A program made the translations under genes and the position numbers. Positions 1-64,000 of a stretch of 64,000 nt of DNA are shown piece by piece. The stretch lies in contig JAKOTQ010000023.1 in assembly GCA_029776205.1 (NCBI GenBank), positions 31,974 to 95,973 of the forward strand, given 5' to 3'. Under the pieces are notes generated by a model. That model saw only the letters and a list, made by a program, of their open reading frames with translations, searched no databases and was not told the origin of the DNA. Source of the DNA: Bacillota bacterium. GTDB lineage: Bacteria > Bacillota > UBA4882 > UBA8346. Each line of letters begins with the position of its first letter. The first letter of the stretch is position 1.

Positions 1-1842
1 ATGGCCAAACAACGGGCGATTATCCGGAAACTGCCGGCTGTTGAAACTTTGGGAGCTGCTACTGTGATTTGCTCCGATAAAACCGGTACGTTAACCCAAA
101 ACCAGATGACTGTCCGTAAAATATATGCAGCCGGTGAAATGGTCGATGTCAGCGGCCAGGGGTATTCTCCGGAAGGCCAGTTCTCACAAAACGGGCAAAC
201 GCTGGCGGTACCAGCCGAAGGAGCCCTAAAGACGTTGTTGTTGGCCGGGGCCCTTTGTAATGATGCGAATTTAACTCGGGAAAAGAATGAAGACAATGAA
301 GTCTGGAAAATCATTGGCGATCCGACAGAAGGGGCTCTGGTGGTTGCGGCCGCCAAAGCCGGTGTCCAACGGGAAAAGATCGGCTCTGAATTTCCGAGGG
401 TTTTGGAACTTCCCTTTGATTCGGATCGAAAATTGATGACCACTATTCATCGGGGAAGCCTTCCCGAGAAGTATCTGCGCCAGATAGAGGCGGAACAACC
501 GAAGGGTTTATGGTCCATTACCAAAGGGGCGCCGGATATGGTCCTCAACCGTTGTGTGGCTTATCTTAGCCCGCAGGGAATCCGGGAAATGACGCCCGAA
601 ATCTGCGAAAAACTGTTGGAAATCAATGAGTCCATGGCTAAAGATGCTTTGCGGGTCCTTGGCGTGGCGGTACGGCGGATGCCTCCGGCTGAAGAGGTAC
701 ATCTTGATCACGTGGAAGAAGAGATGATCTTTATCGGGTTCTGGGGCATGATCGACCCGCCACGGCTGGAAGTTCGCGATGCGATTGCCGAATGCCGGGC
801 TGCTGGAATTAAGCCGGTGATGATCACCGGGGACCATCGGGTGACTGCGACAGCGATCGCCAAAGAACTGGGTCTTTTGACCGAAGGGCAATCGGTAGTG
901 AACGGCCAGGAATTGGACCAGATGTCCGATGAAGAGTTGGCGGAGAAAGGTGAACACATTGCCGTGTATGCCCGGGTGTCACCTGAGCATAAAGTGCGGA
1001 TCGTGGATATGTTCCGTAAAAAGGGCCATGTGGTCGCCATGACCGGAGACGGGGTCAATGATGCCCCGGCTTTAAAACGGGCAGATATCGGCGCGGCGAT
1101 GGGCATCGCCGGGACGGACGTAGCCAAAGGCGCTGCCGAAATGGTGTTGGCCGATGATAATTTTGCGACCATTGTCGGTGCGGTTCGAGAAGGCCGGGTT
1201 ATCTTTGAAAATATCAAAAAAGCTGTTTACTTCCTGTTATCCTGTAATATTGGTGAAATTTTCTCCATCTTTTTCGCTATTTTACTCCAATTGCCAGTAC
1301 CTCTGGTCGCTATCCAGATTCTGTGGGTAAACCTGGTAACGCACAGTTTGCCGGCGTTGGCCTTAGGCATGGAACCGGCTGAGCCGGGAATTATGAAGCG
1401 GCAACCCCGGCGAAAAGAGCAAGGAATCTTTACCAAAGGGATGAAGCGGACGATCTTCCTTCAGGGATTGTTCATTGGCTGTATTACTTTGATTGCTTTT
1501 GACATCGGGTACAAAATTGAACATAATGTGGATATGGGACGGACCTTAGCTTTTGCTACTTTGAGTTTTTCCCAGTTGATTCATGTGTTTAATTTCCGGT
1601 CAATTCGGGAATCCATATTTAAGTCTGGCGCTAAAATCAATCCTTATTTGATTGGTGCCAGCGTCATCTCAGGGTTGATTCAGTTGATCGTGATGGAAAT
1701 CCCTTATTTCCGGAGTATCTTTAAAATCGTCTACTTGGATTTGGTTCATTGGGGATATGTGATCGGTTTGTCCTTATTGACCATTCCTGTTGTGGAATTA
1801 TGGAAAGCCATATTTATACGTAAGCACTGTAAAGATTGCTAA
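1..1842 (+). CDS. P-type cation (Ca2+-type) ATPase, C-terminal 613 residues
   Basis: This is the 3' part of an ATP-driven cation pump of the PacL/SERCA type in the cytoplasmic membrane. The frame is open at base 1, and the first codon only happens to be ATG: the text leading into the DKTGTLTQ phosphorylation motif (around residues 26-33) is normally internal, so the actuator domain and first four membrane helices lie upstream of the window. Visible are the nucleotide-binding domain (KGAPD near 177), the TGDH and TGDGVNDAP hinge motifs (near 276 and 348) and about six C-terminal membrane helices. Calcium specificity is inferred from overall resemblance to PacL; other divalent or monovalent cations are possible. 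It ends in a strong terminator. Confidence 0.9.
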   Translation: MAKQRAIIRKLPAVETLGAATVICSDKTGTLTQNQMTVRKIYAAGEMVDVSGQGYSPEGQFSQNGQTLAVPAEGALKTLLLAGALCNDANLTREKNEDNEVWKIIGDPTEGALVVAAAKAGVQREKIGSEFPRVLELPFDSDRKLMTTIHRGSLPEKYLRQIEAEQPKGLWSITKGAPDMVLNRCVAYLSPQGIREMTPEICEKLLEINESMAKDALRVLGVAVRRMPPAEEVHLDHVEEEMIFIGFWGMIDPPRLEVRDAIAECRAAGIKPVMITGDHRVTATAIAKELGLLTEGQSVVNGQELDQMSDEELAEKGEHIAVYARVSPEHKVRIVDMFRKKGHVVAMTGDGVNDAPALKRADIGAAMGIAGTDVAKGAAEMVLADDNFATIVGAVREGRVIFENIKKAVYFLLSCNIGEIFSIFFAILLQLPVPLVAIQILWVNLVTHSLPALALGMEPAEPGIMKRQPRRKEQGIFTKGMKRTIFLQGLFIGCITLIAFDIGYKIEHNVDMGRTLAFATLSFSQLIHVFNFRSIRESIFKSGAKINPYLIGASVISGLIQLIVMEIPYFRSIFKIVYLDLVHWGYVIGLSLLTIPVVELWKAIFIRKHCKDC

Positions 1843-1872
1843 AAAAGGACTGCCGCAAGGCAGTCCTTTTTT
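1841..1872 (+). terminator. Rho-independent terminator after the P-type ATPase
   Basis: Perfect stem AAGGACTGCC / GGCAGTCCTT with a GCAA loop, flanked by runs of A and T. It starts on the stop codon of the ATPase gene and could work in both directions, serving the converging phosphatase gene as well. Confidence 0.9.
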
Positions 1873-1935
1873 ATAGGCATGAGGCATGGAGAGCTTGGGA
1901 TAATCAGTCTATTCAGACCTCATCCATCCTGCACT

Positions 1936-2460
1936 TTAGAGCGGAGTTTCTGCTTTTAAGCAAAGGATTCGTTCGGCAGCTTCGCCTAAATGGGTGCAGG
2001 TTATTTCTGCATAGGGGTCAGGATCACCTAATTTTATGGTGCGGCATCCGGCAGCTTTTCCGGCCATACTGTCGGTTTCGCGGTCGCCAATCATCCAACA
2101 AAGTGCAGGGTCCAGATGGTATTTGTCGATCAATGTTTGGAGCATTCCGGGTTTGGGCTTACGGCAGTTGCAAGGATGATGAAAGTGGGGGCAATAGACG
2201 ATCTCGTCAATCTCAGCGTTTTCGGCGGCCAGAAGTAACCGGAGTTGGCTGTGGATGGCCTCCAGTTGGCGGTGGGTAAGAAAGCCAAGTTCGATTCCAC
2301 CTTGATTGGTGACGATAAAGACGTAGTAGCCAGCTTCTTTCAGTTGCCGGATGGCACTAGAGACCCAGGGGTATAGCACCAAATCCCGGGGGTGATTGAC
2401 ATGACGGGTATTGTCGTTAATGACGCCGTCCCGGTCCAGAAAAATCGCAGCATTGGGCAT
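1936..2460 (-). CDS. HAD-IIIA phosphatase, GmhB/histidinol-phosphatase-like
   Basis: Small cytoplasmic haloacid-dehalogenase phosphatase (174 aa). The nucleophile motif FLDRDGVIND is at the N-terminus, followed by the VTNQGG motif, a zinc-binding loop of the CPHFHHPCNC type, then CRKPKPGM and the IGDRETD acid motif, which is the pattern of D-glycero-D-manno-heptose 1,7-bisphosphate phosphatase and related histidinol phosphatases. I placed the start at 2460 because AGGAG lies 8 bases upstream; the longer frame to 2577 would overlap the upstream exonuclease and has no ribosome site. It lies 76 bases behind the exonuclease gene and is probably co-transcribed. The true substrate is not decidable; heptose phosphate would fit a two-membrane envelope. 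Confidence 0.85.
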   Translation of the reverse strand: MPNAAIFLDRDGVINDNTRHVNHPRDLVLYPWVSSAIRQLKEAGYYVFIVTNQGGIELGFLTHRQLEAIHSQLRLLLAAENAEIDEIVYCPHFHHPCNCRKPKPGMLQTLIDKYHLDPALCWMIGDRETDSMAGKAAGCRTIKLGDPDPYAEITCTHLGEAAERILCLKAETPL

Positions 2461-2536
2461 AATTGACACTCCTATGGCGCTTTTTGGAGTTATTATTCCC
2501 AGGAACCTGCCGTTGGCCGGTGGGAGCGAATGGTTG

Positions 2537-3133
2537 TTATCCGGATTGTTCTTTGGCAGCAGGCTGTAATCTTTCAATCAGCTCCAAAAGGTAGGACTTT
2601 CCTTCCGGATTTTGATGGGACAATAACAGCAGGCAGGCACGGACATCGGCATCAGCCCGGTGAGCGGTTTCCACTTGAATGTCATGAGCAGTCAACAAGT
2701 TTTGCAAACCCCGGGACCGGTATCCTTTACGGTACCAGTTAATACCGGTCATTGAACAGAGCCACGGTTTGGACGCAGCTTCCGGAAATAGACGTTTAAC
2801 GAAACTCAGATCAAATTGGGCGTTGTGGGCGATAATAAATTCCGCTTGGTTGATCATGGTTTCGATGCGGCTATGATCAAGGATTTTGCCCTGAACCGCT
2901 TTTTTACTGATGCGGTGAACCCGGTAGGCCCCGGGAGAAATGGGGCAGGATGGTTCCCTGAGTCCCACGTATTGGTCAATGGTTTCCAGGATTTTTCCCG
3001 TTTGCCGATGGTAAGAAAATAAAACGATGGCCATTTCAATGATTTCTTCAACTGCCGGGTTTAAGCCGGTCGTTTCTACGTCGATAAAGGCAGCTTTCCC
3101 AATAAGGGGATCTTGAATATGTAAGTTGGTCAT
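2537..3133 (-). CDS. DEDDh 3'-5' exonuclease, DNA polymerase III epsilon-like
   Basis: 198-residue nuclease of the DnaQ/epsilon superfamily. ExoI is DVETTG (residues 18-23), ExoII is HNAQFD (near 100-105) and ExoIII is HRADADVRA (near 157), so all acidic residues and the histidine of a DEDDh two-metal exonuclease are present. Such stand-alone proteins remove 3' nucleotides in proofreading, repair or RNA trimming; no polymerase or BRCT domain is attached. The ATG at 3133 follows AAAGGAA. It is the first gene of a two-gene minus-strand unit with the HAD phosphatase. Confidence 0.88.
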   Translation of the reverse strand: MTNLHIQDPLIGKAAFIDVETTGLNPAVEEIIEMAIVLFSYHRQTGKILETIDQYVGLREPSCPISPGAYRVHRISKKAVQGKILDHSRIETMINQAEFIIAHNAQFDLSFVKRLFPEAASKPWLCSMTGINWYRKGYRSRGLQNLLTAHDIQVETAHRADADVRACLLLLSHQNPEGKSYLLELIERLQPAAKEQSG

Positions 3134-3342
3134 GTTTTTCCTTTCTTGGAATATTTTAGGTATATCGATAAAACTTTTTCGTTCAGAATTAATTCTTGTT
3201 TAATTCTTGGAAAGGCAAGAATATCCTGCTGTTTTTATATAACAGAAAATTTAATCAAAATGTAACAGGCGATGGTGAATCAGGACCGAATTGCTTCAAT
3301 ATTAGAGTCAATAAGTATACTGTTGAGAAAAGAGGAAAAATC

Positions 3343-4233
3343 ATGAAACAGTTGAAAAGGCGGGGACTGCCCTTTGTGGCGATTATTGCAACGGTCTTGT
3401 TTTGGGGATTGTCGTATATCAGTACGAAAAGCCTGTTGGAAACGATGACGCCCTTTCAAATTGCCGCTTGCCGTTATGGATTGACCGTTATCATTCTCCT
3501 TGGGATAGGATTTGGGATGCGTTGGTTGAAACCGTTGCCGTTTCGGGAATTGCCCCGGTTAATGCTGGCAGCGTTCATCGGTATCGGGGTTTATTTTGTT
3601 TGTGAAAATTCTGGACTGAAGCTAACGACGGCCGGAATGGGTTCTTTAATCATCGCGACAATTCCGGTGATTAATACGATAGTGACGGCGTTTTGGATGA
3701 AAAAACCCACCTCTAGTATGGTGTGGGTTGGCGTCTTGCTCTCGGTGGCGGGCGTTTTTATCATTCTCCAAGGCGGGGCCGACTTTTCCTTCCAATCTCT
3801 CTGGGGAAATCTGTTGGTGCTCGGAGCTGCTTTTTCCTGGGTTGCTTATACATTGCTTAATCAGCCGTTGAGCCGAGCCTATGATGTCTTTTCGCTCAAT
3901 GCTTATCAGGCTGTATTTGGGGCTATATTCCTGATTATTTTGGCTTGGATGGAAGGGGTGGACATGCCACGGTTTACCCCGGGGATTGCCGTTAATCTGG
4001 TGTTTTTAGCCTTTTGTTGTTCCGCGTTAGGTTATTTCTTTTACAATTATGCCTTGCGTCATTTAGGTTCCACTGTGGTGACAACTTTTATTAACTTCAT
4101 TCCGGTTGTCGGCGTTTTGGGCGGAGTATTTATTTTAGGAGAGAGTTTGGGTATTTCCCAAATTGTCGGTGGAGTCATTATTTTAACCGGCGTATTTTTG
4201 GTCAGTATGGGCGAGAGTCGAGTAACGGCGTGA
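3343..4233 (+). CDS. EamA/DMT-family transporter
   Basis: Integral membrane protein of 296 aa with ten predicted helices in two EamA repeats, the usual architecture of drug/metabolite transporters (RhaT/YdcZ group). These export or import amino acids, nucleosides or other small metabolites; the substrate cannot be read from sequence. The start at 3343 (MKQLKRRG) follows AGAGGAAAA, whereas the frame extends 49 codons further without a ribosome site. It stands alone between the divergent exonuclease gene and a convergent LOG gene, and is followed by an intergenic inverted repeat. Confidence 0.85.
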   Translation: MKQLKRRGLPFVAIIATVLFWGLSYISTKSLLETMTPFQIAACRYGLTVIILLGIGFGMRWLKPLPFRELPRLMLAAFIGIGVYFVCENSGLKLTTAGMGSLIIATIPVINTIVTAFWMKKPTSSMVWVGVLLSVAGVFIILQGGADFSFQSLWGNLLVLGAAFSWVAYTLLNQPLSRAYDVFSLNAYQAVFGAIFLIILAWMEGVDMPRFTPGIAVNLVFLAFCCSALGYFFYNYALRHLGSTVVTTFINFIPVVGVLGGVFILGESLGISQIVGGVIILTGVFLVSMGESRVTA

Positions 4234-4242
4234 GCCGTTGAT

Positions 4243-4325
4243 AGTTGACAGTGTACAGTAGACAGTTATTAATTCTGTTGGTTTGATGGATGCCTTTTCA
4301 AACTGTTAACTGTAAACTGTCAACT
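4243..4325. repeat. Intergenic inverted repeat, AGTTGACAGT / ACTGTAAACTGTCAACT arms
   Basis: The arms AGTTGACAGTGTACAG (from 4243) and CTGTAAACTGTCAACT (to 4325) are near-complementary and rich in GACAG/CTGTC steps. It fills the gap between two convergent genes and could form a long hairpin. It resembles in style, though not exactly in sequence, the repeats at about 30.4 and 35.7 kb. Confidence 0.6.
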
Positions 4326-4334
4326 CACTGAACG

Positions 4335-4913
4335 TTATCCGTTCGCCCATTTTTCGGGGAGGGGTTCGGGCCGGTAATGGTCGATATAGTCCAGACAGGC
4401 TTCAATGTTGTCTGTGACGAAGTAGAGTTGTTGCGAATCGGGTCTGGCAAAATGCTGGTCGATGACTTCGTCGAATTGACGTAACAACGGGTCGTAATAG
4501 CCATTGATATTCAGGATGACAATGGCTTTTTGATGGTAACCGAGCTGCTTGAGAGTGATGATCTCCAAAAGTTCTTCCAGGGTACCATATCCGCCGGGTA
4601 AGGCGATGAATGCATCGGAGCGTTCGTCCATAACCGCTTCACGGGTACGTAAATCTTTGGTGACGATGAACTCGTCGCAATTTTCATAAGCGACACCTTT
4701 AATATTTAATGCTTCAGGAATAACTCCGATGACTTTACCGTGATGTTCATGCACAGCGCGTGCGGTAGCTCCCATCAGTCCGCGCATACCGCCACCGAAA
4801 AGTAGAATATCTCCGTGCTTGGCGATAGATGCTCCCAGTTGGGCAGCAGTTTCAAAGTAGATTGGGTCCAGTTCGTTACTGGACGAACTATAGACACAGA
4901 TTGTACGATTCAT
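4335..4913 (-). CDS. LOG-family nucleotide 5'-monophosphate phosphoribohydrolase
   Basis: 192-residue Rossmann-fold protein of the LOG (TIGR00730) family. It has the GGGMRGLMG nucleotide loop (near 40-48), the paired R-x-x-R-K-like region TREAVMDERSD, and the signature PGGYGTLEEL (near 104-113). Family members cleave the N-glycosidic bond of purine nucleoside monophosphates; plant and some bacterial members activate cytokinins. The bacterial role is usually purine nucleotide turnover. I chose ATG 4913 because AAGGA lies 8 bases upstream; the ATG at 4922 directly touches that site. No operon partner. Confidence 0.87.
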   Translation of the reverse strand: MNRTICVYSSSSNELDPIYFETAAQLGASIAKHGDILLFGGGMRGLMGATARAVHEHHGKVIGVIPEALNIKGVAYENCDEFIVTKDLRTREAVMDERSDAFIALPGGYGTLEELLEIITLKQLGYHQKAIVILNINGYYDPLLRQFDEVIDQHFARPDSQQLYFVTDNIEACLDYIDHYRPEPLPEKWANG

Positions 4914-4922
4914 CGTGATCAT

Positions 4923-5159
4923 CCTTTTGTTTTTGAATTATTATATCATATCTTATCCTGATATTTAGTATGACTCCAATAGGTATCTGGCCATAGCGGT
5001 ATTGGTTAGTTTCATCATGGGGTTGCAATTGGAGTGTAAATCGATATAAATCCTGTTAAAAACGGTTTTTTGAAAAAATTTATCATCGGAAAACCGTTGG
5101 CATTAAAGGATTTTTAGCGGTTTTACCAGGATTTTGAATGAAATTTTTTAAATTTACTA
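4923..5159. other. Intergenic region upstream of the tRNA cluster
   Basis: AT-rich stretch without a credible coding frame. It contains imperfect repeats of the type AACGGTTTT / AAAACCGTT (around 5059-5098) that could form a weak hairpin. I see no other feature here. Confidence 0.5.
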
Positions 5160-5188
5160 TTTACAGATCGGGGTATTTTAGGTATACT
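5160..5188 (+). promoter_or_regulatory. Sigma-A promoter of the tRNA cluster
   Basis: TTTACA at 5160-5165, a 17-base spacer, then TATACT at 5183-5188. The predicted start site lies about 25 bases before tRNA-Val. Confidence 0.8.
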
Positions 5189-5219
5189 AATAAATGCGCC
5201 GCCGAGAGGTGGTAAAAAC

Positions 5220-5296
5220 GGGCGATTAGCTCAGTTGGTGAGAGCACCTGCCTTACAAGCAGGGGGCCGTAGGTTCGAGTCCTACATTGCCCACCA
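5220..5296 (+). tRNA. tRNA-Val(TAC)
   Basis: Full cloverleaf: acceptor GGGCGAT/ATTGCCC with one G-T pair, anticodon stem CCTGC/GCAGG enclosing CTTACAA (anticodon TAC), T loop GGTTCGAGTCC. The CCA end is encoded. First gene of a six-tRNA cluster. Confidence 0.96.
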
Positions 5297-5303
5297 TATT
5301 TAC

Positions 5304-5381
5304 GGAGCCGTGGTGTAGTCGGTCTAACATGCCAGCCTGTCACGCTGGAGATCGCGGGTTCGAGTCCCGTCGGCTCCGCCA
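5304..5381 (+). tRNA. tRNA-Asp(GTC)
   Basis: Acceptor GGAGCCG/CGGCTCC with discriminator G and encoded CCA. Anticodon arm CCAGC-CTGTCAC-GCTGG gives anticodon GTC. It follows tRNA-Val by 7 bases, so the two share the promoter at 5160. Confidence 0.96.
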
Positions 5382-5411
5382 TCAAAAACAAAAAGTAAAA
5401 ATAAAAATAGC

Positions 5412-5440
5412 TTGACAAATAGTTGAAAACAGAATATAAT
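5412..5440 (+). promoter_or_regulatory. Consensus sigma-A promoter within the tRNA cluster
   Basis: A textbook TTGACA (5412-5417), 17-base spacer and TATAAT (5435-5440), 16 bases before tRNA-Phe. It splits the cluster into Val-Asp and Phe-Gly(-Cys-Leu) transcription units. Confidence 0.9.
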
Positions 5441-5456
5441 AGTAGTTGTCTCAAGC

Positions 5457-5532
<76 letters not shown>

Positions 5533-5552
5533 TAAAATACTTCACAAAAGAT

Positions 5553-5627
5553 GCGGAAGTAGCTCAGCGGTAGAGCATCGCCTTGCCAAGGCGAGGGTCG
5601 CGGGTTCAAATCCCGTTTTCCGCTCCA
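5553..5627 (+). tRNA. tRNA-Gly(GCC)
   Basis: Acceptor GCGGAAG/TTTCCGC, discriminator T, encoded CCA. Anticodon arm TCGCC-TTGCCAA-GGCGA, anticodon GCC. Short D loop as usual for tRNA-Gly. Confidence 0.96.
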
Positions 5628-5640
5628 AAAAGTTTACAAC

Positions 5641-5669
5641 GTATAGACAGGTATTTTACCTGTCTATAC
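5641..5669. repeat. Perfect 13-bp inverted repeat between tRNA genes
   Basis: GTATAGACAGGTA and its exact complement TACCTGTCTATAC flank a TTT loop. There is no immediate T run, so it may be a processing hairpin or a weak terminator between tRNA-Gly and tRNA-Cys rather than a standard terminator. Confidence 0.7.
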
Positions 5670-5708
5670 TTAACAGATAAGGTTTTTTAGCATAATATAA
5701 AATTATAC

Positions 5709-5783
<75 letters not shown>

Positions 5784-5801
5784 AAAAAGTTTATACGGTT
5801 T

Positions 5802-5889
5802 GCCGAAGTGGCGGAACTGGCAGACGCAAGGGACTTAAAATCCCTCGGTCCAAAAGACCGTACCGGTTCGATTCCGGTCTTCGGCACCA
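5802..5889 (+). tRNA. tRNA-Leu(TAA)
   Basis: Class II tRNA of 88 bases: acceptor GCCGAAG/CTTCGGC, anticodon loop CTTAAAA (anticodon TAA), a long variable arm CGGTCCAAAAGACCG, T loop GGTTCGATTCC and encoded CCA. Its 3' 18 bases are repeated 148 bases downstream. Confidence 0.96.
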
Positions 5890-5929
5890 ATTTTGGAAAC
5901 CAGCGTATAGCGCTGGTTTTCGTGTTTTA

Positions 5930-6037
5930 CGAAGACCGGAATCAGAACCGATGTTGCGAGCCAGGGATGGCGAGCACACCGGTACGTTCCCACGACGGGA
6001 TTTCGACCGGAGGGAGAACTTCCGGTCTTCGGCACCA
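5930..6037. repeat. tRNA-Leu-derived repeat: one inverted and one direct copy of the tRNA 3' end
   Basis: Bases 6020-6037 repeat exactly the last 18 bases of tRNA-Leu (5872-5889), including CCA. Bases 5930-5950 are an inverted copy of the same T-arm (one extra base). The two copies can pair with each other over 12 bp. The roughly 70 bases between them are GC-rich, non-coding as far as I can see, and unlike the flanking AT-rich DNA. This looks like a decayed tRNA, a small palindromic element or an attachment-site remnant. Confidence 0.65.
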
Positions 6038-6047
6038 TTTATAAATT

Positions 6048-6083
6048 AAAGGTTTTAAAAGTTATATTACTTTTAAGACCTTT
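6048..6083 (+). terminator. Possible terminator of the tRNA cluster
   Basis: AAAGGTTTTAAAAGT pairs with ACTTTTAAGACCTTT with one G-T pair. AT-rich stem, followed by CATTTTA; moderate strength. Confidence 0.55.
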
Positions 6084-6156
6084 CATTTTAACCATAACTC
6101 ATTTCGTTGTATACTTATTTCTCTTGAAAAACATTAAACTGAGATAAAACATGAAT

Positions 6157-6180
6157 GCCGCCTAAATGGGCGGTTTTTTA
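6157..6180 (+). terminator. Rho-independent terminator
   Basis: CCGCC (6158-6162) / GGCGG (6169-6173) with a six-base loop, followed by TTTTTTA. No gene is visible directly upstream; it may back up the tRNA cluster terminator. Confidence 0.65.
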
Positions 6181-6331
6181 TTGTCTTTTTACGGGAGATT
6201 ATTTTTTCTCCGGTTTTAAAACGGAATTGATGATTATAATCAGATATCATACATTCGCCAAAAAAAGTAATTCCTAAAATTGCCCAAATAGGATAATATT
6301 ATCTTTAAGAAATAAGTAAAGGCGTGAAAGA

Positions 6332-6592
6332 ATGTACGATATTGTGATAGTCGGAGGGCCGCAGGTTCAACTTTGGCACGATCAATATAAAGTATTGCTT
6401 ATAGAAAAACGTACTTTTCAGGAATCGTTGTATGGAGGTTTGCAAAAATGTTGCGGCGGCCTTTTAGATCCTGATATTATTTATAAAAATATGAAAAAAC
6501 CTTTTATGTATAATAAAGTTTTGCGAAAATATATTATGCAATCGGGTATTCAAAGCATAAAACAGCGGAGGTTATACGGCAGTGAGTATTGA
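6332..6592 (+). pseudogene. Decayed N-terminus of an FAD-dependent (geranylgeranyl-reductase-like) oxidoreductase
   Basis: The frame starts MYDIVIVGG, the beta-strand and first glycines of an FAD-binding Rossmann fold, and later reads YKVLLIEKR and KCCGGLLDPD, which is typical of clostridial FAD oxidoreductases of the geranylgeranyl-reductase type. Between these pieces the frame is wrong: reading bases 6361-6386 one frame over gives AGSTLARS, exactly the missing part of the GPAG motif. One base lost near 6360 and a compensating shift near 6386 therefore interrupt the motif. After about base 6490 the similarity ends and the frame stops after 86 codons, versus several hundred in intact relatives. 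I read this as a gene remnant. Upstream AAAGG is a fair ribosome site, so a short peptide might still be made. Confidence 0.65.
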
Positions 6593-7073
6593 AAGCGTTA
6601 AACGGGAGTTTGAAGCCAATGGCTGGGATTTGGAAGTAATTGAATTTGATGAAAGCAGTGCTACGGTAGATTTAGCTGCCAGGGTATTGGGTGTTGAGCC
6701 GGGGCGGATCGCCAAAAGCATGGTCTTTCGTTTGAAAGACCGGGATATCATGATTTTATTTAAAGGCGATGCCCGGATTGACAATCGAAAGTTCCGGGAG
6801 TGTTTTGGGGAAAAGGCCAGTCTGCTAAAGCCGGAGTTGGTGTTGGAAGTCACGGGCCATCCGGTGGGCGGAGTCTGTCCATTCGGGCTAAAACAACCGC
6901 TTACGGTTTATCTGGACCAATCACTCCAGGATTTTGACTATGTTTATCCTGCAGGCGGAACGCCCAATTCGGCGGTGAAAATCAGCGTGGATCGTTTGGC
7001 AGAACTTACCAGAGGACATTGGGTTGATGTGTCCAAAGAATCCGAACGGCCGCAGCAGGCGGTGAATATGTGA
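6582..7073 (+). CDS. YbaK/ProX-type aminoacyl-tRNA deacylase
   Basis: Soluble protein of 163 aa covering the whole YbaK/aminoacyl-tRNA editing domain. Family members hydrolyse mischarged tRNA such as Cys-tRNA(Pro). The conserved lysine region (AKSMVFRLKD), the glycine-rich GGVCPFGL motif and the PAGGTPN loop near the end are all present. The start is GTG at 6582, ten bases after GGAGG; it overlaps the tail of the upstream pseudogene frame by 11 bases. Which mischarged tRNA is edited is not decidable here. Confidence 0.88.
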   Translation: MSIESVKREFEANGWDLEVIEFDESSATVDLAARVLGVEPGRIAKSMVFRLKDRDIMILFKGDARIDNRKFRECFGEKASLLKPELVLEVTGHPVGGVCPFGLKQPLTVYLDQSLQDFDYVYPAGGTPNSAVKISVDRLAELTRGHWVDVSKESERPQQAVNM

Positions 7074-7080
7074 AGAACGT

Positions 7081-7392
7081 TTAGTCCATAAATTGCACGG
7101 TTTCCATATATCGCGCATAGGCCACGTTTTTTTCGACCTTAACCACCACATAGTGTTTGTTGTCATCGGTGATCAATTCGTCTCCCTTGGTGACCGGAGC
7201 GGATGAGACGGTCATTAGAAGTTTCCCCGTCTTTTCTTCGACGATTCGGTAATAGGCGTATTGCCGGGGGACGGTCCGGCTGGGTGCCGGCCGGGTATGG
7301 TCTTGATCTTTCCGAAGCAACAGCCCGGTGATGAAGAATAAGGCCGTTAATCCGATAAGCAGATAAATCAGAATTTTGCGCGGCTTGGTCAA
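7081..7392 (-). CDS. Small membrane-anchored protein, possibly sporulation related
   Basis: 103 aa with one N-terminal membrane helix (ILIYLLIGLTALFFITG) and a short outside domain of about 60 residues containing YYRIVEEKTGKLL, KGDELITDDNKHY and VVVKVEKNVAYAR. From memory this block resembles the short region at the N-terminus of some clostridial SpoIIP proteins, but the catalytic SpoIIP domain is absent, so no function is assigned. I chose TTG at 7392 because GGGAG lies 8 bases before it; longer in-frame starts lack a ribosome site. A 59-codon frame ends 16 bases upstream and may be its operon partner. Confidence 0.55.
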   Translation of the reverse strand: MTKPRKILIYLLIGLTALFFITGLLLRKDQDHTRPAPSRTVPRQYAYYRIVEEKTGKLLMTVSSAPVTKGDELITDDNKHYVVVKVEKNVAYARYMETVQFMD

Positions 7393-7408
7393 GTTGATCA
7401 CTCCCGCT

Positions 7409-7588
7409 TTAGTTTGCCCAATCCCGGATGTTTGATGAGGAAAATTCGGTGAAACTCTTGCTGGACCGCTGTTCGGTTTTTCTACCGTTGTCAACATCTG
7501 GAGATATCCGGCCGTATTGGATGCTTATCACATACTGACGGCCGTCTTTTAATAGGAAGTTAATGTCTTGGCGGAAGGAGTTCGTCAT
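7409..7588 (-). CDS. Possible small protein of unknown function
   Basis: 59-codon frame beginning MTNSFRQDINFLLKDGRQY. It ends 16 bases before the start of the small membrane protein gene on the same strand, as in an operon, and the first half reads like a compact beta-rich domain. Against it: no recognisable ribosome site before ATG 7588 and no family that I recognise. Treat as tentative. Confidence 0.3.
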   Translation of the reverse strand: MTNSFRQDINFLLKDGRQYVISIQYGRISPDVDNGRKTEQRSSKSFTEFSSSNIRDWAN

Positions 7589-7666
7589 TTGGTTTTGAAT
7601 TGTTAAAAAAATACGTGATCCCGGGCGAAGAGGAAACGTGCCAGGGGATTGGTTGGAGGAACGGCG

Positions 7667-8248
7667 ATGAAATGGCAACAGGTTTTTGCGTGCTATAATT
7701 ATCAAGGCAATACCGGTATCGGAAAATTGCGGTACTGCCCTATTTGTGGCACGGAATGCGAACTTCAGCCCGAAAACGATCGCCTGCGTCCGGCCTGTCC
7801 CAAGTGCGGTTTTATCCAATACCGCAATCCCAGTCCGGCGGTTTCCGTATTAATCGTCGATGACGGAAAAATCCTGTTGGGGAAGAGGGCAGGTTGGAAT
7901 TTTGAAGGAGGGAAATGGTGTTTTCCCTGCGGATATATTGAATATGACGAAGATTTTCTGACGGCGGGCCGCCGTGAGGTCCGGGAAGAAACCGGCCTGG
8001 ACGTGGCGATTACCGGGATAATCAATGTTGTCCACAATTTTTTTAATGAAGGATTACACACCTTGGTGGTAGTTTTGGCAGCACAGGTAAGGGGTGGAGT
8101 TCTTCAACCCAATGACGATCTTACTGAATTGCGTTGGTTTGGTCCGGATGAACAGTTGCCGGATTTGGCATTTGAAGCGGACCGTATATTGATTGATTAT
8201 TACCGCCAGGGAAAACTGACAAGGTTTATTGACGTATATCTGGAGTGA
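7667..8248 (+). CDS. Nudix hydrolase with N-terminal zinc ribbon
   Basis: 193-residue cytoplasmic pyrophosphohydrolase. Near residues 25-50 a CPIC...CPKC zinc ribbon resembles that of NudC-type NADH pyrophosphatases. The Nudix box follows as G-x5-E-x7-REVREETGLD (around residues 90-112), with all metal-binding glutamates. The substrate is probably a nucleoside diphosphate derivative such as NADH, ADP-ribose or a sugar nucleotide. The protein is shorter than NudC and lacks its long N-terminal domain. ATG 7667 follows GGAGG by 7 bases. Confidence 0.87.
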   Translation: MKWQQVFACYNYQGNTGIGKLRYCPICGTECELQPENDRLRPACPKCGFIQYRNPSPAVSVLIVDDGKILLGKRAGWNFEGGKWCFPCGYIEYDEDFLTAGRREVREETGLDVAITGIINVVHNFFNEGLHTLVVVLAAQVRGGVLQPNDDLTELRWFGPDEQLPDLAFEADRILIDYYRQGKLTRFIDVYLE

Positions 8249-8503
8249 TTCTATATTTTTCCTTGTTTTTCAGCAGTTAATCCTTTACAATTGAAACTAA
8301 TGGTAAAAAATTATGCAACGCAATTATTAAATAAAATTCAGAATATATCCAGGGTGAAATCATCTCTAGATCCCATGTCATAGACAAACGTGTGCGAGAT
8401 GGGACTGTCAATAGATCCGTTAAAATTAACAGAGTTCAATTATAAGATTTATAAATTACATAATAATAACGAACATTCAGCGAAACATTGGGTAGGTGAA
8501 GTG
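8249..8503. other. Intergenic region before the legionaminic acid cluster
   Basis: AT-rich, no convincing coding frame or hairpin. It must hold the promoter of the leg operon, but I could not settle on one: there is no good sigma-A match, and CATAGACAA around 8380 is only a loose match to a sporulation-type -10. Confidence 0.4.
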
Positions 8504-9490
8504 ATGAAACTAAAGGGTCAACGGGTTTTAGTTACCGGCGCTGCCGGATTTATCGGATCCCATTTAGCGGAGGAACTGGTGAAGGAAGGATGTGAGGTCC
8601 GGGCTTTCGTCAGGTATAATTCAAAAAATGATTGGGGCTGGTTGGAAACATCTGAATTGAAAAAAGAGATGGAGATTGTCGCTGGCGATATTCGTGATTA
8701 TGATTCCGTTGCCAAGGCGGTCCGGGGATGCGGTGCAGTAATGCACCTGGCAGCTCTGATTGGCATTCCTTATTCCTATGAGTCGCCATTGGCTTACATT
8801 CGTACCAATATTGAGGGAACGTATAATGTTTTGCAAGCGTCTTTGGCAAATGAGGTTAACCGAGTAGTGGTCACCTCTACCAGTGAAACCTATGGAACTG
8901 CTCAAATAGTTCCCATTCGTGAAGATCATCCTTTGGTTGGACAATCTCCCTATTCTGCCACTAAGATCGGGGCAGATCAGTTATCCATCAGTTATTACCG
9001 GAGCTTCGATCTGCCGGTGGCCATTATCCGGCCCTTTAATACTTATGGGCCCCGTCAATCGGCCCGGGCAATCATTCCGACGGTGATCACTCAGATACTC
9101 AGCGGATACCCTCAGATTAGACTGGGAAATCTCAGTCCAACCCGGGATTTTAATTATGTGTTGGATACGGTGAACGGTTTTCTGAAAGTTGCTGAGAGCG
9201 ACGCTGCGTTGGGACAGGTTATTAATATCGGTTCCGGGGTGGAAACCGGATTAAGAGATGTGATTGAGACCATTGCTGCAATCATCGGTACCGGGGTTGA
9301 GATTGTCCAAGAACAGCAGCGGATGCGTCCGGATAAAAGCGAAGTAGAACGGCTGTGGTGTGACAATTCCCGGGCTTTTGAGCTGACGGGATGGAAACCA
9401 CGCTATACTTTAAAAGAAGGTTTGCAGGAGACGATTGAATGGTTTCGGCAAAATCTAGGTCGATATAAAGCGGGAGTTTATAATCTCTAG
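8504..9490 (+). CDS. legB: NAD-dependent sugar-nucleotide 4,6-dehydratase, LegB
   Basis: First enzyme of CMP-legionaminic acid synthesis: an extended short-chain dehydrogenase that dehydrates a nucleotide-linked N-acetylglucosamine to the 4-keto-6-deoxy sugar. The NAD-binding TGAAGFIGSHL is at residues 9-19 and the catalytic YSATK near 150. Distinctive stretches (RAFVRYNSKNDWGWL, RPFNTYGPRQSARA, SEVERLWCDN) match the LegB subfamily rather than generic epimerases. ATG 8504 follows AGGTGA; the longer frame from 8390 has no ribosome site. In Campylobacter the substrate is GDP-GlcNAc; the presence of ptmE downstream supports the GDP route here. Confidence 0.9.
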   Translation: MKLKGQRVLVTGAAGFIGSHLAEELVKEGCEVRAFVRYNSKNDWGWLETSELKKEMEIVAGDIRDYDSVAKAVRGCGAVMHLAALIGIPYSYESPLAYIRTNIEGTYNVLQASLANEVNRVVVTSTSETYGTAQIVPIREDHPLVGQSPYSATKIGADQLSISYYRSFDLPVAIIRPFNTYGPRQSARAIIPTVITQILSGYPQIRLGNLSPTRDFNYVLDTVNGFLKVAESDAALGQVINIGSGVETGLRDVIETIAAIIGTGVEIVQEQQRMRPDKSEVERLWCDNSRAFELTGWKPRYTLKEGLQETIEWFRQNLGRYKAGVYNL

Positions 9491-9502
9491 GAGGCCGGAC
9501 AA

Positions 9503-10642
9503 ATGATTCCTTTGAGTGTCCCTCATTTTTCAGGGAATGAATGGACTTATGTTAAAGAATGTATCGATACTAACTGGGTATCATCGGCAGGACGCTTTGT
9601 GGATCTTTTTGAAGAACGGATGGCCGATTATCTGGGGATTGAGTATGGGGTCGCCGTGGTGAACGGTACGGCTGCAATCCATTTGGCTTTGAAGCTTACA
9701 GGGGTTGAGCCCGGAGACCGGGTGCTGGTTCCCTCGTTGACGTTTATTGCGTCGGTTAATCCGATCAAATACTGTGGTGCAGAACCGGTGTTTGTTGAGG
9801 TCAACCGGGAAACCTGGGGGATGGATCCGGCAGCAGCTGCTGCCAAGGTTGAGGAGTTGGAAGCGAAGGGTCAGAAAGTGAAAGCCATGATCGTGGTCCA
9901 TCTGTTCGGGCATCCGGTGGATTTGGATCCTTTGGTAGAATTATGCCGCCGCCATAATATATGGTTGATTGAGGATGCTACCGAAGCGCTTGGATCTGAG
10001 TATCGGGGCAAAAAAGCGGGGACTATCGGGGATATTGGTTGTTTTTCCTTTAACGGAAATAAATTGATTACAACCGGTGGCGGTGGGATGCTAGTAACCC
10101 GGGAGCAGAGTCTGGCAGAGAAAGCCCGTTATCTGTCCCAACAGGCCAAGGATGACCCTGAAAACTTTATCCACCGGGAAATCGGGTACAATTACCGTTT
10201 GACCAATATTCAAGCGGCGCTTGGCGTCGCTCAATTGGAACAGATCAATGGTTTTTTAAAGAAGAAGAAAGCCATTGCTGCTTGGTATAGCCAGGAGCTG
10301 GCTTCATTGGACGGGATTACTTTAACTCCGGAACAGCCATGGGCCAATAATTCATTTTGGTTGTATTCTATCTTGGTTGATCCCTTAAAGTTTGGCATGG
10401 GTTCTCGAGAGTTGATTCAGTATTTACGCCGTAACGGAGTTCAATCCCGGCCGTTTTTCTATCCGGTGCACCGGTTGCCCATGTACGAGGCGTGTGACCG
10501 GACAGAAATGAAAGAAACCATGCTATTGTGGGAAGAAGGCGTTAATTTGCCCTCCAGTGTTTCCTTGACGGAAGAGGATCTTCATCGGGTTGTTGAAGTG
10601 ATTCGGCAGGCCCACCTGGAAAGCATAGGAGCGGTTAGATGA
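9503..10642 (+). CDS. legC: LegC-type PLP-dependent aminotransferase
   Basis: 379-residue DegT/DnrJ/EryC1 aminotransferase that converts the 4-keto sugar nucleotide to the 4-amino form, using pyridoxal phosphate bound to the lysine in FNGNKLITTGGGG (near 190). The N-terminus MIPLSVPHFSGNEWTYVKEC is characteristic of LegC. It begins 12 bases after legB with AGGAGG upstream and its end overlaps legH by 4 bases, so the genes are translationally coupled. Confidence 0.9.
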   Translation: MIPLSVPHFSGNEWTYVKECIDTNWVSSAGRFVDLFEERMADYLGIEYGVAVVNGTAAIHLALKLTGVEPGDRVLVPSLTFIASVNPIKYCGAEPVFVEVNRETWGMDPAAAAAKVEELEAKGQKVKAMIVVHLFGHPVDLDPLVELCRRHNIWLIEDATEALGSEYRGKKAGTIGDIGCFSFNGNKLITTGGGGMLVTREQSLAEKARYLSQQAKDDPENFIHREIGYNYRLTNIQAALGVAQLEQINGFLKKKKAIAAWYSQELASLDGITLTPEQPWANNSFWLYSILVDPLKFGMGSRELIQYLRRNGVQSRPFFYPVHRLPMYEACDRTEMKETMLLWEEGVNLPSSVSLTEEDLHRVVEVIRQAHLESIGAVR

Positions 10643-11301
10643 AACCGGTAATTATTATTGGCGGTGGTGGACATGCCCGTTCAATACGGGCTTTATTGAA
10701 CGGGCTGCCTAATTATGAACCGGTTGGCTATACGGCAATGTCTCCTGGTGATATGGGAGATCTGCCATATCTTGGCGACGACCGGGTTTTACCCCGTTTG
10801 TTTGCCGATGGAATTCGTACTGCAGTTCTTGGTGTAGGCTCTATCCAACCCGGTCGGTTGCGGCGGAGATTGCTTACAGATTTAATGGCTATCGGTTTCG
10901 AACTGCCGGTGATTAAGGCTGTCTCGGCAGTGGTGGCTGATGATGTCCAAATTGGGGCGGGTACGGTTCTTTTTGAACGGGCAGTGGTTAATGCCAGGAC
11001 GAGATTGGGGGAAGGCGTGATTATCAATACTGGGGCTGTAGTTGAACATGACTGTGTAGTGGGGGACTTTACTCATCTGGCGCCGGCATCGGTGTTGGGC
11101 GGGGGAGTCCGGCTAGACGCTGATGTTCATGTAGGATTGAATGCGACGGTTATTGAAAACCGGGTGATTAGTTCCAGGATATTGATTGGCGCCGGTGCGG
11201 TGGTCTGTGAGGATTGTCTTCAGCCGGGAGTATATGTCGGTGTCCCTGCCCGAAGGTTGCGGGGATGGAATGATGATGAAACGGGATGGGATAGTCGATG
11301 A
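10639..11301 (+). CDS. legH: NeuD/PglD-type sugar O/N-acetyltransferase, LegH
   Basis: 220 aa. The N-terminal part (IIIGGGGHARSI) is the Rossmann-like sugar-binding domain of the NeuD/PglD family, followed from about residue 95 by left-handed beta-helix hexapeptide repeats (such as VQIGAGTVL and VIINTGAVVEHD) with the catalytic histidine in EHDCVVGD. It acetylates the 4-amino group of the LegC product using acetyl-CoA. It overlaps legC and legI by 4 bases each. Confidence 0.87.
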   Translation: MKPVIIIGGGGHARSIRALLNGLPNYEPVGYTAMSPGDMGDLPYLGDDRVLPRLFADGIRTAVLGVGSIQPGRLRRRLLTDLMAIGFELPVIKAVSAVVADDVQIGAGTVLFERAVVNARTRLGEGVIINTGAVVEHDCVVGDFTHLAPASVLGGGVRLDADVHVGLNATVIENRVISSRILIGAGAVVCEDCLQPGVYVGVPARRLRGWNDDETGWDSR

Positions 11302-12323
11302 AAGTTCATTCAGAACCGGTTTTCATTATTGCGGAAGCCGGGGTAAATCATAATGGCCATCTGGATACGGCCCTTCGGCTGGTGGAGGCAGCCAAAGAAG
11401 CCGGCGCAGATGCCGTTAAGTTTCAAACCTTTCGGGCGGACCGGATCGTCGGGATGGCTGCAGAAAAAGCGGCTTACCAAAAACGCCATACTTCAGCCGA
11501 TGAAACCCAATATCACATGTTAAAACGGTTGGAATTATCGGAGGAAGCTCACTATCGGTTGCTAGAACACTGCCGGAATTGTCAAATTGAGTTTTTATCG
11601 ACGCCCTTTGATTATGAAAGTGCGGACTTTTTGGATAAATTGGGGATCAGCCGGTTTAAAATACCGTCCGGGGAGATTACCAATATTCCTTTTCTGAAAT
11701 ATATTGCTGAAAAAGGCCGTCCGGTGATCCTGTCGACCGGTGCCTCGGATATAGGAGAAGTTGCTACTGCAATCACTGCTCTAGAGGACGGAGGAGCGGC
11801 CGGGATCAGTTTGCTCCATTGTGTGTCTCAATATCCGGCGCCTTTTGAAGATATCAATCTTAAGGCCATGAACACCTTGGCTAATGTCTTTCAGGTGCCG
11901 GTAGGATATTCCGATCATACGTTGGGAATCGAAATTGCCATTGCAGCTGTTGCCTTAGGGGCCCGGATCATTGAAAAGCATTTCACGCTAGACCGGAAGA
12001 TGCCGGGTCCTGATCATCAGGCTTCGATTGAACCTCCGGAATTTCAGAGGATGGTTCTTTCCATTCGCCATGTGGAGGCAGCATTGGGTGATGGGGTGAA
12101 ACGGCCGGCTGCTTCGGAACGGGAGATTCAGCAGATTATTCGTAAAAGTCTGGTGGCCTCCGTTGATCTGCGAAAAGGTGAGGTTATCACCCCGGAAATG
12201 CTTCTGACGAAACGGCCGGGGACGGGTATTCCTCCTTCCTTCTATAATGAAGTTATCGGGCTAAAGTTAATCCGGCCTGTTAAGCAAGATACAGTCTTGA
12301 AGTGGGAGGATTTTAAGGAGTGA
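11298..12323 (+). CDS. legI: N,N'-diacetyllegionaminate synthase (NeuB family), LegI
   Basis: 341 aa: NeuB TIM barrel (FIIAEAGVNHNG at the N-terminus, SGEITNIPFL, GYSDHTLG, EKHFTLDR) followed by a C-terminal SAF antifreeze-like domain from about 280. It condenses phosphoenolpyruvate with 2,4-diacetamido-2,4,6-trideoxymannose to give the nine-carbon acid. The family includes sialic, pseudaminic and legionaminic acid synthases; legionaminate is chosen because of the LegB/LegC/PtmE neighbours. Confidence 0.9.
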   Translation: MKVHSEPVFIIAEAGVNHNGHLDTALRLVEAAKEAGADAVKFQTFRADRIVGMAAEKAAYQKRHTSADETQYHMLKRLELSEEAHYRLLEHCRNCQIEFLSTPFDYESADFLDKLGISRFKIPSGEITNIPFLKYIAEKGRPVILSTGASDIGEVATAITALEDGGAAGISLLHCVSQYPAPFEDINLKAMNTLANVFQVPVGYSDHTLGIEIAIAAVALGARIIEKHFTLDRKMPGPDHQASIEPPEFQRMVLSIRHVEAALGDGVKRPAASEREIQQIIRKSLVASVDLRKGEVITPEMLLTKRPGTGIPPSFYNEVIGLKLIRPVKQDTVLKWEDFKE

Positions 12324-13492
12324 GGCAACGGAAAATTGCTGTGGTCACCGGAACCCGGGCTGAATACGGGTTATTGCATTCGTTGATCAAAGCGGTCCAT
12401 GAGGATGAAGCATTGCAATTGGAATTAATCGTCACCGGAATGCATCTTTCGCCGGAGTTCGGATTCACCGTAAGCGAGATCGAAAAAGACGGGTTTCCGA
12501 TTGCTAAACGTATAGAGATGCTGCTTTCATCGGATTCACCAACCGGTGTTGTCAAATCCGTCGGCTTAGGATGTATTGGCTTCGCTGATGCCTTAGCGGA
12601 AATCCGGCCGGATATTATGGTGGTACTGGGAGACCGGTTTGAGGCTCTGGCTGCGGCGGTTTCAGCGTTAATCCTGGGGATCCCTATTGCTCATATTCAC
12701 GGCGGAGAGATTACTGCCGGAGCAGTGGATGACAGTATCCGCCATAGTATCACCAAGATGAGTTCGTTTCATTTTACTGCAACCGAAGTATACCGAAAAC
12801 GGATTATCCGGATGGGAGAAGCGCCGGAGCGGGTTTTTGTGACCGGTGCACCGGGGTTGGACCGGCTGCGGGAAATGACCTTTTTGACACGGGAGCAATT
12901 GGAACGGGAGTTGGATTGGGAGATCCGGCACCCAGTGGCTTTGGTGACTTTTCATCCGGTTACGCTGGAACAGGGACATGCAGCGGCTCAGGTTGGATGT
13001 TTATTGGGGGCGATCCGGGAAGCCGGGATATCTGCAATTTTCACCGGGGCTAATGCAGATACTGAAGGAAGGTTGATTACAACTTTACTGACGGAGTTTT
13101 GCCAGGAAAACCCCAGCCGGTATCTTTTTTTCCCCAGCTTGGGGCAGTTACGCTATTTGAGTCTGTTGCAAGTGGCGGATCTGATGATTGGCAATTCGTC
13201 CAGTGGTATCATCGAAGCGCCTTCTTTTGGTCTTCCGGTGGTGAATATGGGGTCTCGGCAGGCTGGGCGAATGACTGGAAAAAATGTCATTCAGGTTCCG
13301 GTGGATCGGGAGAAGATCGTCGAAGGGATTCGTCTGGCTTTATCCGATGCATTTCGGAGTCAGGCTGGGCAGGCGGATAACCCGTATGCCCGGGACTACC
13401 GTGCTGGGTGGAATATTAAGGAGATTTTGAAAAATTCTGAACTGACGCCCAAAACAGTGATCAAAGGTTTTTACGAGGGGCCAATTGATTGA
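12320..13492 (+). CDS. legG: Hydrolysing sugar-nucleotide 2-epimerase (NeuC family), LegG
   Basis: 390-residue GT-B-fold epimerase that removes the nucleotide and inverts C2, giving the free mannose-configured sugar for LegI. It starts VVTGTRAEYGLL and contains VVLGDRFE, AHIHGGEITAGAVDDSIRH and GNSSSGIIEAPSFG, all typical of NeuC. The GTG start at 12320 overlaps the legI stop codon; the upstream ribosome site GGAGG lies inside legI. Confidence 0.9.
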   Translation: MRQRKIAVVTGTRAEYGLLHSLIKAVHEDEALQLELIVTGMHLSPEFGFTVSEIEKDGFPIAKRIEMLLSSDSPTGVVKSVGLGCIGFADALAEIRPDIMVVLGDRFEALAAAVSALILGIPIAHIHGGEITAGAVDDSIRHSITKMSSFHFTATEVYRKRIIRMGEAPERVFVTGAPGLDRLREMTFLTREQLERELDWEIRHPVALVTFHPVTLEQGHAAAQVGCLLGAIREAGISAIFTGANADTEGRLITTLLTEFCQENPSRYLFFPSLGQLRYLSLLQVADLMIGNSSSGIIEAPSFGLPVVNMGSRQAGRMTGKNVIQVPVDREKIVEGIRLALSDAFRSQAGQADNPYARDYRAGWNIKEILKNSELTPKTVIKGFYEGPID

Positions 13493-13504
13493 AGGAGCAG
13501 TCAA

Positions 13505-14553
13505 ATGAAAGATTTTCGACAAACATTGATCGCGCCGGAAACCACTTTGAGAGGTGCAATGGAGATTATGGATCGGGCCGCCCAGGGGCTCGTGATGGTC
13601 GTTGATTCGGAGGGCCGTTTGTTGGGGGTACTCACCGACGGTGATATGCGGCGGGCTATTTTAAAAGGCGTACCTTTTGAAGCGACCGTGGATGGCTTAA
13701 TGTCCAGGGAACCCATCGTAGCTTATCCTCATATGACGGATGGTGAAATCCGCCGTTTAATGCGGGAGAAGTCCATCCGGCAAGTTCCGGTGGTTGATGA
13801 TTCCAGAAAAGTGGTGGGATTGAAGCTCGTGGAGCAGTGTTTTGCGCCGGAGCGGCCCAATTGGGTGGTGTTGATGGGGGCGGTTTTGGAAAACGGTTAC
13901 TGCCGCTGACTTTGGAAACGCCTAAACCATTGTTGAAGGTGGGAAACCGGCCCATTCTGGAAACCATTATTGAACAGTTTAAAAGTTATGGCTTTGTTCA
14001 GTTTATTATCAGTCTGAACTATTTATCGGATAAAATTAAAAATCACCTCGGTGACGGCCGGAAACTGGGGGTGACCATTGAATATATTGAAGAGAAGAAA
14101 CCTTTGGGTACGGCCGGGGCGTTGAGCCTGATTCGGGTGCCCAGCGAGGAACCCATATTTGTGATGAATGGGGATGTACTCACTACTGTGAATTTTGACA
14201 GCTTCCAGGCCTATCATCAGGCAAAGAAGAATGATTTGACGATTGGAGTCCGGAATTTTTCGTGGACAATCCCTTACGGGGTAGTGGAGATGAAACAAGA
14301 ATTGGTTCGGGAGATTCAGGAGAAACCGACCTATCATTTTTTAGTTAACGGTGGTATTTATTTGCTTAATGCTCAGCTGATCCGGAGGATTCCTAAAAAT
14401 ACCTATTATGATATGACTCAATTGGCTAATGATCTGATCAAAGCCGGTGATCGAGTAGGTTGTTTTCCCATTACGGAGTATTGGATGGATATTGGCCGTC
14501 CGGATGATTTAATAAAAGCTAATCAGGATTATGCGAATATCTTTCAGAATTAA
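13505..14553 (+). pseudogene. ptmE: PtmE-type glucosamine-1-phosphate guanylyltransferase with CBS domains, frameshifted
   Basis: Two overlapping frames together make one PtmE-like protein. The first (13505-13909) holds two CBS motifs (LGVLTDGDMRRAI; IRQVPVVDD) and reaches RPNWVVLM, where the nucleotidyltransferase should begin with an AGGxGKRL loop. The second frame (usable up to 14553) continues with GGFGKRLLPLTLETPKPLL, NGDVL and the acidic YWMDIGRPDD end. Between ATG of VVLM and GGT of GGF there are 5 bases (GGGGC) where 6 are needed, so one base is missing near 13880. In Campylobacter PtmE makes GDP-glucosamine, the entry sugar of the pathway. The lesion may be a sequencing error in a G run, phase variation by slippage or a real mutation; the neighbours are intact. 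Confidence 0.8.
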
Positions 14554-14576
14554 TATGGTGATCTGAGGCGGTTGAT

Positions 14577-15290
14577 GTGAAACAATCATTTTTGGCGATT
14601 ATTCCAGCTCGGAGCGGCTCAAAGGGCATTCCGGGAAAAAATATTAAAGACCTTTATGGTAAGCCGTTAATTGGGTACACAGTGGAGGCGGCTTTGCAGT
14701 CCCCTTATTTCACAGCAGAAGATGTGATCTGCTCGACGGATTCTCCGGAGATTGCTCAAGTTGCCCGTTCCTATGGAGCGGCAGTTCCCTGGCTACGGCC
14801 GCCGGAATTGGCGCGGGATGATACCAATTCTGCTGCAGTGGTTGAAGATGTGGTCACTAGATTGGCTTCTTGTGGCCGATATTACCAACATTTGGTGTTA
14901 TTACAGCCCACCTCGCCACTGCGCACGGTGTCGCATATTAACCATGCCATCGAATTTTATCTGGAGAAAAAGGCAGATGCGGTAATATCCGTAGCTCCGG
15001 TCCGGGAATCGCCTTTTTGGATGAAGACCATGAATGAAGCTGGAGTTCTCAATAATCTTATTTCGCCTTCGGGAGAATACCTGCAGCGTCAACAGTTGCC
15101 CCAAGTATATCGACCCAATGGTGCTATTTATATTATACGGACGGAAGTTTTTCTGAGAGAGCGGAGTTTTTACCCTGCGGGAAGTTATGGCTTTGTGATG
15201 GATCGTCACAGCAGTGTGGATATAGATGAGGAATTAGACTGGATCATTGCCGAGAGGTTGGTGAAAGCTTCCGATGACAGTAGAAAATAA
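14577..15290 (+). CDS. legF: CMP-legionaminate (acylneuraminate) cytidylyltransferase, LegF
   Basis: 237 aa of the CMP-sialic acid synthetase family. The N-terminal IIPARSGSKGIPGKNIK is the CTP-binding loop, followed by LQPTSPLRT and the metal-binding region near VDIDEELDW. It activates the nine-carbon sugar to the CMP form for transfer. GTG 14577 follows GAGG. The end overlaps the next gene by 17 bases. Confidence 0.9.
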   Translation: MKQSFLAIIPARSGSKGIPGKNIKDLYGKPLIGYTVEAALQSPYFTAEDVICSTDSPEIAQVARSYGAAVPWLRPPELARDDTNSAAVVEDVVTRLASCGRYYQHLVLLQPTSPLRTVSHINHAIEFYLEKKADAVISVAPVRESPFWMKTMNEAGVLNNLISPSGEYLQRQQLPQVYRPNGAIYIIRTEVFLRERSFYPAGSYGFVMDRHSSVDIDEELDWIIAERLVKASDDSRK

Positions 15291-16344
15291 GATTTGCTTT
15301 GTGGTGCATACGTCGTTTCAGTTGATGTTTGCCACGATAATGCGTAAAAAGATTCAAGGAAAGTCTCAGCTGATCTGGGAAGATGACGGGCGGAATCAGC
15401 TCGATCATCTTCAATCTTTTATTGAGCAAAATTGGGAGCATCATTGGAGGCTTTCGACTCGAGAAAAAAAAGATCCGTCCCAGTGGCGGGAAATTAAGAA
15501 GGCCGCCTGCGACCAACTGAAACATTGTTGGATCTTATGTCTTTGGTCCCTTCATTCCAAAGTCAATCAGGCGATGATGGAAGCAGCCAAGGAAAAAGGA
15601 ATCACTGTATACGTTTTTCCGGAGGGCTTGATCATCTATGATTATTTTAAATCCGGGTTTGACCATTGGATCAAAACTATATCAGGCCGGTATATCTATT
15701 CCTTTGATTATTTTTTCACCTATTTTGGACAGGAGAGGTTTAACCATCCCCGGATTCGGCCGATGCCCTTTTTATTTACATCTTCCAATTTAGCTCAGCT
15801 GACATTGCCGGATGAAATAGGCTATCCTAATTTAGACTTCAATTCGTTTCAAGGGATATATCTAGGGCAACCCTTAAGCGAAGGGGGAATCTTAAGTGTG
15901 GATGAAGAAAACGGGTATCTAGAGGCAGTGTTTGCGGCGTTGCCGGCAACGGACAGAATTTTAGTTTTGCTACATCCCTGGGAACGGCCCGATAAATACC
16001 GGCGGTTTGGGAATGTTTTTCCTTTTTTCAATAATCATTTTCCTAACGAAATATGGCTCCATCATTGCAATCCACGTTATGTATTGACGGCTTATTCTAC
16101 GATTTTAATCAATTCAGCCTTGATCTTTCCGGCGGTTCCCCATGTGATGCTTTATCGGGCGGTAGGGCCTTTGAGGCGCCGGCGCCGCTTGCAATCTCTG
16201 GCAACAGCTTTTGAAGATATCCCTAATATTCGGCTACTTGATGCCATCTCAGATATTCCTGCAGCCATATCCCAACCGGTGACCCGGTTTTCAGTAGAGC
16301 CGGCTCTGGATGAAGCGGAATTTTTCAAACGGTATTTTACATAA
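15274..16344 (+). CDS. Putative sialyltransferase-like glycosyltransferase
   Basis: 356 aa, last gene of the legionaminic acid operon, starting inside legF. Segments such as VYVFPEGLIIYDYF, ILVLLHPWERPDKY and TILINSALIFPAVPHV resemble bacterial GT52 / polysialyltransferase-type enzymes, with the HP motif (here LLHPWE) used in CMP binding and a later Ser/Asn motif (INSALIFP). I infer that it transfers legionaminic acid from the CMP donor, the only job still missing in the cluster. No membrane helix. Acceptor unknown; assignment is by weak resemblance plus context. Confidence 0.6.
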   Translation: MTVENKICFVVHTSFQLMFATIMRKKIQGKSQLIWEDDGRNQLDHLQSFIEQNWEHHWRLSTREKKDPSQWREIKKAACDQLKHCWILCLWSLHSKVNQAMMEAAKEKGITVYVFPEGLIIYDYFKSGFDHWIKTISGRYIYSFDYFFTYFGQERFNHPRIRPMPFLFTSSNLAQLTLPDEIGYPNLDFNSFQGIYLGQPLSEGGILSVDEENGYLEAVFAALPATDRILVLLHPWERPDKYRRFGNVFPFFNNHFPNEIWLHHCNPRYVLTAYSTILINSALIFPAVPHVMLYRAVGPLRRRRRLQSLATAFEDIPNIRLLDAISDIPAAISQPVTRFSVEPALDEAEFFKRYFT

Positions 16345-17409
16345 TTAACAGGATAATACGGATTCTTTCCAATGGAAAACGCCGTTTCCGGATGGAAATT
16401 CGCTGAGAAACTTTTCTCTTAAAAAACGCCATTCGATCCGATGTTCCAATTTTCTCACGAAACGTTGAGTTGGCCACGGCAGCTTTTCATAGTAATATTG
16501 AAGTCCGACTTGCCAAAAATCCTCCGGCCAGCTTAATAAGACATACATCACTTCCATTTCATCGGCGCTAAGTTTGGATACTTGATGGTATTTACGGAGG
16601 ATAAACCGGCAGACATCTATGCTCCATTCCTGGTGGCGCAGATTGCGAAGGAGCAGGTTCATAATATCGTGGATCCGGATATCGCGGAGGCAATAGTCAA
16701 AATCAATTAATGCCAGTTGCCCTTGGGAATTCCTTAAGATATTCCGGCTGGAATAATCGTGATGGCACAAGCTTTTTTGTTGGTACCCTTCAGAGGCTAC
16801 AAACGGGTAAAAGGATTGGAGCAAACGTTCATAACTGCGGATGGCCTGACGGTAAAAAGGTTCAAAGTGTCGCAGATATAAACGGCTAAATACGGAAGTT
16901 TCCTTTTCGGCCAGAGCCAGACGGCGAAAATCGTTCAATTCCCGGATCCGCCGTTCCCATTTGGCAGGCCAGCTATACCAGGCAGTCCGCTGATTGGGAA
17001 AGGCAGGTTCAAATCCCTGCCCATAGCGGTGAAATTCGGCAAGATACCGACAGGCATCAGCTAAATCATTGAAGTTGTTAAAATCGAGTTCATTACCATC
17101 AAACCAATCGGTAAGGATATAGATCCCGTCCGGCCCGTTGGCAAAGGGTTCTCCGGCTTGGCCCAACCATAAGCGGGGTGCCGTTCGGAAGCCTTTGACA
17201 TGAAGGTATTCCAGGACTTCATAGATAAACTGAAGGTCAGCCGGAGCCAGTTTGGATTGTTTTAAATATTTCGTTCCTTCAGAGGTTTCGATTTTCCAAA
17301 CTTTACGGCAGTTTTCCGCCTGATATAGTTTTAAACCATAGCTTTCAGTTACTTTCCGAAGGACCTCAAATTGATCCGGCGGATGAATAACAGCTTGAAT
17401 GGTGGACAT
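16345..17409 (-). CDS. CotS-family spore coat protein (kinase-like fold)
   Basis: 354 aa, aminoglycoside-phosphotransferase/choline-kinase fold of the CotS/YutH group found in spore coats. The pseudo-catalytic loop is LCHHDYSSRNIL (near residue 215) and the metal site is ALIDFDYC (near 234), so the core kinase residues D, N and D are kept. Late helices carry the family pattern WPEDFWQVGLQYYYEKLPW. It follows the next CotS gene by 30 bases, with AAAGGAG before its ATG, and converges back to back with the glycosyltransferase (no gap). Likely last gene of a three-gene cotS operon. Confidence 0.85.
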   Translation of the reverse strand: MSTIQAVIHPPDQFEVLRKVTESYGLKLYQAENCRKVWKIETSEGTKYLKQSKLAPADLQFIYEVLEYLHVKGFRTAPRLWLGQAGEPFANGPDGIYILTDWFDGNELDFNNFNDLADACRYLAEFHRYGQGFEPAFPNQRTAWYSWPAKWERRIRELNDFRRLALAEKETSVFSRLYLRHFEPFYRQAIRSYERLLQSFYPFVASEGYQQKSLCHHDYSSRNILRNSQGQLALIDFDYCLRDIRIHDIMNLLLRNLRHQEWSIDVCRFILRKYHQVSKLSADEMEVMYVLLSWPEDFWQVGLQYYYEKLPWPTQRFVRKLEHRIEWRFLREKFLSEFPSGNGVFHWKESVLSC

Positions 17410-17439
17410 GGTATACTCCTTTGAGCCAATGGTTTCATC

Positions 17440-18465
17440 TTAATTCGGATATCTGGTGCTGTCAAAATAATGATCAAACTGAACTTGAAAATCGGCCATA
17501 TTCTGTTGCTTTTCGAGTAGTTTTTGAAATTTCAGCACTTCCCGTTCGGGGGAGTAGTGGTTATGGCGATGAAAATGGCGGATGGACATTCGCCAGAATT
17601 TTTGGGGGAAGTAAAAGGTGGCGCGCATCACATCCAGTTCTTCAGGAGATAAGGGAATCACTTCCTGATAAGCATCAATGATGAGCCGGGCGGTTTCAAA
17701 ATTCCAATCGTGTTTTTTCATCACCCTGCGGGTGAATTTTATCAGATCCATAATCGGCAGATCCAAGCGGGTGCTGTCAAAATCGATCATGAAGATGTTC
17801 CCCTGAGGGGTAAGGATAAAATTACGGGCAGCCGGATCGCCGTGGCAAAAGGTTTGATTGAACTTGGCTTGTTGGACCAGTTGAGTGTAGTTGCTGGCTT
17901 TCAGTTTGACAATGGCCGTTTCGGCCATAGGCAGAAAGAAATCGACGTTTTCCAGATAAAGCCGAGCGAATTCATCGTGTTGGATGTGTCGTGCCTGTTT
18001 TTTAAAATCCACCAAATTTTGATAACGTTCTTCAAAATGCCTCAGGCATTTTCCCAAAAGGTCCCGCATATTGGAACCCGGTGGCGGGGTAAATCCGGCT
18101 GAACATTGATGAAACTCCGCAAGTGCCCGGGTGGACTCCTTTAATTCCTCAGGATAACTGAAATCTGCTTGCCGTCCTTCGATCCAGTCAAATAGGGAGA
18201 AAGCGTAGCCGTGGCTACTGACATAGGTATCGCCGGAAAGGGTAGGGATCAACGGAACCATGCGGGTAAATCCCCGGAGAATCAGATGTTGTACTGCGCC
18301 ATGGACAAAAGCCAACCGTTCCGGATTGAAGGGAGAAATTTTTAAATTTTTCGTTCCGTTATCGGTTTCCACCCGGAAAACGTCTTTAATTTTTTCCCAG
18401 CGAAAGGCGGTCAAACCCCAACGGCTCATTAAAGCCGGTACTTCCAAGAATAATCGATCCATCAT
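17440..18465 (-). CDS. CotS-family spore coat protein (kinase-like fold)
   Basis: 341 aa, second of three tandem CotS-like genes. Catalytic-loop equivalent FCHGDPAARNFIL near 230 and MIDFDSTRLD near 250; C-terminal pattern YFPQKFWRMSIRHF. Two in-frame ATGs (18465, 18462) follow GGAGG at 6 or 9 bases; the frame extends further up to 18624 but would run into the preceding gene and lacks a ribosome site. Protein kinase-like coat proteins are usually made in the mother cell; whether this one phosphorylates anything is unknown. Confidence 0.83.
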   Translation of the reverse strand: MMDRLFLEVPALMSRWGLTAFRWEKIKDVFRVETDNGTKNLKISPFNPERLAFVHGAVQHLILRGFTRMVPLIPTLSGDTYVSSHGYAFSLFDWIEGRQADFSYPEELKESTRALAEFHQCSAGFTPPPGSNMRDLLGKCLRHFEERYQNLVDFKKQARHIQHDEFARLYLENVDFFLPMAETAIVKLKASNYTQLVQQAKFNQTFCHGDPAARNFILTPQGNIFMIDFDSTRLDLPIMDLIKFTRRVMKKHDWNFETARLIIDAYQEVIPLSPEELDVMRATFYFPQKFWRMSIRHFHRHNHYSPEREVLKFQKLLEKQQNMADFQVQFDHYFDSTRYPN

Positions 18466-18481
18466 CAGTAACCTCCGCGTT

Positions 18482-19486
18482 TTAGTTATTTTTTGCCCCG
18501 ACTGACGGTAATGGCATCGTCGGGAACCAGCTTTGCAATAATTGAGCTCGCCGGGGCTCTTCGTCAAAAAGATGCCAAAATTTGCGTTGAAAGTGCCCTT
18601 CTGTCCAGGGAAGCTTCTCTTCAAAACGCTGGCTGCATAATCTCCAGAAACGGTGGGGGAAGCAAAGTGAGATGCGGATGAAAGATACGGCTTCCTCTGT
18701 CAGAGGGCGTTCCCGATGATACGTTTCACAGATCGAATTGAAACAATCGGGTTGCCAATCATTGGCGGCCATGGCCCGTTGGATAAGGGTGGCCAGTTCA
18801 ACCGGAAACCAATCGATGGCCGATAACTCATAATCAATCAACACCCATTGGTTGTTTTGGATGATGATATTCCGGGGTGCTGGATCTTTGTGACAAAAGC
18901 CCACTTCCGAATAAAGCCGGGGTTCTTTGGTGAAAGGATGAGTTTCGAGGATTTTCAATGCTGTGTCGGCCTGAATGAGGAAATGATCGCTCCAGCGTAA
19001 GATACCGCGGTCGATCCGGTTTAAGTGATTTTCCCTTTTCAATCGGGCGATTAATGTTTGGAGGAATTGCCGCTTTTGCTGATAAACTTCCATTAGATCC
19101 GGAAAAGGCGGTACCGAAGGTAACGCCGTTTGGGCAATACGGTGAAGGTTGGCTAGCAAAGCGGCAGTCCGTTTCCAATGGTTCGGATTGGAAAAGGAAG
19201 GATGGGCTCCGTTGACCCACGGCATGACAATATAGCGTCCGGTAGGCAGCTCACAATAGGGCTGACGGGACCGGGTTCTTAGCAAAGGAATTAGTCCTTT
19301 AAAACCTGCTTGGCACAGCGATTCGATACTGTCTGCCAACCAAAGCAATTGTTGGGGAGAACGGGTGGTTTTTTTCAGTAAAAAGACCCCTGAATGGGTA
19401 TGGATTTTCCAGGCTGGCCCCTGAGGTTGGCAAAGCGTACATTCAAGGCCGTAGTGGCGTTTAAGCTCCGTTAACCACGGATGCAT
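18482..19486 (-). CDS. CotS-family spore coat protein (kinase-like fold), first of operon
   Basis: 334 aa, first of three tandem CotS-like genes and the most divergent. The loop reads FCHKDPAPRNIII and the metal motif is LIDYELS, i.e. the DFD aspartates are changed to D-Y-E, so phosphotransfer may be lost. The C-terminal FPHRFWRLCSQRFEEKLPW is typical of the family. ATG 19486 lies 11 bases after GGAGG; a GTG at 19498 sits inside that site and is less likely. A sigma-K-like promoter lies just upstream. Confidence 0.8.
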   Translation of the reverse strand: MHPWLTELKRHYGLECTLCQPQGPAWKIHTHSGVFLLKKTTRSPQQLLWLADSIESLCQAGFKGLIPLLRTRSRQPYCELPTGRYIVMPWVNGAHPSFSNPNHWKRTAALLANLHRIAQTALPSVPPFPDLMEVYQQKRQFLQTLIARLKRENHLNRIDRGILRWSDHFLIQADTALKILETHPFTKEPRLYSEVGFCHKDPAPRNIIIQNNQWVLIDYELSAIDWFPVELATLIQRAMAANDWQPDCFNSICETYHRERPLTEEAVSFIRISLCFPHRFWRLCSQRFEEKLPWTEGHFQRKFWHLFDEEPRRAQLLQSWFPTMPLPSVGAKNN

Positions 19487-19517
19487 GATGGTTATCACCT
19501 CCGCTGTGCTTTCGTCC

Positions 19518-19546
19518 TATACTATGTTAAATGGTGAATTTTTGTT
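19518..19546 (-). promoter_or_regulatory. Sigma-K-like promoter of the cotS operon
   Basis: On the minus strand, AACA (19546-19543), 16-base spacer, then CATAGTATA (19526-19518). This matches the sigma-K pattern of AC at -35 and CATAnnnTA at -10. The expected start is about 10 bases before the GGAGG of the first cotS gene. It fits late mother-cell expression of coat genes. Confidence 0.5.
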
Positions 19547-19600
19547 AGCGCCTGCAGAGAAAATGCTGAAACGATGTATGAAACAGGGGTTAACTGAACA

Positions 19601-19621
19601 GGGGAACATGGTTCCCCTTTT
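19601..19621 (+). terminator. Hairpin with T run upstream of the 55-residue gene
   Basis: GGGGAAC and GTTCCCC around an ATG loop, followed by TTTTAAT on the plus strand. It has no plus-strand gene before it, so it may be a leader attenuator or part of the divergent control region. Confidence 0.5.
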
Positions 19622-19660
19622 AATGCTTTATGCATAGGATAGTGGCGGAGGTGTATTCCG

Positions 19661-19828
19661 ATGTCGAATCCCTTCAAGCACTTGTGGAAATTGGACCAGA
19701 AGATTTTCCTCGGTGTGATTGGGTTGGAATTGCTCAAAACATTGATTGTTCCGAATCCTATCGATGTACTGATCCTCACGGGTTTGATTGTGATTTTTTT
19801 AGGGTGGTACTCCGATGGTTTCAAATGA
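19661..19828 (+). CDS. Small two-helix membrane protein upstream of a cotS gene
   Basis: 55 aa (starts MSNPFKHLWKLDQK, ends WYSDGFK), with a strong GGAGGTG ribosome site 8 bases before the ATG. Two hydrophobic stretches (IFLGVIGLELLKTLIV; IDVLILTGLIVIFLGW) suggest a small integral membrane protein. It overlaps the following cotS start by 14 bases, indicating translational coupling. A CATAGGATA sequence at 19633-19641 resembles a sigma-K -10 but I see no matching -35. No known family recognised. Confidence 0.65.
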   Translation: MSNPFKHLWKLDQKIFLGVIGLELLKTLIVPNPIDVLILTGLIVIFLGWYSDGFK

Positions 19829-20780
19829 GTTGCAGGGGGTGCTTGAGGGTTATCGGTTAAGTCCCCGGGCTGAGTTGGAACCGCATCGCAGCGTATGGTT
19901 GGTCGATGACGGTCAAAGCCTTAAAGTGCTGAAACCATTGAAAACCGGAGCAGTCCGCTCTTTTTTAATTGGCGAATTATTAAAAGAAATCAATGAAGGA
20001 AGGCGGGTTCCGGATTTGATCCCTACCGAAAGGGGCCATAACTATCTTTGGTTTCGAGGAAACCGTTATTTTCTGACTCGATGGTTGGACGGAAGGGAAG
20101 CGGACTACTACCGGGATGAGGATCTGGCAGCGGCGATTGGGGCGATGCGGTGGTTTCATGAAAGTACGGGACGGTTAGTTGAAGCCTCATCTTGTTGGGA
20201 GTATTTCAGGTTTCAACCGGGCCGGGAATGGAACTGTTATCTCCGGGAAATGGAAGCTTGCAGGCGTTTGGCAATCCGGCGGGGAGACGGCTGGTGCAGG
20301 CAATACCTCCGGCTTTGGCCGGCCTATTATGAACAGGCGTATCATGCCATTGACGCATATCGCAGTATGGTGAAGCAAGCCGGAAAGTGCCTTTGTTACC
20401 ACGACTGGGCCCATCATAATGTGGTGATCCGGGAAGGAAAGGCTTGTCTTTTTGATTTTGATTATTTGCTGATGGACAACGCGGTGCACGATAAAGCCAA
20501 TTTAATTTCCAGGTATGCCCGTTTGCATCATTGGGATTATCGATACCTGTTGAAAATCCTGTGGTTATTTGATAAACACTATCCCTGGAAAAAGGGAGAA
20601 TTGCGTCTGTTACATGTTTATCTGACCTTTCCTTATGATTATTGGATGTTTGGCAGGCAATTTCTCATCGAGCAACTGCCCTGGAGCCGACGTTATCTGG
20701 AGGAACAATGGCAGCGGAAAGCGGCTTGGATAAGTCGACGAAACCGTGCGTTGGAGATTCTGGAAGCATTAGAGGCTTAG
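19815..20780 (+). CDS. CotS-family spore coat protein (kinase-like fold), fourth copy
   Basis: 321 aa, divergent from the other three cotS genes. Catalytic loop CYHDWAHHNVVI (near 197) and CLFDFDYLLMD (near 215) keep the H-x-D, N and DFD residues. C-terminal FPYDYWMFGRQF follows the family. It overlaps the 55-residue membrane protein gene by 14 bases. With four CotS paralogues beside the legionaminic acid genes, a role in building or modifying the spore surface is the natural inference. Confidence 0.82.
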   Translation: MVSNELQGVLEGYRLSPRAELEPHRSVWLVDDGQSLKVLKPLKTGAVRSFLIGELLKEINEGRRVPDLIPTERGHNYLWFRGNRYFLTRWLDGREADYYRDEDLAAAIGAMRWFHESTGRLVEASSCWEYFRFQPGREWNCYLREMEACRRLAIRRGDGWCRQYLRLWPAYYEQAYHAIDAYRSMVKQAGKCLCYHDWAHHNVVIREGKACLFDFDYLLMDNAVHDKANLISRYARLHHWDYRYLLKILWLFDKHYPWKKGELRLLHVYLTFPYDYWMFGRQFLIEQLPWSRRYLEEQWQRKAAWISRRNRALEILEALEA

Positions 20781-20840
20781 TTCACATTTCACCGGGTACG
20801 GTGGCGGTTCCGGATTGCGGGGTTACAATCTTGTTTGTAT

Positions 20841-20868
20841 GAAACCCAAGATATAGGGGTTTCTTTTT
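20841..20868 (+). terminator. Rho-independent terminator between cotS and mraZ
   Basis: GAAACCC (20841-20847) and GGGTTTC (20857-20863) followed by TTTTT. Confidence 0.8.
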
Positions 20869-20970
20869 GTTTGGAGCCATATATGGTAGTGGCTGCGGAT
20901 TTTCCAAAAAAATTCAAAAAAATGCTAATGGAAAAGAGGAAATGGGTCGATTGTGGAGAATAGGGAATAC

Positions 20971-21001
20971 AAAGTGGGTCCAAGTGGAGTGAAGTGGAGT
21001 A
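20971..21001 (+). promoter_or_regulatory. MraZ-binding boxes (three 10-bp direct repeats)
   Basis: AAGTGGGTCC, AAGTGGAGTG and AAGTGGAGTA follow each other at exact 10-base spacing just before mraZ. This is the arrangement known for MraZ operators (repeated GTGG-type boxes), so the dcw cluster is probably autoregulated by MraZ. Confidence 0.8.
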
Positions 21002-21010
21002 AATTAGACC

Positions 21011-21442
21011 ATGTTTATGGGTGAATACCAACATGCCATGGATGAAAAAGGCCGGTTGATTATACCGGCTAAATTCCGCGAAGGCCTGGGCGAGAAATTT
21101 GTGATCACCCGGGGCTTGGATAACTGTTTGTTTGTTTACCCCATGGAACAGTGGAAACAGCTGGAAGATAAGATTAAAGAACTCCCTACCTCCCACGCTG
21201 ATACCCGTGCCTTTGTCCGGATGTTTTTCTCCGGTGCCGTGGAGGCTGAGTTGGATAAACAGGGGCGGGTGGTTATTCCGGCCCATTTGAGAGAACATGC
21301 CCGGATTGAACGGGATTTATATGTCATCGGTGTTTCGACAAAAGTGGAGATTTGGGCGAAAGAGACTTGGGAAAGCTATTCAAGTCAGGCTCAACAATCT
21401 TATGAAAGCATTGCTGAGAAAATTATCGATATCGGAATTTAG
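21011..21442 (+). CDS. mraZ: Transcriptional regulator MraZ
   Basis: 143 aa with two AbrB-like (SpoVT/AbrB superfamily) MraZ repeats: MGEYQHAMDEKGRLIIPAKFR at the start and EAELDKQGRVVIPAHLR in the second half, each carrying the DxxGR signature. It binds direct repeats before its own operon and controls the division and cell wall cluster. First gene of the dcw operon; the ribosome site GGAG is part of the third operator repeat. Confidence 0.95.
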   Translation: MFMGEYQHAMDEKGRLIIPAKFREGLGEKFVITRGLDNCLFVYPMEQWKQLEDKIKELPTSHADTRAFVRMFFSGAVEAELDKQGRVVIPAHLREHARIERDLYVIGVSTKVEIWAKETWESYSSQAQQSYESIAEKIIDIGI

Positions 21443-21458
21443 TGTGTTGGATAGAAGA

Positions 21459-21474
21459 CGGAGGTAAACCTCCG
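21459..21474 (+). repeat. Short hairpin masking a GGAGG just before rsmH
   Basis: CGGAGGT and ACCTCCG are separated by AA and could pair. The next GAGG, at about 21474, is the likely real ribosome site of rsmH. May tune translation; may be chance. Confidence 0.4.
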
Positions 21475-21483
21475 AGGTGAGTG

Positions 21484-22431
21484 ATGAAGTCAGAATTTCA
21501 ACATCAACCGGTTCTTTTAAAAGAGGCCATTGATTATCTCAATATTAACCCTTCCGGGATTTATGTAGATGGGACCGTTGGAGGTGCGGGCCATTCCCGG
21601 GAGATTGCCCGGCGGTTGGACGATTCCGGCATGTTAATCGGCATCGATCAGGATCAAACGGCGATAGATGCTGCTTATGAACGGCTGCAAAATTTTCAGC
21701 CTGCGATCAGGTTGTTTCATCGAAATTTTGCTTATTTACGCGATATTTTGGCAGAGATCGGCGTTCCGGCCATTGACGGGATTCTTTTGGACTTAGGGGT
21801 GTCGTCGCCCCAATTGGATGAGGAAGAGCGGGGATTTAGCTATAAACATGATGCTCCTTTAGATATGCGGATGGATCGGACGCAACCGTTCTCAGCGGCT
21901 CATCTGGTCAATACGGCTTCGGCTCAAGAACTGGCATCGATTTTCTGGAATTACGGTGAAGAACGCTGGAGTAAAAGGATCGCCGGATTTATCGAGGAAT
22001 ACCGGCGTGAAAAACCCATCGAGACTACCGGAGAGTTGGCTGATTTGATTAAACGGGCGATTCCTGCTGCAGCCCGGCGTAACGGTCCTCATCCTGCGCG
22101 GCGGGTTTTTCAGGCGCTCCGAATCGCTGTGAATAAAGAATTGGACGTGCTTCAAAGCGTGCTGAATCAAGCGGTGTCCGTGTTAAAACCCGGAGGCCGG
22201 GTGGTGGTCATCTCCTTCCATTCATTGGAGGATCGGATCGTTAAAACTACCTTTGCCGAAAAAGCCAAAGGGTGTGTTTGCCCTAAAAGTTTACCCATAT
22301 GTCAATGCGGTATAAAACCTGAATTGAAAATCATTACCCGTAAACCGGTGATTCCTTCGGCGGCTGAGATTAAAGAAAATCCCCGAGCCAGGAGTTCAAA
22401 GCTAAGAGCGGCAGAGAAGACGGAGGGCTAG
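21484..22431 (+). CDS. rsmH: 16S rRNA (cytosine1402-N4)-methyltransferase RsmH
   Basis: 315 aa, formerly MraW. SAM-dependent methyltransferase acting on C1402 of 16S rRNA. HQPVLLKEAIDYL at the start, the SAM loop YVDGTVGGAGHS, GILLDLGVSSPQLD, RGFSYKHDAPLDMRMD and VVISFHSLEDRIVK are all present at the expected spacing. GAGG precedes ATG 21484; a GTG at 21481 is a less likely start. Confidence 0.95.
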   Translation: MKSEFQHQPVLLKEAIDYLNINPSGIYVDGTVGGAGHSREIARRLDDSGMLIGIDQDQTAIDAAYERLQNFQPAIRLFHRNFAYLRDILAEIGVPAIDGILLDLGVSSPQLDEEERGFSYKHDAPLDMRMDRTQPFSAAHLVNTASAQELASIFWNYGEERWSKRIAGFIEEYRREKPIETTGELADLIKRAIPAAARRNGPHPARRVFQALRIAVNKELDVLQSVLNQAVSVLKPGGRVVVISFHSLEDRIVKTTFAEKAKGCVCPKSLPICQCGIKPELKIITRKPVIPSAAEIKENPRARSSKLRAAEKTEG

Positions 22432-22536
22432 CGTTTCTTAAATCGAGGTCGGAAAGGTTTAAAAAATGTTACGAACTAAGAGTCTACCAGGGGAATTTAA
22501 GAACGCTATACTAGGCTCATATGGAGGTGCATAATA

Positions 22537-23013
22537 TTGTTAGTAGCAGAGAAACTCCCGGTATCTACTATGGATACGCAAAACGATATTATCCGGCAAA
22601 GGCAGACAGCGCGCCGGGTTAACGTACGAAATGCCAAAATAGTTATCTTGGTCGGAATTCTTTTAGCATTGGTCGTTTGTAACGTGGTGGTTCATGCGTG
22701 TGTGATTCGGCAGGACCATCAACTTAAATATTGGCAAAAAATGATTGATGAAAAAGAGCGTGAACTGGTAAAATTGCGAATAGAGATCGCTCAATTGGAA
22801 TCCTTTGACCGGATTCAGCGGATCGCTCAAAACGAATTGGGCATGCGGGATGCAGGCCCGATGGATTGTTATTTGATCAAATCCGCTCCGGAGTTAAAGA
22901 AAGAAGTGTTTAAGAGCGATTATGTGGCAAAGACTCCGACTAATACCGGTCTTTGGAATAAAGTATCCGGATGGCTGGGAGGCTTGGGCCGGACCATGGC
23001 CAAAAATCCCTGA
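22537..23013 (+). CDS. ftsL: Cell division protein FtsL-like
   Basis: 158 aa, single-pass membrane protein: a basic cytoplasmic N-terminus, one helix (AKIVILVGILLALVVCNVVV, near 33-52), then a periplasmic coiled coil (about 65-100) ending in RIQRIAQNELGMRDAGP, the usual FtsL/DivIC hallmark. It bridges early and late divisome proteins. The start is TTG 22537, eight bases after GGAGGTG. Position between rsmH and spoVD is the standard dcw order. Confidence 0.85.
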   Translation: MLVAEKLPVSTMDTQNDIIRQRQTARRVNVRNAKIVILVGILLALVVCNVVVHACVIRQDHQLKYWQKMIDEKERELVKLRIEIAQLESFDRIQRIAQNELGMRDAGPMDCYLIKSAPELKKEVFKSDYVAKTPTNTGLWNKVSGWLGGLGRTMAKNP

Positions 23014-23067
23014 GAAATGGCCGTCCCATTCTCGGGGTGAGATGGGATGTTTGCGGAGGAATGAATA

Positions 23068-25239
23068 GTGGATTACTCAGTCACTTCGTCCAAAAAACGG
23101 ATTGCAGTGTTGCTTGTCGGAACTCTGGTTTTGCTGGCATTATTGATCCTCAGAGTGACTTATATCCAGGTTTTTATGGCGGGGTGGTTGAAAAAAGGCG
23201 CTGAAGATCAGCGCTTTCGTGCCGTTTCCATCTTACCGCGCCGGGGGACGATCTATGATCGTCAAGGATTTGAACTGGCTATCAGTATTGATGCGGAATC
23301 GGTTTTTGCTATTCCCAAAGAAATTGGAATAGAAGATACGGTCATTAACAATCGGGGCCGAAAAGTTTCATATATCAACAAAGGGAAATCTCAAAAAGCA
23401 AAGGTTGCCCAGATCGTTGGAGGCGTGTTAGGGCTGGATCCGGCTAAAATTGAACAAGCCATCAGCAAACAGGCTTCTTTTGTTTGGATTAAACGGCGGG
23501 CAACATTGGAAGAAATCGAACTACTGCGGAAAGTATTAAAAGAAGAAAAGATCCATGGTATCGAGATCAGTCAGAGCCCGCGGCGGTTTTATCCTCAAAA
23601 TACATTGGCTGCCCAATTGTTGGGAATTGCCGGCATTGACAATCAGGGATTGGAAGGTTTAGAAAAACACCTGGATTCGTACTTGCGGGGCATTCCCGGC
23701 AGTGATCGGGCTGAGTTTGATACCTTGGGTCATCATATCCCCCAGGGGGAACGTCGGTATCAACCTCCGGTGGCCGGCGATTCGGTTTATTTGACCATCG
23801 ATCGCAACATACAGTTTATTGTTGAACGGGAACTGGAGAAAGCGGTCAATGACACTAAGTCCAAGCGGGGAATGTCCATCGTGGTCAATCCCCAGACTGG
23901 CGAGATTTTGGCTATGGCCAGTTATCCGACGTTTGATCCGAATAAGTTTAATGAGTATCCGGCAGCCAATCGGCGAAATCCATTGGTGTCGGATATGTAT
24001 GAGCCGGGTTCCACTTTTAAGGTGTTTACAGCAGCGGCTGCTCTCGAAGAAGGGAAAGTGTCACCGGAGTCAACTTTTTTTGATCCGGGTTTCATCGTGG
24101 TTGATGATCGGCGATTAAAGTGCTGGAAGGCAGGCGGACACGGCAGCCAAAATTTTGTGGAAGCGTTGGAGAATTCCTGTAACCCTGTATTTGCCACTCT
24201 GGCGATGCGGCTGACTAAGGAACGGTTTTATGACTATATCAAAGCTTTCGGTTTCGGAACTCCAACCGGGGTCGATTTCCCCGGTGAATCGCCGGGAATG
24301 CTTAAGCATCTCAATCAAGTGAAAAATGTGGAGTTGGCCAATATCGGTTTTGGCCAGGGGATTTCCGTGACTCCTTTACAGATGGTGATGGGGGTCTCGG
24401 CTATTGCCAATGGCGGATATTTGCTCAAACCCCAATTGGTCAAAGAAATTCGGGGTGAAGACGGCAAAGTTAAGATGAGTTTTAAGCGCCAGGTGGTACG
24501 GCAGGTTATTTCCAGTAAGACCTCGGCGTTAATGCGTCAAATGATGGAGTCGGTCGTCACCAACGGTTCCGGTAATAAGGCCTATCTACCCGGATTCCGG
24601 GTTGCCGGGAAAACCGGAACTGCCCAAAAGGTGGTGGCTGGTAAACGGGGATATAGTGAATTGATCGCTTCCTTTGTAGGATTTGCCCCGGCGGATAACC
24701 CCCAATTGTTGGCTATGGTTATTTTGGATGAACCGGGGTCAAACATCAAATATGGCGGTGTTATTTCAGCGCCGGTGGTCGGAAATATTTTCCGCGATGC
24801 TTTACGGTATTTGGGAGTTAAACCTCAGTTAGAACCGGATACGGTTGCGAAGATTGAGGAAGAGACCGTAACCGTACCACAGGTCCTCAATCAACGGGTT
24901 GTCGAAGCGACCCAGCAACTTAAGCGGGTTGGATTGGATTACCGGATTATCGGTGAAGGAAACGTGGTTTTTGAACAGGTTCCCAAAGGGGGTACTAGTG
25001 CCCAGCGAGGGACCAAGGTGCTGTTGTATCTCAATCCAGAAGCAAAATATACCAATCACCGAACGGATAAGGTTGTGGTTCCTGATTTGCAGGGCCTGTC
25101 GTCAGCTCAGTGTGAATCCATTCTGGGACAATTGGGATTGCGAATGCAGGGGAGCGGTTCAGGTGTGGTGGTCAATCAGTCACCGGAGTCCGGAAAGCTG
25201 ATCGATTACGGCGGAACCGTCACAGTAACCTTCAGATAA
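23068..25239 (+). CDS. spoVD: Penicillin-binding protein, SpoVD/FtsI type, with two PASTA domains
   Basis: 723-residue class B transpeptidase. N-terminal membrane anchor (about 12-32), dimerisation domain, then a transpeptidase domain with STFK (SxxK), SCN (SxN) and KTGTAQ motifs, and two C-terminal PASTA domains beginning VPQVLNQRVVE and VPDLQGLSSAQ. It cross-links septal or spore cortex peptidoglycan together with the SEDS protein encoded downstream. GTG 23068 follows GGAGG by 8 bases. Only one such gene is seen here, so it may serve as both FtsI and SpoVD. Confidence 0.93.
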   Translation: MDYSVTSSKKRIAVLLVGTLVLLALLILRVTYIQVFMAGWLKKGAEDQRFRAVSILPRRGTIYDRQGFELAISIDAESVFAIPKEIGIEDTVINNRGRKVSYINKGKSQKAKVAQIVGGVLGLDPAKIEQAISKQASFVWIKRRATLEEIELLRKVLKEEKIHGIEISQSPRRFYPQNTLAAQLLGIAGIDNQGLEGLEKHLDSYLRGIPGSDRAEFDTLGHHIPQGERRYQPPVAGDSVYLTIDRNIQFIVERELEKAVNDTKSKRGMSIVVNPQTGEILAMASYPTFDPNKFNEYPAANRRNPLVSDMYEPGSTFKVFTAAAALEEGKVSPESTFFDPGFIVVDDRRLKCWKAGGHGSQNFVEALENSCNPVFATLAMRLTKERFYDYIKAFGFGTPTGVDFPGESPGMLKHLNQVKNVELANIGFGQGISVTPLQMVMGVSAIANGGYLLKPQLVKEIRGEDGKVKMSFKRQVVRQVISSKTSALMRQMMESVVTNGSGNKAYLPGFRVAGKTGTAQKVVAGKRGYSELIASFVGFAPADNPQLLAMVILDEPGSNIKYGGVISAPVVGNIFRDALRYLGVKPQLEPDTVAKIEEETVTVPQVLNQRVVEATQQLKRVGLDYRIIGEGNVVFEQVPKGGTSAQRGTKVLLYLNPEAKYTNHRTDKVVVPDLQGLSSAQCESILGQLGLRMQGSGSGVVVNQSPESGKLIDYGGTVTVTFR

Positions 25240-25371
25240 AAGTCTTTTATAAAGCGATACTGCATTGCCAAATGGTGGATAAAGACGATAATTTTTGGCA
25301 AAAATGGAGATGGCTTCAGATCATCGTGCCTTACTAAGATGATAAGTTCTATCGAAAAGAAGGTGGATTTT

Positions 25372-26865
25372 TTGAGATTATCGGAACTCATCGACGCTGT
25401 TGCAACATTACAGGTCATCGGCAGCACGGAACGGGAGATAACGGGATTGAGCCAAGACTCCCGCAAAGTCCGGGCCGGTGATTTATTTTTTTGCATCCGG
25501 GGAGTCCAGGCGGATGGCCACCGTTATTTGAAGGATGCTGTGGCAGCCGGTTGCGTGGCGGCTGTAGTTGAGTACATTCCCGATGATGTACCGGAGGGCA
25601 TTACGTTGATTCAGGTTCAGAATGTATCCAGTGCCCTCAAAGCCATTGCCGGGAAATTTTATGATTACCCCGATGGCAAATTGAAGATTATCGGAGTGAT
25701 TGGAACCAATGGCAAAACAACCTCAACTTTTTTGATGAAAAGTATTTTGGAAGCAGCCGGCCATCGGGTAGGGTTGATTGGCACCATCATCAATCTGGTG
25801 GGAGACGAGGAAATCACGATAAATGACGGTTCAGTACATAATACGACCCCCGGAGCGCTGGAGCTGCAACAGTTGTTTGCCAAGATGGTGGAAGCCGGAG
25901 CAGAGTATGTGGTGATGGAGGTCTCTTCCCATTCGATTCATCAGGGCCGGGTGGACGGAATTCCATTCTGCGGCGGAATATTCACCAATATCACTCAGGA
26001 TCATCTGGATTATCATGGGACTTTTGAAGAATATTTGCGGGTGAAAACCAAGTTTTTTGCAGATTTGCCTTCCACGTCCTGGGCCAGTATCAACGAAGAT
26101 GATGAACATGCCGAATATATCCTTTCCCGAACTGCTGCAAAAGTTCTGACATATGGGATTCGACGGGATACCGATGTAAAGGCGGAGAATATTCGATTAA
26201 CGCCCCAGGGGGCCATGTATCAGGCTAAAACTCCCCAGGGCATGATGGAGTTAAATCTCCATCTCACCGGCTATTTCAATGTCTATAACAGTTTAGGCGT
26301 TTTGACGGCAGCTTTGTCTCTGGGAATTCCTTTAGATATTATCAAAGTTGGTTTGGAAAGGGTCACCGGCGTTCCGGGCCGGTTCCAACAGGTCACGGTA
26401 CCCGGAGCGGATTTCAGTGTGATTGTGGATTATGCTCATACGCCGGATGGCTTGGAGAACATCTTACAGACCGGGCGAGGTCTCAATCCGCGGCGGTTAA
26501 TTGTGGTATTTGGCTGCGGTGGCGATCGGGACCGGACCAAACGGCCGATTATGGGGAAAATTGCGGCGAAACTAGCAGATTATACGATTGTCACTTCGGA
26601 TAATCCCCGAAATGAAGCACCGAATCGAATTATGGAAGATATTGAGGCTGGGATAAAAGAGGTTCAACCGCCTGTTCCGTATACCATGATCGTCGATCGG
26701 GAAGAGGCCATCCGAAAGGCTATCGATATGGCCGAAGCCGGAGATCTGATTCTGATTGCCGGGAAAGGCCATGAAAATTATCAGATCTTTGAAGGAAACC
26801 GAATTATTCATTTTGATGACCGGGAGATCGCCAAAGCAGCTCTGGAGGAACGTTTCCATGGATAA
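25372..26865 (+). CDS. murE: UDP-N-acetylmuramoyl-tripeptide synthetase MurE (meso-diaminopimelate type)
   Basis: 497 aa Mur ligase. ATP loop GTNGKTTST (near 113), carbamylated-lysine region, and the DNPR motif (TSDNPRNEAP) near 405, which selects meso-diaminopimelate rather than lysine. It adds the third residue to UDP-MurNAc-L-Ala-D-Glu. I chose TTG 25372, with AGGTGG seven bases upstream; the ATG at 25339 has no ribosome site. It overlaps murF by 8 bases. Confidence 0.94.
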   Translation: MRLSELIDAVATLQVIGSTEREITGLSQDSRKVRAGDLFFCIRGVQADGHRYLKDAVAAGCVAAVVEYIPDDVPEGITLIQVQNVSSALKAIAGKFYDYPDGKLKIIGVIGTNGKTTSTFLMKSILEAAGHRVGLIGTIINLVGDEEITINDGSVHNTTPGALELQQLFAKMVEAGAEYVVMEVSSHSIHQGRVDGIPFCGGIFTNITQDHLDYHGTFEEYLRVKTKFFADLPSTSWASINEDDEHAEYILSRTAAKVLTYGIRRDTDVKAENIRLTPQGAMYQAKTPQGMMELNLHLTGYFNVYNSLGVLTAALSLGIPLDIIKVGLERVTGVPGRFQQVTVPGADFSVIVDYAHTPDGLENILQTGRGLNPRRLIVVFGCGGDRDRTKRPIMGKIAAKLADYTIVTSDNPRNEAPNRIMEDIEAGIKEVQPPVPYTMIVDREEAIRKAIDMAEAGDLILIAGKGHENYQIFEGNRIIHFDDREIAKAALEERFHG

Positions 26866-28240
26866 AATCTCTTTAACTAATCTTGTCGCTGCGATTGGCG
26901 GTCAGGTGATTGCTGGTACCGCTGAACTTAGCATCGATGCCGTTACCATTGACTCCCGGCAGGTACCTTCCGGGGCCTTGTTTGTGGCGATCAAAGGGGA
27001 ACGCTACGACGGCCATGATTTCATCGGGGATGCAGTCAGGAAAGGGGCTGCTGCCGTTGTCGTCCATGAGGAAAGGCCTATCGAAGCTGGCCAGGTTACA
27101 GTCATCCTTGTGGAGGATACCTTAACGGCGTTGGGGGATATTGCAGCCTATTATCGAAGCCGGTTTAAGATTCCGGTTATCGGTATTACCGGAAGCAATG
27201 GTAAGACAACCATTAAGGATTTATTGGCTTCCGTTTTGGAACAGCAATTTGCCATTGTGAAAACGGAAGGAAATTATAACAATGAGATTGGATTGCCGTT
27301 AACCTTATTCAAATTATCGCGGGATACCCAAGCGGCTGTTGTCGAAATGGGCATGCGGGGCTTAGGCCAAATTCGGCGGTTAGCCCAGATTGCCCGGCCA
27401 ACGATAGGGATCGTATCCAATGTGGGGCTGACCCATTTAGAGCTGTTGGGTTCCCAGGAGAATATTGCAAAAGCCAAGGGCGAATTGATTGAATCTTTGC
27501 CAGCCGACGGCTTGGCGGTGTTAAACGGAGATGATCCTTTCGTCCGGATGATGTATCCAAAAACAGCGGCCCGTACGATTTTTTACGGGATTGACGCAGC
27601 GGAGTTGGACCTCCGGGCGGTCGATATTCAAATGACTGATCGGGGATCCCGGTTTCGGGTTCAGGCCAAAGATCTAAGCTTTGAGGTGACATTGCCCGTC
27701 CCGGGACGGCATAACATTCTCAATGCGTTGGCGGCCATGGCGGCAGCTTTGGAGATAGGCGTTACGGTTGAAGGGATCCAAAAGGGGTTGGCCCAGCCGC
27801 AACTGACCGGGAAACGTTTGAGAATATATGAAACCCGAGGATACTGGATTATCGATGATACTTACAATGCCAGCCCTTCATCGGTAACGGCCGCTTTGGA
27901 TGTATTGGCCGATATGGCCATGGGGCAGCGGAAAATCGCTGTCTTAGCCGATATGCTCGAATTAGGGCCTGATTCCCGGCAAATCCATCGCGGACTCGGT
28001 GAATACGCCCGGAAAAAGGGCATCGATCACTTATACGCCTATGGGGACCTGGGCCGGGAATATGTTGAAGGTTTCGGAGAACGGGAGGGCCGGTCCGGTT
28101 TTTTTAACACCAAGGCCGAGTTAATTACTATGTTGCAAAAGAGGATTCAGCCGGGGGATGTCGTGTTGGTGAAAGGCTCCCGGGGCATGAAGATGGAAGA
28201 AGTTGTTGCTGCGCTGTCAGAGGAGGAGGCCAACGAGTGA
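26858..28240 (+). CDS. murF: UDP-MurNAc-tripeptide-D-alanyl-D-alanine ligase MurF
   Basis: 460 aa Mur ligase: DSRQVPSGALFVAIKGERYDGH at the N-terminus, ATP loop GITGSNGKTTIKDL, then EGNYNNEIGLPLT and DDTYNASPSS, the standard MurF motifs. It adds D-Ala-D-Ala. GGAGG lies 8 bases before ATG 26858, inside the end of murE; its stop overlaps the mraY start. Confidence 0.95.
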   Translation: MDKISLTNLVAAIGGQVIAGTAELSIDAVTIDSRQVPSGALFVAIKGERYDGHDFIGDAVRKGAAAVVVHEERPIEAGQVTVILVEDTLTALGDIAAYYRSRFKIPVIGITGSNGKTTIKDLLASVLEQQFAIVKTEGNYNNEIGLPLTLFKLSRDTQAAVVEMGMRGLGQIRRLAQIARPTIGIVSNVGLTHLELLGSQENIAKAKGELIESLPADGLAVLNGDDPFVRMMYPKTAARTIFYGIDAAELDLRAVDIQMTDRGSRFRVQAKDLSFEVTLPVPGRHNILNALAAMAAALEIGVTVEGIQKGLAQPQLTGKRLRIYETRGYWIIDDTYNASPSSVTAALDVLADMAMGQRKIAVLADMLELGPDSRQIHRGLGEYARKKGIDHLYAYGDLGREYVEGFGEREGRSGFFNTKAELITMLQKRIQPGDVVLVKGSRGMKMEEVVAALSEEEANE

Positions 28241-29223
28241 TGGCAAATTACGTCGTACTTATATTCACCGCTTTAACTTCGTTCATTATTTCGCTCATTT
28301 TCGGACCGCCGATCATTCGCATTTTACACCAACTGAAGTTCGGGCAAAGCATTCGGGATGATGGCCCCAAATCTCATCAAAAAAAGGCCGGGACTCCGAC
28401 CATGGGAGGCATTTTAATATTTATCGCCATGGTATCCGGATTGTTGGTGGCCCGTCCTTTTACCCAGGAAGTATTTTGGTTGCTCTTTGTGACCCTTGGA
28501 TTTGGATTGGTCGGCTTTATCGATGATATGATCATTATTCTCACTAAAAAATCCTTGGGTTTAAAAGCACGTCAGAAGTTATTGGCTCAAATTGCGATTG
28601 CGGCCATCGCCTCAATTTTCATGTTGCAGGATTCACAGGTGATGACCCAATGGGTGCCTTTTTCCAAACTCAAATTATTTTTCCCGAGTTTTAACTGGGG
28701 TAATCCGTTGTTTGTGATTTATGCCACGTTTATCATGGTGGCTGCTTCCAATGCGGTCAATCTGACCGACGGTTTAGACGGTTTGTCTGCCGGGACGACG
28801 GCCATCAGCCTTTTGGCCTTTGCAGTTTTGGCCTTTTTGCAAGGGTTTCATGAGATGGCGATTTTTGCTGTATCCCTGGCTGGTGCATGTGCCGGGTTTA
28901 TCTGGTTTAACGGGCCGCCGGCCCAGGTTTTTATGGGAGATACCGGTTCATTGGCATTGGGCGCGGCGTTGGGCGCTTTAGCATTGTTTACACGGACTAG
29001 CTTGTTTTTGCCGATTATCGGCGGAGTTTTTGTGGCCGAAACCTTGTCAGTGATTATTCAGGTGGTTTCGTATAAAACCACCGGTAAACGGGTCTTCCGG
29101 ATGAGTCCCCTGCATCATCACTTTGAACTCGGAGGAATGTTGGAACCTCAGATCATGTTGAGGTTTTGGATGGTTGGAGCGGTTCTCGGAATTTTGGGAA
29201 TTTTAAGTTTTGTCATCAAGTAA
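28240..29223 (+). CDS. mraY: Phospho-N-acetylmuramoyl-pentapeptide-transferase MraY
   Basis: 327-residue polytopic membrane enzyme forming lipid I from UDP-MurNAc-pentapeptide and undecaprenyl phosphate. Motifs GTPTMGG, FIDDMI (catalytic aspartates), NAVNLTDGLDGLSAG and MSPLHHHFELGG are present. The ATG shares bases with the murF stop; a GTG at 28237 is an alternative start. murD, normally next, is absent. Confidence 0.95.
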   Translation: MANYVVLIFTALTSFIISLIFGPPIIRILHQLKFGQSIRDDGPKSHQKKAGTPTMGGILIFIAMVSGLLVARPFTQEVFWLLFVTLGFGLVGFIDDMIIILTKKSLGLKARQKLLAQIAIAAIASIFMLQDSQVMTQWVPFSKLKLFFPSFNWGNPLFVIYATFIMVAASNAVNLTDGLDGLSAGTTAISLLAFAVLAFLQGFHEMAIFAVSLAGACAGFIWFNGPPAQVFMGDTGSLALGAALGALALFTRTSLFLPIIGGVFVAETLSVIIQVVSYKTTGKRVFRMSPLHHHFELGGMLEPQIMLRFWMVGAVLGILGILSFVIK

Positions 29224-29281
29224 AAATCAGTTTGCTCATATTATTTGATGGATATTTTGGACAGGTGGAGGTTAAGGGTTA

Positions 29282-30373
29282 ATGAAGCGAAATCCTCCGG
29301 ACTTATTTTTATTGCTGGTGACCTTGACGTTATTGACCTTGGGATTGATTATCGTCTTCAGTGCCAGTGCGCCGGAATCCTTGCGCATTACCAAAGGGGC
29401 CAATGTTTTCCACTATGGCCTGCGCCAATTGTTCTTTGCAGCCATTGGCGTCGTTTTTATGTTCATTGCCGCTAAATTCCCTTACAACAATTGGAGACGT
29501 TTGAGTCCGTTGATCCTCCTGACGTCCGTTGCTTTTTTGATTATTGTTTTATTCGTGTCAGAAGATATTAAAGGCTCCCATCGCTGGATTAATCTCGGCT
29601 TTTTCAATTTTCAGCCTTCGGAATATGCTAAACTGGCGATCATTTTAATTTTAGCCCATTATATTACCGAGATTAAAAAAGGTATCACTACGCTCATGGT
29701 GGGCGTGATCATTCCCTTTATTTTTGTCGGGTTTATTTGCCTGTTGATCCTGTTGGAACCGGATTTGGGTACGGCGATGGTGATCTTTGCAACGTTTATG
29801 ATCCTGATCTTTGCAGGCGGTGCCAGGCTAAGCCATTTGGCCTTTTTGACTTTATTTGGAGTGACTGCCGCCATGGTGTTGGTCATCATCGAACCCTATC
29901 GGTTTAAACGGCTGATCGCTTTTCTGGATCCCTGGAAAGACCCTCGCGGAGACGGTTGGCAAATCATTCAGTCATTATATGCTTTGGGATCCGGAGGCCC
30001 GTTGGGTATGGGTTTGGGGATGAGCCGCCAAAAGTTTAATTATTTACCGGAGGCTCATACGGACTATATTTTTTCCATTTTAGGCGAAGAGTTGGGCCTG
30101 TTGGGGACGGTTACCGTCATCATGCTCTTTTTCCTATTGGCCTGGCGGGGATATAAAATCGCCATTTCCGCAAAGGATACTTACGGTAAACTTTTAGCGA
30201 CCGGGTTAACGTCATACCTGATATTTCAAGCCCTACTTAATATCGGCGTAGTGACCTCTTCGATTCCAGTCACTGGAATTACCCTTCCTTTTTTAAGTTA
30301 CGGCGGATCGTCATTGATGGTTAGTTTATTGAGTGTGGGAATCCTTTTGAATATTTCGAAGAGTTGTGAGTAA
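29282..30373 (+). CDS. ftsW: SEDS peptidoglycan glycosyltransferase FtsW/SpoVE
   Basis: 363 aa, ten-helix SEDS protein polymerising lipid II. Signature stretches FQPSEYAKL, LLEPDLGTA, GDGWQIIQSLYALGSGGPLGMGLG and ITLPFLSYGGSS are intact. GGAGG precedes ATG 29282. It should pair with the class B penicillin-binding protein encoded six genes earlier in the same operon. Position directly after mraY means murD has been lost or moved. FtsW versus SpoVE cannot be separated. Confidence 0.93.
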   Translation: MKRNPPDLFLLLVTLTLLTLGLIIVFSASAPESLRITKGANVFHYGLRQLFFAAIGVVFMFIAAKFPYNNWRRLSPLILLTSVAFLIIVLFVSEDIKGSHRWINLGFFNFQPSEYAKLAIILILAHYITEIKKGITTLMVGVIIPFIFVGFICLLILLEPDLGTAMVIFATFMILIFAGGARLSHLAFLTLFGVTAAMVLVIIEPYRFKRLIAFLDPWKDPRGDGWQIIQSLYALGSGGPLGMGLGMSRQKFNYLPEAHTDYIFSILGEELGLLGTVTVIMLFFLLAWRGYKIAISAKDTYGKLLATGLTSYLIFQALLNIGVVTSSIPVTGITLPFLSYGGSSLMVSLLSVGILLNISKSCE

Positions 30374-30397
30374 AACGAATGGTTATGAGGATGTGGT

Positions 30398-30535
30398 GAT
30401 AGGAGACAGCAGACAGGAGTGAGGAGGACAGTAGTTTCGAGTTTGAATGGCAGAAGATACTGAGTACTAGGCTTGAAACCCAATATTACAGGAACTTTCT
30501 CCTGTCTTCTGACTCCTGACTACTATCTCCTTGGT
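30398..30535. repeat. Long intergenic inverted repeat (GGAGACAG family)
   Basis: The left arm around 30400-30420 (AGGAGACAGCAGACAGGAG) is complementary in parts to the right arm at about 30499-30530 (TCTCCTGTCTTCTGACTCC, then CTGACTACTATCTCC). It lies between ftsW and murA. The right arm shares TCCTGTCT-CTGACTCCTGACT blocks with the repeat at 35.8 kb. No coding potential. Confidence 0.7.
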
Positions 30536-30626
30536 TACTGGACAAGCTGATCTGGGATTTTGTCACACCCGGGAGTGGCAATGCATATGATGGCTATTGT
30601 TCGACTCATTTATAGGGGGCTTTACC

Positions 30627-31925
30627 ATGATTGATACTGAAGCAGTTCAAACCTTGACCAAAAAAGAGAATAAGTTAGAAATTATCGGTAGAAAACCATT
30701 GAACGGCGTGGTAAAAATCAGTGGGGCGAAAAATGCTGTTTTGAAGTTAATGGCGGCTGCTTTATTATCAAACAATCAATGCCTGATCCGCAATGTTCCC
30801 CGGATTCGCGATGTGGAAACGATGATCGGCGTCCTTAACGGTTTGGGCGCCGAAACCGTCTGGGAAGATGAATCCACCATTCGGATTCAAGTGAAAGACG
30901 GGTTAAGTTATGCAGCACCCGATCAATATGTGCGGGAGATGCGAGCTTCGGTGCAGGTCATGGGGCCGTTGTTGGCCAGGCTGGGTAAGGTGAAACTGTT
31001 TCAACCAGGAGGCTGTATTATCGGACAGCGTCCCATTGACTTGCATTTGAAGGGATTTCAAGCAATGGGAGCGGAAGTTATCGAAGAACACGGATATGTC
31101 TATGTGCAAGCCGATAAGCTAAAAGGTGCTGAGATACATTTGGATTTCCCAAGTGTAGGCGCTACGGAAAATATTATGTCTGCTGCGATCTTGGCAGAAG
31201 GAACGACGGTGATTCGTAATGCAGCCAAAGAACCGGAAATTATCGAGGAACAAAATTTTTACAATCGGCTGGGCGCAAAAATTCGGGGAGCGGGAACGGA
31301 CACCATCCGGATCGAAGGTGTGGAACGGCTGAACAACCGGATGACGGATTATACGGTGATTCCCGACCGGATCGAAGCAGGTACGTTCATGATTGCCGCA
31401 GCAATTACCGGTGGAGATGTGGTTTTAGAGGATGTTATTCCTGAACATGTAGATGCTTTAGCATCCAAATTGCGGGAGATCGGGGTGAAGATCGAAACCA
31501 ACGGGGAGAAACTCCGTGTCATTTCCGATGGGCGGCTGAAGGCTGCTGATGTTACGGTGTTACCGTATCCGGGTTTTCCGACGGATCTGCAACCGCAGAT
31601 CACTGCTCTTTTGTCAGTAGCCAACGGAACCAGCGTTATAACGGAAAACGTCTTTGGCAGCCGTTTCCGGTATGTGGATGAACTGATCCGCATGGGAGCG
31701 GCGATCCGGGTAGAGAGCCGGAGCGCCATTGTCAAAGGCGTTAAGCGATTGAGCGGAGCTTCCGTATATGCCCCGGATCTTCGGGCTGGAGCGGCACTGG
31801 TGATTGCCGGGTTGGCAGCTGACGGATTAACGACCATTGAAGGCCTGCAATATTTGGATCGCGGGTATGTGGCGCTGGAGAAAAAACTGGCTGCATTAGG
31901 CGCTGATATTCAGCGGGTGGAATAA
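30627..31925 (+). CDS. murA: UDP-N-acetylglucosamine 1-carboxyvinyltransferase MurA
   Basis: 432-residue EPSP-synthase-fold enzyme committing UDP-GlcNAc to peptidoglycan with phosphoenolpyruvate. ISGAKNAVL near the N-terminus, the catalytic Cys loop QPGGCIIGQRPIDLHLKG, and PDRIEAGTFM are present; Cys means fosfomycin sensitivity is expected. ATG 30627 follows GGGGG by about 9 bases. It is separated from ftsW by the repeat and may have its own promoter. Confidence 0.95.
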   Translation: MIDTEAVQTLTKKENKLEIIGRKPLNGVVKISGAKNAVLKLMAAALLSNNQCLIRNVPRIRDVETMIGVLNGLGAETVWEDESTIRIQVKDGLSYAAPDQYVREMRASVQVMGPLLARLGKVKLFQPGGCIIGQRPIDLHLKGFQAMGAEVIEEHGYVYVQADKLKGAEIHLDFPSVGATENIMSAAILAEGTTVIRNAAKEPEIIEEQNFYNRLGAKIRGAGTDTIRIEGVERLNNRMTDYTVIPDRIEAGTFMIAAAITGGDVVLEDVIPEHVDALASKLREIGVKIETNGEKLRVISDGRLKAADVTVLPYPGFPTDLQPQITALLSVANGTSVITENVFGSRFRYVDELIRMGAAIRVESRSAIVKGVKRLSGASVYAPDLRAGAALVIAGLAADGLTTIEGLQYLDRGYVALEKKLAALGADIQRVE

Positions 31926-31970
31926 GAAGCATAATTGGTATAACTGGTACATAGGTACATCGATACGGAT

Positions 31971-31999
31971 AAAAGACCTGAATGAGGGTCTTTTTGTTT
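31971..31999 (+). terminator. Rho-independent terminator after murA
   Basis: AAAAGACC (31971-31978) and GGTCTTTT (31988-31995) with a short loop and trailing T-rich tail. It marks the end of the dcw cluster. Confidence 0.85.
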
Positions 32000-32660
32000 T
32001 GGAGAGTACTGTACAGCTTTGGATTTAGTCTAATCCTCGGCTGTGCTTTGTTTGTCGACAGGAAGTGCTGTAATTTATATCCTTTGCTTTTATAGCTCCT
32101 TTTACAGTTTACCCGTGAAAGTGTTACTGAACGCTCACTGCCGCTTTTTTACCGCCAAAAAAGCGGCGCAAAAGGGGGCTTTGATATGATTGATCCTTTC
32201 TTTACCTATTCTCGAGATTTATTTTTGGATATATGTTTAGGCTATTTATTTTGGCCCACAGATTCCGGCGGCGGGTGACTTTTTGATCGCGCAAAAAGTC
32301 ACCAAAAACGCGCTGGAACCATATGGTTCCAGACCTCCTTTAATCATCCAAGGTTTCTTATGGGTTTTCGCCATCCCTGGCTTTATGATTGTCAATTAAG
32401 CTAGGGCTTCCGACGGCGACCGCAGTTTTTCTTCCTTGAAAAGATGCGTCGCAAGGCTCCTTCCCTGGAGTCTTTGCTAAGCGATACTGTTCAAATAATC
32501 ATTAAAGCGAACCTTAGATCATATAGGCGTAATAGTTCGTTATACGTATGATATCGGGATTTGGTCACGAAATTTGCAAAAAAAATATTGGAACACATTG
32601 GAAGAATGGGAAAGGATAATACCGGAGTAGTTTGACCGGAAGATAGACATTGACAGCTTT
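32000..32660. repeat. Gene-poor stretch with three strong hairpins/palindromes
   Basis: Three exact inverted repeats: GCCGCTTTTTT/AAAAAAGCGGC at 32140-32167, GTGACTTTTT/AAAAAGTCAC at 32275-32302 and a perfect 20-base palindrome at 32313-32332. A 30-codon frame with a GGGGG site starts at ATG 32186 or so (MIDPFFTYSRDLF) and ends TDSGGG, but it runs straight into the second hairpin and is probably not functional. The segment resembles a degenerate repetitive element rather than a gene. Confidence 0.55.
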
Positions 32661-33038
32661 TTGTGTCAAAGAGATTTTCTCGATCTATATCTTTATCCCC
32701 CTGCTAAATATATTCTTGCAAATGTTTTTATTCGTCGCAATTGGAGGTTTACTATCGAAGATTATGAAGGTTTGAAAGTAATGTATAACATTATAACAAA
32801 CAGAGTGGTTACAATCGATGTTTCTCGAAAAGGGTTACAGAATACCCGCGGAATTTCGATTGGAGACAGTGAGGAAGATGTTATTACTCGATATGGCCAG
32901 ACGAAGAAATGGGACGGGAAGTATCTGTTTTATGAGAAATATGAATCATACTCAGATTATGAATATGCTTTGAAATTTACTATATTAAATAATAAAGTTT
33001 CAAATATTATGTTTTTTTTGCAGGAAATTAATTGTTAG
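32661..33038 (+). CDS. Hypothetical protein, possibly the C-terminal remnant of a larger one
   Basis: The C-terminal 85 residues form a plausible domain: RGISIGDSEEDVITRYGQ followed by KYLFYEKYES and LKFTILNNKVSNIMFF, a pattern seen at the ends of some Firmicute secreted proteins where a short 'GIxxGDSxxDVxxxYG' repeat occurs. The first 35 residues look unrelated, there is no signal peptide and no ribosome site at any start, so I suspect a 5'-truncated gene. The exact start is undetermined. Confidence 0.4.
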   Translation: MCQRDFLDLYLYPPAKYILANVFIRRNWRFTIEDYEGLKVMYNIITNRVVTIDVSRKGLQNTRGISIGDSEEDVITRYGQTKKWDGKYLFYEKYESYSDYEYALKFTILNNKVSNIMFFLQEINC

Positions 33039-33157
33039 GGTGTATGAGTGTTTAGAATTTTATGCTTTCAGCCAATATCAATTGCGTTAAATGAGGTTTA
33101 ACCTTGTAACAGGCAGAGAACGTTTCGGAAAAGCCGGTAAGATTGTCCATCAGAGAA

Positions 33158-33193
33158 AAAAGATAGCCGTCGCATTTGCGGCGGCTGTCTTTT
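33158..33193 (-). terminator. Rho-independent terminator of the araC-type gene
   Basis: AAAAGATAGCCGTCGC (33158-33173) pairs with GCGGCGGCTGTCTTTT (33178-33193) with two G-T pairs; T run on the minus strand directly after the stop of the regulator gene. Confidence 0.8.
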
Positions 33194-33196
33194 GGT

Positions 33197-34051
33197 TTAA
33201 TCCTTTTTCCTCTGCAATTCCTTCCTGTACTGTAGCGGCGAGGTTCCGGTGATCTCCTTGAAGATCCGGCCAAAATGGGATTGGTTCACGAAACCGACGG
33301 CATTGGCGATGGCCTGGACTTTATCGTTGGTCTCCCGTAAAAGGCGTTGGGCTTCTTTGATGCGGATACTGTTCAAATATTCAATAAAAGCGAACCCGGT
33401 CACAGCCTTGAAGAGACGGCTCAGGTAAAAATGGCTGATCTCAAATTGCTCCGCGACGGATACCAAGGTTAAATCTTCAGCGTAATGCGTATTGATAAAT
33501 TTTACGATTTCGGAGACTTTTGCGTGGGTTTGGCTAATATACTGGTGTCCGTTAGAAGCTAAATCCAGGTTTCGGGCAGCATAGATCAGGAGTTGCTGTA
33601 ATAGGGATTGGAGTTGAATTTCATAATCCAATCGTTGGTTTTGGACTTCGTCCAGCATGGTTTCGAAGATCCGTTCAAAGATATGTCTATCTTTTGGAGA
33701 CAGCCGAATCACGTGGCGGTTTTTGAATAGAACTTCGATGCTTTGCAAATTTTCGTGGATTGAATTACTCACAAACCGCTGGTCGAATTCGATTAAATAC
33801 CGTTCATGATGGGGTTTGCCCGTATCCATCGTTTTATGAATCACATAGGGACTGATCAGCACCAGATCGCCTTTTTGTATCAGGTAGGTCCGGTCGTGAA
33901 TGAAATAGAACCGTTCACCGGAGACCAGATAGTAGATTTCATACCGGCTGTGGAAATGGCAGCCCCGCATGTTATAATGGCCGGTACGGGTATCATGGTA
34001 GAATGAAAAAGAATTGGTAGGGTTTGAATAATTGACGTTTGGCAATTCCAT
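33197..34051 (-). CDS. AraC-family transcriptional regulator with cupin sensor domain
   Basis: 284 aa. The N-terminal half is a cupin-like effector domain (HFHSRYEIYYLVSGERFYF, then KGDLVLISPYVIHK), the C-terminal 100 residues hold two helix-turn-helix units (LVSVAEQFEISHFYLSRLFK; AIANAVGFVNQSHFGRIFK) ending in the family GTSPLQYR. Such regulators usually respond to sugars or related compounds. AAGGAG precedes ATG 34051. No target gene adjoins; the neighbour is riboswitch controlled, so the target is unknown. Confidence 0.88.
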   Translation of the reverse strand: MELPNVNYSNPTNSFSFYHDTRTGHYNMRGCHFHSRYEIYYLVSGERFYFIHDRTYLIQKGDLVLISPYVIHKTMDTGKPHHERYLIEFDQRFVSNSIHENLQSIEVLFKNRHVIRLSPKDRHIFERIFETMLDEVQNQRLDYEIQLQSLLQQLLIYAARNLDLASNGHQYISQTHAKVSEIVKFINTHYAEDLTLVSVAEQFEISHFYLSRLFKAVTGFAFIEYLNSIRIKEAQRLLRETNDKVQAIANAVGFVNQSHFGRIFKEITGTSPLQYRKELQRKKD

Positions 34052-34275
34052 GCGGTTTGCTCCTTATCAAATAAAATCAGAAGCTATATTTTTATCATCT
34101 ATTAATGTAACGCTTCAATGGAAGATTTGAAATGATTTTCCCATTTTTGTAATTTCATTTTAACATATTCTACAAATTGGGTTCAAATTCGAATGATGAT
34201 CCCATTATCGATGAACGCACTTTTCGGTTTAAAAATTTGTTCCGAACATTCGCCAAAAAGGGGAAGAATGCTTTA
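34052..34275. other. AT-rich divergent intergenic region
   Basis: Non-coding; would carry the promoter of the araC-type gene on the minus strand. No distinct operator or hairpin recognised. Confidence 0.4.
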
Positions 34276-34304
34276 TTGACAGTAACATCTTTCTCCTTTA
34301 TACT
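34276..34304 (+). promoter_or_regulatory. Sigma-A promoter before the ZTP riboswitch
   Basis: TTGACA (34276-34281), 17-base spacer, TATACT (34299-34304). Confidence 0.88.
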
Positions 34305-34345
34305 ATAATTTGGATTGAAAATTTCTTTTTTATCAATTTATCGAA

Positions 34346-34445
34346 AAAACCATACAACTGGCGGAAGTGGAGTTCACCACAGGGAGTATGGTTTTCATCA
34401 AGCCGACCGCCTGGGTACATTGCATAGGATACCCAGGTTTTTTTT
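34346..34445 (+). ncRNA. ZTP (pfl) riboswitch with terminator
   Basis: P1 helix AAAACCATAC (34346-34355) pairs with GTATGGTTTT (34386-34395). Inside is AACTGGCGGAAGTGGA...CACAGGGA, and after P1 the hallmark CCGACCGCCTGGGTA (from about 34402), as in the ZTP/ZMP riboswitch. The 3' part CCTGGGTA (34410-34417) also pairs with TACCCAGG (34430-34437) to form a terminator with seven Ts. Ligand binding would block the terminator and turn on the downstream AICAR formyltransferase gene when ZMP/ZTP builds up from folate shortage. Confidence 0.9.
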
Positions 34446-34469
34446 ATGAAAAAACGACGGAGGATGATC

Positions 34470-35645
34470 ATGAAACAAAAAGAGCTGATTTTAAAGTACG
34501 GTAACAACCCTCATCAAAATCCGGCCCGGATCTATGCACAGGACGGCGTTCTTCCCATCGAGATTCTAAATGGGAATCCCGGGTATATTAACCTGTTGGA
34601 TGCTTTCAACAGCTGGCAGTTGGTGAAAGAACTGAAAGCCGTATTGAAACTTCCGGCAGCAGCGTCGTTCAAACATGTTAGTCCGGCCGGTGCAGCGATT
34701 GGGCTTCCGCTCAGCGAGAGTCTGAAGAAAGCATATTTTGTCGAAGGGATGGAACTTTCTCCGGTGGCTGCCGCTTATGCCCGGGCTCGGGGAGCTGATC
34801 GGGTTTCATCTTTCGGGGATTGGATCGCCATTAGCGATATGGTGGATTTGTCTGCGGCCAATCTCATCGCCAAAGAGGTATCCGACGGCATTATTGCTCC
34901 CGATTATACACCGGAAGCCCTTGAGGTGCTGAAGAAGAAGAAAAAAGGCGGTTATAACATAATTAAAATTGATCCTGATTATCAACCAAGAGAGCTTGAA
35001 CATAAAGAGGTTTTTGGGGTTGTCTTTGAACAAAAACGGAACGACGTTATCCCCGATGCCAGTTACTTGAAGAATATCGTGACTGAAAATAAAAACTTGC
35101 CCGAATCTGCGATCCGGGATTTGATCATTGCGATGATTACGTTGAAATATACCCAATCCAACTCGGTGTGTTATGTCAGCGATGGCCAGGTGATCGGTTG
35201 CGGGGCCGGGCAGCAGTCCCGGATTCATTGTACCCGGTTGGCCGGTGAAAAAGCGGATCTGTGGTTTCTCCGGCAGCATCCTGCAGTTCTCAGTCTGCCT
35301 TTTAAAGAAGGGGTATCGCGGACTGAGAAGGATATCGCCATCGATCAATTCCTCCGGGAAGATACATCGGCCGAAGAGATGCAAAGCTGGGACCAGATTT
35401 TCACTGAGATTCCGACTCGATTAACGCAGGAAGAGAAGAAAGCATGGCTTGCTAAGATGACCGATGTTGCTTTAGGCTCCGATGCCTTTTTCCCGCAACG
35501 GGATAATATTGACCGGGCTGCCAAAAGCGGCGTGAAATACATTGTACAACCCGGCGGTTCCTTGCGGGATGACAATGTGATTGCAGCGTGTAACGAATAC
35601 GGCATGGTGATGGTTTTCAACGGTTTGCGGTTGTTCCATCATTAA
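34470..35645 (+). CDS. Stand-alone AICAR formyltransferase (PurH C-terminal domain type)
   Basis: 391 aa; catalyses formylation of AICAR by 10-formyl-tetrahydrofolate. Only the formyltransferase part of PurH is present: YGNNPHQNPARIY at the N-terminus, SFKHVSPAGAAIG with the catalytic Lys-His pair, TLKYTQSNSVCY and the end VKYIVQPGGSLRDDNVI. There is no IMP cyclohydrolase (MGS-like) domain, which is supplied by a separate gene downstream. ATG 34470 lies 6 bases after GGAGG; two upstream ATGs are too close to or before that site. Controlled by the ZTP riboswitch. Confidence 0.92.
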   Translation: MKQKELILKYGNNPHQNPARIYAQDGVLPIEILNGNPGYINLLDAFNSWQLVKELKAVLKLPAAASFKHVSPAGAAIGLPLSESLKKAYFVEGMELSPVAAAYARARGADRVSSFGDWIAISDMVDLSAANLIAKEVSDGIIAPDYTPEALEVLKKKKKGGYNIIKIDPDYQPRELEHKEVFGVVFEQKRNDVIPDASYLKNIVTENKNLPESAIRDLIIAMITLKYTQSNSVCYVSDGQVIGCGAGQQSRIHCTRLAGEKADLWFLRQHPAVLSLPFKEGVSRTEKDIAIDQFLREDTSAEEMQSWDQIFTEIPTRLTQEEKKAWLAKMTDVALGSDAFFPQRDNIDRAAKSGVKYIVQPGGSLRDDNVIAACNEYGMVMVFNGLRLFHH

Positions 35646-35681
35646 TTTCAGGTACTAGGTTTTTGGTTCTGGGTATTGGGT

Positions 35682-35862
35682 TAGGAGACAGTAGTCAGTG
35701 GTTAGTAGTTAGAAACGGAAAACAGAATACAGAAATCAGAAGAAAATTAAATGTCTATTCGCACCTCATGCCTTAACCGCGTACTGTGAACTCTGTATTG
35801 TGCACTTAACTCAGAATCCGAAACTTGCAACTATCTCCTGTCTCCTGACTCCTGACTCCTAA
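35682..35862. repeat. Long intergenic inverted repeat (GGAGACAG family)
   Basis: Left arm TAGGAGACAGTAGTCAGTGG (from 35682) and right arm CTATCTCCTGTCTCCTGACT (35831 onward) are largely complementary; the interior carries further partly paired blocks such as GTACTGTGAACTCTGTATTGTGCAC. Same family as the repeat before murA. The whole 35646-35944 gap is non-coding and separates the two purine genes. Confidence 0.7.
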
Positions 35863-35944
35863 ACCATAACATCGAACCCGAATTTACTGTGTATTGTGAA
35901 CAACGAAACAAAATCCTAAAGAATTTTTTGGAGGTTGATTTCTT

Positions 35945-36676
35945 ATGTCCCTTCTTGAATTGGCAGGGCAAAATATGGCGAAATTGAAGTCAAATTCTTA
36001 TCCCGGCCGCGGGATCGTCTTGGGGCAAAGCCCTGACGGGAAGACGATGATTCAGATTTACTGGATTATGGGCCGGAGCGCAAACAGCCGAAACCGGATC
36101 TTTGAAGCGGAGGGGGACAGTATCAAAACCAAAGCTTTCGATGAAAGCAAAGTGGAGGATCCGTCCTTGATCATTTACTATCCGGTCCGGGTGTTTAATC
36201 ATGCCCATATTGTCACCAACGGTGATCAAACCGATACCATATATACTCATCTTGCCGAGGGTGGTACCTTTGAGACAGCCCTTAACAGCAGAACCTTTGA
36301 GCCGGATGCACCCAATTATACGCCGCGAATTTCCGGATTGATTGATTTGGACAATTCACAGGTGGCGTATCAAATGGCGATTTTGAAAGCAATGGAAGGG
36401 AATCCTGCCGGTTGTCAACGGAATTATTATAATTATGAGACGGCTATTCCCGGTATCGGGCATTGCATTCATACATACGAAAATGACGGCAATCCGCTGC
36501 CGTCGTTCCGGGGAGAGCCTTATCCGGTTCAATTGTTTGATACCCTTGAAGAAAATGCCCGGATATATTGGGAGCATTTAAATGAGGAAAACCGGATTGC
36601 GTTAATGGTGAAGATGATTGATCCGGTGAGCCGTACCAGCCGCCAGCTGATTTTAAATAAACATTTGGGCGATTAA
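35945..36676 (+). CDS. PurO-type IMP cyclohydrolase
   Basis: 243 aa of the IMP_cyclohyd (PurO-like) family. It closes the ring of FAICAR to IMP, the last step of purine synthesis. Recognisable segments are SYPGRGIVLGQSPDG, YWIMGRSANSRNRIF, YYPVRVFN and the central NYYNYETAIPGIGHCIHTY. This is the cyclohydrolase usual in archaea and found in some Firmicutes, unrelated to the PurH N-terminal domain. GGAGG lies 10 bases before ATG 35945. It pairs logically with the stand-alone formyltransferase upstream, despite the 300-base repeat between them. Confidence 0.88.
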   Translation: MSLLELAGQNMAKLKSNSYPGRGIVLGQSPDGKTMIQIYWIMGRSANSRNRIFEAEGDSIKTKAFDESKVEDPSLIIYYPVRVFNHAHIVTNGDQTDTIYTHLAEGGTFETALNSRTFEPDAPNYTPRISGLIDLDNSQVAYQMAILKAMEGNPAGCQRNYYNYETAIPGIGHCIHTYENDGNPLPSFRGEPYPVQLFDTLEENARIYWEHLNEENRIALMVKMIDPVSRTSRQLILNKHLGD

Positions 36677-36698
36677 ATAATTGTTGACTAGATATAAA

Positions 36699-36728
36699 AA
36701 AGGCGAAAGGTTATTTCCTTTCGCCTTT
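36699..36728. terminator. Bidirectional terminator between convergent genes
   Basis: AAAGGCGAAAGG and CCTTTCGCCTTT are exactly complementary around TTATTT. A and T runs on both sides let it serve the IMP cyclohydrolase gene and the opposing pseudokinase gene. Confidence 0.9.
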
Positions 36729-36732
36729 GCTA

Positions 36733-38019
36733 TTAATGAGGATGTTGATAGCGTTTTTCGATCTGCCAATGCCTGCCGTTCCGTTTTAAATACAGAAATT
36801 CCTGCCGAAGTTCTTTTCGCCACAGGCCGCCCGACCAATGCCACCACAATACATGGACTTCAACGACGGCTTGCTTCGGGGAGCGTTTTTTGATAGCCAG
36901 ATTTTTCACTTCAATGACCGGCCGTCCCAACAGTTCGGTGATCAATTGTAACCGCTGGTTGCGGGCTTCAATAACGTCCTGAAACAAGCTGTCTCCGGAT
37001 GTAACGGAAGACGCCAGCATCGAGGTGTGGTTGTGATAGAAGGTTTCGATCAATTCCTGGGTGATCTGAGGCTCCCGGTTAAAGCTCTGCCACATATATC
37101 TTCCGGAAATAAAGGCGATCGTGGTTATTAACAAAATCAGGCCGACCCGGATACTGTATTTACGAATGGAACGGTTTTTAAGTTCTTGCCGGTATTTTTT
37201 GAGGTGAATCACTTTTTCCGCATCGGTTGCAAAATAGTTTTCCCGCATTATCATATCTTTCCAGAACAATTTTACCTGGAGCGCTGTGGGGCGCTCATAT
37301 TTTTTCAGCGACAACATCCGGTTCAATAAGCGATTGATTCCGGGGTTGAGCTCCGGTCGGTAGTGGGTGATGGGAATAATTTCACCTTTCAAAATGGCAG
37401 TAGTTGGCCAACCGTCTTCCAGGGCAAAAGGAAGATGGTTGGTGAGCAGCACGTAAATGAGCAATCCAAGATAAAAGATATCGCTGGCTTGGCTATGGGG
37501 ATCGCCAAAGTAACTTTCCGGAGTGCGGCAAGCTTCTAATCCTGGCGGGAGCGGTGTATCCGGGGATATCAGGTAAGGCCGGCACCATGGATCGACTATA
37601 TAGAAACCGCTATCATTGTGATAAAGGCGATGCCAATCCGGACGGCCCACCAGTGCGCCGCGGTAATGAAATTGCTCAAAGGATGAGATCAACGGATACA
37701 AATCCCGGATCAATCGGGGTAAGTCGGGCGCCTGATAATTTGGAGAAAACGGGCTGATTCCCTGGCGGGCTTCCCAACCGATCCACAACTTATCCTGGTG
37801 GTTGATGGGTTTCTCCAGGGGTAAGATTCCCATGGGCTCGGAAGCAGCTAAGATTTTACAGCGTTTTTCGGCGTTTTGGCGATAAACGGCCGCTTCATAT
37901 CCGTGAATCCGGGAAGCCAGCGGTTCCCAACGGTACAGGGGGCCGTCGTTGTTCTTTTTAGCCAGCATATAACAGATGCCGGCTTCAGAATATTCTTCAA
38001 GAAAAATCCAGTTTTTCAA
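36733..38019 (-). CDS. Membrane pseudokinase with extracytoplasmic NTF2-like domain
   Basis: 428 aa. The first 270 residues follow the Hanks kinase fold: RTPESYFG stands for APE, ASDIFYLGLLIYVLLTNHLPF is the F-helix region, and KYERPTA is the late arginine motif. However the HRD catalytic loop is replaced (YHNDSGFYIVDPW), DFG reads DPW, and no clear P-loop or VAIK lysine is visible, so it is probably inactive. A basic stretch and one membrane helix (VGLILLITTIAFISG) follow, then about 110 residues outside, including WHWSGGLWRKELRQEF, which resemble an NTF2/IMS-like domain. Start uncertain: TTG 38019 has GGGAG at 6 bases, ATG 38025 is too close to it. It may sense or scaffold in the envelope. 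Confidence 0.6.
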   Translation of the reverse strand: MKNWIFLEEYSEAGICYMLAKKNNDGPLYRWEPLASRIHGYEAAVYRQNAEKRCKILAASEPMGILPLEKPINHQDKLWIGWEARQGISPFSPNYQAPDLPRLIRDLYPLISSFEQFHYRGALVGRPDWHRLYHNDSGFYIVDPWCRPYLISPDTPLPPGLEACRTPESYFGDPHSQASDIFYLGLLIYVLLTNHLPFALEDGWPTTAILKGEIIPITHYRPELNPGINRLLNRMLSLKKYERPTALQVKLFWKDMIMRENYFATDAEKVIHLKKYRQELKNRSIRKYSIRVGLILLITTIAFISGRYMWQSFNREPQITQELIETFYHNHTSMLASSVTSGDSLFQDVIEARNQRLQLITELLGRPVIEVKNLAIKKRSPKQAVVEVHVLWWHWSGGLWRKELRQEFLYLKRNGRHWQIEKRYQHPH

Positions 38020-38226
38020 AGTCATACTCCCACTCAGAAATTTCGATGGTCTGCGATGGTGTTCAGTTTTAGGATGTCCAGAAATCCAAAAAAATTGCAA
38101 AAATTTCCTTTGCAATAATATATTTTGGTTGAATCTGTCTTTACATCTGAAATTGTCCGAATCAATCGTTGGATAGGGTCATATATTGTCAGTAGAGTTG
38201 CCGCGATGAAAGAAGAGGTGGTTTTG

Positions 38227-38610
38227 GTGACGGATTTAGAAATATTATCCCGGATTATCTGGGCTGAAGCGGAGTCGGAAATCTTAAACGGCAAAGTCGG
38301 GGTAGGGGCTTCCATCATCAATCAGGCACAGGCCGAAAATAAAACCATATTGCAGGTAATCCAAACACCGGGACAGTTTGAGGCCTATGCCAATAACCGG
38401 TTTTGGCAAGCACCATACAATTCGCAGCAACCGATGATGGTTGCGGCAAAACAGGCAGCTTCCCGGGCGTTACAGGGTGAGGACCCGGTGAACCGGAAGA
38501 CCCATTTTTGTGCGTATAAGAAAAATCCGTGCCGTTGGCATTATACCCAAACGCCGCCAACTCAATTTCTAGGGAATCATTTATTCATCCGGGCCAAAGC
38601 TTATAACTAA
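38227..38610 (+). CDS. SleB-type cell wall hydrolase
   Basis: 127 aa, about the size of the bare Hydrolase_2 (SleB/CwlJ) catalytic domain. ILSRIIWAEAESE contains the catalytic glutamate; GKVGVGASIINQ, TPGQFEAY and THFCAYKK complete the fold. These lytic transglycosylases cut spore cortex peptidoglycan during germination. No signal peptide, which is like CwlJ (CwlJ sits in the coat). I chose GTG 38227, with GAGG 8 bases upstream; longer frames (38125, 38206) lack a site. Confidence 0.82.
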   Translation: MTDLEILSRIIWAEAESEILNGKVGVGASIINQAQAENKTILQVIQTPGQFEAYANNRFWQAPYNSQQPMMVAAKQAASRALQGEDPVNRKTHFCAYKKNPCRWHYTQTPPTQFLGNHLFIRAKAYN

Positions 38611-38693
38611 AGTGCAAATGCTAAGCGAAGCCATGGTCTGAGTTAAGTAGGTAGATCATAGATCATGAAAATGCAGGGGAAGAGGTGAAACAG

Positions 38694-39983
38694 GTGTTGG
38701 ATTCCGTCCATTATACTCTCCGCACTACATCGCAAACGGGGAGTTTTGTCAATACTGCGGTCACTTATGAGGTTTATTTTGATCGTTCCCGGGGGATCGC
38801 ATATTCAGTCAATCTGGAGGCTCCTCCCAATGAATTGTCCAATCAGTTGGAGCCGGTATGGCAGGCGAAAATCGTCAATGATCGTCAAGGACTGCGTCTG
38901 GAATACGATATTTTACAGAAGATTTACTATCAAACGCCGCAAACCATGGAAGTTGAGAGCGCCCTTTTCAAACTTCAGGAAGATCTGTTTATGTTCCTTC
39001 AAAGCAGCGAGACGGTTCCAGTTCCCGATATCACCAAATCCGGACAGAATTATCCCGGAAGTCGGCTTAATACATTAACGATCTGGTATGATCCGGTCCG
39101 GTTTTTGCCCATTCAACGCGTTAATGAGGATCGGGGAAATGTGATCACTGATGAATTTACGTATCATTCAGTCAATGAACCCATAGCGGAAGATGTTTTC
39201 TCTCTGCCGAAACCGGCTGAGGCTATCGCAGATTTTGACCTGTATCCCAATCCGCCAACCCTGCCCCGTTTTGATGTGGTTCCCGATGCCAACAGCCCTC
39301 AATCCGGGGTATATGTGGAGACACTAATGACGGAGATCCGGCGCCATGTTATCCTCAACCAATGGGAATACGGGCCTTTCTCCACCATTAAACTTCCCTG
39401 GTTAACCGAGATGCCGGTGACCATTTATCGCGGTAAAACCGACAATGTGATTCCTCCCTTGGTGGTAGCGGTAGATGTTCCGGAGCAGGGAAGAGCATAT
39501 TTCTTCGTCACCTATGATTTCCTGGGTTATGTGGTGACCGGATTTACTCAGGATCCTTATGATTTAAGCGGTTATGAAGCATTGCCTATTCAAACCGTAC
39601 TCCGCTTGGAGGATTTTGTGCCGCTTTATGCAGCGCCTTCCAGAGAAAAGGATTTTGTCGTTCATAATTTTATGGTTTCAGTTCAAAGCAATGACTTTTT
39701 CATCAATGCTTTTGATATGGGTGGGAAAACCTTTGACATGGTTGTTAAAAATTTCAGTTTCCATGAAAATGAAGGATATTTACTGTTGAATGTGTATGGA
39801 AAAGAATATTGGGATAATGCCAATTTGGAATCCATGTTCAACTTCGTTGTTACCGGTCAAATGGTGGACGCCCATACGACGCCGATTTTGATTTATGCCT
39901 TGAATACATTGAAACGGTTAGGCATTTACCGTAAAATTACCATGCCGGTTTACACGGAGATACCGGATAGTACTGCCACGTAA
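38694..39983 (+). CDS. Uncharacterised protein with LolA-like N-terminal region
   Basis: 429 aa, unknown. Residues 1-170 read like the half-barrel of LolA-type lipoprotein carriers or related sporulation sigma-regulating proteins: alternating strands, TIWYDPVRFLPIQ, then FTYHSVNEPIAEDVFSLPKP, a typical LolA-family ending. The remainder (EMPVTIYRGKTDN, VTYDFLGYVVTGFTQDP, FVVHNFMVSVQSNDFFINAF) is beta-rich and unrecognised. No signal peptide or membrane helix. GTG 38694 follows AGAGGTG; GTG 38685 is also possible. It follows the SleB-like gene by 83 bases. Confidence 0.45.
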   Translation: MLDSVHYTLRTTSQTGSFVNTAVTYEVYFDRSRGIAYSVNLEAPPNELSNQLEPVWQAKIVNDRQGLRLEYDILQKIYYQTPQTMEVESALFKLQEDLFMFLQSSETVPVPDITKSGQNYPGSRLNTLTIWYDPVRFLPIQRVNEDRGNVITDEFTYHSVNEPIAEDVFSLPKPAEAIADFDLYPNPPTLPRFDVVPDANSPQSGVYVETLMTEIRRHVILNQWEYGPFSTIKLPWLTEMPVTIYRGKTDNVIPPLVVAVDVPEQGRAYFFVTYDFLGYVVTGFTQDPYDLSGYEALPIQTVLRLEDFVPLYAAPSREKDFVVHNFMVSVQSNDFFINAFDMGGKTFDMVVKNFSFHENEGYLLLNVYGKEYWDNANLESMFNFVVTGQMVDAHTTPILIYALNTLKRLGIYRKITMPVYTEIPDSTAT

Positions 39984-39989
39984 ACCCTG

Positions 39990-40026
39990 GCGCTGCAGCT
40001 TCTTTGAGTTGCAGCGCTTTATATTT
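39990..40026 (+). terminator. Rho-independent terminator
   Basis: GCGCTGCA (39990-39997) and TGCAGCGC (40010-40017), then TTTATATTTTT. Ends the LolA-like gene transcript. Confidence 0.85.
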
Positions 40027-40128
40027 TTAAAAGTGGATAGACGTTTCTTTTCAATCAATATGTATATGCTCCCGGTTTGTGTTCACTCTATTAAAGAGGG
40101 AATCATTACAATACGGGGAGGGAAATGG

Positions 40129-40668
40129 ATGTCTGGTTTTAAAAAGTGGTTGCGGCTGATCATTGTTTTTGTTTTGTGTTTAGCTATATTTGGATGTCAA
40201 GAGACGAAATCTAAAGGGGAGGCGGAGGCCCCCAATATTTTAAATGATGTGGAACAGAAGACTTTCGAAGAGGTTAACAATTACCGCCTTTCCAAAGGAT
40301 TGCAGCCTCTTAGCCTGGACCAGCGTATTGTAGAACAAGCCCGCAAACACAGCCAAAATATGGCGGATAAGAAAGTTCCCTTTAGCCACGAAGGTTTTGA
40401 AGAGCGGGTTGCTGCCACCAAAATACCCAGGACGTATGCAGCTGAAAATGTTGCTTACAATCAAGGTTATTCCGATCCGGCGGCCCGGGCGGTTGAGGGG
40501 TGGATTCAAAGCGAAGGCCATCGACGCAATATAGTGGGGGATTTCGATCTTACCGGTATTGGGGCTGTAAAAAGCAGCAACGGGACTTGGTATTTTACCC
40601 AAATTTTCCTTCGAACAAGTGGCCAAACGGCCAAAAAAAGCGGCTTTTCCTGGAATCTTTTCCGGTGA
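40129..40668 (+). CDS. CAP/SCP-domain lipoprotein
   Basis: 179 aa. A lipoprotein signal (KKWLRLIIVFVLCLAIFGC, Cys at about 24 as lipobox) is followed by a CAP domain: VNNYRLSKGLQPLSLD, the catalytic-type histidines in SHEGFEERV and AENVAYNQG, and GHRRNIVGDFDLTGIG. Close relatives in spore-formers include YkwD-like proteins. It would sit on the outer face of the inner membrane. ATG 40129 follows GGAGG by 7 bases; the upstream frame up to 40009 lies in the terminator region and is not used. Confidence 0.86.
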   Translation: MSGFKKWLRLIIVFVLCLAIFGCQETKSKGEAEAPNILNDVEQKTFEEVNNYRLSKGLQPLSLDQRIVEQARKHSQNMADKKVPFSHEGFEERVAATKIPRTYAAENVAYNQGYSDPAARAVEGWIQSEGHRRNIVGDFDLTGIGAVKSSNGTWYFTQIFLRTSGQTAKKSGFSWNLFR

Positions 40669-40700
40669 GTGATAGCGTGTTGGATCGCTAACGGCCGTAT

Positions 40701-40934
40701 TCATTTTTTAAACGAAACTTTACTAATTCCCATTTCAGCAAATAATTTTTCCAGTTCAGTATGGCCTTTCAGGGAGCCTTTCAACTCTATCACCACGATT
40801 TGCTTCTTATCGATGGACATGGCATCAACTTCCAGTATCCCTTCGAGTAGTCCGAGAATGATCAGCAGCTGGAGGGGAGCGAGTTTAACATCTTTATCGC
40901 TTTCAGACTTTTTTTGATGTTTTTCTTCAGCCAC
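40701..40934 (-). CDS. Small protein of unknown function
   Basis: 77 aa with a charged N-terminus, a hydrophobic but short helix (LQLLIILGLLEGILEV) and a C-terminal part MSIDKKQIVVIELKGSLKG. GAGGT lies about 7 bases before the GTG start at 40934. The frame is well formed and has no overlap with neighbours, so I take it as real, but I do not recognise the family. Confidence 0.5.
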   Translation of the reverse strand: MAEEKHQKKSESDKDVKLAPLQLLIILGLLEGILEVDAMSIDKKQIVVIELKGSLKGHTELEKLFAEMGISKVSFKK

Positions 40935-41042
40935 GGTAGACCTCTTTGGTTTTCAGATGGTGTCATAATAGTATATTAACGGCTGTTTGGTGAGGAACCA
41001 GAAACGACAATTCCTGTGTGGGAATTGAAGGAGCTGCATCCT

Positions 41043-41669
41043 ATGGAACAAATGGAGCAGATGCATGAAGAATTTATACTACAGCAGAGAGAAGCGGATG
41101 ATTGGGATTTTATCTGTTCGCTGATTTTGGCGCATGCCGCACCCACCATTGCCGGTTTAAAGCCGGCAACTCTGATGGCTTTTTCGGATACAGGAAAGCC
41201 CTTGGGACAATTGTGGGAAACCCACCGGGAACGTTTTCTCCGTGATGTCGCACCCCGAGTCCGGTTAAGCTATTTTAGGATGAAATCTGTAGGCAGTAGC
41301 GAGCTTGGATTGTTTTATCGGGAAGATTTGCTTCGCCAAGTTCTTAGTCTCCGCCGACATATCCTGTTCTTGGAGAGGCAGGGGATTGATTGCTCCGATC
41401 CGTGGAATTGTTTGAGATCCATTCAAACTCAGTTTGTAAGGAGGTTTCCACATGAAATTGGGATTTTGCTGGGTTATCCGTTGGATGATGTATTGGGTTT
41501 TATGAAGTATCGTGGAAAAAATGCTCTTTTGGAGGGATATTGGAAAGTGTACCGCTATCCCCGGACAGCCGCTCAAATGTTTCGCCGCTTTGAACAGTCC
41601 AAAGCGATAGTCTATGAATATTTTCTCCGTAAATGGGAGGAGGAAAGGGTGGAAAAGAATGATGGATAA
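41043..41669 (+). CDS. DUF3793 family protein
   Basis: 208 aa. Family pattern: APTIAGLKPATLM, then LGLFYREDLLRQVL, FPHEIGILLGYPLDDVLGFM and GYWKVYRYPRTAAQMFRRFEQ. Members are widespread in anaerobic Firmicutes and often occur near metal or thiol genes, but the function is unknown. ATG 41043 follows AAGGAG by 9 bases. The following gene overlaps it by 11 bases. Confidence 0.78.
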   Translation: MEQMEQMHEEFILQQREADDWDFICSLILAHAAPTIAGLKPATLMAFSDTGKPLGQLWETHRERFLRDVAPRVRLSYFRMKSVGSSELGLFYREDLLRQVLSLRRHILFLERQGIDCSDPWNCLRSIQTQFVRRFPHEIGILLGYPLDDVLGFMKYRGKNALLEGYWKVYRYPRTAAQMFRRFEQSKAIVYEYFLRKWEEERVEKNDG

Positions 41670-41979
41670 TAGCGCTCCCCGTATCATTAGCAACCGGGAA
41701 TTTGTCGAGTATGAAGAGGAGGATATTCAACGAATCAATCGGGAAGAAGCTTCAAAGTTTGATAACAATCCGGATCTCATCGATGCCATGCGGGAAATTG
41801 AATCCCGCCTGGGGAAAGACGGCCGTTGGGAAGAACACTGGATCACTTTAGATGAAAGCGGGAGCCGGGTTTACGCCAGAATTTACTATACTTCGGACGA
41901 GGCGGTAGCGATTGCTGCTGACGGCCGGATCGTCCGAAACATGAAATATCCCGATGAGGGAGAAAAAGTTCTTCATTGA
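41659..41979 (+). CDS. Uncharacterised small protein coupled to the DUF3793 gene
   Basis: 106 aa, acidic, soluble. It has a helical first half (EYEEEDIQRINREE) and a beta-hairpin-like second half (WITLDESGSRVYARIYYTSDEAVAIAADGRI). GGGTGG precedes two adjacent ATGs (41659, 41662). Overlap with the DUF3793 gene suggests joint translation. No known domain seen. Confidence 0.55.
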   Translation: MMDNSAPRIISNREFVEYEEEDIQRINREEASKFDNNPDLIDAMREIESRLGKDGRWEEHWITLDESGSRVYARIYYTSDEAVAIAADGRIVRNMKYPDEGEKVLH

Positions 41980-42114
41980 TTTGAGCAGGAATGAATGGTA
42001 TTGCCGGAGCACGATAGACTCCGGTTTGTTTTTGCTGTGGGAAAGGTCTATGGGCACTTCGGAAAAGATTTGGGCATTCTTTCATTTTTCATGACCGGAA
42101 AAGGATTGATGAAT

Positions 42115-42143
42115 TTACCGGATCCGTCCAATGATGCTATAAT
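42115..42143 (+). promoter_or_regulatory. Extended -10 promoter before the 191-residue membrane protein gene
   Basis: TATAAT at 42138-42143 preceded by TGC (extended -10); a poor TTACCG -35 lies 17 bases upstream. About 45 bases before the gene start. Confidence 0.6.
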
Positions 42144-42186
42144 ACATATGAATCCATCTAATCATCATAATGGAGACAGTAGCGTC

Positions 42187-42762
42187 ATGTATACATTTTT
42201 ACTGATCGGAACGGCTTTATTATTTATCTCCGTATTTAGTACCAATTGGCCGGTAAAGCTATACCATCGGCATTTTTTAATGAAACTCGCCCGGCGGCTG
42301 GATGTGCCTCTGAAATCCCATGGACTTTTGTTTTCCAGCGTCTATTCGGAATTATCCTTTGAACATCAGGGACAAAAGGTGACGGTCCGCTTTTTAGAAG
42401 GGACCATGGATGCCCTTTACAGCAATTCCGGATTGGAAATCCGGTTGCAGGGAGCCTGGGATGGTGTGGTGGAGTTATACCGGCCGAATCTGAAAAAAAG
42501 GGCCTGGGGCGATTTTAAACCGGTACACACGGGAGATCCTGAACTGGATAAAACCTGGTTTATCATCAGTCCGGAGCCGGAATGGGCTGCCGGTTTTATC
42601 CGGCATTGGCTGACGATTCCGATGCATAACTGGCGGTATCTGGAGCAGATCTTAGTCAACCGGTCCGAGGTTGTCTTAAGGCTTCGCCGCGTATTTTCCG
42701 TTTCAAAACTCCATGAGGTTCTTATGGAGTTATTAAGCAAACTAAGGCCGGAACAGGCATAA
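42187..42762 (+). CDS. Membrane-anchored protein of unknown function
   Basis: 191 aa. One N-terminal helix (YTFLLIGTALLFISVF) followed by a soluble domain of about 165 residues with KLYHRHFLMKLARRLD, FEHQGQKVTVRFLEG and LDKTWFIISPEPEW; topology suggests the domain is cytoplasmic or periplasmic tail. ATG 42187 has GGAG 11 bases upstream, and a good promoter lies just before. A longer frame to 41995 is possible but the promoter and site argue against it. Family not recognised. Confidence 0.55.
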   Translation: MYTFLLIGTALLFISVFSTNWPVKLYHRHFLMKLARRLDVPLKSHGLLFSSVYSELSFEHQGQKVTVRFLEGTMDALYSNSGLEIRLQGAWDGVVELYRPNLKKRAWGDFKPVHTGDPELDKTWFIISPEPEWAAGFIRHWLTIPMHNWRYLEQILVNRSEVVLRLRRVFSVSKLHEVLMELLSKLRPEQA

Positions 42763-42768
42763 CGGCTA

Positions 42769-42798
42769 TTGACAAAACTTTACGCTGAATAGTATAGT
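42769..42798 (+). promoter_or_regulatory. Sigma-A promoter of valS
   Basis: TTGACA (42769-42774), 18-base spacer, TATAGT (42793-42798), directly before the T-box leader. Confidence 0.85.
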
Positions 42799-42819
42799 AT
42801 ATTTAATCTAAATTTCTAA

Positions 42820-43037
42820 GACGCGATGAATGGAAGGAGTAAGCTTCGGATGGGCCGAGAGAGGGACCGGTTGGTGGAAGGTCTCCCCTTAGGAAGCTGA
42901 AGGTCGTCCTGGAGCGCGCGGCGGGTCAAAACGTCGTTCGGGATAAGCCCGTTACAGCTTTTGAAGTGCCCTTTTGGGAAGATAGGTGGTACCGCGGAAG
43001 TTAAACTTTCGTCCTTATAGGATGGAAGTTTTTTTAT
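42820..43037 (+). ncRNA. T-box leader of valS
   Basis: About 215 bases of structured leader. The T-box core TGGTACCGCGG is at 42987-42997, preceded by stem I sequences (GGCCGAGAGAGGGACCGG at about 42853) and a likely specifier GTC in CTGAAGGTCGTCC near 42905, fitting valine. The terminator AACTTTCGTCC/GGATGGAAGTT (43004-43030) with a T run ends it. Uncharged tRNA-Val would stabilise the antiterminator and allow valS expression. Confidence 0.93.
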
Positions 43038-43076
43038 TTTTCAAAATGATTTTTGAGTTACATAAGGAGGATGGAT

Positions 43077-45773
43077 ATGAGTTTACCGACAGTCTACAAT
43101 CCTCAAAGCGTTGAGGAGAGGATTTATCAGTTTTGGCTAAAGAATGATTATTTTCACGCTGAAGTTGATCCGGAGAAAGAACCCTTTTGTGTGGTAATTC
43201 CTCCGCCAAACGTGACCGGAGTGCTCCATTTGGGACATGCGTTAGACAATACGCTGCAGGATGCCTTGATTCGCTGGCGGCGGATGCAGGGCTATAATAC
43301 CTTATGGATGCCGGGAACCGATCACGCCGGTATTGCTACCCAGGCCCGGGTTGAGGAGAGCCTGGCCAAGCAGGGTATCTCCAAACATGACCTGGGACGG
43401 GAAGAATTTTTAAAACGGGTCTGGCAATGGAAAGAGCAGTACGGCGGGACCATCATCAAACAGTTGAAACGTTTGGGGGCATCCTGCGACTGGGTTCGGG
43501 AACGGTTTACCATGGATGAGGGCTGTTCGGCGGCAGTCCGGGAAGTCTTTGTTTCCCTTTATGAAAAAGGATTGATTTATCGGGGCAGTTATTTGATTAA
43601 CTGGTGTCCCAAGTGTCAAACCACCATCTCCGATATTGAGGTTGAACATGAGGAGCGGGAAGGCCATTTGTGGCATATCCGCTATCCGTTGGCCGAAGGC
43701 GACGGGTATATTGAGGTAGCCACCACCCGTCCTGAAACCATGCTGGGAGATACGGCAGTGGCCGTGCATCCCGATGATGAACGCTATAAAGATCTTATCG
43801 GCAAAGAGGTTATCCTGCCGATTATGAACCGGCGGATACCGATCATTGCCGATGAGTATGTGGATATGAGCTTTGGGACGGGTGCGGTTAAAATTACACC
43901 GTCTCACGATATTAACGACTTTGAAATGGGTATGCGCCATAATCTGCCGCAGATCACCGTCATCGGATTCGATGCGAAGATGACGGCTGAAGCCGGGAAA
44001 TTTGCAGGCATGGACCGGTATGAATGCCGTAAAGCGCTGGTGGCGGAGTTGGAACGGGAAGGTTTCCTGGTTGGCGTGGATGATCACACCCATGCAGTCG
44101 GCCAGTGCTACCGGTGCGATACCACCATTGAGCCGCTGATCTCCAAACAATGGTTTGTGAAGATGAAGCCTTTGGCTGAACCGGCTATTGCCGCTGTGCA
44201 AAACGGGCAGATCCGGTTTGTCCCGGAGCGGTTTACCAAGATCTATCTTGGATGGCTGGAAAATATTAAGGATTGGTGTATCTCGCGGCAACTATGGTGG
44301 GGACACCGGATTCCGGTTTGGTATTGCCAGTCCTGTAATGAAATGATCGCTGCCCGGCAGGATCCGGATGTCTGTCCGAAATGCGGCAGCAACCATTTGG
44401 AGCAGGATCCGGATGTCTTAGATACCTGGTTCTCTTCAGCCTTGTGGCCTTTCTCTACGATGGGATGGCCGGAGAAAACCAAAGAATTGGCTCATTTTTA
44501 CCCGACCTCCGTTCTGGTCACCGGCCGTGATATTATCTTCTTCTGGGTTGCCCGGATGATCTTTATGGGCCTGGAATTCCAGAATGGGAAGGAACCCTTT
44601 AAAGATGTGCTTATTCACGGATTAGTTCTCGATAAGTACGGAAAGAAGATGAGTAAATCCCGTCCGGAAACCATCGTGGATCCTCAGGACGTTATCGATC
44701 AATTTGGCGCCGATACGTTAAGGTTTACCTTGGCAACTGGGACCACCCTCGGCCAGGATCAACGTTTCCAAATGGAGAAGGTGGAGGGAAGCCGGAACTT
44801 TACCAATAAAATTTGGAATGCAGCCCGGTTCATTCTGATGCATCATGAAAAAGACGAAGCCGGAGATTTGGTCAATAATCTTCAGGCATCGATTCTCACG
44901 TCTTTTGCGACCGGTGAATCCGATGAAATTCCCGGCGATTGGCTGACGCTTCCGGATCGGTGGATCTTAACCCGTCTCCAACAAGTGATCAAAGAGACGA
45001 CCGCGATGATGGAACGGTATGATCTGGGTGCGGCTGCGGCATTGCTTTATGAGTTCTTCTGGAATGAATATTGTGACTGGTATATTGAACTTTCCAAACA
45101 GCGCTTAAATAGCGGCGATGTTTTGGAGAAGAAAATTGCCCAAGCCATTTTAACCCGGGTCTTGCGGGAAACCATGGAACTGTTGCATCCCTTTATTCCC
45201 TTTATCACCGAGGAGGTTTGGCAGAATCTGCCTCACTGCGGCGAAAGCATCATGGTGACCCGTTGGCCGAAAGCCGTCGCCGGATTGGAGTTTGCAGAGT
45301 CCCTGGAAACCATGGGCTGGATCATTGATATCATTAAAGCCATTCGGAATATTCGTTCCGAAGCCAATGTGGCTCCAGGCAAAAAAGTGGCTGCGATCCT
45401 TATGGGTAGTCCGGAAAAATTGGATGTGATGAAGGAGAACAGTAGCATCATCTCTAATTTGGCCGGGTTGGAATCCATCGAGTGGCTGAATGAGGGAAGC
45501 GCGGCACCGGAGAAAGCAGTGAGCGCAGTGGCCGGCGGCGTCACGATCTATCTGCCTCTCAGCGGCCTTGTGGATGTTCAAAAAGAGATCGAACGTCTCA
45601 CCAAAGAGTTGAATCAGGTGGAACAGGAGATCGGCCGGACGGCAGAACGGCTGGAAAGCCCGGCGTTCACCTCGAAAGCCCCGGCTCAAGTGGTGGAGAA
45701 GGAAAAAGCCAAACTGGAGAATCTCCGGGAAAAAGCTGCTAAGCTTCGTGAACGTTTAGCCCAACTACAATGA
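43077..45773 (+). CDS. valS: Valyl-tRNA synthetase
   Basis: 898 aa class Ia synthetase, full length. HLGH motif in PPPNVTGVLHLGHAL, editing domain with TTRPETMLGDTAV, zinc-binding CPKC pairs in the middle, KMSKS loop (GKKMSKSRPE), anticodon-binding helices, and the C-terminal coiled-coil arm typical of ValRS (from about 830). AAGGAGG lies 6 bases before ATG 43077; the ATG at 43071 touches that site. Controlled by the T-box leader. Confidence 0.97.
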   Translation: MSLPTVYNPQSVEERIYQFWLKNDYFHAEVDPEKEPFCVVIPPPNVTGVLHLGHALDNTLQDALIRWRRMQGYNTLWMPGTDHAGIATQARVEESLAKQGISKHDLGREEFLKRVWQWKEQYGGTIIKQLKRLGASCDWVRERFTMDEGCSAAVREVFVSLYEKGLIYRGSYLINWCPKCQTTISDIEVEHEEREGHLWHIRYPLAEGDGYIEVATTRPETMLGDTAVAVHPDDERYKDLIGKEVILPIMNRRIPIIADEYVDMSFGTGAVKITPSHDINDFEMGMRHNLPQITVIGFDAKMTAEAGKFAGMDRYECRKALVAELEREGFLVGVDDHTHAVGQCYRCDTTIEPLISKQWFVKMKPLAEPAIAAVQNGQIRFVPERFTKIYLGWLENIKDWCISRQLWWGHRIPVWYCQSCNEMIAARQDPDVCPKCGSNHLEQDPDVLDTWFSSALWPFSTMGWPEKTKELAHFYPTSVLVTGRDIIFFWVARMIFMGLEFQNGKEPFKDVLIHGLVLDKYGKKMSKSRPETIVDPQDVIDQFGADTLRFTLATGTTLGQDQRFQMEKVEGSRNFTNKIWNAARFILMHHEKDEAGDLVNNLQASILTSFATGESDEIPGDWLTLPDRWILTRLQQVIKETTAMMERYDLGAAAALLYEFFWNEYCDWYIELSKQRLNSGDVLEKKIAQAILTRVLRETMELLHPFIPFITEEVWQNLPHCGESIMVTRWPKAVAGLEFAESLETMGWIIDIIKAIRNIRSEANVAPGKKVAAILMGSPEKLDVMKENSSIISNLAGLESIEWLNEGSAAPEKAVSAVAGGVTIYLPLSGLVDVQKEIERLTKELNQVEQEIGRTAERLESPAFTSKAPAQVVEKEKAKLENLREKAAKLRERLAQLQ

Positions 45774-45785
45774 GATTAATAATGA

Positions 45786-45815
45786 AGCCCTCCGTTTGGA
45801 GGGCTATTTTATTTT
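45786..45815 (+). terminator. Rho-independent terminator after valS
   Basis: AGCCCTCC and GGAGGGCT around GTTT, then ATTTTATTTT. It also falls at the end of the convergent gene. Confidence 0.88.
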
Positions 45816-46441
45816 GTAATAAACGTTTCGATGCTGAATACCCGGTAAGCCACACGTTCCATTACTTGGGTCATTTTAGCGAACCAGGCGGCATTGACCG
45901 GGGTGTCTTGGACTTCAGGGTAGGAGTATTTGACCGTATCCAGCAAAAATTCCTGTTTGATTCGTTCGTTCCCTGGTTCGAAGAAGTATGTAACGGCAAT
46001 TTTGTGTTCGTCGCCGATACCTAGGATAAAAAAGCAGAGGCCTTTGAGCCATAAATATTTATTGATATTGGTCTCGATAATTTCCGGATCGTACTGACGT
46101 TTAAATCTGTTGCCTACGATGGATTTGGTTTTCTCAAATACGGATTGGGTTTTATCCAACGTATCGATAATGAGTTGATCCGGTAACGGGGGATGACTTT
46201 GTTTGTTAAGTTCAGCATAGCGCTTAATCATATATGAATGCATCTTGTGAAAGGTCTGGTTTTGGGTGTATTTCGTGATTAACTTGGGTAAAAAGGCTTT
46301 CCGGGCCGCCCGCTTCGCTTCGACGTTCATTTCGGAAAAGACCGGCGTGAAGTCGGATTTGAGCGAATGGGTTTCCGCACAGATCATTGTACTCCAAGAA
46401 ATCAATATAATAAACGGGATAAAAAGGGATAATCGTTTCAT
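45809..46441 (-). CDS. Secreted protein of unknown function
   Basis: 210 aa with a clean Sec signal peptide (MKRLSLFIPFIILISW, cleavage after about ICA). The mature part is helical and charged in the first 100 residues (RAARKAFLPKLITKY, IKRYAELNKQ), then beta-like (LKGLCFFILGIGDEHKIAVTYFFEPG). In a two-membrane cell it would be periplasmic. GAGG precedes ATG 46441. I do not recognise a family. It sits between valS (convergent) and sodC. Confidence 0.6.
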   Translation of the reverse strand: MKRLSLFIPFIILISWSTMICAETHSLKSDFTPVFSEMNVEAKRAARKAFLPKLITKYTQNQTFHKMHSYMIKRYAELNKQSHPPLPDQLIIDTLDKTQSVFEKTKSIVGNRFKRQYDPEIIETNINKYLWLKGLCFFILGIGDEHKIAVTYFFEPGNERIKQEFLLDTVKYSYPEVQDTPVNAAWFAKMTQVMERVAYRVFSIETFITK

Positions 46442-46531
46442 GGTATCCTCTGACAGGTATGAATTTTTGTGGTTATTAAAATTCGTGACACTTTTGATAA
46501 TACCTGCCAAAAAATGAATAATCTTATGGAA

Positions 46532-47062
46532 TTAAGGACAGGCTGCGATTATCCCGCAGGCCAATCTTCGGCCGGCATTACCCGAGGGTTGAGAGCGGTA
46601 GTCATCGGGATTTTCGTGAATAATGACAGCCCGCCCGATAATCTCGTCTACCTGGAACCGATCGGTAAAGAAACTGAGGATGCTGATACCGTGGTTGGAG
46701 AAGAGCACTGGGAAATCACCGGCATGGTTTCCGTGGGGTTGCCCGGTTGGGTTCCAATGGCCGCCAGCGGCAAGAAAGGGATTCTCAGGATCTCCGATTT
46801 CACAGTTGCCATATTCGTGAAGGTGAAAGCCAAAGGGGCCGATGGGGGATTGGCCCGGTTGGGCCGGCTGATAGTCCGGCAGGCCGGTGATATAAGCGGA
46901 TACCCAAGTGCCGCCGACTGTATCGTGAAACCATACGGTTCCGCTGATCTCCGGTGCCAGAGGACCGCCTCGAATCTCTGCGACGGCAGTCTTTCCACCG
47001 GGTGTATATAACCAACCCCATTGACAGGTGAAGGTGGGATGGATAGAACGTACTGAATGCAT
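46532..47062 (-). CDS. sodC: Cu/Zn superoxide dismutase
   Basis: 176 aa. All metal ligands are visible: FHLHEYG (two Cu histidines), GGHWNP, HGNHAGDFP (Zn ligands) and IIHENPDDY, plus the disulphide cysteines in YGNC and LACGII. No signal peptide, which matches the group of clostridial/Bacillus SodC-like proteins that are associated with spores rather than exported by Sec. ATG 47062 follows GGGAG by 8 bases. A PerR-box-like palindrome lies 90 bases upstream. Confidence 0.92.
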   Translation of the reverse strand: MHSVRSIHPTFTCQWGWLYTPGGKTAVAEIRGGPLAPEISGTVWFHDTVGGTWVSAYITGLPDYQPAQPGQSPIGPFGFHLHEYGNCEIGDPENPFLAAGGHWNPTGQPHGNHAGDFPVLFSNHGISILSFFTDRFQVDEIIGRAVIIHENPDDYRSQPSGNAGRRLACGIIAACP

Positions 47063-47151
47063 AAGTATCACTCCCTGGTTTTCATTACGGATTTCAGCCT
47101 ATTTTATGTCAGGGAAGAGAAAAGGGTTTGGAGGCAGGGTATATCATTGAA

Positions 47152-47166
47152 TTATGATAATCATAA
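47152..47166. promoter_or_regulatory. PerR/Fur-box-like 7-1-7 palindrome before sodC
   Basis: TTATGAT-A-ATCATAA is an exact 7-1-7 inverted repeat and differs from the PerR consensus TTATAATnATTATAA only at one symmetric position. On the minus strand it overlaps a possible -35 (TTATGA) that is 17 bases from TATACC. Peroxide control of sodC is inferred. Confidence 0.55.
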
Positions 47167-47192
47167 AAAGAGTGCCGTTATGTACGGCACTC
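47165..47192 (-). terminator. Terminator of the riboflavin-type ABC operon
   Basis: GAGTGCCGT (47170-47178) and ACGGCACTC (47184-47192), with a T run on the minus strand. It also borders the PerR-like box. Confidence 0.85.
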
Positions 47193-47236
47193 GAGTCGTT
47201 CAGGAGATATGTTGGGTCGTGGATGATGCATCCGGA

Positions 47237-48229
47237 TCATTTTAAAAAATCGAAATTAACCAGTTTTTCGATGGGCGTTCGATGAGTGATCAAGCCCATG
47301 TCCAACATGAGTTGCTGCGAATCCTCCCAGGCTTTAGGGTCGGATGTGCCTAAGCCGTGGGCTTTGGTGTAGTCGCTTTCCCAAAGTTTTAAAGATTCCA
47401 TAAAAACTTGTTTTTCGAGGGCTTGTTGTTCGGGGCCCAATTCTTTCAGGTTGTTAAAGCAGATGGCCAGGCTTTCTTCGGGGTGGTCGAGAGTGTACTG
47501 CATTCCTTTTATGGTCGCCCGAACCATTTTAGCAATGGTATCCCGGGAGGTGCGGAGTTGCTTTTCGCCGGTGATTAAGCCGTGCCCTACCAACGAGAAA
47601 GAGTCCCAGGCGTTGATCTGGGTGACGTCGTAACCGGAGGCTCGGAGTTTAACCGGCTCGTTGTTGGCAAAACCGACGACTGCATCGACTTTTTTCTCGG
47701 TAAGGGAAGGGATTTGGGTATAACCGATATCGATCAGTTCTACATCTGATTCGGGAATACCGGCCCGGTTGAGGATGGCTTTGATGGCCAGCAGATTGGT
47801 GCCATACAGCGGCAGTCCAATGCGTTTGCCTTTTAAATCGGCGGGTTTTCGGATTCCGGATTCGCTTAATGCAATGACGCTGGGCGGAAATTTGGCAAAG
47901 AGAGACATCAGGTATGTAACGGGAATATTTTTATCGCGGGCGGTAATCACCTGATCGCCGCCGGCAATAGCGAAGTCCATCTGGCCAGCTGCAACCAGTT
48001 GCAATGCATCGATATCCATCCGGTAATCGAAGACAACATCCAGTCCTTCTTCTTTAAAGAACCCTTTTTCCAAAGCCACATACCAGGGAGCAAACTGGAC
48101 GTTGGGGATATAGGTCATTCCGATGGTTATTTTTTCGGGTTGTTGGGAACGGAAGGGATTCCAAAAGAAAATTCCTGCTCCAATGAGTAGGATAATGATG
48201 ATTCCAAGAACGATCCATTTCGATTTCAT
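47237..48229 (-). CDS. ribY: NMT1/THI5-type ABC substrate-binding protein, probably for riboflavin
   Basis: 330 aa. N-terminal anchor or uncleaved signal (WIVLGIIIILLIGAGIFFW), then a SsuA/THI5 solute-binding fold: GMTYIPNVQFAPWYVALEKGFFKEEGLDV, GGDQVITAR, LKGKRIGLPLYGT. This fold normally binds thiamin precursors (ThiY) or sulfonates, but the operon is headed by an FMN riboswitch, which argues for riboflavin (RibY type). The binding protein sits at the distal end of the operon, and its stop is followed by the terminator. Confidence 0.8.
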   Translation of the reverse strand: MKSKWIVLGIIIILLIGAGIFFWNPFRSQQPEKITIGMTYIPNVQFAPWYVALEKGFFKEEGLDVVFDYRMDIDALQLVAAGQMDFAIAGGDQVITARDKNIPVTYLMSLFAKFPPSVIALSESGIRKPADLKGKRIGLPLYGTNLLAIKAILNRAGIPESDVELIDIGYTQIPSLTEKKVDAVVGFANNEPVKLRASGYDVTQINAWDSFSLVGHGLITGEKQLRTSRDTIAKMVRATIKGMQYTLDHPEESLAICFNNLKELGPEQQALEKQVFMESLKLWESDYTKAHGLGTSDPKAWEDSQQLMLDMGLITHRTPIEKLVNFDFLK

Positions 48230-48242
48230 CAGCGAAACCTCC

Positions 48243-49028
48243 TTATAGCATGCTCTTTTTCTTCCACGGCATAAAGATTTGTTCCAACAGGGAGAGTATC
48301 AGGTAAAAGCCGAGCCCCAGACCGGCCAGGGCGATTAAACCGATGAAAATCAGCGGGGTATCGAAATTGCCGCGGGCCAGGTTCACCAAGTATCCCAGAC
48401 CTTTGCCGGCACCTGAGAATTCACCGACCACAGCACCGATGACGGAGAGGGTCATCCCGACTTTAAGGCCGCCAAAGAGCACGGGCAGAGATGAAGGGAC
48501 TTCCAGTTTGAAGAAGATGTCCCGGCGGGAGGCCCCCATAATCTGCAGCAACTCCCGTAACCGGGGATCTGTTTCTTTGAGGCCTACCAGTCCGTTGGTG
48601 ACGATGGGGAAGAAAGCCACCAAGGCAGCAATGAGTATTTTGGAGGTTATCCCGAAACCGAACCAGATGACCAATAAGGGGGCCAGGGCGACAATGGGAA
48701 CTGCCTGAATGCCGACGACGAAAGGCGTGAGTAACTGATCCAGGAAAGGATGACGGTACATATAATAACTCAGAGGCAGAGCGGTGATCACAGCCAATGT
48801 GAAGCCTGCCAAAGCTTCAAAGCAAGTGATCCAGAAATGTCTGGCTAACGGCTGGTGGTTGTCTAACAGTACCCGGTAGCGTTCGGCTACTTCCGCCGGA
48901 GACGGGAGGATAAAGGGTTCGTAGAGATTGGACAAGAGATGCCAAATCGCGACGAAACCAGCCAGTCCGGCCATTACGGGAATAACTTTATGAAGGTGTG
49001 GGTAGCTGGAGTTTCGTTTAGTGTTCAT
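48243..49028 (-). CDS. ribX: ABC transporter permease, RibX type
   Basis: 261 aa, BPD-type (SsuC/TauC/ThiX-like) inner membrane permease with about six helices and the EAA loop LRELLQIMGASRRDIFFKLEVPSSLP (near 160-185), which docks to the ATPase. Between ATPase and binding protein genes; overlaps the ATPase gene by 11 bases. By riboswitch context the substrate is riboflavin or a flavin precursor. Confidence 0.82.
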   Translation of the reverse strand: MNTKRNSSYPHLHKVIPVMAGLAGFVAIWHLLSNLYEPFILPSPAEVAERYRVLLDNHQPLARHFWITCFEALAGFTLAVITALPLSYYMYRHPFLDQLLTPFVVGIQAVPIVALAPLLVIWFGFGITSKILIAALVAFFPIVTNGLVGLKETDPRLRELLQIMGASRRDIFFKLEVPSSLPVLFGGLKVGMTLSVIGAVVGEFSGAGKGLGYLVNLARGNFDTPLIFIGLIALAGLGLGFYLILSLLEQIFMPWKKKSML

Positions 49029-49797
49029 CCTGGTCCCCCCATCCTGTTTCCAATAGATCCTGAATCGTTCCGACCCAATGACTGAATTCCGGAGTACCGA
49101 TCATCTTTAGGGTGCGGGGTTTGGGTAACGGAATCTTGATTTCGCCGAGGATTCTTCCGGGATTTTCGCCCATCACAATCACCCGGTCCGATAAAAAAAC
49201 CGCTTCAAAAATGTTATGCGTAACCAATACAATCGTAATCCCGGTTTGAGCTTGAATGCGCAAGAGTTCCAAGTTTAACTGGTTTCGGGTCAGGGCATCG
49301 AGGGCGGCAAAAGGTTCATCCAAGAGTAAAATGCGGGCATTGCCCACCAGTGCCCGGGCCAAAGCGGCCCGTTGCCGCATACCGCCGGATAGTTGACGGG
49401 GATATTTAGATTCGACACCGCTGAGGTTGACCAAAGCTAATGCTTCTTGAGCTTTTTTTCGTATCGTTTGCTGGTCGGTGTCTCGGGCCAGCTCCAATGG
49501 GAGGCATACATTATCAAGTACGGTCCGCCAGGGTAATAATAAGGAGTCTTGGGGAACGAAGCTGAGTTCTGCCCAACCGCGTTTGCGTTCATTTCCGGAG
49601 ATGACGATATGGCCGGAAGTAGGCTCAAGGACACCGGCGATCATCCGGAGCAGACTGGATTTGCCGCAACCGCTGGGCCCAACGATGCTGACCAGTTCGC
49701 CGTCTTCGACGCTTAAGTGAATATCGAGCAATTCCGGGGTATCTATCGATGTATACGCAAGAGAGACGTGATGAACTTCAATTGCCGGAGCGGTCAT
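49018..49797 (-). CDS. ABC transporter ATPase, RibZ type
   Basis: 259 aa. Walker A GPSGCGKSS (near 40), Q-loop FVPQDSLLLPW, signature LSGGMRQR, Walker B ILLLDEPFAALD and the switch histidine VTHNIFEA. It belongs to the nitrate/sulfonate/taurine-type ATPases. First gene of the operon, directly downstream of the FMN riboswitch and its terminator. Confidence 0.88.
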   Translation of the reverse strand: MTAPAIEVHHVSLAYTSIDTPELLDIHLSVEDGELVSIVGPSGCGKSSLLRMIAGVLEPTSGHIVISGNERKRGWAELSFVPQDSLLLPWRTVLDNVCLPLELARDTDQQTIRKKAQEALALVNLSGVESKYPRQLSGGMRQRAALARALVGNARILLLDEPFAALDALTRNQLNLELLRIQAQTGITIVLVTHNIFEAVFLSDRVIVMGENPGRILGEIKIPLPKPRTLKMIGTPEFSHWVGTIQDLLETGWGDQDEH

Positions 49798-49813
49798 GGT
49801 TACACCTGCTTTT

Positions 49814-49844
49814 TAAAAAATAAAGCCCTGATCGAAATCAGGGC
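49814..49844 (-). terminator. Riboswitch-linked terminator before the ABC operon
   Basis: GCCCTGAT (49837-49844, read on the minus strand) and ATCAGGGC around TTCG, then TTTATTTTTT. It is the expression platform of the FMN riboswitch: FMN-bound RNA would stop here. Confidence 0.85.
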
Positions 49845-49860
49845 ATCAAAATCGAGGTTT

Positions 49861-49990
49861 TCCTTCTTCTATCCGGACTATACCGTCGGTTCTGGATTTG
49901 CACCAGATCAGCCAAAAGGCTCGTGGACTCGAGTTTTCCTCTTACCACCGGTCGGGAATGAGTTTAACAACCGCACCCTGCCCTGAAGGA
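49861..49990 (-). ncRNA. FMN riboswitch (RFN element)
   Basis: On the minus strand: CCTTCAGGGCAGGGTG at the 5' end, CCCGACCGGTGGT, AGTCCACGAG, CTGGTGCAAATCCAG, ACCGACGGTATAGTC and GGATAGAAGAAGG at the 3' end. These are the conserved blocks of the RFN element in the right order, closed by P1 TCCTTC/GAAGGA. It is followed by a terminator and the three-gene ABC operon, which identifies the cargo as a flavin. Confidence 0.95.
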
Positions 49991-50172
49991 TAAATAATTG
50001 ATTTATAAGATTCGTATCCAATCGGATAAGTCTTTTCGACTATGAATAATATCACCAATCCATAAAAAAGTAAAGCAAAAACAGTAGAATGATTTGTAAA
50101 TAGTATCCAGGGTAAGATTTATGACGAATTCGACCATGTTGAAATAACTCCCGGATAAATTTGGTTTTACGC
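49991..50172. other. Divergent intergenic region between FMN and cobalamin leaders
   Basis: AT-rich, non-coding. It holds the promoters of both divergent riboswitch operons; only the plus-strand one (50173) is clear. Confidence 0.5.
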
Positions 50173-50201
50173 TTGATACTTCAAAGATTGAAAGATATAA
50201 T
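50173..50201 (+). promoter_or_regulatory. Sigma-A promoter of the B12 uptake operon
   Basis: TTGATA (50173-50178), 17-base spacer, TATAAT (50196-50201), about 60 bases before the cobalamin riboswitch. Confidence 0.87.
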
Positions 50202-50262
50202 TGATATAAGATGTCATAAATCAAATTTAATATTTCCAGAGAGGTAATTGATACCGCTCTCT

Positions 50263-50438
50263 CTTTCAAGGTGCTCTTTCAATAGCTTAATAGGGAAACA
50301 GGTGCAAATCCTGTGCGGTCCCGCCACTGTAAAAGGGGAGTTTTTCAACGTGCATGGATATGCGTGAAAGCCACTGGTTTACACCGGGAAGGCGGTTGAA
50401 AAATGATGAGCCTTGAGCCAGGAGACCTGCCTTGAAAG
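50263..50438 (+). ncRNA. Cobalamin riboswitch
   Basis: Closing helix CTTTCAAGG (50263-50271) / CCTTGAAAG (50430-50438). Core blocks: AATAGGGAAACAGGTGCAAA, GCGGTCCCGCCACTGTAA and the B12 box GAGCCAGGAGACCTGCC. It controls the btuB-tonB-exbBD-btuFCD operon; a terminator follows at 50494. Confidence 0.95.
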
Positions 50439-50476
50439 ATTTATTCACAACCTACGGAGAATAGGAGGGTGAAGCC

Positions 50477-50518
50477 ATGATGTTAGATTCAGCGTCTTTA
50501 ATCCTTTTTTCGGGTTAG
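50477..50518 (+). CDS. Possible 13-codon leader peptide overlapping the terminator
   Basis: ATG ATG start with a strong GGAGGG site 8-11 bases upstream, reading MMLDSASLILFSG then TAG. The last seven codons form the stem and loop of the terminator at 50494-50529. Translation through the stem would disrupt it. The site may instead be the vestige of a translational switch. Confidence 0.35.
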   Translation: MMLDSASLILFSG

Positions 50519-50529
50519 AGACTTTTTTT
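50494..50529 (+). terminator. Terminator between cobalamin riboswitch and btuB
   Basis: GTCTTTAATCC (50494-50504) and GGTTAGAGAC (50513-50522) with wobble pairs around a T-rich loop, followed by seven Ts. Likely expression platform of the riboswitch. Confidence 0.75.
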
Positions 50530-50569
50530 GTTTAATCAAACCAGAATCTGTAAAACTGGAGGAATGAAG

Positions 50570-52399
50570 GTGTTATCACGTAAACTGAAAGTGTTTACAT
50601 ATGGATGTTGCATTTTATTTTGTTTGAATTGGGTTACCGGCTTTGCTGCCGAATCCGAAATATATCAGGAAGAAGAAATGGTGGTAACGGCCACTCGAAC
50701 CCGTCAGTCAACTCAGGAAAGCCCGGGAATGACCGAAGTGATTACCAAAGAGGAGATCGAGTCTTCGGGGAGTACCGATACAGGGGAAATATTGGCGAAA
50801 AAAGGTTTTGTTGTGTCGACCTATGGCGGCAAATCCGAAGTGGCCAGCATCCAACTGGATGGTTTTTCTGCCGGCCAGACCCTGGTTTTGATCAATGGGA
50901 TTCCGGCAAACACCGGCAATTCCGGAATGGTGGATCTAACCTATATTCCAACGGCGGGTATTCAGAAAATTGAAGTAGTGCATGGGCCCTTGTCTGCACT
51001 TTACGGTTCCAATGCTTTGGGTGGAGTAGTCAATATTATTACGGATTTGACGGGAGAGCCCCAGAGAGAGTTGCTGCTTTCAGCGGGGAATCATAGCACC
51101 CGTCAGTTGCAATTGGCGATTCGCCAACCTCACTTTGGCATAGCAGCCGGCGGTTTTGTGACCGACGGGCATCGGAAACGTTCCGAAGCCGAGACCCGTC
51201 ACCTATTGGCCCAATATGATTTGTATGAAAATGAGAATGGCTATGCCATCGTTAGTTTAGCCCATCTGGTGAAAGACGCTCAAGTGCCTGGTTCGCTTAT
51301 GTTCCCCCAGATCGCTGATGCGGATACCGAAAGCAATGAGTTGAACCTGCGCGGACAAGTTCAATCCAACGGATGGCTCATTGATTATAAAGTTTTTGGA
51401 CAATCTCTGGATTACCGTTATATTTCAGGGGGAGTACCGGCTACTTACGAGACCCGGACGTTAGGTTTGGATGTGGCAGGACAATATACTTGGGGTGTTC
51501 ATCAGTTTTTAACTGGCGTTACATTACGACAGGATGACTTTGAAAGCAATATTACGGGTGATCATCTGCTCGATAATGGCGGCTTCTTTATGCAAGATAC
51601 GTGGAAACTCAACGGCCAATGGCAGCTGGTTTCCGGATTGCGTTGGGATACAGGGTCAGCTTTTTCATCGCCCGTTACACCACGTATCAGTGTGATACAT
51701 CAGGTGTCGGAAGGCTTAACCTTAAAGCTGGGTTACGGTAAGGCATTTCGGGCGCCGACTGTGAGCGACCTGTATTATCCGGATGACGGATATTCGGCTG
51801 GGAATCCCAATTTAAAACCGGAAATAAGTGAACGCTATGAAGTATCAGGCGAATGGAAATACGGTTCCCAATCATGGCGTGCTCATCTTTTCAAAGCCAA
51901 TATGAAAGATGGCATCAGCTGGCAGCCGGAAGGGTTCATGTATAAACCGAAAAATATCGATAAGATGAAAGTGGATGGCGTTATCCTCTCGTGGAATAAT
52001 CAGTTCAACTCCCTGTTCTCAGCCGGGATTCGCTACAGCTGGATCGATAAGACGGGATGGAACCCGGCCACGGCTTCATACAGTGATAACTTAAACTACT
52101 TCGGCAGCGGGCGTTGGACATTCAATACCGGCTTCCATTATGAGAAATGGTCCGGAGGGTTAGATTGGCACTGGATTTCCAACCGGTGCTCCCAGCAAAC
52201 CTATGATGCCAACTTTAAACCGATTGATGTTAAAATGCCGGATTATCACTTGGTCAATCTGAACGTCGCGTATCAGATGAAGCCCAGTGTCAGCCTGCGT
52301 TTGGCGGTTAGCAATCTTTTGGATAAATCCTATCAGATCCACTACGGGTACCCTATGCCCGGCCGGGAGATTATGCTTTCAATGAATACTACGTTTTAA
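50570..52399 (+). CDS. btuB: TonB-dependent outer membrane receptor, BtuB-like
   Basis: 609 aa. Signal peptide (FTYGCCILFCLNWVTGFA), TonB box-like EEMVVTATR, plug domain (PGMTEVITKEEIES, GFSAGQTLVLINGIP, VEVVHGP-like KIEVVHGPLSALYGSNALGGVVNII) and a 22-strand barrel ending LSMNTTF, with the C-terminal Phe recognised by the BAM machinery. Under a cobalamin riboswitch and followed by btuFCD, so vitamin B12 uptake across an outer membrane. I prefer GTG 50570 (GGAGG at 7 bases); ATG 50564 is alternative. Direct evidence of a two-membrane envelope. Confidence 0.93.
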   Translation: MLSRKLKVFTYGCCILFCLNWVTGFAAESEIYQEEEMVVTATRTRQSTQESPGMTEVITKEEIESSGSTDTGEILAKKGFVVSTYGGKSEVASIQLDGFSAGQTLVLINGIPANTGNSGMVDLTYIPTAGIQKIEVVHGPLSALYGSNALGGVVNIITDLTGEPQRELLLSAGNHSTRQLQLAIRQPHFGIAAGGFVTDGHRKRSEAETRHLLAQYDLYENENGYAIVSLAHLVKDAQVPGSLMFPQIADADTESNELNLRGQVQSNGWLIDYKVFGQSLDYRYISGGVPATYETRTLGLDVAGQYTWGVHQFLTGVTLRQDDFESNITGDHLLDNGGFFMQDTWKLNGQWQLVSGLRWDTGSAFSSPVTPRISVIHQVSEGLTLKLGYGKAFRAPTVSDLYYPDDGYSAGNPNLKPEISERYEVSGEWKYGSQSWRAHLFKANMKDGISWQPEGFMYKPKNIDKMKVDGVILSWNNQFNSLFSAGIRYSWIDKTGWNPATASYSDNLNYFGSGRWTFNTGFHYEKWSGGLDWHWISNRCSQQTYDANFKPIDVKMPDYHLVNLNVAYQMKPSVSLRLAVSNLLDKSYQIHYGYPMPGREIMLSMNTTF

Positions 52400-52415
52400 G
52401 GGCAGGGTGTGAACT

Positions 52416-53204
52416 GTGTTACGAAAATGCCTGATTGGTTCGGTTTTGCTACATATTCTAATGATCGGGATGTTCAACACCATCCGTCCGTCGCCGGACA
52501 TTCCGGAATCCGGGAAGATCTTTGAGATAGTGCGGGGAGACGGATATGTTGCAACGGCATCGAAAGATCCGGTACCGGCGGTTCCGGTACAGACTAGGGG
52601 AGTATTGAAACAGCAAAAAATCTCCCATGCAGTTCCTCAACAGCAGTCTTTGCCGGTGCCGGAACGAGAGCCTCTTTCGACATCTGGTGCGGATGGAATT
52701 TCGCCGGAAAGCGAAAGCCAGGCTTCTGATACACTGCCGGAACACCCGGAGACTGAAGAGGTACTTTCCGTTGTTCCTTTGATGGCTTTGGAAACGCCTG
52801 ATGCGGCTCCGGAGCAACCGATGGATGGGCCTTCCGGGAATGGAATTCCCGGGGGAGCCGATCATAGTGTCAAACCTGGAGGCAATACGGTTTCAACGGG
52901 GCCTCCGGAGCGTTTGATGCCGGACCCTGATGTACCGCCGGTAAAAATTTTCAGCCCGGCGCCGAAGTACCCATGGAAAGCGAAAGCCAACAACCTGGAA
53001 GGGTTGGTGGTGCTGAAAGTGGAAGTATTGGCCAATGGCAAGGTCGGTGCCATCGATGTTGAAACGTCTTCCGGTCATACTGTATTGGATAAAGCTGCGA
53101 AGCGGACGGTGAAAACCTGGCGGTATCAACCGGCCTTAAAAAACGGAGTGCCTGTCATTTGTTATATTCGAGTACCAATTCGATTTCAGCTGGAGGGTTC
53201 ATGA
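52416..53204 (+). CDS. tonB: TonB energy-transducing protein
   Basis: 262 aa. One N-terminal helix (CLIGSVLLHILMIGMF), a long Pro/Glu-rich linker crossing the periplasm (about 60-180), and a C-terminal TonB domain (KYPWKAKANNLEGLVVLKVEV, WRYQPALKNGVPV). The GTG start at 52416 is 17 bases after btuB. The tonB, exbB and exbD genes are embedded in the B12 operon, so this system is likely dedicated to BtuB. Confidence 0.9.
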   Translation: MLRKCLIGSVLLHILMIGMFNTIRPSPDIPESGKIFEIVRGDGYVATASKDPVPAVPVQTRGVLKQQKISHAVPQQQSLPVPEREPLSTSGADGISPESESQASDTLPEHPETEEVLSVVPLMALETPDAAPEQPMDGPSGNGIPGGADHSVKPGGNTVSTGPPERLMPDPDVPPVKIFSPAPKYPWKAKANNLEGLVVLKVEVLANGKVGAIDVETSSGHTVLDKAAKRTVKTWRYQPALKNGVPVICYIRVPIRFQLEGS

Positions 53205-53647
53205 TGCGACTGATTAAAGAAGGCGGTTTTTTTATCTTTCCTTTGTTACTCTGCTCCGTTGTAGGTTTTGCAATTATCATTGAGCGGCTCATTGTTTATC
53301 GGAAAATCATGAAACAGCCGCTGATCCTCTGGGACCGGCCGGATGATATCGTCGCCCGGCTACGCCGTCACCTGGTGACGTTACATACGATTATTACCAT
53401 TTCGCCCATGCTCGGGCTTTTGGGAACAGTTACCGGGTTGATGAAATCTTTCTATCTTTTGGGGATTAAAACGGTATCGTATAATCCACAGGAAATCAGT
53501 TTGGGGATCAGTGAAGCGTTGATTACGACGGCGGTCGGATTGGTCATCGCCGTCGTAGCTACGGTTTTTTATAATTATTTCAATGCCGTCCTGGAATCCT
53601 ATGTGGATGCCTATAATGCGGCCATTACGGCTCTCGAGGATGAATGA
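53204..53647 (+). CDS. exbB: ExbB-like proton channel subunit, short form
   Basis: 147 aa MotA/TolQ/ExbB protein. Helix 1 is near residues 8-28 (FFIFPLLLCSVVGFAIIIER); the conserved ISPMLGLLGTVTGLMKSF and ISEALITTAVGLVIAVVATVFYNYF follow. The cytoplasmic loop between helix 1 and helix 2 is only about 45 residues, much shorter than in classical ExbB (over 200 aa total). GGAGG precedes ATGs at 53201 and 53204; the latter overlaps the tonB stop. Confidence 0.88.
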   Translation: MRLIKEGGFFIFPLLLCSVVGFAIIIERLIVYRKIMKQPLILWDRPDDIVARLRRHLVTLHTIITISPMLGLLGTVTGLMKSFYLLGIKTVSYNPQEISLGISEALITTAVGLVIAVVATVFYNYFNAVLESYVDAYNAAITALEDE

Positions 53648-54072
53648 TGGAAAATATGAAGATGCAACGCAAACGTATTCAACTCAAAATAATGCCTGGG
53701 GCAAAAGTGGAGATCATTAACCTTATCGATGTGTTGATCACGCTCATTGCTTTTTTCATGCTGACGACGGTCTTTGCCAATCAGCAAAGCCGTTTGAGCG
53801 TCGAACTTCCCCAGGCGAAACAGGCCAAGGACCAAGCGGTTCACTCCAAGCTGATATTGGAGATTGATCAGGATGAAAACGTCTGGTATCATGGGTCCCG
53901 TTTGGAACTGGATCAGCTCCGGGCAGTGCTTCAACAAGCCACCGCTGATACTGTTGTGGTGATCCGGGGCGATCGGGCTGTGACGTATCAAAAAATGATT
54001 CATCTCATGGATTTGCTTGAGGAATATCATTTGTCCAAGATCAGTTTTGAGGTAAAGAAAGTTGAAGGTTGA
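53647..54072 (+). CDS. exbD: ExbD/TolR-like protein
   Basis: 141 aa. Single N-terminal helix carrying the essential aspartate (INLIDVLITLIAFFML), then the periplasmic domain (VELPQAKQ, VVIRGDRAVTYQKMIHLMDLL). Partner of ExbB in harvesting the proton gradient for TonB. ATG overlaps the exbB stop; the gene overlaps btuF by 11 bases. Confidence 0.92.
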   Translation: MENMKMQRKRIQLKIMPGAKVEIINLIDVLITLIAFFMLTTVFANQQSRLSVELPQAKQAKDQAVHSKLILEIDQDENVWYHGSRLELDQLRAVLQQATADTVVVIRGDRAVTYQKMIHLMDLLEEYHLSKISFEVKKVEG

Positions 54073-55183
54073 GTATCAAAGGGTCATATTCGGATGTATC
54101 CTGATTGCTTTCATGGTATTTGGCGCATTCGATCACAAGGTTTGTGCTGCGAATATCGTTGAAACCATCAAGCCCAAGTATACCCAGGGCTTTCTGATCG
54201 AGCGTTACCCGGATGGTATCAAGCGAATCCGGGACAACGATGGACGGCTCTTTTGGCTGGTGCCAGAGGGGAAAAAAGCTCCGGGCGGCATTGACTCCGG
54301 CCGGATCATTCCGGTTCCGCTGCGCCGAGGATTGTTTGCTTCCGTCAGCCAGGTATGTCTGCTGCGTCCCTTTGCGGATCCGTCCGTTTGGGAAAGCGTG
54401 ACGGGCGTAGCTGCGCCAGCGGAAGAATGGTATATTCCTCAGATTCGTTCCGGTTTGCAATCGGGACGGATCGTTTATATCGGGGATGCTTACAGCCCGG
54501 ATTATGAACGGGTGCAGCAGCTACGGCCCGATGTCGTTTTTATTTATACCGGGCCTTCCGGCTTAACGGCCTTGGCGCGGAAGTTAGACACCTTGGGTTT
54601 AACCTATATTGCGGAAAACAGTTATCTGGAAACAGACCCGTTAGGACGACTGGAGTGGGTGAAATTTTTTGCTGCATTTTATAACCGGGAAAAGGAGGCC
54701 ATTCGTTACTTTGACGAAGCGGTCCAGCGAGTTAACAAGCTGAAAGCCCAAATACCATCCGGCCATCGCGTCAAAGTGGCCTGGGGAGTTATCTATCATG
54801 GTAAAGCTTATGTTCCCGGCAGGGATTCCTTTGTCACCCGGATGATTGAAATGGCAGGGGGCGAGAATGTTTTTAGCCGGATCACTCCGGGCAAGGGAAG
54901 CGTGGCAGTGACGATGGAGCACTTTTTGGCCTATGGCAAAAAGGCGGATGTGATGGTTTACGCCAGTTTCCCCCAGTTTGCCCCTTCCATTAAAGAATTG
55001 ATTCGAAGTACGCCGTTATTGGCGGAGTTTGAACCTGTCCGGAGAGGCAATGTCTGGGTGCTTCAACCCTGGTATAATCAACAGCAGGACCGAACGGATG
55101 CCATCATCAGCGATTTGGCTGCCATCTTTTATCCGGGGAAGTTTGGCGGAAGGGCGGCAGCTAATTTTTTGAAATTAAAATAG
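54062..55183 (+). CDS. btuF: Periplasmic vitamin B12-binding protein BtuF
   Basis: 373 aa with signal peptide (IFGCILIAFMVFGAF...VCA) and a helical-backbone type solute-binding fold (TroA/FecB): IVYIGDAYSPDYERVQQLRPDVVFIYTG, TYIAENSYLETDPLGRLEWVKFFAAFY, GGENVFSRI. TTG 54062 follows GAGG by 9 bases. The N-terminal 90 residues before the binding fold (LIERYPDGIKRIRDNDGRLFWL) are longer than in E. coli BtuF. Confidence 0.88.
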   Translation: MKVEYQRVIFGCILIAFMVFGAFDHKVCAANIVETIKPKYTQGFLIERYPDGIKRIRDNDGRLFWLVPEGKKAPGGIDSGRIIPVPLRRGLFASVSQVCLLRPFADPSVWESVTGVAAPAEEWYIPQIRSGLQSGRIVYIGDAYSPDYERVQQLRPDVVFIYTGPSGLTALARKLDTLGLTYIAENSYLETDPLGRLEWVKFFAAFYNREKEAIRYFDEAVQRVNKLKAQIPSGHRVKVAWGVIYHGKAYVPGRDSFVTRMIEMAGGENVFSRITPGKGSVAVTMEHFLAYGKKADVMVYASFPQFAPSIKELIRSTPLLAEFEPVRRGNVWVLQPWYNQQQDRTDAIISDLAAIFYPGKFGGRAAANFLKLK

Positions 55184-55193
55184 GGATGGTTAG

Positions 55194-56204
55194 ATGAACG
55201 TTTTGCAAATTAAGTATCAGCGATACTTATTTTTATTGCTTTTTATAGGAGTCATCCTGGTTTTTGCCGCCAATCTGGCCTGGGGTTCCGTACCGCTGCA
55301 GTTAGAGCAATTATGGAATGGGCTTACAGGAGCTGAAAGCGATCCGGTGACCCGTACCATCCTGTTGCAAATCCGAATGCCCCGGACGCTGGCTGCTATG
55401 ATCGGCGGCGCAGCTTTGGCTGCCGCTGGATTGGTGTTACAAGTTTTTTTTCGCAATCCGGTAGTGGATGCCTTTGTGCTTGGGATATCTTCCGGTTCCG
55501 GGTTAATGGTGGGATTGGTGATGTTGGCCGGGGTTACCTTCGGTTTTCATGGGAATTTACCGATGGTCACCTTTTTGGCGGCATTTACCGGGGCTTTGTT
55601 GGTGATGGTTTTTGTTTTATTTTTCTCCTGCCGAGTGCAGAATGTGGTGACATTATTGGTGGCAGGACTGGTTTTTGGCTATTTGTGCAACGCTATTAAC
55701 AGTTTACTGATTGCCTTTGCCCAAAAAGAACAGTTGCAAAATTATATTCATTGGAGTTTAGGGAGTTTCGCAGGAGTGACTTGGCCTCAGGTGTTGGTGC
55801 TGGCTGTTGTGGGGGTACCGGCACTGATGGGTACCTTTATTTTGGGAAAATCCTTGAATGCATTGCATTTAGGAGAAGATTATGCCAGGAGCATGGGCGT
55901 AGAGATCGTCCGGCTTCGACAGTTGATTATTATCATGACCAGTTGCTTAACGGCCGCTGTAACCGCTTTTGCCGGCCCGGTTGCTTTTGTTGGTTTGGCA
56001 GTACCTCATTTGGGGCGGTTGGTGTTCCGGACCGATGATAACCGGGTGCTGATTCCGGCCGTGATATTGATGGGAGCTATCGTAACGGCCGGTTGTGATC
56101 TGGCGGCCCGCTCGGTTATGGCTCCGGTGGAACTGCCACTGACTGCATTAACGTCGGTCATTGGGGCCCCGGTTGTGATCTATTTGGTATTAAAGGGGAA
56201 ATAG
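55194..56204 (+). CDS. btuC: FecCD-family ABC permease BtuC
   Basis: 336 aa with about ten helices. RMPRTLAAMIGGAALAAAGLVLQ, FRNPVVDAFVLGISSGSG and the coupling-helix area PVAFVGLAVPHLGRLVFRTDDNRVLIP are standard for BtuC/FhuB/FecD. The cargo (B12) is inferred from the riboswitch and BtuB. Starts 10 bases after btuF. Confidence 0.9.
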   Translation: MNVLQIKYQRYLFLLLFIGVILVFAANLAWGSVPLQLEQLWNGLTGAESDPVTRTILLQIRMPRTLAAMIGGAALAAAGLVLQVFFRNPVVDAFVLGISSGSGLMVGLVMLAGVTFGFHGNLPMVTFLAAFTGALLVMVFVLFFSCRVQNVVTLLVAGLVFGYLCNAINSLLIAFAQKEQLQNYIHWSLGSFAGVTWPQVLVLAVVGVPALMGTFILGKSLNALHLGEDYARSMGVEIVRLRQLIIIMTSCLTAAVTAFAGPVAFVGLAVPHLGRLVFRTDDNRVLIPAVILMGAIVTAGCDLAARSVMAPVELPLTALTSVIGAPVVIYLVLKGK

Positions 56205-56208
56205 TGGC

Positions 56209-57393
56209 ATGGAACTGCGAACATCCGAACTGTCTGTCGGATATGGAAAGAAAACGGTAATATCCGGAGTAAATATTCAAGCCTTACGCGGTCAGATCAT
56301 CGGCATTTTGGGCCCTAACGGATCCGGGAAGACCACGTTGTTGCGAACCCTTGCAGGCTTATTGGCCCCTCTTTCCGGGACTGTTTATCTTAATCAAGAG
56401 AACTTATCTGCCATGTCACTGCAGAAACTGGCCACCCGACTGGCTGTCGTTCTGACGGGAAAACAGCCTATTCCCCGTTATCTGACTGTAATGGAACTGG
56501 TGGCTGCCGGCCGTTATCCATACACTGATTTTCGGGGTAAAATAGGGGGAAGGGACCTGGAAAAAATCTATGAAGCATTGCGGTGGGTTCAGGTTGAGCA
56601 TTTGGCCGACCGGTATGTTGCCGAGCTGAGCGATGGTGAGCAGCAAAAGGTGATGTTGGCCCGGGCCTTGGCCCAGGATACCGAATTAATCATTTTGGAT
56701 GAGCCTTCCAGTTTTTTGGATCTGAAGAACAGGACGGAATTTCTGAGGACCCTGATGGAACTCAGTCGTAAACGGGGGATGACGGTCATTTGGTCCCTCC
56801 ATGAAGTGGATGTTGCCCTTAAATGTTGTGAAACAGTGATCTTGGTTAAAGATGGCGCGATTCAGGCAGCCGGACCTCCCGAAGGGATCTTAAATGAAGA
56901 GGCTGTCTGCCAATTGTATGGCGGGGAACGGTTGAAAATGAACATGGCTATCGGCAATACGGAGCTGGATAATCCCAATGCTGCCGTCATCTGGGTGGTT
57001 GGCGGCGGGGGAACCGGGACTCCGGTATACCGGTTGTTAACCAAGCACGGTTATGGTTTTGCCACCGGAATTCTCCATCAAAACGACGTGGATTATCATG
57101 TGGCTTCGACGATGGGTGTAAAGGTCACAGCTGTTCCGCCCTTTTCGCAAATTGACGGGCAGGCTGTTGCAGCAGCCAAAAACAGTCTGGCGGAAGCCAA
57201 AATAATTATAGATAGCGGTTTTCCTTTGGGAGTTATCAATCGGGCCAATCTGGAGTTGATCACTGAAGGGGTGCGGCTGGGAAAACCATTGATTTCCCTG
57301 AGGGAAGCGGCGAACTTGGCGTGTCCGGTTCATCCGGAAGAGCGTTGTTCCGTTTCGGACCTGATCCTTAGGGTTCGAAAATATATTTGTTAA
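56209..57393 (+). CDS. btuD: BtuD ABC ATPase fused to a C-terminal Rossmann-like domain
   Basis: 394 aa. Residues 1-240 are a full iron/B12-type ATPase: GPNGSGKTT Walker A, LSDGEQQKV signature, LIILDEPSSFLD Walker B, SLHEVD. Residues 245-394 add a separate domain (AVIWVVGGGGTGTPVYRLL, GILHQNDVDYHVASTMG, IIIDSGFPLGVINRANLELI, AANLACPVHPEE) of unknown role, with a glycine-rich nucleotide-like loop. The same extension occurs in other Firmicute B12/siderophore ATPases as I recall it. Last gene of the operon. Confidence 0.85.
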   Translation: MELRTSELSVGYGKKTVISGVNIQALRGQIIGILGPNGSGKTTLLRTLAGLLAPLSGTVYLNQENLSAMSLQKLATRLAVVLTGKQPIPRYLTVMELVAAGRYPYTDFRGKIGGRDLEKIYEALRWVQVEHLADRYVAELSDGEQQKVMLARALAQDTELIILDEPSSFLDLKNRTEFLRTLMELSRKRGMTVIWSLHEVDVALKCCETVILVKDGAIQAAGPPEGILNEEAVCQLYGGERLKMNMAIGNTELDNPNAAVIWVVGGGGTGTPVYRLLTKHGYGFATGILHQNDVDYHVASTMGVKVTAVPPFSQIDGQAVAAAKNSLAEAKIIIDSGFPLGVINRANLELITEGVRLGKPLISLREAANLACPVHPEERCSVSDLILRVRKYIC

Positions 57394-57419
57394 GAGTATG
57401 CTAAGGGAGGCTAATCTCC

Positions 57420-57467
57420 TTGACAACCTTTTGGAGCAGGCATAAAATGGAGTTAGCTTATACTAAC
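57420..57467 (+). promoter_or_regulatory. Promoter and DtxR-type operator of the metalloregulator gene
   Basis: TTGACA (57420-57425), 17-base spacer, TAAAAT (57443-57448). Right after it lies the palindrome GTTAGCTTATACTAAC (57452-57467), matching the TTAG...CTAA style of DtxR/IdeR operators over the start site. Suggests autorepression by the encoded regulator. Confidence 0.75.
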
Positions 57468-57493
57468 ATTCATGTCAATAGCGGAGGGATTTA

Positions 57494-57883
57494 ATGGCGG
57501 ATGATATGGTGATCTCTCCTTCGCTCGAAAATTATTTGGAGGTAATTTTGGAGCTTACCGGGGAAGATGGCAAAGTTCGGGTCACCGATTTGGCTGAAAA
57601 AATGAATGTGGCCAAATCCAGCGTGAATCAAGCGGTTAAGAAGTTGCAGGAGCTTGAGCTGTTGGAGCATGAGCATTATGGCCCGTTAGTTCTGACCCCG
57701 GGAGGACGGGAAAAAGCGCTTCGGATTACCCGGCGTCATAAGGTTTTAACTCATTTTTTCCATGCGGTGCTGGGTGTTGATGCACAAACGGCAGAGGAAG
57801 ATGCCTGCCGGATTGAACATTATCTGAGCCCGACGACGATGGAACGTTTGGTGGATTTTGTGGAAACTAAATTTAAGGAATAA
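57494..57883 (+). CDS. DtxR/MntR-family metal-dependent repressor
   Basis: 129 aa. N-terminal winged helix (SLENYLEVILEL, RVTDLAEKMNVAKSSVNQAVKKLQ) and a metal-binding dimerisation domain (HKVLTHFFHAVLGVD, EEDACRIEHYLSP) with the ligand residues E, H and C/E; no SH3 domain, so MntR/IdeR short type. Cys in EEDACRIEH is the iron-type ligand seen in DtxR relatives. Adjacent feoAB and matching palindromes make it an iron-dependent repressor of ferrous iron uptake. Confidence 0.88.
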   Translation: MADDMVISPSLENYLEVILELTGEDGKVRVTDLAEKMNVAKSSVNQAVKKLQELELLEHEHYGPLVLTPGGREKALRITRRHKVLTHFFHAVLGVDAQTAEEDACRIEHYLSPTTMERLVDFVETKFKE

Positions 57884-57897
57884 TTTTTTAGCATTTA

Positions 57898-57913
57898 GTT
57901 AGTTCGGACTAAC
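57898..57913 (+). promoter_or_regulatory. DtxR-type operator before feoA
   Basis: GTTAGTTCGGACTAAC is a perfect palindrome with the same GTTAG/CTAAC arms as the operator at 57452, placed about 50 bases before feoA. Confidence 0.72.
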
Positions 57914-57965
57914 ATTAATATTCAGTGTTTAAATTCAGTATGCAGGATTAGACGGAGGAATCATC

Positions 57966-58205
57966 ATGACGAAAACGTTATACCAGTTGCGTGCCGGGGA
58001 AAAGGCACGGATTCGGTCCATCGGTACCGATCCGGTCACCAAAGAACGCCTGGAGAGCTTGGGAATGATTGAAGGAGTGGAAGTTGGAATGGTTCGCAGC
58101 ACTCCTTTGGGAAATCCCCGAATCTACCGGGCGTTAAATACGATGATCGCTTTACGGAACGATATCGCCAAATTGGTCGAGGTGGAGGTGGCCGATCATG
58201 AGTAA
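57966..58205 (+). CDS. feoA: Ferrous iron transport protein FeoA
   Basis: 79-residue SH3-like protein. AGEKARIRSIG, RLESLGMIEGVEV and RIYRALNTMIALRNDIAKLVEVE match FeoA. It partners FeoB on the cytoplasmic side. GGAGG lies about 7 bases before the ATG. Overlaps feoB by 8 bases. Confidence 0.93.
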   Translation: MTKTLYQLRAGEKARIRSIGTDPVTKERLESLGMIEGVEVGMVRSTPLGNPRIYRALNTMIALRNDIAKLVEVEVADHE

Positions 58206-60114
58206 TGGTTTCATCAAAGTGATCCTGGTCGGTAATCCGAATACCGGGAAAACCTCGTTGTTAAATTCCCTCACCGGGATGAGGCTTCATGTAGGGAACT
58301 GGCCTGGGAAAACCGTTGAGAAAAAAGAGGGATATTTTAAGTATGGCGATTACGATTTTAATGTGGTTGACCTGCCAGGGACCTACAGTATTGCTCCATA
58401 TAGCGAGGAAGAACGGGTGACCTATGCTTATTTACGGGGCGAACTGGCGGACAGCGAATGTGCTTCTGCTGCCTGTCATGGCGGAGGTAAACGGCTCCGC
58501 AACCGGCAACAGGGATGTCATGGGTCTGCCCAATGTCCGTCCATAGCCCTGGGGCAAGGTACGGAAGTGATTGTTCAGACCATCGATGTCAATGCCTTGG
58601 AACGTAATCTGTTGATGACCATGGAGCTTTTGGCTTTGGGAAAACGGGTGGTGTTGGCGTTTAACTTCAACCAGGAAGCCAAACGTCGGGGAATTACCGT
58701 TGATATTCAGGCTATCGCTGAGGTTCTTCAGGTGCCGGTGGTACCGATTGAAGCCAATCGGGGTGAGAATAAAGAAGCGCTGCTGAATACGATTATTAAA
58801 ACAGCGGACATGCCGGTACATACGCCGGATTATCTGCCCCGGCTGTTGAAAGACAACGGAGAGATTCATCATGATGATACCTTGCAGTTTTTCAAAGAAC
58901 GGATTCGGCCTTATTACCAAACGGAGAAATCCCAACATCATACGGAACGGATCGATTCGTTCTTGTTAAACCGGTATACGGCTTTTCCTGTGTTTATATT
59001 GGCCATGTTTTTGATGTTTGCGGCGACTTTTACGATTTCAACGCCGATCGTCGATCTGATCGATGCGTGTTTTGGGGCTCTGGGAGAAGGAGTAGCCCGT
59101 CTTCCCCTGCCTGGTCTCCTGAAATCATTATTGACGGAAGGGGTTATCGGCGGAGTTGGTTCGGTGGTTTCCTTTGCACCCCTTATTTTCATCCTCTTTT
59201 TCATGATCGCTTTCTTCGAAGACAGCGGTTATCTGGGACGGACCGTGGTGTTGATCGACCGGTTGTTTCAAAAGTTCGGGATCTCCGGACAGAGTTTTAT
59301 CCCGATGATTTTGGGCTTTGGTTGTAATGTTCCGGCCATTATGGCGACCCGAACTATCAAAAGCCGTAAAGAACGGCTGATCGGCATTATGGTGAATTCA
59401 TTCATGTCCTGTGGCGCGCGTTTGCCCGTCTATGCCTTGTTTTCCAGCATTTTCTTCCCGAAAAATGCTGTGCTTGTTATTATGCTTTTATATTTGGCAG
59501 GGATTGTGGTGGCCTTTGCTGCCAGCCGGGTGTTGTCGATGTTCATCCCGGGTGGCGAGCAAACGTCGTTAATCATCGAGCTGCCCCCTTACCGGGTGCC
59601 ACATTTTGGAAATATAGTCAAACATGCCTGGTTTCATACGAAGGAGTTTATCAAGCGGGCCGGGACTATCATTTTAGCTTCGGTTATCATCATTTGGGTT
59701 TTAGCCAGTTTGCCCCTGGGGGTCGAATACGGTTCGGAACAGAGCTTCATCGGAAGCATCGGTAAGCTGATCGCTCCCATATTCCGTCCCTTAGGATTTG
59801 GCGATTGGACTTATGCCATTGCTCTCATTTTCGGATTTGTTGCCAAGGAGGTTATTATCGGGACTTTGGCGACCATACACGGTGGGGGCGAAGAAATCCT
59901 GGCAACGATTTTGCCGAACAACATTTCGCCCTTGGGTGCGTTGGCCTTTCTCTTTTTCGTGCTGTTGTATGTCCCTTGTGTAGCGACAGTGGCTGTCGTC
60001 CAAAAAGAAACCGGAAAGTGGCAGTATGCCCTGGCTCAGATCGGTTTAAATCTTACTGTGGCTTGGCTGGTTTCCTGGTTGGTCTATCATGGAGGAAAAT
60101 TATTGGGATTTTAG
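58198..60114 (+). CDS. feoB: Ferrous iron transporter FeoB with unusual Cys/His insert in the G domain
   Basis: 638 aa. N-terminal G domain: G1 GNPNTGKTS (12-20), G2 region GNWPGKTVE, G3 DLPG (59-62), then a helical spacer and the membrane domain with two FeoB gates (SGQSFIPMILGFGCNVPAIMATR; VGVE region; FVAKEVIIGTLATI). Between YLRGE (about 81) and TEVIVQTIDVNALERN (from 122) there are about 38 extra residues, containing C88-x4-C93-H94 and C107-H108-x4-C113. The G4 motif, normally NxxD, reads NFNQ (156-159), so guanine specificity may be changed. It overlaps feoA and shares its operator. Confidence 0.9.
   Translation: MSNGFIKVILVGNPNTGKTSLLNSLTGMRLHVGNWPGKTVEKKEGYFKYGDYDFNVVDLPGTYSIAPYSEEERVTYAYLRGELADSECASAACHGGGKRLRNRQQGCHGSAQCPSIALGQGTEVIVQTIDVNALERNLLMTMELLALGKRVVLAFNFNQEAKRRGITVDIQAIAEVLQVPVVPIEANRGENKEALLNTIIKTADMPVHTPDYLPRLLKDNGEIHHDDTLQFFKERIRPYYQTEKSQHHTERIDSFLLNRYTAFPVFILAMFLMFAATFTISTPIVDLIDACFGALGEGVARLPLPGLLKSLLTEGVIGGVGSVVSFAPLIFILFFMIAFFEDSGYLGRTVVLIDRLFQKFGISGQSFIPMILGFGCNVPAIMATRTIKSRKERLIGIMVNSFMSCGARLPVYALFSSIFFPKNAVLVIMLLYLAGIVVAFAASRVLSMFIPGGEQTSLIIELPPYRVPHFGNIVKHAWFHTKEFIKRAGTIILASVIIIWVLASLPLGVEYGSEQSFIGSIGKLIAPIFRPLGFGDWTYAIALIFGFVAKEVIIGTLATIHGGGEEILATILPNNISPLGALAFLFFVLLYVPCVATVAVVQKETGKWQYALAQIGLNLTVAWLVSWLVYHGGKLLGF
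58444..58560 (+). repeat. In-frame insert of about 115 bases within feoB
   Basis: Compared with ordinary FeoB this segment is extra. It has inverted repeats GCGGAG/CTCCGC (58481-58500) and outer CGGACA (58448-58453) / TGTCCG (58534-58539), and TGTCATGG occurs twice (58474, 58516). This is consistent with a small palindromic element that landed in frame, or with local duplication. Confidence 0.5.
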
Positions 60115-60188
60115 GATAAACAGGATTTATTAGAGGAATTCGTGACTTGATGCCGAACCAAACCATAATTAGTTTATGGAGGTTCACT

Positions 60189-61322
60189 GTGAATACGTGG
60201 CATAAGGCATTGTTGATCTTTATTGTGTTGGGGCTGTCGGCCGGTTTTTTATCCGGTTATGTTGCAGCAGCAGAAGTACCCGAGGAAAGTGTGGAGACAG
60301 TTACCGCTCGGGGAAAAGTATTGGAAGTTGTGGCGGAGGAACCGGTTCAAGATCCGTTAAACGGTGAATCCACTGTTAATCAAAAGTTGCGGGTCCGGTT
60401 GCTGTCCGGAGAATATAAAGGGAAAGTCATTACCGTTTATAATTATCAAACCAGCAATCCGGTATTTAATATTGCCGTCAAACAAGGTGATGCAGTGTTG
60501 GTGGCTTTGGAATTGTCTCAAAACGGGGCGATAACCGGCGCGTTTATTGCCGATCACCTTCGTGAACGGCAACTGTTATTGTTGGCACTTATATTTCTTG
60601 TGATTGTGCTTGCCGTCAGTTGGAAACACGGGGCGAAAGCCATCGCTGCGCTGGTTTTGACGCTTGTTTTGGTAGGAGGTATCCTGGTTCCCGGTTTATT
60701 ACGGGGCTATAACCCGATCTTGTTGTCGGTGATCACGGCAGCGTTGGCCACGGGAATCACTATTATGATAGTAGGCGGTTGGTCTCTAAAAAGCCTGGCG
60801 GCGATTTTGGGAACCGTGGGCGGGGTGACTTTTGCCGGGATCTTGGCGTTGGTTGTTGGCAAAGCCGCTCATTTAACCGGATTCGGTACAGAGGAAGCAG
60901 CCATGTTGCTGTATATTCCTCAACAGGTCAAATTGGATATTCAAGGCATTTTGTTTGCAGGCATTATCATCGGAGCCCTGGGTGCGGCCATGGATGTCAG
61001 TATTTCGGTGGCATCGGCAGTGACGGAGATCAAACGGGTTAATCCGGAGTTGGAAACCTCTGATTTAATCACTTCCGGAATGAATGTGGGGAAAGATATT
61101 ATCGGCACCATGACCAACACCTTGATTTTAGCCTATACCGGAAGCTCTCTGCAGCTGATTTTGTTGTTTATGGCCTATCGGGAGTCGCTCATGAAAGTGA
61201 TTAATCTGGATATGGTGGCTTCGGAGATCGTCAGGGCATTGGCAGGAAGTATTGGACTGGTGATGGTGGTACCGATCACTGCTTGTATCTCCGGTTGGCT
61301 CCTAGGACGTCAACGGAAATAA
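60189..61322 (+). CDS. YibE/F-like membrane protein
   Basis: 377 aa. Signal sequence (ALLIFIVLGLSAGFLSGYVAAA), an external beta-rich domain of about 100 residues (TARGKVLEVV, KLRVRLLSGEYKGKVITVYN), then about seven helices with the family features GAAMDVSISVASAVTEIK and GKDIIGTMTNTLILAYTGSSL. Function unknown; family members are widespread in Firmicutes. GTG 60189 follows GGAGG by 6 bases. Location between iron and zinc uptake genes hints at an ion-related role only by position. Confidence 0.82.
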   Translation: MNTWHKALLIFIVLGLSAGFLSGYVAAAEVPEESVETVTARGKVLEVVAEEPVQDPLNGESTVNQKLRVRLLSGEYKGKVITVYNYQTSNPVFNIAVKQGDAVLVALELSQNGAITGAFIADHLRERQLLLLALIFLVIVLAVSWKHGAKAIAALVLTLVLVGGILVPGLLRGYNPILLSVITAALATGITIMIVGGWSLKSLAAILGTVGGVTFAGILALVVGKAAHLTGFGTEEAAMLLYIPQQVKLDIQGILFAGIIIGALGAAMDVSISVASAVTEIKRVNPELETSDLITSGMNVGKDIIGTMTNTLILAYTGSSLQLILLFMAYRESLMKVINLDMVASEIVRALAGSIGLVMVVPITACISGWLLGRQRK

Positions 61323-61368
61323 AGAATGAAATCAATACAATATCCTCCGCGAATAAAAAGAGTTTTTC

Positions 61369-61397
61369 GAGCTGATGTCAACATCAGCTCATTTTTA
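61369..61397 (+). terminator. Rho-independent terminator
   Basis: GAGCTGATGT and ACATCAGCTC separated by CA, followed by ATTTTTA. Ends the feoAB-yibE/F stretch. Confidence 0.85.
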
Positions 61398-61441
61398 TAT
61401 CAATATTTATCCAAAAAGGGTTGAAAATCAGTTTTATTTGG

Positions 61442-61470
61442 TATAATATAAACGCAACTCAATTGCGTTT
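61442..61470 (+). promoter_or_regulatory. -10 element and Zur-box-like palindrome
   Basis: TATAAT at 61442-61447 runs into AAACGCAA (61450-61457), CTCAA, TTGCGTTT (61463-61470), an exact 8-5-8 inverted repeat over the start of transcription. TTGAAA lies 15 bases upstream of the -10. Position fits repression by the Fur-family protein encoded next. Confidence 0.7.
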
Positions 61471-61482
61471 AGAGAGGTTTGT

Positions 61483-61896
61483 ATGGGAGAGGAAAAGATT
61501 AAAGAAATCCTTCATCAGGCCGGCCTGAAATATACGCCAGGACGGGCAGCTCTGATCGATTTTTTATGGAGGGCCTCCCGTCCGTTGACCCAGGAAGAAA
61601 TCTCGCTAGGGCTCAAGGAGAGCGGGTTGAATAAGGTCAGTATTTACCGGGCATTGGATTCCTTTCTCCAGGCAGGCTTGGTTCATCGGCTCGAAAGCGG
61701 CGATCGGGTTTGGAAGTTTGCCTTTTGCGGCTGCGGCAGCCGAGGACATTGTCATCCTCATTTCATATGCCGGGCTTGCGGAAAAGTCGAGTGCCTGACC
61801 AAAGTGCACCTACCTGAGGTGGCTGCTTCTGCCCAAGGTTATATTATCGAAGAGCAGGAAGTATATTTTAAAGGTTTATGTCCGGGTTGCTCATAG
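61483..61896 (+). CDS. zur: Fur-family zinc regulator (Zur-type)
   Basis: 137 aa. N-terminal winged helix (KYTPGRAALIDFLWR, LNKVSIYRALDSFLQAGLV) and a metal domain with HCHPHFICRACGKVEC and CPGC, the two CxxC pairs of the structural zinc site. Zinc specificity is inferred from the downstream znuACB genes. A 13-Cys/His-rich segment FCGCGSRGHCHPHF adds more potential ligands than usual. Autoregulated by the palindrome upstream. Confidence 0.88.
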   Translation: MGEEKIKEILHQAGLKYTPGRAALIDFLWRASRPLTQEEISLGLKESGLNKVSIYRALDSFLQAGLVHRLESGDRVWKFAFCGCGSRGHCHPHFICRACGKVECLTKVHLPEVAASAQGYIIEEQEVYFKGLCPGCS

Positions 61897-61937
61897 GAAC
61901 GACTTGATTCAGAAAGTCAACATAGGAGGATAATATT

Positions 61938-62861
61938 TTGGCCAAACGATGGTTGTGGATGAGCTTCATAGGATTGGCATGCATCATCTGTATCTGGGCC
62001 TGGGTTGCCCAGCGGGAAACCGGGGGAGAATCCGGTTCACAAATCAAAGTGAGCGTGAGCATGCCCATTTTAAAATATTTGACGGAACGGATCGGCGGCT
62101 CTGAAGTATCAGTGACCAGTATTATCAACGGGCCCAATTGTAACCATGAATATGAGCCGACCACCGGAGATTTGAAGCAGGTGGCTGCCAGTGACCTTTA
62201 CATACGGGTCGGAATGGGTTTTGATCGCTGGGTGGATCAGTTGGTGGCCAATGCAGCTGGCGGCCGAATGTTGGTGATCGATGCTTCTCAGGGTATTACG
62301 GCACTGGTTGAGGACGAAGAGGATCATCATGAAGAGGCCGACGAGGACGACCATAATCATTTTGAGGAGAATCCACATTATTGGGGCAATCCGGATCATG
62401 TCCTGATGATGGCCGAAAATATTATGAAAGGCCTGAGTAAGATTGCTCCCGATAAGCAGAGCATGTTTGAAGAAAATTACCGGAAATTTAAGGACGAGTT
62501 GAATGCGCTGGTTAATGAGTTGAAGGAACGAATTTCAGGCTTGAATGCCAAGCCGGTGGTGAGTTATTCGGCTGCCTTTCCTTACCTTTTTGAGGCCTTT
62601 GGCATTAACAATGTCATTACGGTTGAATCCACCTGTGAACAGGAAGTATCGCCAAAACGTTTGGTGGAGGTTGCCCGGGTTATGCGGCAAAACCGGATCC
62701 GGGTACTCATCGGCGAAATGGTATATCCGGAACTCCCCAAAAATTTGGCGGAAGAGACCGGAGCACAGGTGGTCCTGCTGTGGCCTGCAACCAATGAATC
62801 CGGAGATTATTTGGCGACGTTGAAAGAAAATATAGAAAAGTTGGTCGAAGCACTGAAATGA
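61938..62861 (+). CDS. znuA: Zinc ABC transporter substrate-binding protein ZnuA
   Basis: 307 aa. N-terminal signal/anchor (WLWMSFIGLACIICIWAWVA), cluster A-I fold with NHEYEPTTGDLKQV (metal His), an acidic/His-rich loop EDHHEEADEDDHNHFEENPHYW that is the mark of zinc-specific ZnuA, and ESTCEQEVSPKRLVEV near the end. TTG 61938 follows GGAGG by 8 bases. No lipobox is evident. It overlaps znuC by 4 bases. Confidence 0.92.
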   Translation: MAKRWLWMSFIGLACIICIWAWVAQRETGGESGSQIKVSVSMPILKYLTERIGGSEVSVTSIINGPNCNHEYEPTTGDLKQVAASDLYIRVGMGFDRWVDQLVANAAGGRMLVIDASQGITALVEDEEDHHEEADEDDHNHFEENPHYWGNPDHVLMMAENIMKGLSKIAPDKQSMFEENYRKFKDELNALVNELKERISGLNAKPVVSYSAAFPYLFEAFGINNVITVESTCEQEVSPKRLVEVARVMRQNRIRVLIGEMVYPELPKNLAEETGAQVVLLWPATNESGDYLATLKENIEKLVEALK

Positions 62862-63661
62862 GTCGAAAAGATCAAATGAGCACATCACCTATATTACAGC
62901 TCAAAGGCGTCAGTATCGGTTATTCAGATCTGATTGCCCTTAAGGATGTCAGTTTTGAAGTCTACCCGGGAGAATTTGTGGGCGTGGTGGGCCCGAATGG
63001 TTCCGGAAAAAGTACGCTTTTAAAGGGTATTTTGGGTTTGCGCCCTTTGCTCGCCGGTTCGATTCATGTGGCTGGCGTTCCTCACCATGCCCGGGCTGAG
63101 TTCCGCTCCAAAATCGGGTATGTCCCTCAAAAAAACAAAGGGGAAACCCAGTTCCCTGTGACTGCGTTGGAAGTCGTATTGATGGGGTTGTATTCCCGCA
63201 TTGGTTGGTTCCGCCGTCCGAAGCCGGAACACTGGGAGCGTGCAGCCGACAGTTTGAAGCTGGTGGGAATGGGCGACTGGATGCACCGTCATTTTTGGGA
63301 TCTCTCCGGGGGCCAACAGCAACGGGTGATTATTGCCCGGGCTTTGGTGGGGAAACCGGAATTGTTGATTCTGGATGAGCCGACTTCGGCTGTTGATATT
63401 ACCGCCCAGCATGAGATCTTGGAATTGTTAGAGAAATTGAATCGGGAAGCCGGGATGACGATTATGGTGGTATCCCATGATATCAACGAGATCGTCCATT
63501 TTTGTGACAAAGTTTTGTTGCTGGATAAGACGGTTTGTGGATTTGGGACTGCCTCGGAAGTGCTGACTAAAGAAAACCTGGCCAGGGTTTATGGCGAGCG
63601 GATATTCGTTTATGATCATAATGGGCATCCCCATGTATTGGTAGGTGATTTTGGTGTTTGA
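62858..63661 (+). CDS. znuC: Zinc ABC transporter ATPase ZnuC
   Basis: 267 aa ATPase: Walker A GPNGSGKST, Q-loop YVPQKN, signature LSGGQQQRV, Walker B LLILDEPTSAVD and switch SHD. Manganese/zinc type (ABC-3 partner). Start ATG overlaps the znuA stop; it overlaps znuB by 8 bases. Confidence 0.92.
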   Translation: MSRKDQMSTSPILQLKGVSIGYSDLIALKDVSFEVYPGEFVGVVGPNGSGKSTLLKGILGLRPLLAGSIHVAGVPHHARAEFRSKIGYVPQKNKGETQFPVTALEVVLMGLYSRIGWFRRPKPEHWERAADSLKLVGMGDWMHRHFWDLSGGQQQRVIIARALVGKPELLILDEPTSAVDITAQHEILELLEKLNREAGMTIMVVSHDINEIVHFCDKVLLLDKTVCGFGTASEVLTKENLARVYGERIFVYDHNGHPHVLVGDFGV

Positions 63662-64000
63662 CTTTTTAGCCTATAGTTTCATGCAAAAAGGGCTGATCGG
63701 TGCTGTTATTGTCGGGGGATGCTGTTCGCTGATAGGCGTTTTTGTAGTTTTGCGGGGGATGTCGTATATTGGCGCTGGAATCGGCCATGGGTGTCTTGCC
63801 GGCGTTGCCCTGGCTTTTTTAATGGGATGGAATCCGTTGGTGACAGCGTCTGTTGCCGCAATGTTGATGGTGGTGTTGATCGAAGGGGTCAAGCGGAAAG
63901 CCGGGCTCAAGATGGATACGGCCATCGGGGTTCTGTTTTCGCTGGCCATGGCTTTAGCGGTCTTATTTATCGGGATGCTCAAACGGTATACGCCGGATAT
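63654..64000 (+). CDS. znuB: Zinc ABC transporter permease ZnuB, 5' part
   Basis: The frame runs off the window. It reads MFDFLAYSFMQKGLIGAV, then FVVLRGMSYIGAGIGHGCLAGVAL and GLKMDTAIGVLFSLAMALAVLF, the start of an ABC-3 family permease with the conserved helix order. GTG 63654 has AGGTG six bases upstream, within znuC. Confidence 0.9.
   Translation, partial: MFDFLAYSFMQKGLIGAVIVGGCCSLIGVFVVLRGMSYIGAGIGHGCLAGVALAFLMGWNPLVTASVAAMLMVVLIEGVKRKAGLKMDTAIGVLFSLAMALAVLFIGMLKRYTPD

What the first reader, a model, noticed from the sequence alone, without database searches (positions are those of the whole stretch)
8504..20780. Complete legionaminic acid pathway next to four CotS-type spore coat genes
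Seen: legB, legC, legH, legI, legG, ptmE and legF in one tight operon plus a sialyltransferase-like gene, directly followed by four CotS-family genes (three in a minus-strand operon, one on the plus strand). Known: CotS-type proteins are spore coat proteins, and nonulosonic acid genes occur in some spore polysaccharide (sps) loci. Inference: legionaminic acid decorates the spore surface here, with the CotS-like proteins as anchors or modifying enzymes. The GDP-sugar (PtmE/LegB) route resembles Campylobacter flagellar glycosylation rather than the Bacillus sps set.
Basis: partly seen in the sequence, partly recalled or inferred. Interest (0 to 1): 0.7.

Follow-up and report, generated by a model that had tools for sequence, protein, structure and literature searches.

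The report
Legionaminic acid genes beside spore kinases
This bacterium carries genes predicted to make and attach the sialic-acid-like sugar legionaminic acid next to four spore-kinase-like genes, but in the related genomes examined the kinase block is found without the sugar genes beside it, so the pairing is likely a local arrangement and not a shared spore-coating system.

Summary
The genes are there, with corrections. Window 8504-15290 encodes legB, legC, legH, legI, legG, ptmE and legF; a polysialyltransferase-like gene (15274-16344) overlaps legF. In this assembly ptmE is split between two frames, so "complete" needs a caveat. Four CotS-type (bacterial spore kinase) genes follow: two pass the curated CotS cut-off, two do not, and all four keep kinase motifs. 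The two blocks converge tail to tail, so they are not one operon.

Comparison does not support the spore inference. The CotS block occurs at least in part in 9 of 9 family relatives, on one contig with mraZ in 6, with no leg genes in the stretches seen. Of 38 legB loci in the phylum sample outside this genome, 20 lie near flagellar genes and 0 near CotS. In the family, legB and pseB (over cut-off) occur together only here: this genome has a flagellar pseudaminic set plus the leg operon, so legionaminic acid is likely used on a non-flagellar surface. A sister species keeps the transferase beside CotS without leg genes there. CotS genes have sporulation-type promoter matches; the leg operon has only a weak one. 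A spore role remains possible but unproven.

The parts
8504..9490 (+). legB, NAD-dependent 4,6-dehydratase (longer GTG-started frame from 8390)
   Evidence: TIGR04180 494.4 bits, over cut-off
9503..10642 (+). legC, aminotransferase
   Evidence: TIGR04181 459.2 bits, over cut-off
10639..11301 (+). legH, NeuD-family acetyltransferase
   Evidence: TIGR03570 179.7 bits, over cut-off
11298..12323 (+). legI, nonulosonic acid synthase (NeuB plus SAF domains)
   Evidence: TIGR03569 475.3 bits, over cut-off; PseI model 312.3, below its cut-off
12320..13492 (+). legG, NeuC-type hydrolysing 2-epimerase
   Evidence: TIGR03568 464.4 bits, over cut-off
13505..13909 (+). ptmE 5' part, two CBS domains
   Evidence: PF00571, two stretches; separate frame from the next part
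13837..14553 (+). ptmE 3' part, sugar-1-phosphate nucleotidyltransferase, in a different frame
   Evidence: PF00483 135.5 bits; 113 of the 120 listed proteins of this kind are 300 aa or longer
14577..15290 (+). legF, CMP-nonulosonate cytidylyltransferase
   Evidence: PF02348; PseF model 171 bits, below its cut-off
15274..16344 (+). polysialyltransferase-like glycosyltransferase (PF07388), overlaps legF by 17 nt
   Evidence: PF07388 45.6 bits; E117-G118 and H234-P235 invariant in 4 sequences; H-P segment aligned to SiaD 5WCN, E 0.019
16345..17409 (-). cotSa, bacterial spore kinase family
   Evidence: TIGR02906 276.4 bits, over cut-off; HHDYSSRN and DFD motifs
17440..18480 (-). cotSb, bacterial spore kinase family (open frame to 18624; likely start near 18465)
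   Evidence: TIGR02906 271.7 bits; YtaA/CotI 2Q83 E 5e-36; HGDPAARN and DFD motifs
18482..19498 (-). cotSc, bacterial spore kinase family
   Evidence: TIGR02906 159.3 bits, below cut-off; HKDPAPRN and DYE motifs
19518..19545 (-). sporulation-type promoter match of the cotSc-b-a operon (AC-N17-CATAGTATA)
   Evidence: a match on the cotSc strand in 8 of 10 loci examined
19633..19641 (+). sporulation-type -10 match (CATAGGATA) before a small ORF (19661-19828) and cotSd
19815..20780 (+). cotSd, bacterial spore kinase family
   Evidence: TIGR02906 133.6 bits, below cut-off; YHDWAHHN and DFD motifs
21011..21442 (+). mraZ, downstream of the CotS block in relatives too
   Evidence: PF02381; synteny

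Best explanation
The operon at 8504-16344 encodes a Campylobacter-type legionaminic acid pathway plus a polysialyltransferase-like enzyme that likely attaches the sugar to a non-flagellar cell-surface glycan, and its position beside the CotS kinases is likely a lineage-specific juxtaposition rather than part of a conserved spore system. Shown: gene identities, convergent orientation, a CotS block near mraZ in relatives without leg genes in the stretches seen, leg loci near flagellar genes in many relatives, and a separate flagellar pseudaminic set in this genome. Inferred: GDP-GlcNAc is converted by LegB, LegC, LegH, LegG and LegI to legionaminic acid, activated by LegF, and transferred by the PF07388 enzyme, whose gene overlaps legF by 17 nt. 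Inferred: the operon descends from the flagellar kind and now serves another surface. Untested: the acceptor, the timing of expression, and whether the split ptmE still works or is an assembly error.
For: Profiles. The CotS block is present at least in part in 9 of 9 family relatives, complete and on the mraZ contig in 6 of 9 and in another family (G017), with no leg gene in the stretches seen. Flagellar genes lie within about 10 kb of legB in 20 of 38 phylum loci outside this genome, CotS in 0 of 38. Control: 9 of 38 LegB-bearing genomes, this one included, have CotS over cut-off, and only here is such a gene seen near legB. In the family, LegB over cut-off is in 4 of 10 genomes, PseB over cut-off in 4 of 10, both only in this one, neither in three. 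Window LegB groups with three flagellar leg operons (99/94), LegC with the same three more weakly (83/91). No flagellin, FliD, FliS or FlgN match in the window.
Against: The transferase lies beside cotSa in both genus members seen, and known spore-kinase genes cluster with glycosyltransferases (PMC2860764), so a spore role cannot be dismissed. In 4 of 10 family genomes (G000, G002, G005, G009) a nonulosonate synthase gene lies about 5-15 kb from a second CotS-like pair; I read this as flagellar-cluster synteny, but it is a recurrent neighbourhood. LegI groups, at 94/85, with two non-flagellar rows of the same family, not with the flagellar operons. A weak sporulation-like promoter match lies upstream of legB. 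In G006 and G008 the contig ends within about 0.4 kb of cotSa, so that side is unseen. Split ptmE may mean no product is made. Nothing here shows expression.
Confidence: 0.55

Rival explanations
1. Spore-surface legionaminic acid: the operon and its transferase decorate the spore coat or crust, together with the CotS kinases.
For: SpoIVA present; transferase adjacent to cotSa in both genus members seen; spore kinases cluster with glycosyltransferase and nucleotide-sugar genes in Bacillus and Clostridium (PMC2860764 section 15); B. subtilis spores carry legionaminic acid (PMC7439481); flagella appear served by pseudaminic acid; a weak promoter match ranks 7 of 127,942 positions with the full matrix.
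Against: No conservation of leg with the CotS block in the loci examined; convergent, not co-transcribed; strict sporulation-type pattern absent at 7601-8520; with promoter elements alone the leg site ranks 24 in the window and 7th of 59 upstream regions.
Confidence: 0.27
2. The operon is not functional in this strain: ptmE is broken and the pathway is being lost, as in the sister species.
For: ptmE in two frames; the cluster holding the window's own 230-aa fragment has a longest contig of 120,961 bases, longer than this assembly's contig of 95,973, so the split probably recurs in another assembly; sister contig L066 lacks leg genes between nudix and transferase, has a possible legF remnant and a transferase match in two frames.
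Against: The other leg genes are open frames; an 87% relative has intact ptmE; the break could be an assembly error; another enzyme could supply GDP-GlcNAc (not searched for).
Confidence: 0.12
3. Flagellar use: legionaminic acid made here goes to flagellin although the genes lie elsewhere.
For: Closest LegB relatives are in flagellar loci; legB loci are near flagellar genes in 20 of 38 cases.
Against: This genome has flagellin next to PseI and PseB next to an MptE-like gene; no flagellar query gene matches the window; the operon ends in a polysialyltransferase-like gene instead of a flagellin glycosyltransferase.
Confidence: 0.06

Closest known systems
Campylobacter jejuni GDP-type CMP-legionaminic acid pathway (gene set recalled; GDP-linked precursors also stated in PMC7439481 passages)
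   Same: legB, legC, legH, legG, legI, legF and ptmE homologues in one cluster
   Different: Split ptmE here; a PF07388 transferase and no flagellar genes nearby
Bacillus subtilis sps spore legionaminic acid pathway (PMC7439481)
   Same: CMP-legionaminic acid synthesis in a bacterium with sporulation genes
   Different: sps uses UDP precursors and SpsM; its Leg transferase was not identified in that paper; here LegB/PtmE and a candidate transferase, without a clear sporulation promoter
Bacterial spore kinases, CotS/YtaA(CotI)/YutH/YsxE (PMC2860764)
   Same: Four relatives with kinase motifs; a three-gene operon with a fourth nearby, as described for BSKC2-6-1 and BSKC4 in Clostridium
   Different: Two fall below the CotS model cut-off; near mraZ; in G002 and G004 the neighbour of cotSa is pnp, not a glycosyltransferase
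GT38 bacterial polysialyltransferases (NmB-polyST, PMC2169525; SiaD 5WCN)
   Same: PF07388 match; E-G and H-P residues retained
   Different: Very remote in sequence (PDB E 0.019); only 3 homologues found by a word-limited search; acceptor and product unknown
Flagellar Leg/Pse glycosylation loci of Clostridium (PMC13317340, abstract and passages)
   Same: Same kinds of biosynthetic genes; in relatives of the window they lie next to flagellin, fliD, fliS
   Different: Here away from flagellar genes, in a genome whose flagellar locus has Pse genes

Membership tests
GDP-type legionaminic acid pathway | LegB, LegC and LegI/LegG homologues over curated cut-offs | tested here: met
GDP-type legionaminic acid pathway | Intact PtmE guanylyltransferase (CBS plus NTP transferase in one protein) | tested here: not met
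   Two ORFs in different frames in this assembly; most listed relatives are single proteins
GDP-type legionaminic acid pathway | GDP- rather than UDP-linked precursors | not testable with these tools
   Inferred from LegB and PtmE homology only
CotS / bacterial spore kinase family | TIGR02906 score over 172.7 bits | tested here: inconclusive
   Met by 2 of 4 (276, 272), not by 2 of 4 (159, 134)
CotS / bacterial spore kinase family | Kinase-type catalytic Asp and metal-binding Asp motifs | tested here: met
   Motifs in 4 of 4; 2Q83 YtaA sequence match for cotSb, E 5e-36
CotS / bacterial spore kinase family | Sporulation-time expression | tested here: inconclusive
   Sporulation-type promoter matches on the cotSc strand in 8 of 10 loci; expression not measured
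B. subtilis-type spore legionaminic (sps) system | SpsM-type UDP-GlcNAc dehydratase as first enzyme | tested here: not met
   First enzyme of this operon is LegB, over cut-off
B. subtilis-type spore legionaminic (sps) system | Sporulation promoter before the leg genes | tested here: inconclusive
   No strict match; weak site, 7th of 59 upstream regions
B. subtilis-type spore legionaminic (sps) system | Legionaminic acid on the spore surface | not testable with these tools
   Needs chemistry
GT38 polysialyltransferase | PF07388 over curated cut-off | tested here: met
   45.6 bits, cut-off 23.3
GT38 polysialyltransferase | Functional residues E-G and H-P (PMC2169525 passages) | tested here: met
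   E117-G118 and H234-P235 invariant in 4 sequences; the first acidic residue of the D/E-D/E-G motif is P116 here; the E-G assignment is by eye
GT38 polysialyltransferase | Fold of SiaD | tested here: inconclusive
   Model failed, pLDDT 36.9
Flagellar Leg island | Adjacent flagellar genes | tested here: not met
   No flagellin, fliD, fliS or flgN match in the 64-kb window

The most novel reading that the evidence does not exclude
The PF07388 enzyme is the missing spore-surface legionaminic acid transferase: a GDP-route legionaminic pathway was captured from a flagellar locus, joined to a polysialyltransferase-like enzyme and placed beside the spore-kinase block, giving spores a sialic-acid-like or even polymeric coat glycan while the flagella use pseudaminic acid.
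Probability: 0.22. Interest if true: 0.65.

Novelty: new variant of a known kind. Interest (0 to 1): 0.38.

Why it matters
In B. subtilis the enzyme that puts legionaminic acid on spores was not identified (PMC7439481, section 13 read). Here a transferase candidate gene overlaps the last gene of the pathway. The family also offers a natural comparison: its members have flagellar Leg or Pse genes, and the one genome with both keeps Leg away from flagellar genes. If the sugar is on the spore, this would be another route to legionaminic acid on spores; if not, it is a case of a flagellar-type sugar pathway re-used for another surface.

Tried and rejected
A fold of the transferase from a 4-sequence alignment failed (pLDDT 36.9), so no fold search was run. 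A second homologue search with the alignment found the same 3 proteins. The idea that the family's own flagellar leg operon simply moved was not supported: window LegB and LegC group with operons of other families, not with G005 or G008; LegI does not follow this and groups with two other rows of the same family. A second conserved Leg-CotS locus was considered: in 4 of 10 family genomes a nonulosonate synthase lies about 5-15 kb from a second CotS-like pair. I set it aside because that pair goes with heptose-type genes in the copies seen, while the NeuB, PseI or leg genes near it differ and in G005 and G009 belong to a fliD-flgN-fliS cluster. Degeneracy of the ptmE active site was dropped: Lys at that motif position occurs in 7 of the 120 listed proteins, the window's own included. 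The promoter matrix with spacer ranked the leg site 7 of 127,942 positions, but without the AT-rich spacer it fell to rank 24 and 7th of 59 genes, so I do not count it as evidence. The whole sister spacer does not align to the leg region better than shuffles (44 against a maximum of 45 in 50); only its end matches legF.
Full report
What is in the window. Pfam and NCBIfam scans identify legB (8504-9490), legC (9503-10642), legH (10639-11301), legI (11298-12323), legG (12320-13492) and legF (14577-15290). LegB, LegC, NeuD, NeuB and NeuC models are over their curated cut-offs; the best LegF model, PseF, is under its cut-off. The next gene (15274-16344) starts inside legF and matches PF07388, the alpha-2,8-polysialyltransferase family, at 45.6 bits against a cut-off of 23.3. 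The CotS-like genes are at 16345-17409, 17440-c.18465 and 18482-19498 on the minus strand and 19815-20780 on the plus strand. TIGR02906 scores are 276, 272, 159 and 134 against a cut-off of 172.7. All four keep the catalytic-loop and metal-binding motifs, and cotSb matches the solved B. subtilis spore kinase YtaA/CotI (2Q83, E 5e-36). They are therefore predicted kinases of the bacterial spore kinase family, not obvious structural anchors.

Two corrections to the observation. First, ptmE is split: the CBS domains (13505-13909) and the nucleotidyltransferase (13837-14553) lie in different frames. A protein 87% identical to the window's nucleotidyltransferase part is intact at 349 aa. Of the best 120 proteins listed (5542 passed the threshold; the window's own is among the 120), 113 are 300 aa or longer. 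The break may be real or an assembly error. The cluster holding the window's own 230-aa fragment has five members and a longest contig of 120,961 bases, longer than this assembly's contig of 95,973, so the same fragment probably occurs in another assembly. Second, the leg operon and the three-gene CotS operon converge, with stop codons abutting at 16344/16345. They cannot share a promoter.

The CotS block is independent of leg. With cotSb as query, 9 of 9 family relatives (G001-G009) have related genes. In six of the nine (G002, G003, G005, G006, G007, G009) all four genes lie on one contig with mraZ in the same order; in G001, G004 and G008 the block is cut by contig ends. G017, from another family, has the same block beside mraZ. 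No leg gene was found in the stretches seen around these blocks. The stretches differ: in G006 and G008 the contig ends within about 0.4 kb of cotSa, and in G003 and G009 only about 3 kb is visible on that side. pnp is next to cotSa in G002 and G004 and one ORF away in G017; in the window genome pnp is on another contig.

Where leg genes usually are. A search with the window's LegB in 299 phylum genomes found 38 genomes with a match at E <= 1e-90, this one included, giving 38 loci outside this genome. In stretches reaching about 10 kb to each side where the contig allowed, tblastn with flagellin, FliD, FliS and FlgN hit 20 of 38 loci, and tblastn with six CotS-type queries hit 0 of 38 (19 flagellar loci, the G041 locus). 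Five of these loci are on stretches under 12 kb, so the counts are lower bounds. As a control, TIGR02906 over cut-off is present in 9 of 38 LegB-bearing genomes, this one included. Outside this genome no such match was seen near legB: the nearest on one contig is about 100 kb away, in G174, and the nearest match of any strength is a 21-bit one about 22 kb away, in G287. The family's own LegB genomes G003, G005 and G008 gave no row in that sample. G005 has the whole leg operon, with intact ptmE, between flagellin plus an MptE-like gene and fliD-flgN-fliS; a second CotS-like pair follows about 12 kb after legF. G003 has legB near an MptE-like gene on one contig and legI-H-ptmE-F beside fliD-flgN-fliS on another. 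G008, of the same genus as G003, has the whole operon on a 9-kb contig without a flagellar hit.

Leg or Pse, and here both. LegB over cut-off is found in G000, G003, G005 and G008 (4 of 10). PseB over cut-off is found in G000, G002, G007 and G009 (4 of 10). Only the window genome has both; G001, G004 and G006 have neither. Its contig C117 carries an MptE-like gene and PseB, and contig C78 carries flagellin next to PseI at 489 bits. The flagellar sugar is thus predicted to be pseudaminic acid, leaving legionaminic acid for another surface. No flagellin, FliD, FliS or FlgN match lies in the 64-kb window. Some of these genomes are incomplete (72-100%), so absences are provisional.

Origin. In maximum-likelihood trees of loci with long enough tblastn segments (35, 40 and 42 rows for LegC, LegI and LegB) the window LegB groups with the flagellar leg operons of G174, G066 and G294 (99/94), and LegC with the same three at weaker support (83/91). 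LegI does not: it falls, at 94/85, with two rows of the same family from non-flagellar loci (G003, G008) that sit on a long branch. The family's own flagellar operons lie elsewhere in the LegB and LegC trees. Acquisition of a flagellar-type operon from another lineage is therefore an inference that LegI does not support.

The sister species. G001, seen also as MAG contig JAKOSX010000255.1 (L066), has nudix, then the transferase, then cotSa, with no leg genes between. The spacer as a whole does not align to the leg region better than shuffles, but its end matches the legF 3' end at 16 of 19 bases, a score reached by 0.035% of random window segments. This suggests loss of the operon there. A LegI search found nothing in G001, which is 85% complete, and its best LegB-model hit is far below cut-off. 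Its transferase match lies in two frames on this contig, although protein P0003, 76% identical to the window's, reads through that segment.

The transferase. A search of 5.8 billion proteins, limited to relatives sharing exact words, gave 3 homologues (95, 84 and 76%), and a search with their alignment the same 3. E117-G118 and H234-P235 are invariant in the four sequences. In the meningococcal enzyme E153, G154, H278 and P279 are needed for full activity (PMC2169525, passages seen); I assign the correspondence of E-G by eye, while the H-P segment aligns to the SiaD structures, E 0.019. The structure prediction failed. A nonulosonate transferase is likely; its acceptor and product are unknown.

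Promoters. Using recalled consensus patterns for mother-cell sigma factors, the cotSc operon has a match on its own strand in 8 of 10 loci (window, sister, G003, G005, G006, G007, G008, G017; not G002 or G009), 6 of these 8 with AC 17 bases upstream by my count of the printed sites; cotSd has one in 5 of 10. A second CotS-like module has matches on both strands in 7 of 7 intergenic stretches tested, of nine copies seen. The pattern occurs about 0.39 times per kb per strand in the window. The leg upstream region has no strict match. A matrix trained on other loci gives it a weak site ranked 7 of 127,942 positions with spacer, but rank 24 and 7th of 59 upstream regions without spacer, where cotSd and cotSc rank 2nd and 3rd of 59. 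This neither joins nor separates the two blocks firmly.

Reading. I read the operon as a legionaminic acid module with its own transferase, likely for a non-flagellar envelope glycan, next to a family-wide spore-kinase block by lineage-specific arrangement. A spore role is the main rival: spore kinases are known to cluster with glycosyltransferases and nucleotide-sugar genes (PMC2860764, section 15 read; other passages), and B. subtilis spores carry legionaminic acid whose transferase was not identified (PMC7439481, section 13 read; other passages). A listing search for 'nonulosonic acid' with 'CotS' gave 2 papers, neither with a term in title or abstract; I did not read them, and I make no wider claim about the literature.

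Noticed in passing
L067:734-6369 (own contig C84) and counterparts in L068, L069, L070/L071, L072, L085, L086, L102, L106: A second conserved module: two CotS-like genes divergent from hddA-like, gmhB-like and glycosyltransferase genes (heptose type; the NCBIfam heptose hits are below cut-offs). In the own genome the CotS-like pair lacks the catalytic-loop motif (possible pseudokinases; one keeps a DWE), while hddA is 84-90% identical within the family. It suggests a heptose-containing spore glycan.
   Followed up: partly
L067:3369-3384 and counterparts: A 16-bp near-palindrome (CATAGGATATTTTATG in 6 of 7) carries overlapping divergent sporulation-type -10 matches between the CotS-like pair and hddA in 7 of 7 stretches tested.
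   Followed up: partly
window 19661-19828: Small predicted protein (55 aa, hydrophobic) upstream of and overlapping cotSd, strongly conserved in the sister species.
   Followed up: no
L067:8121-9167: A third nonulosonate synthase-like gene in this genome (NeuB, 377 bits, below the 399.65 cut-off), with no other leg or pse gene matched in its 20-kb stretch; G002 has a 69% identical copy.
   Followed up: no
L066:553-1619: The transferase match of the sister MAG lies in two frames near its N-terminal region, though P0003 reads through that segment.
   Followed up: partly
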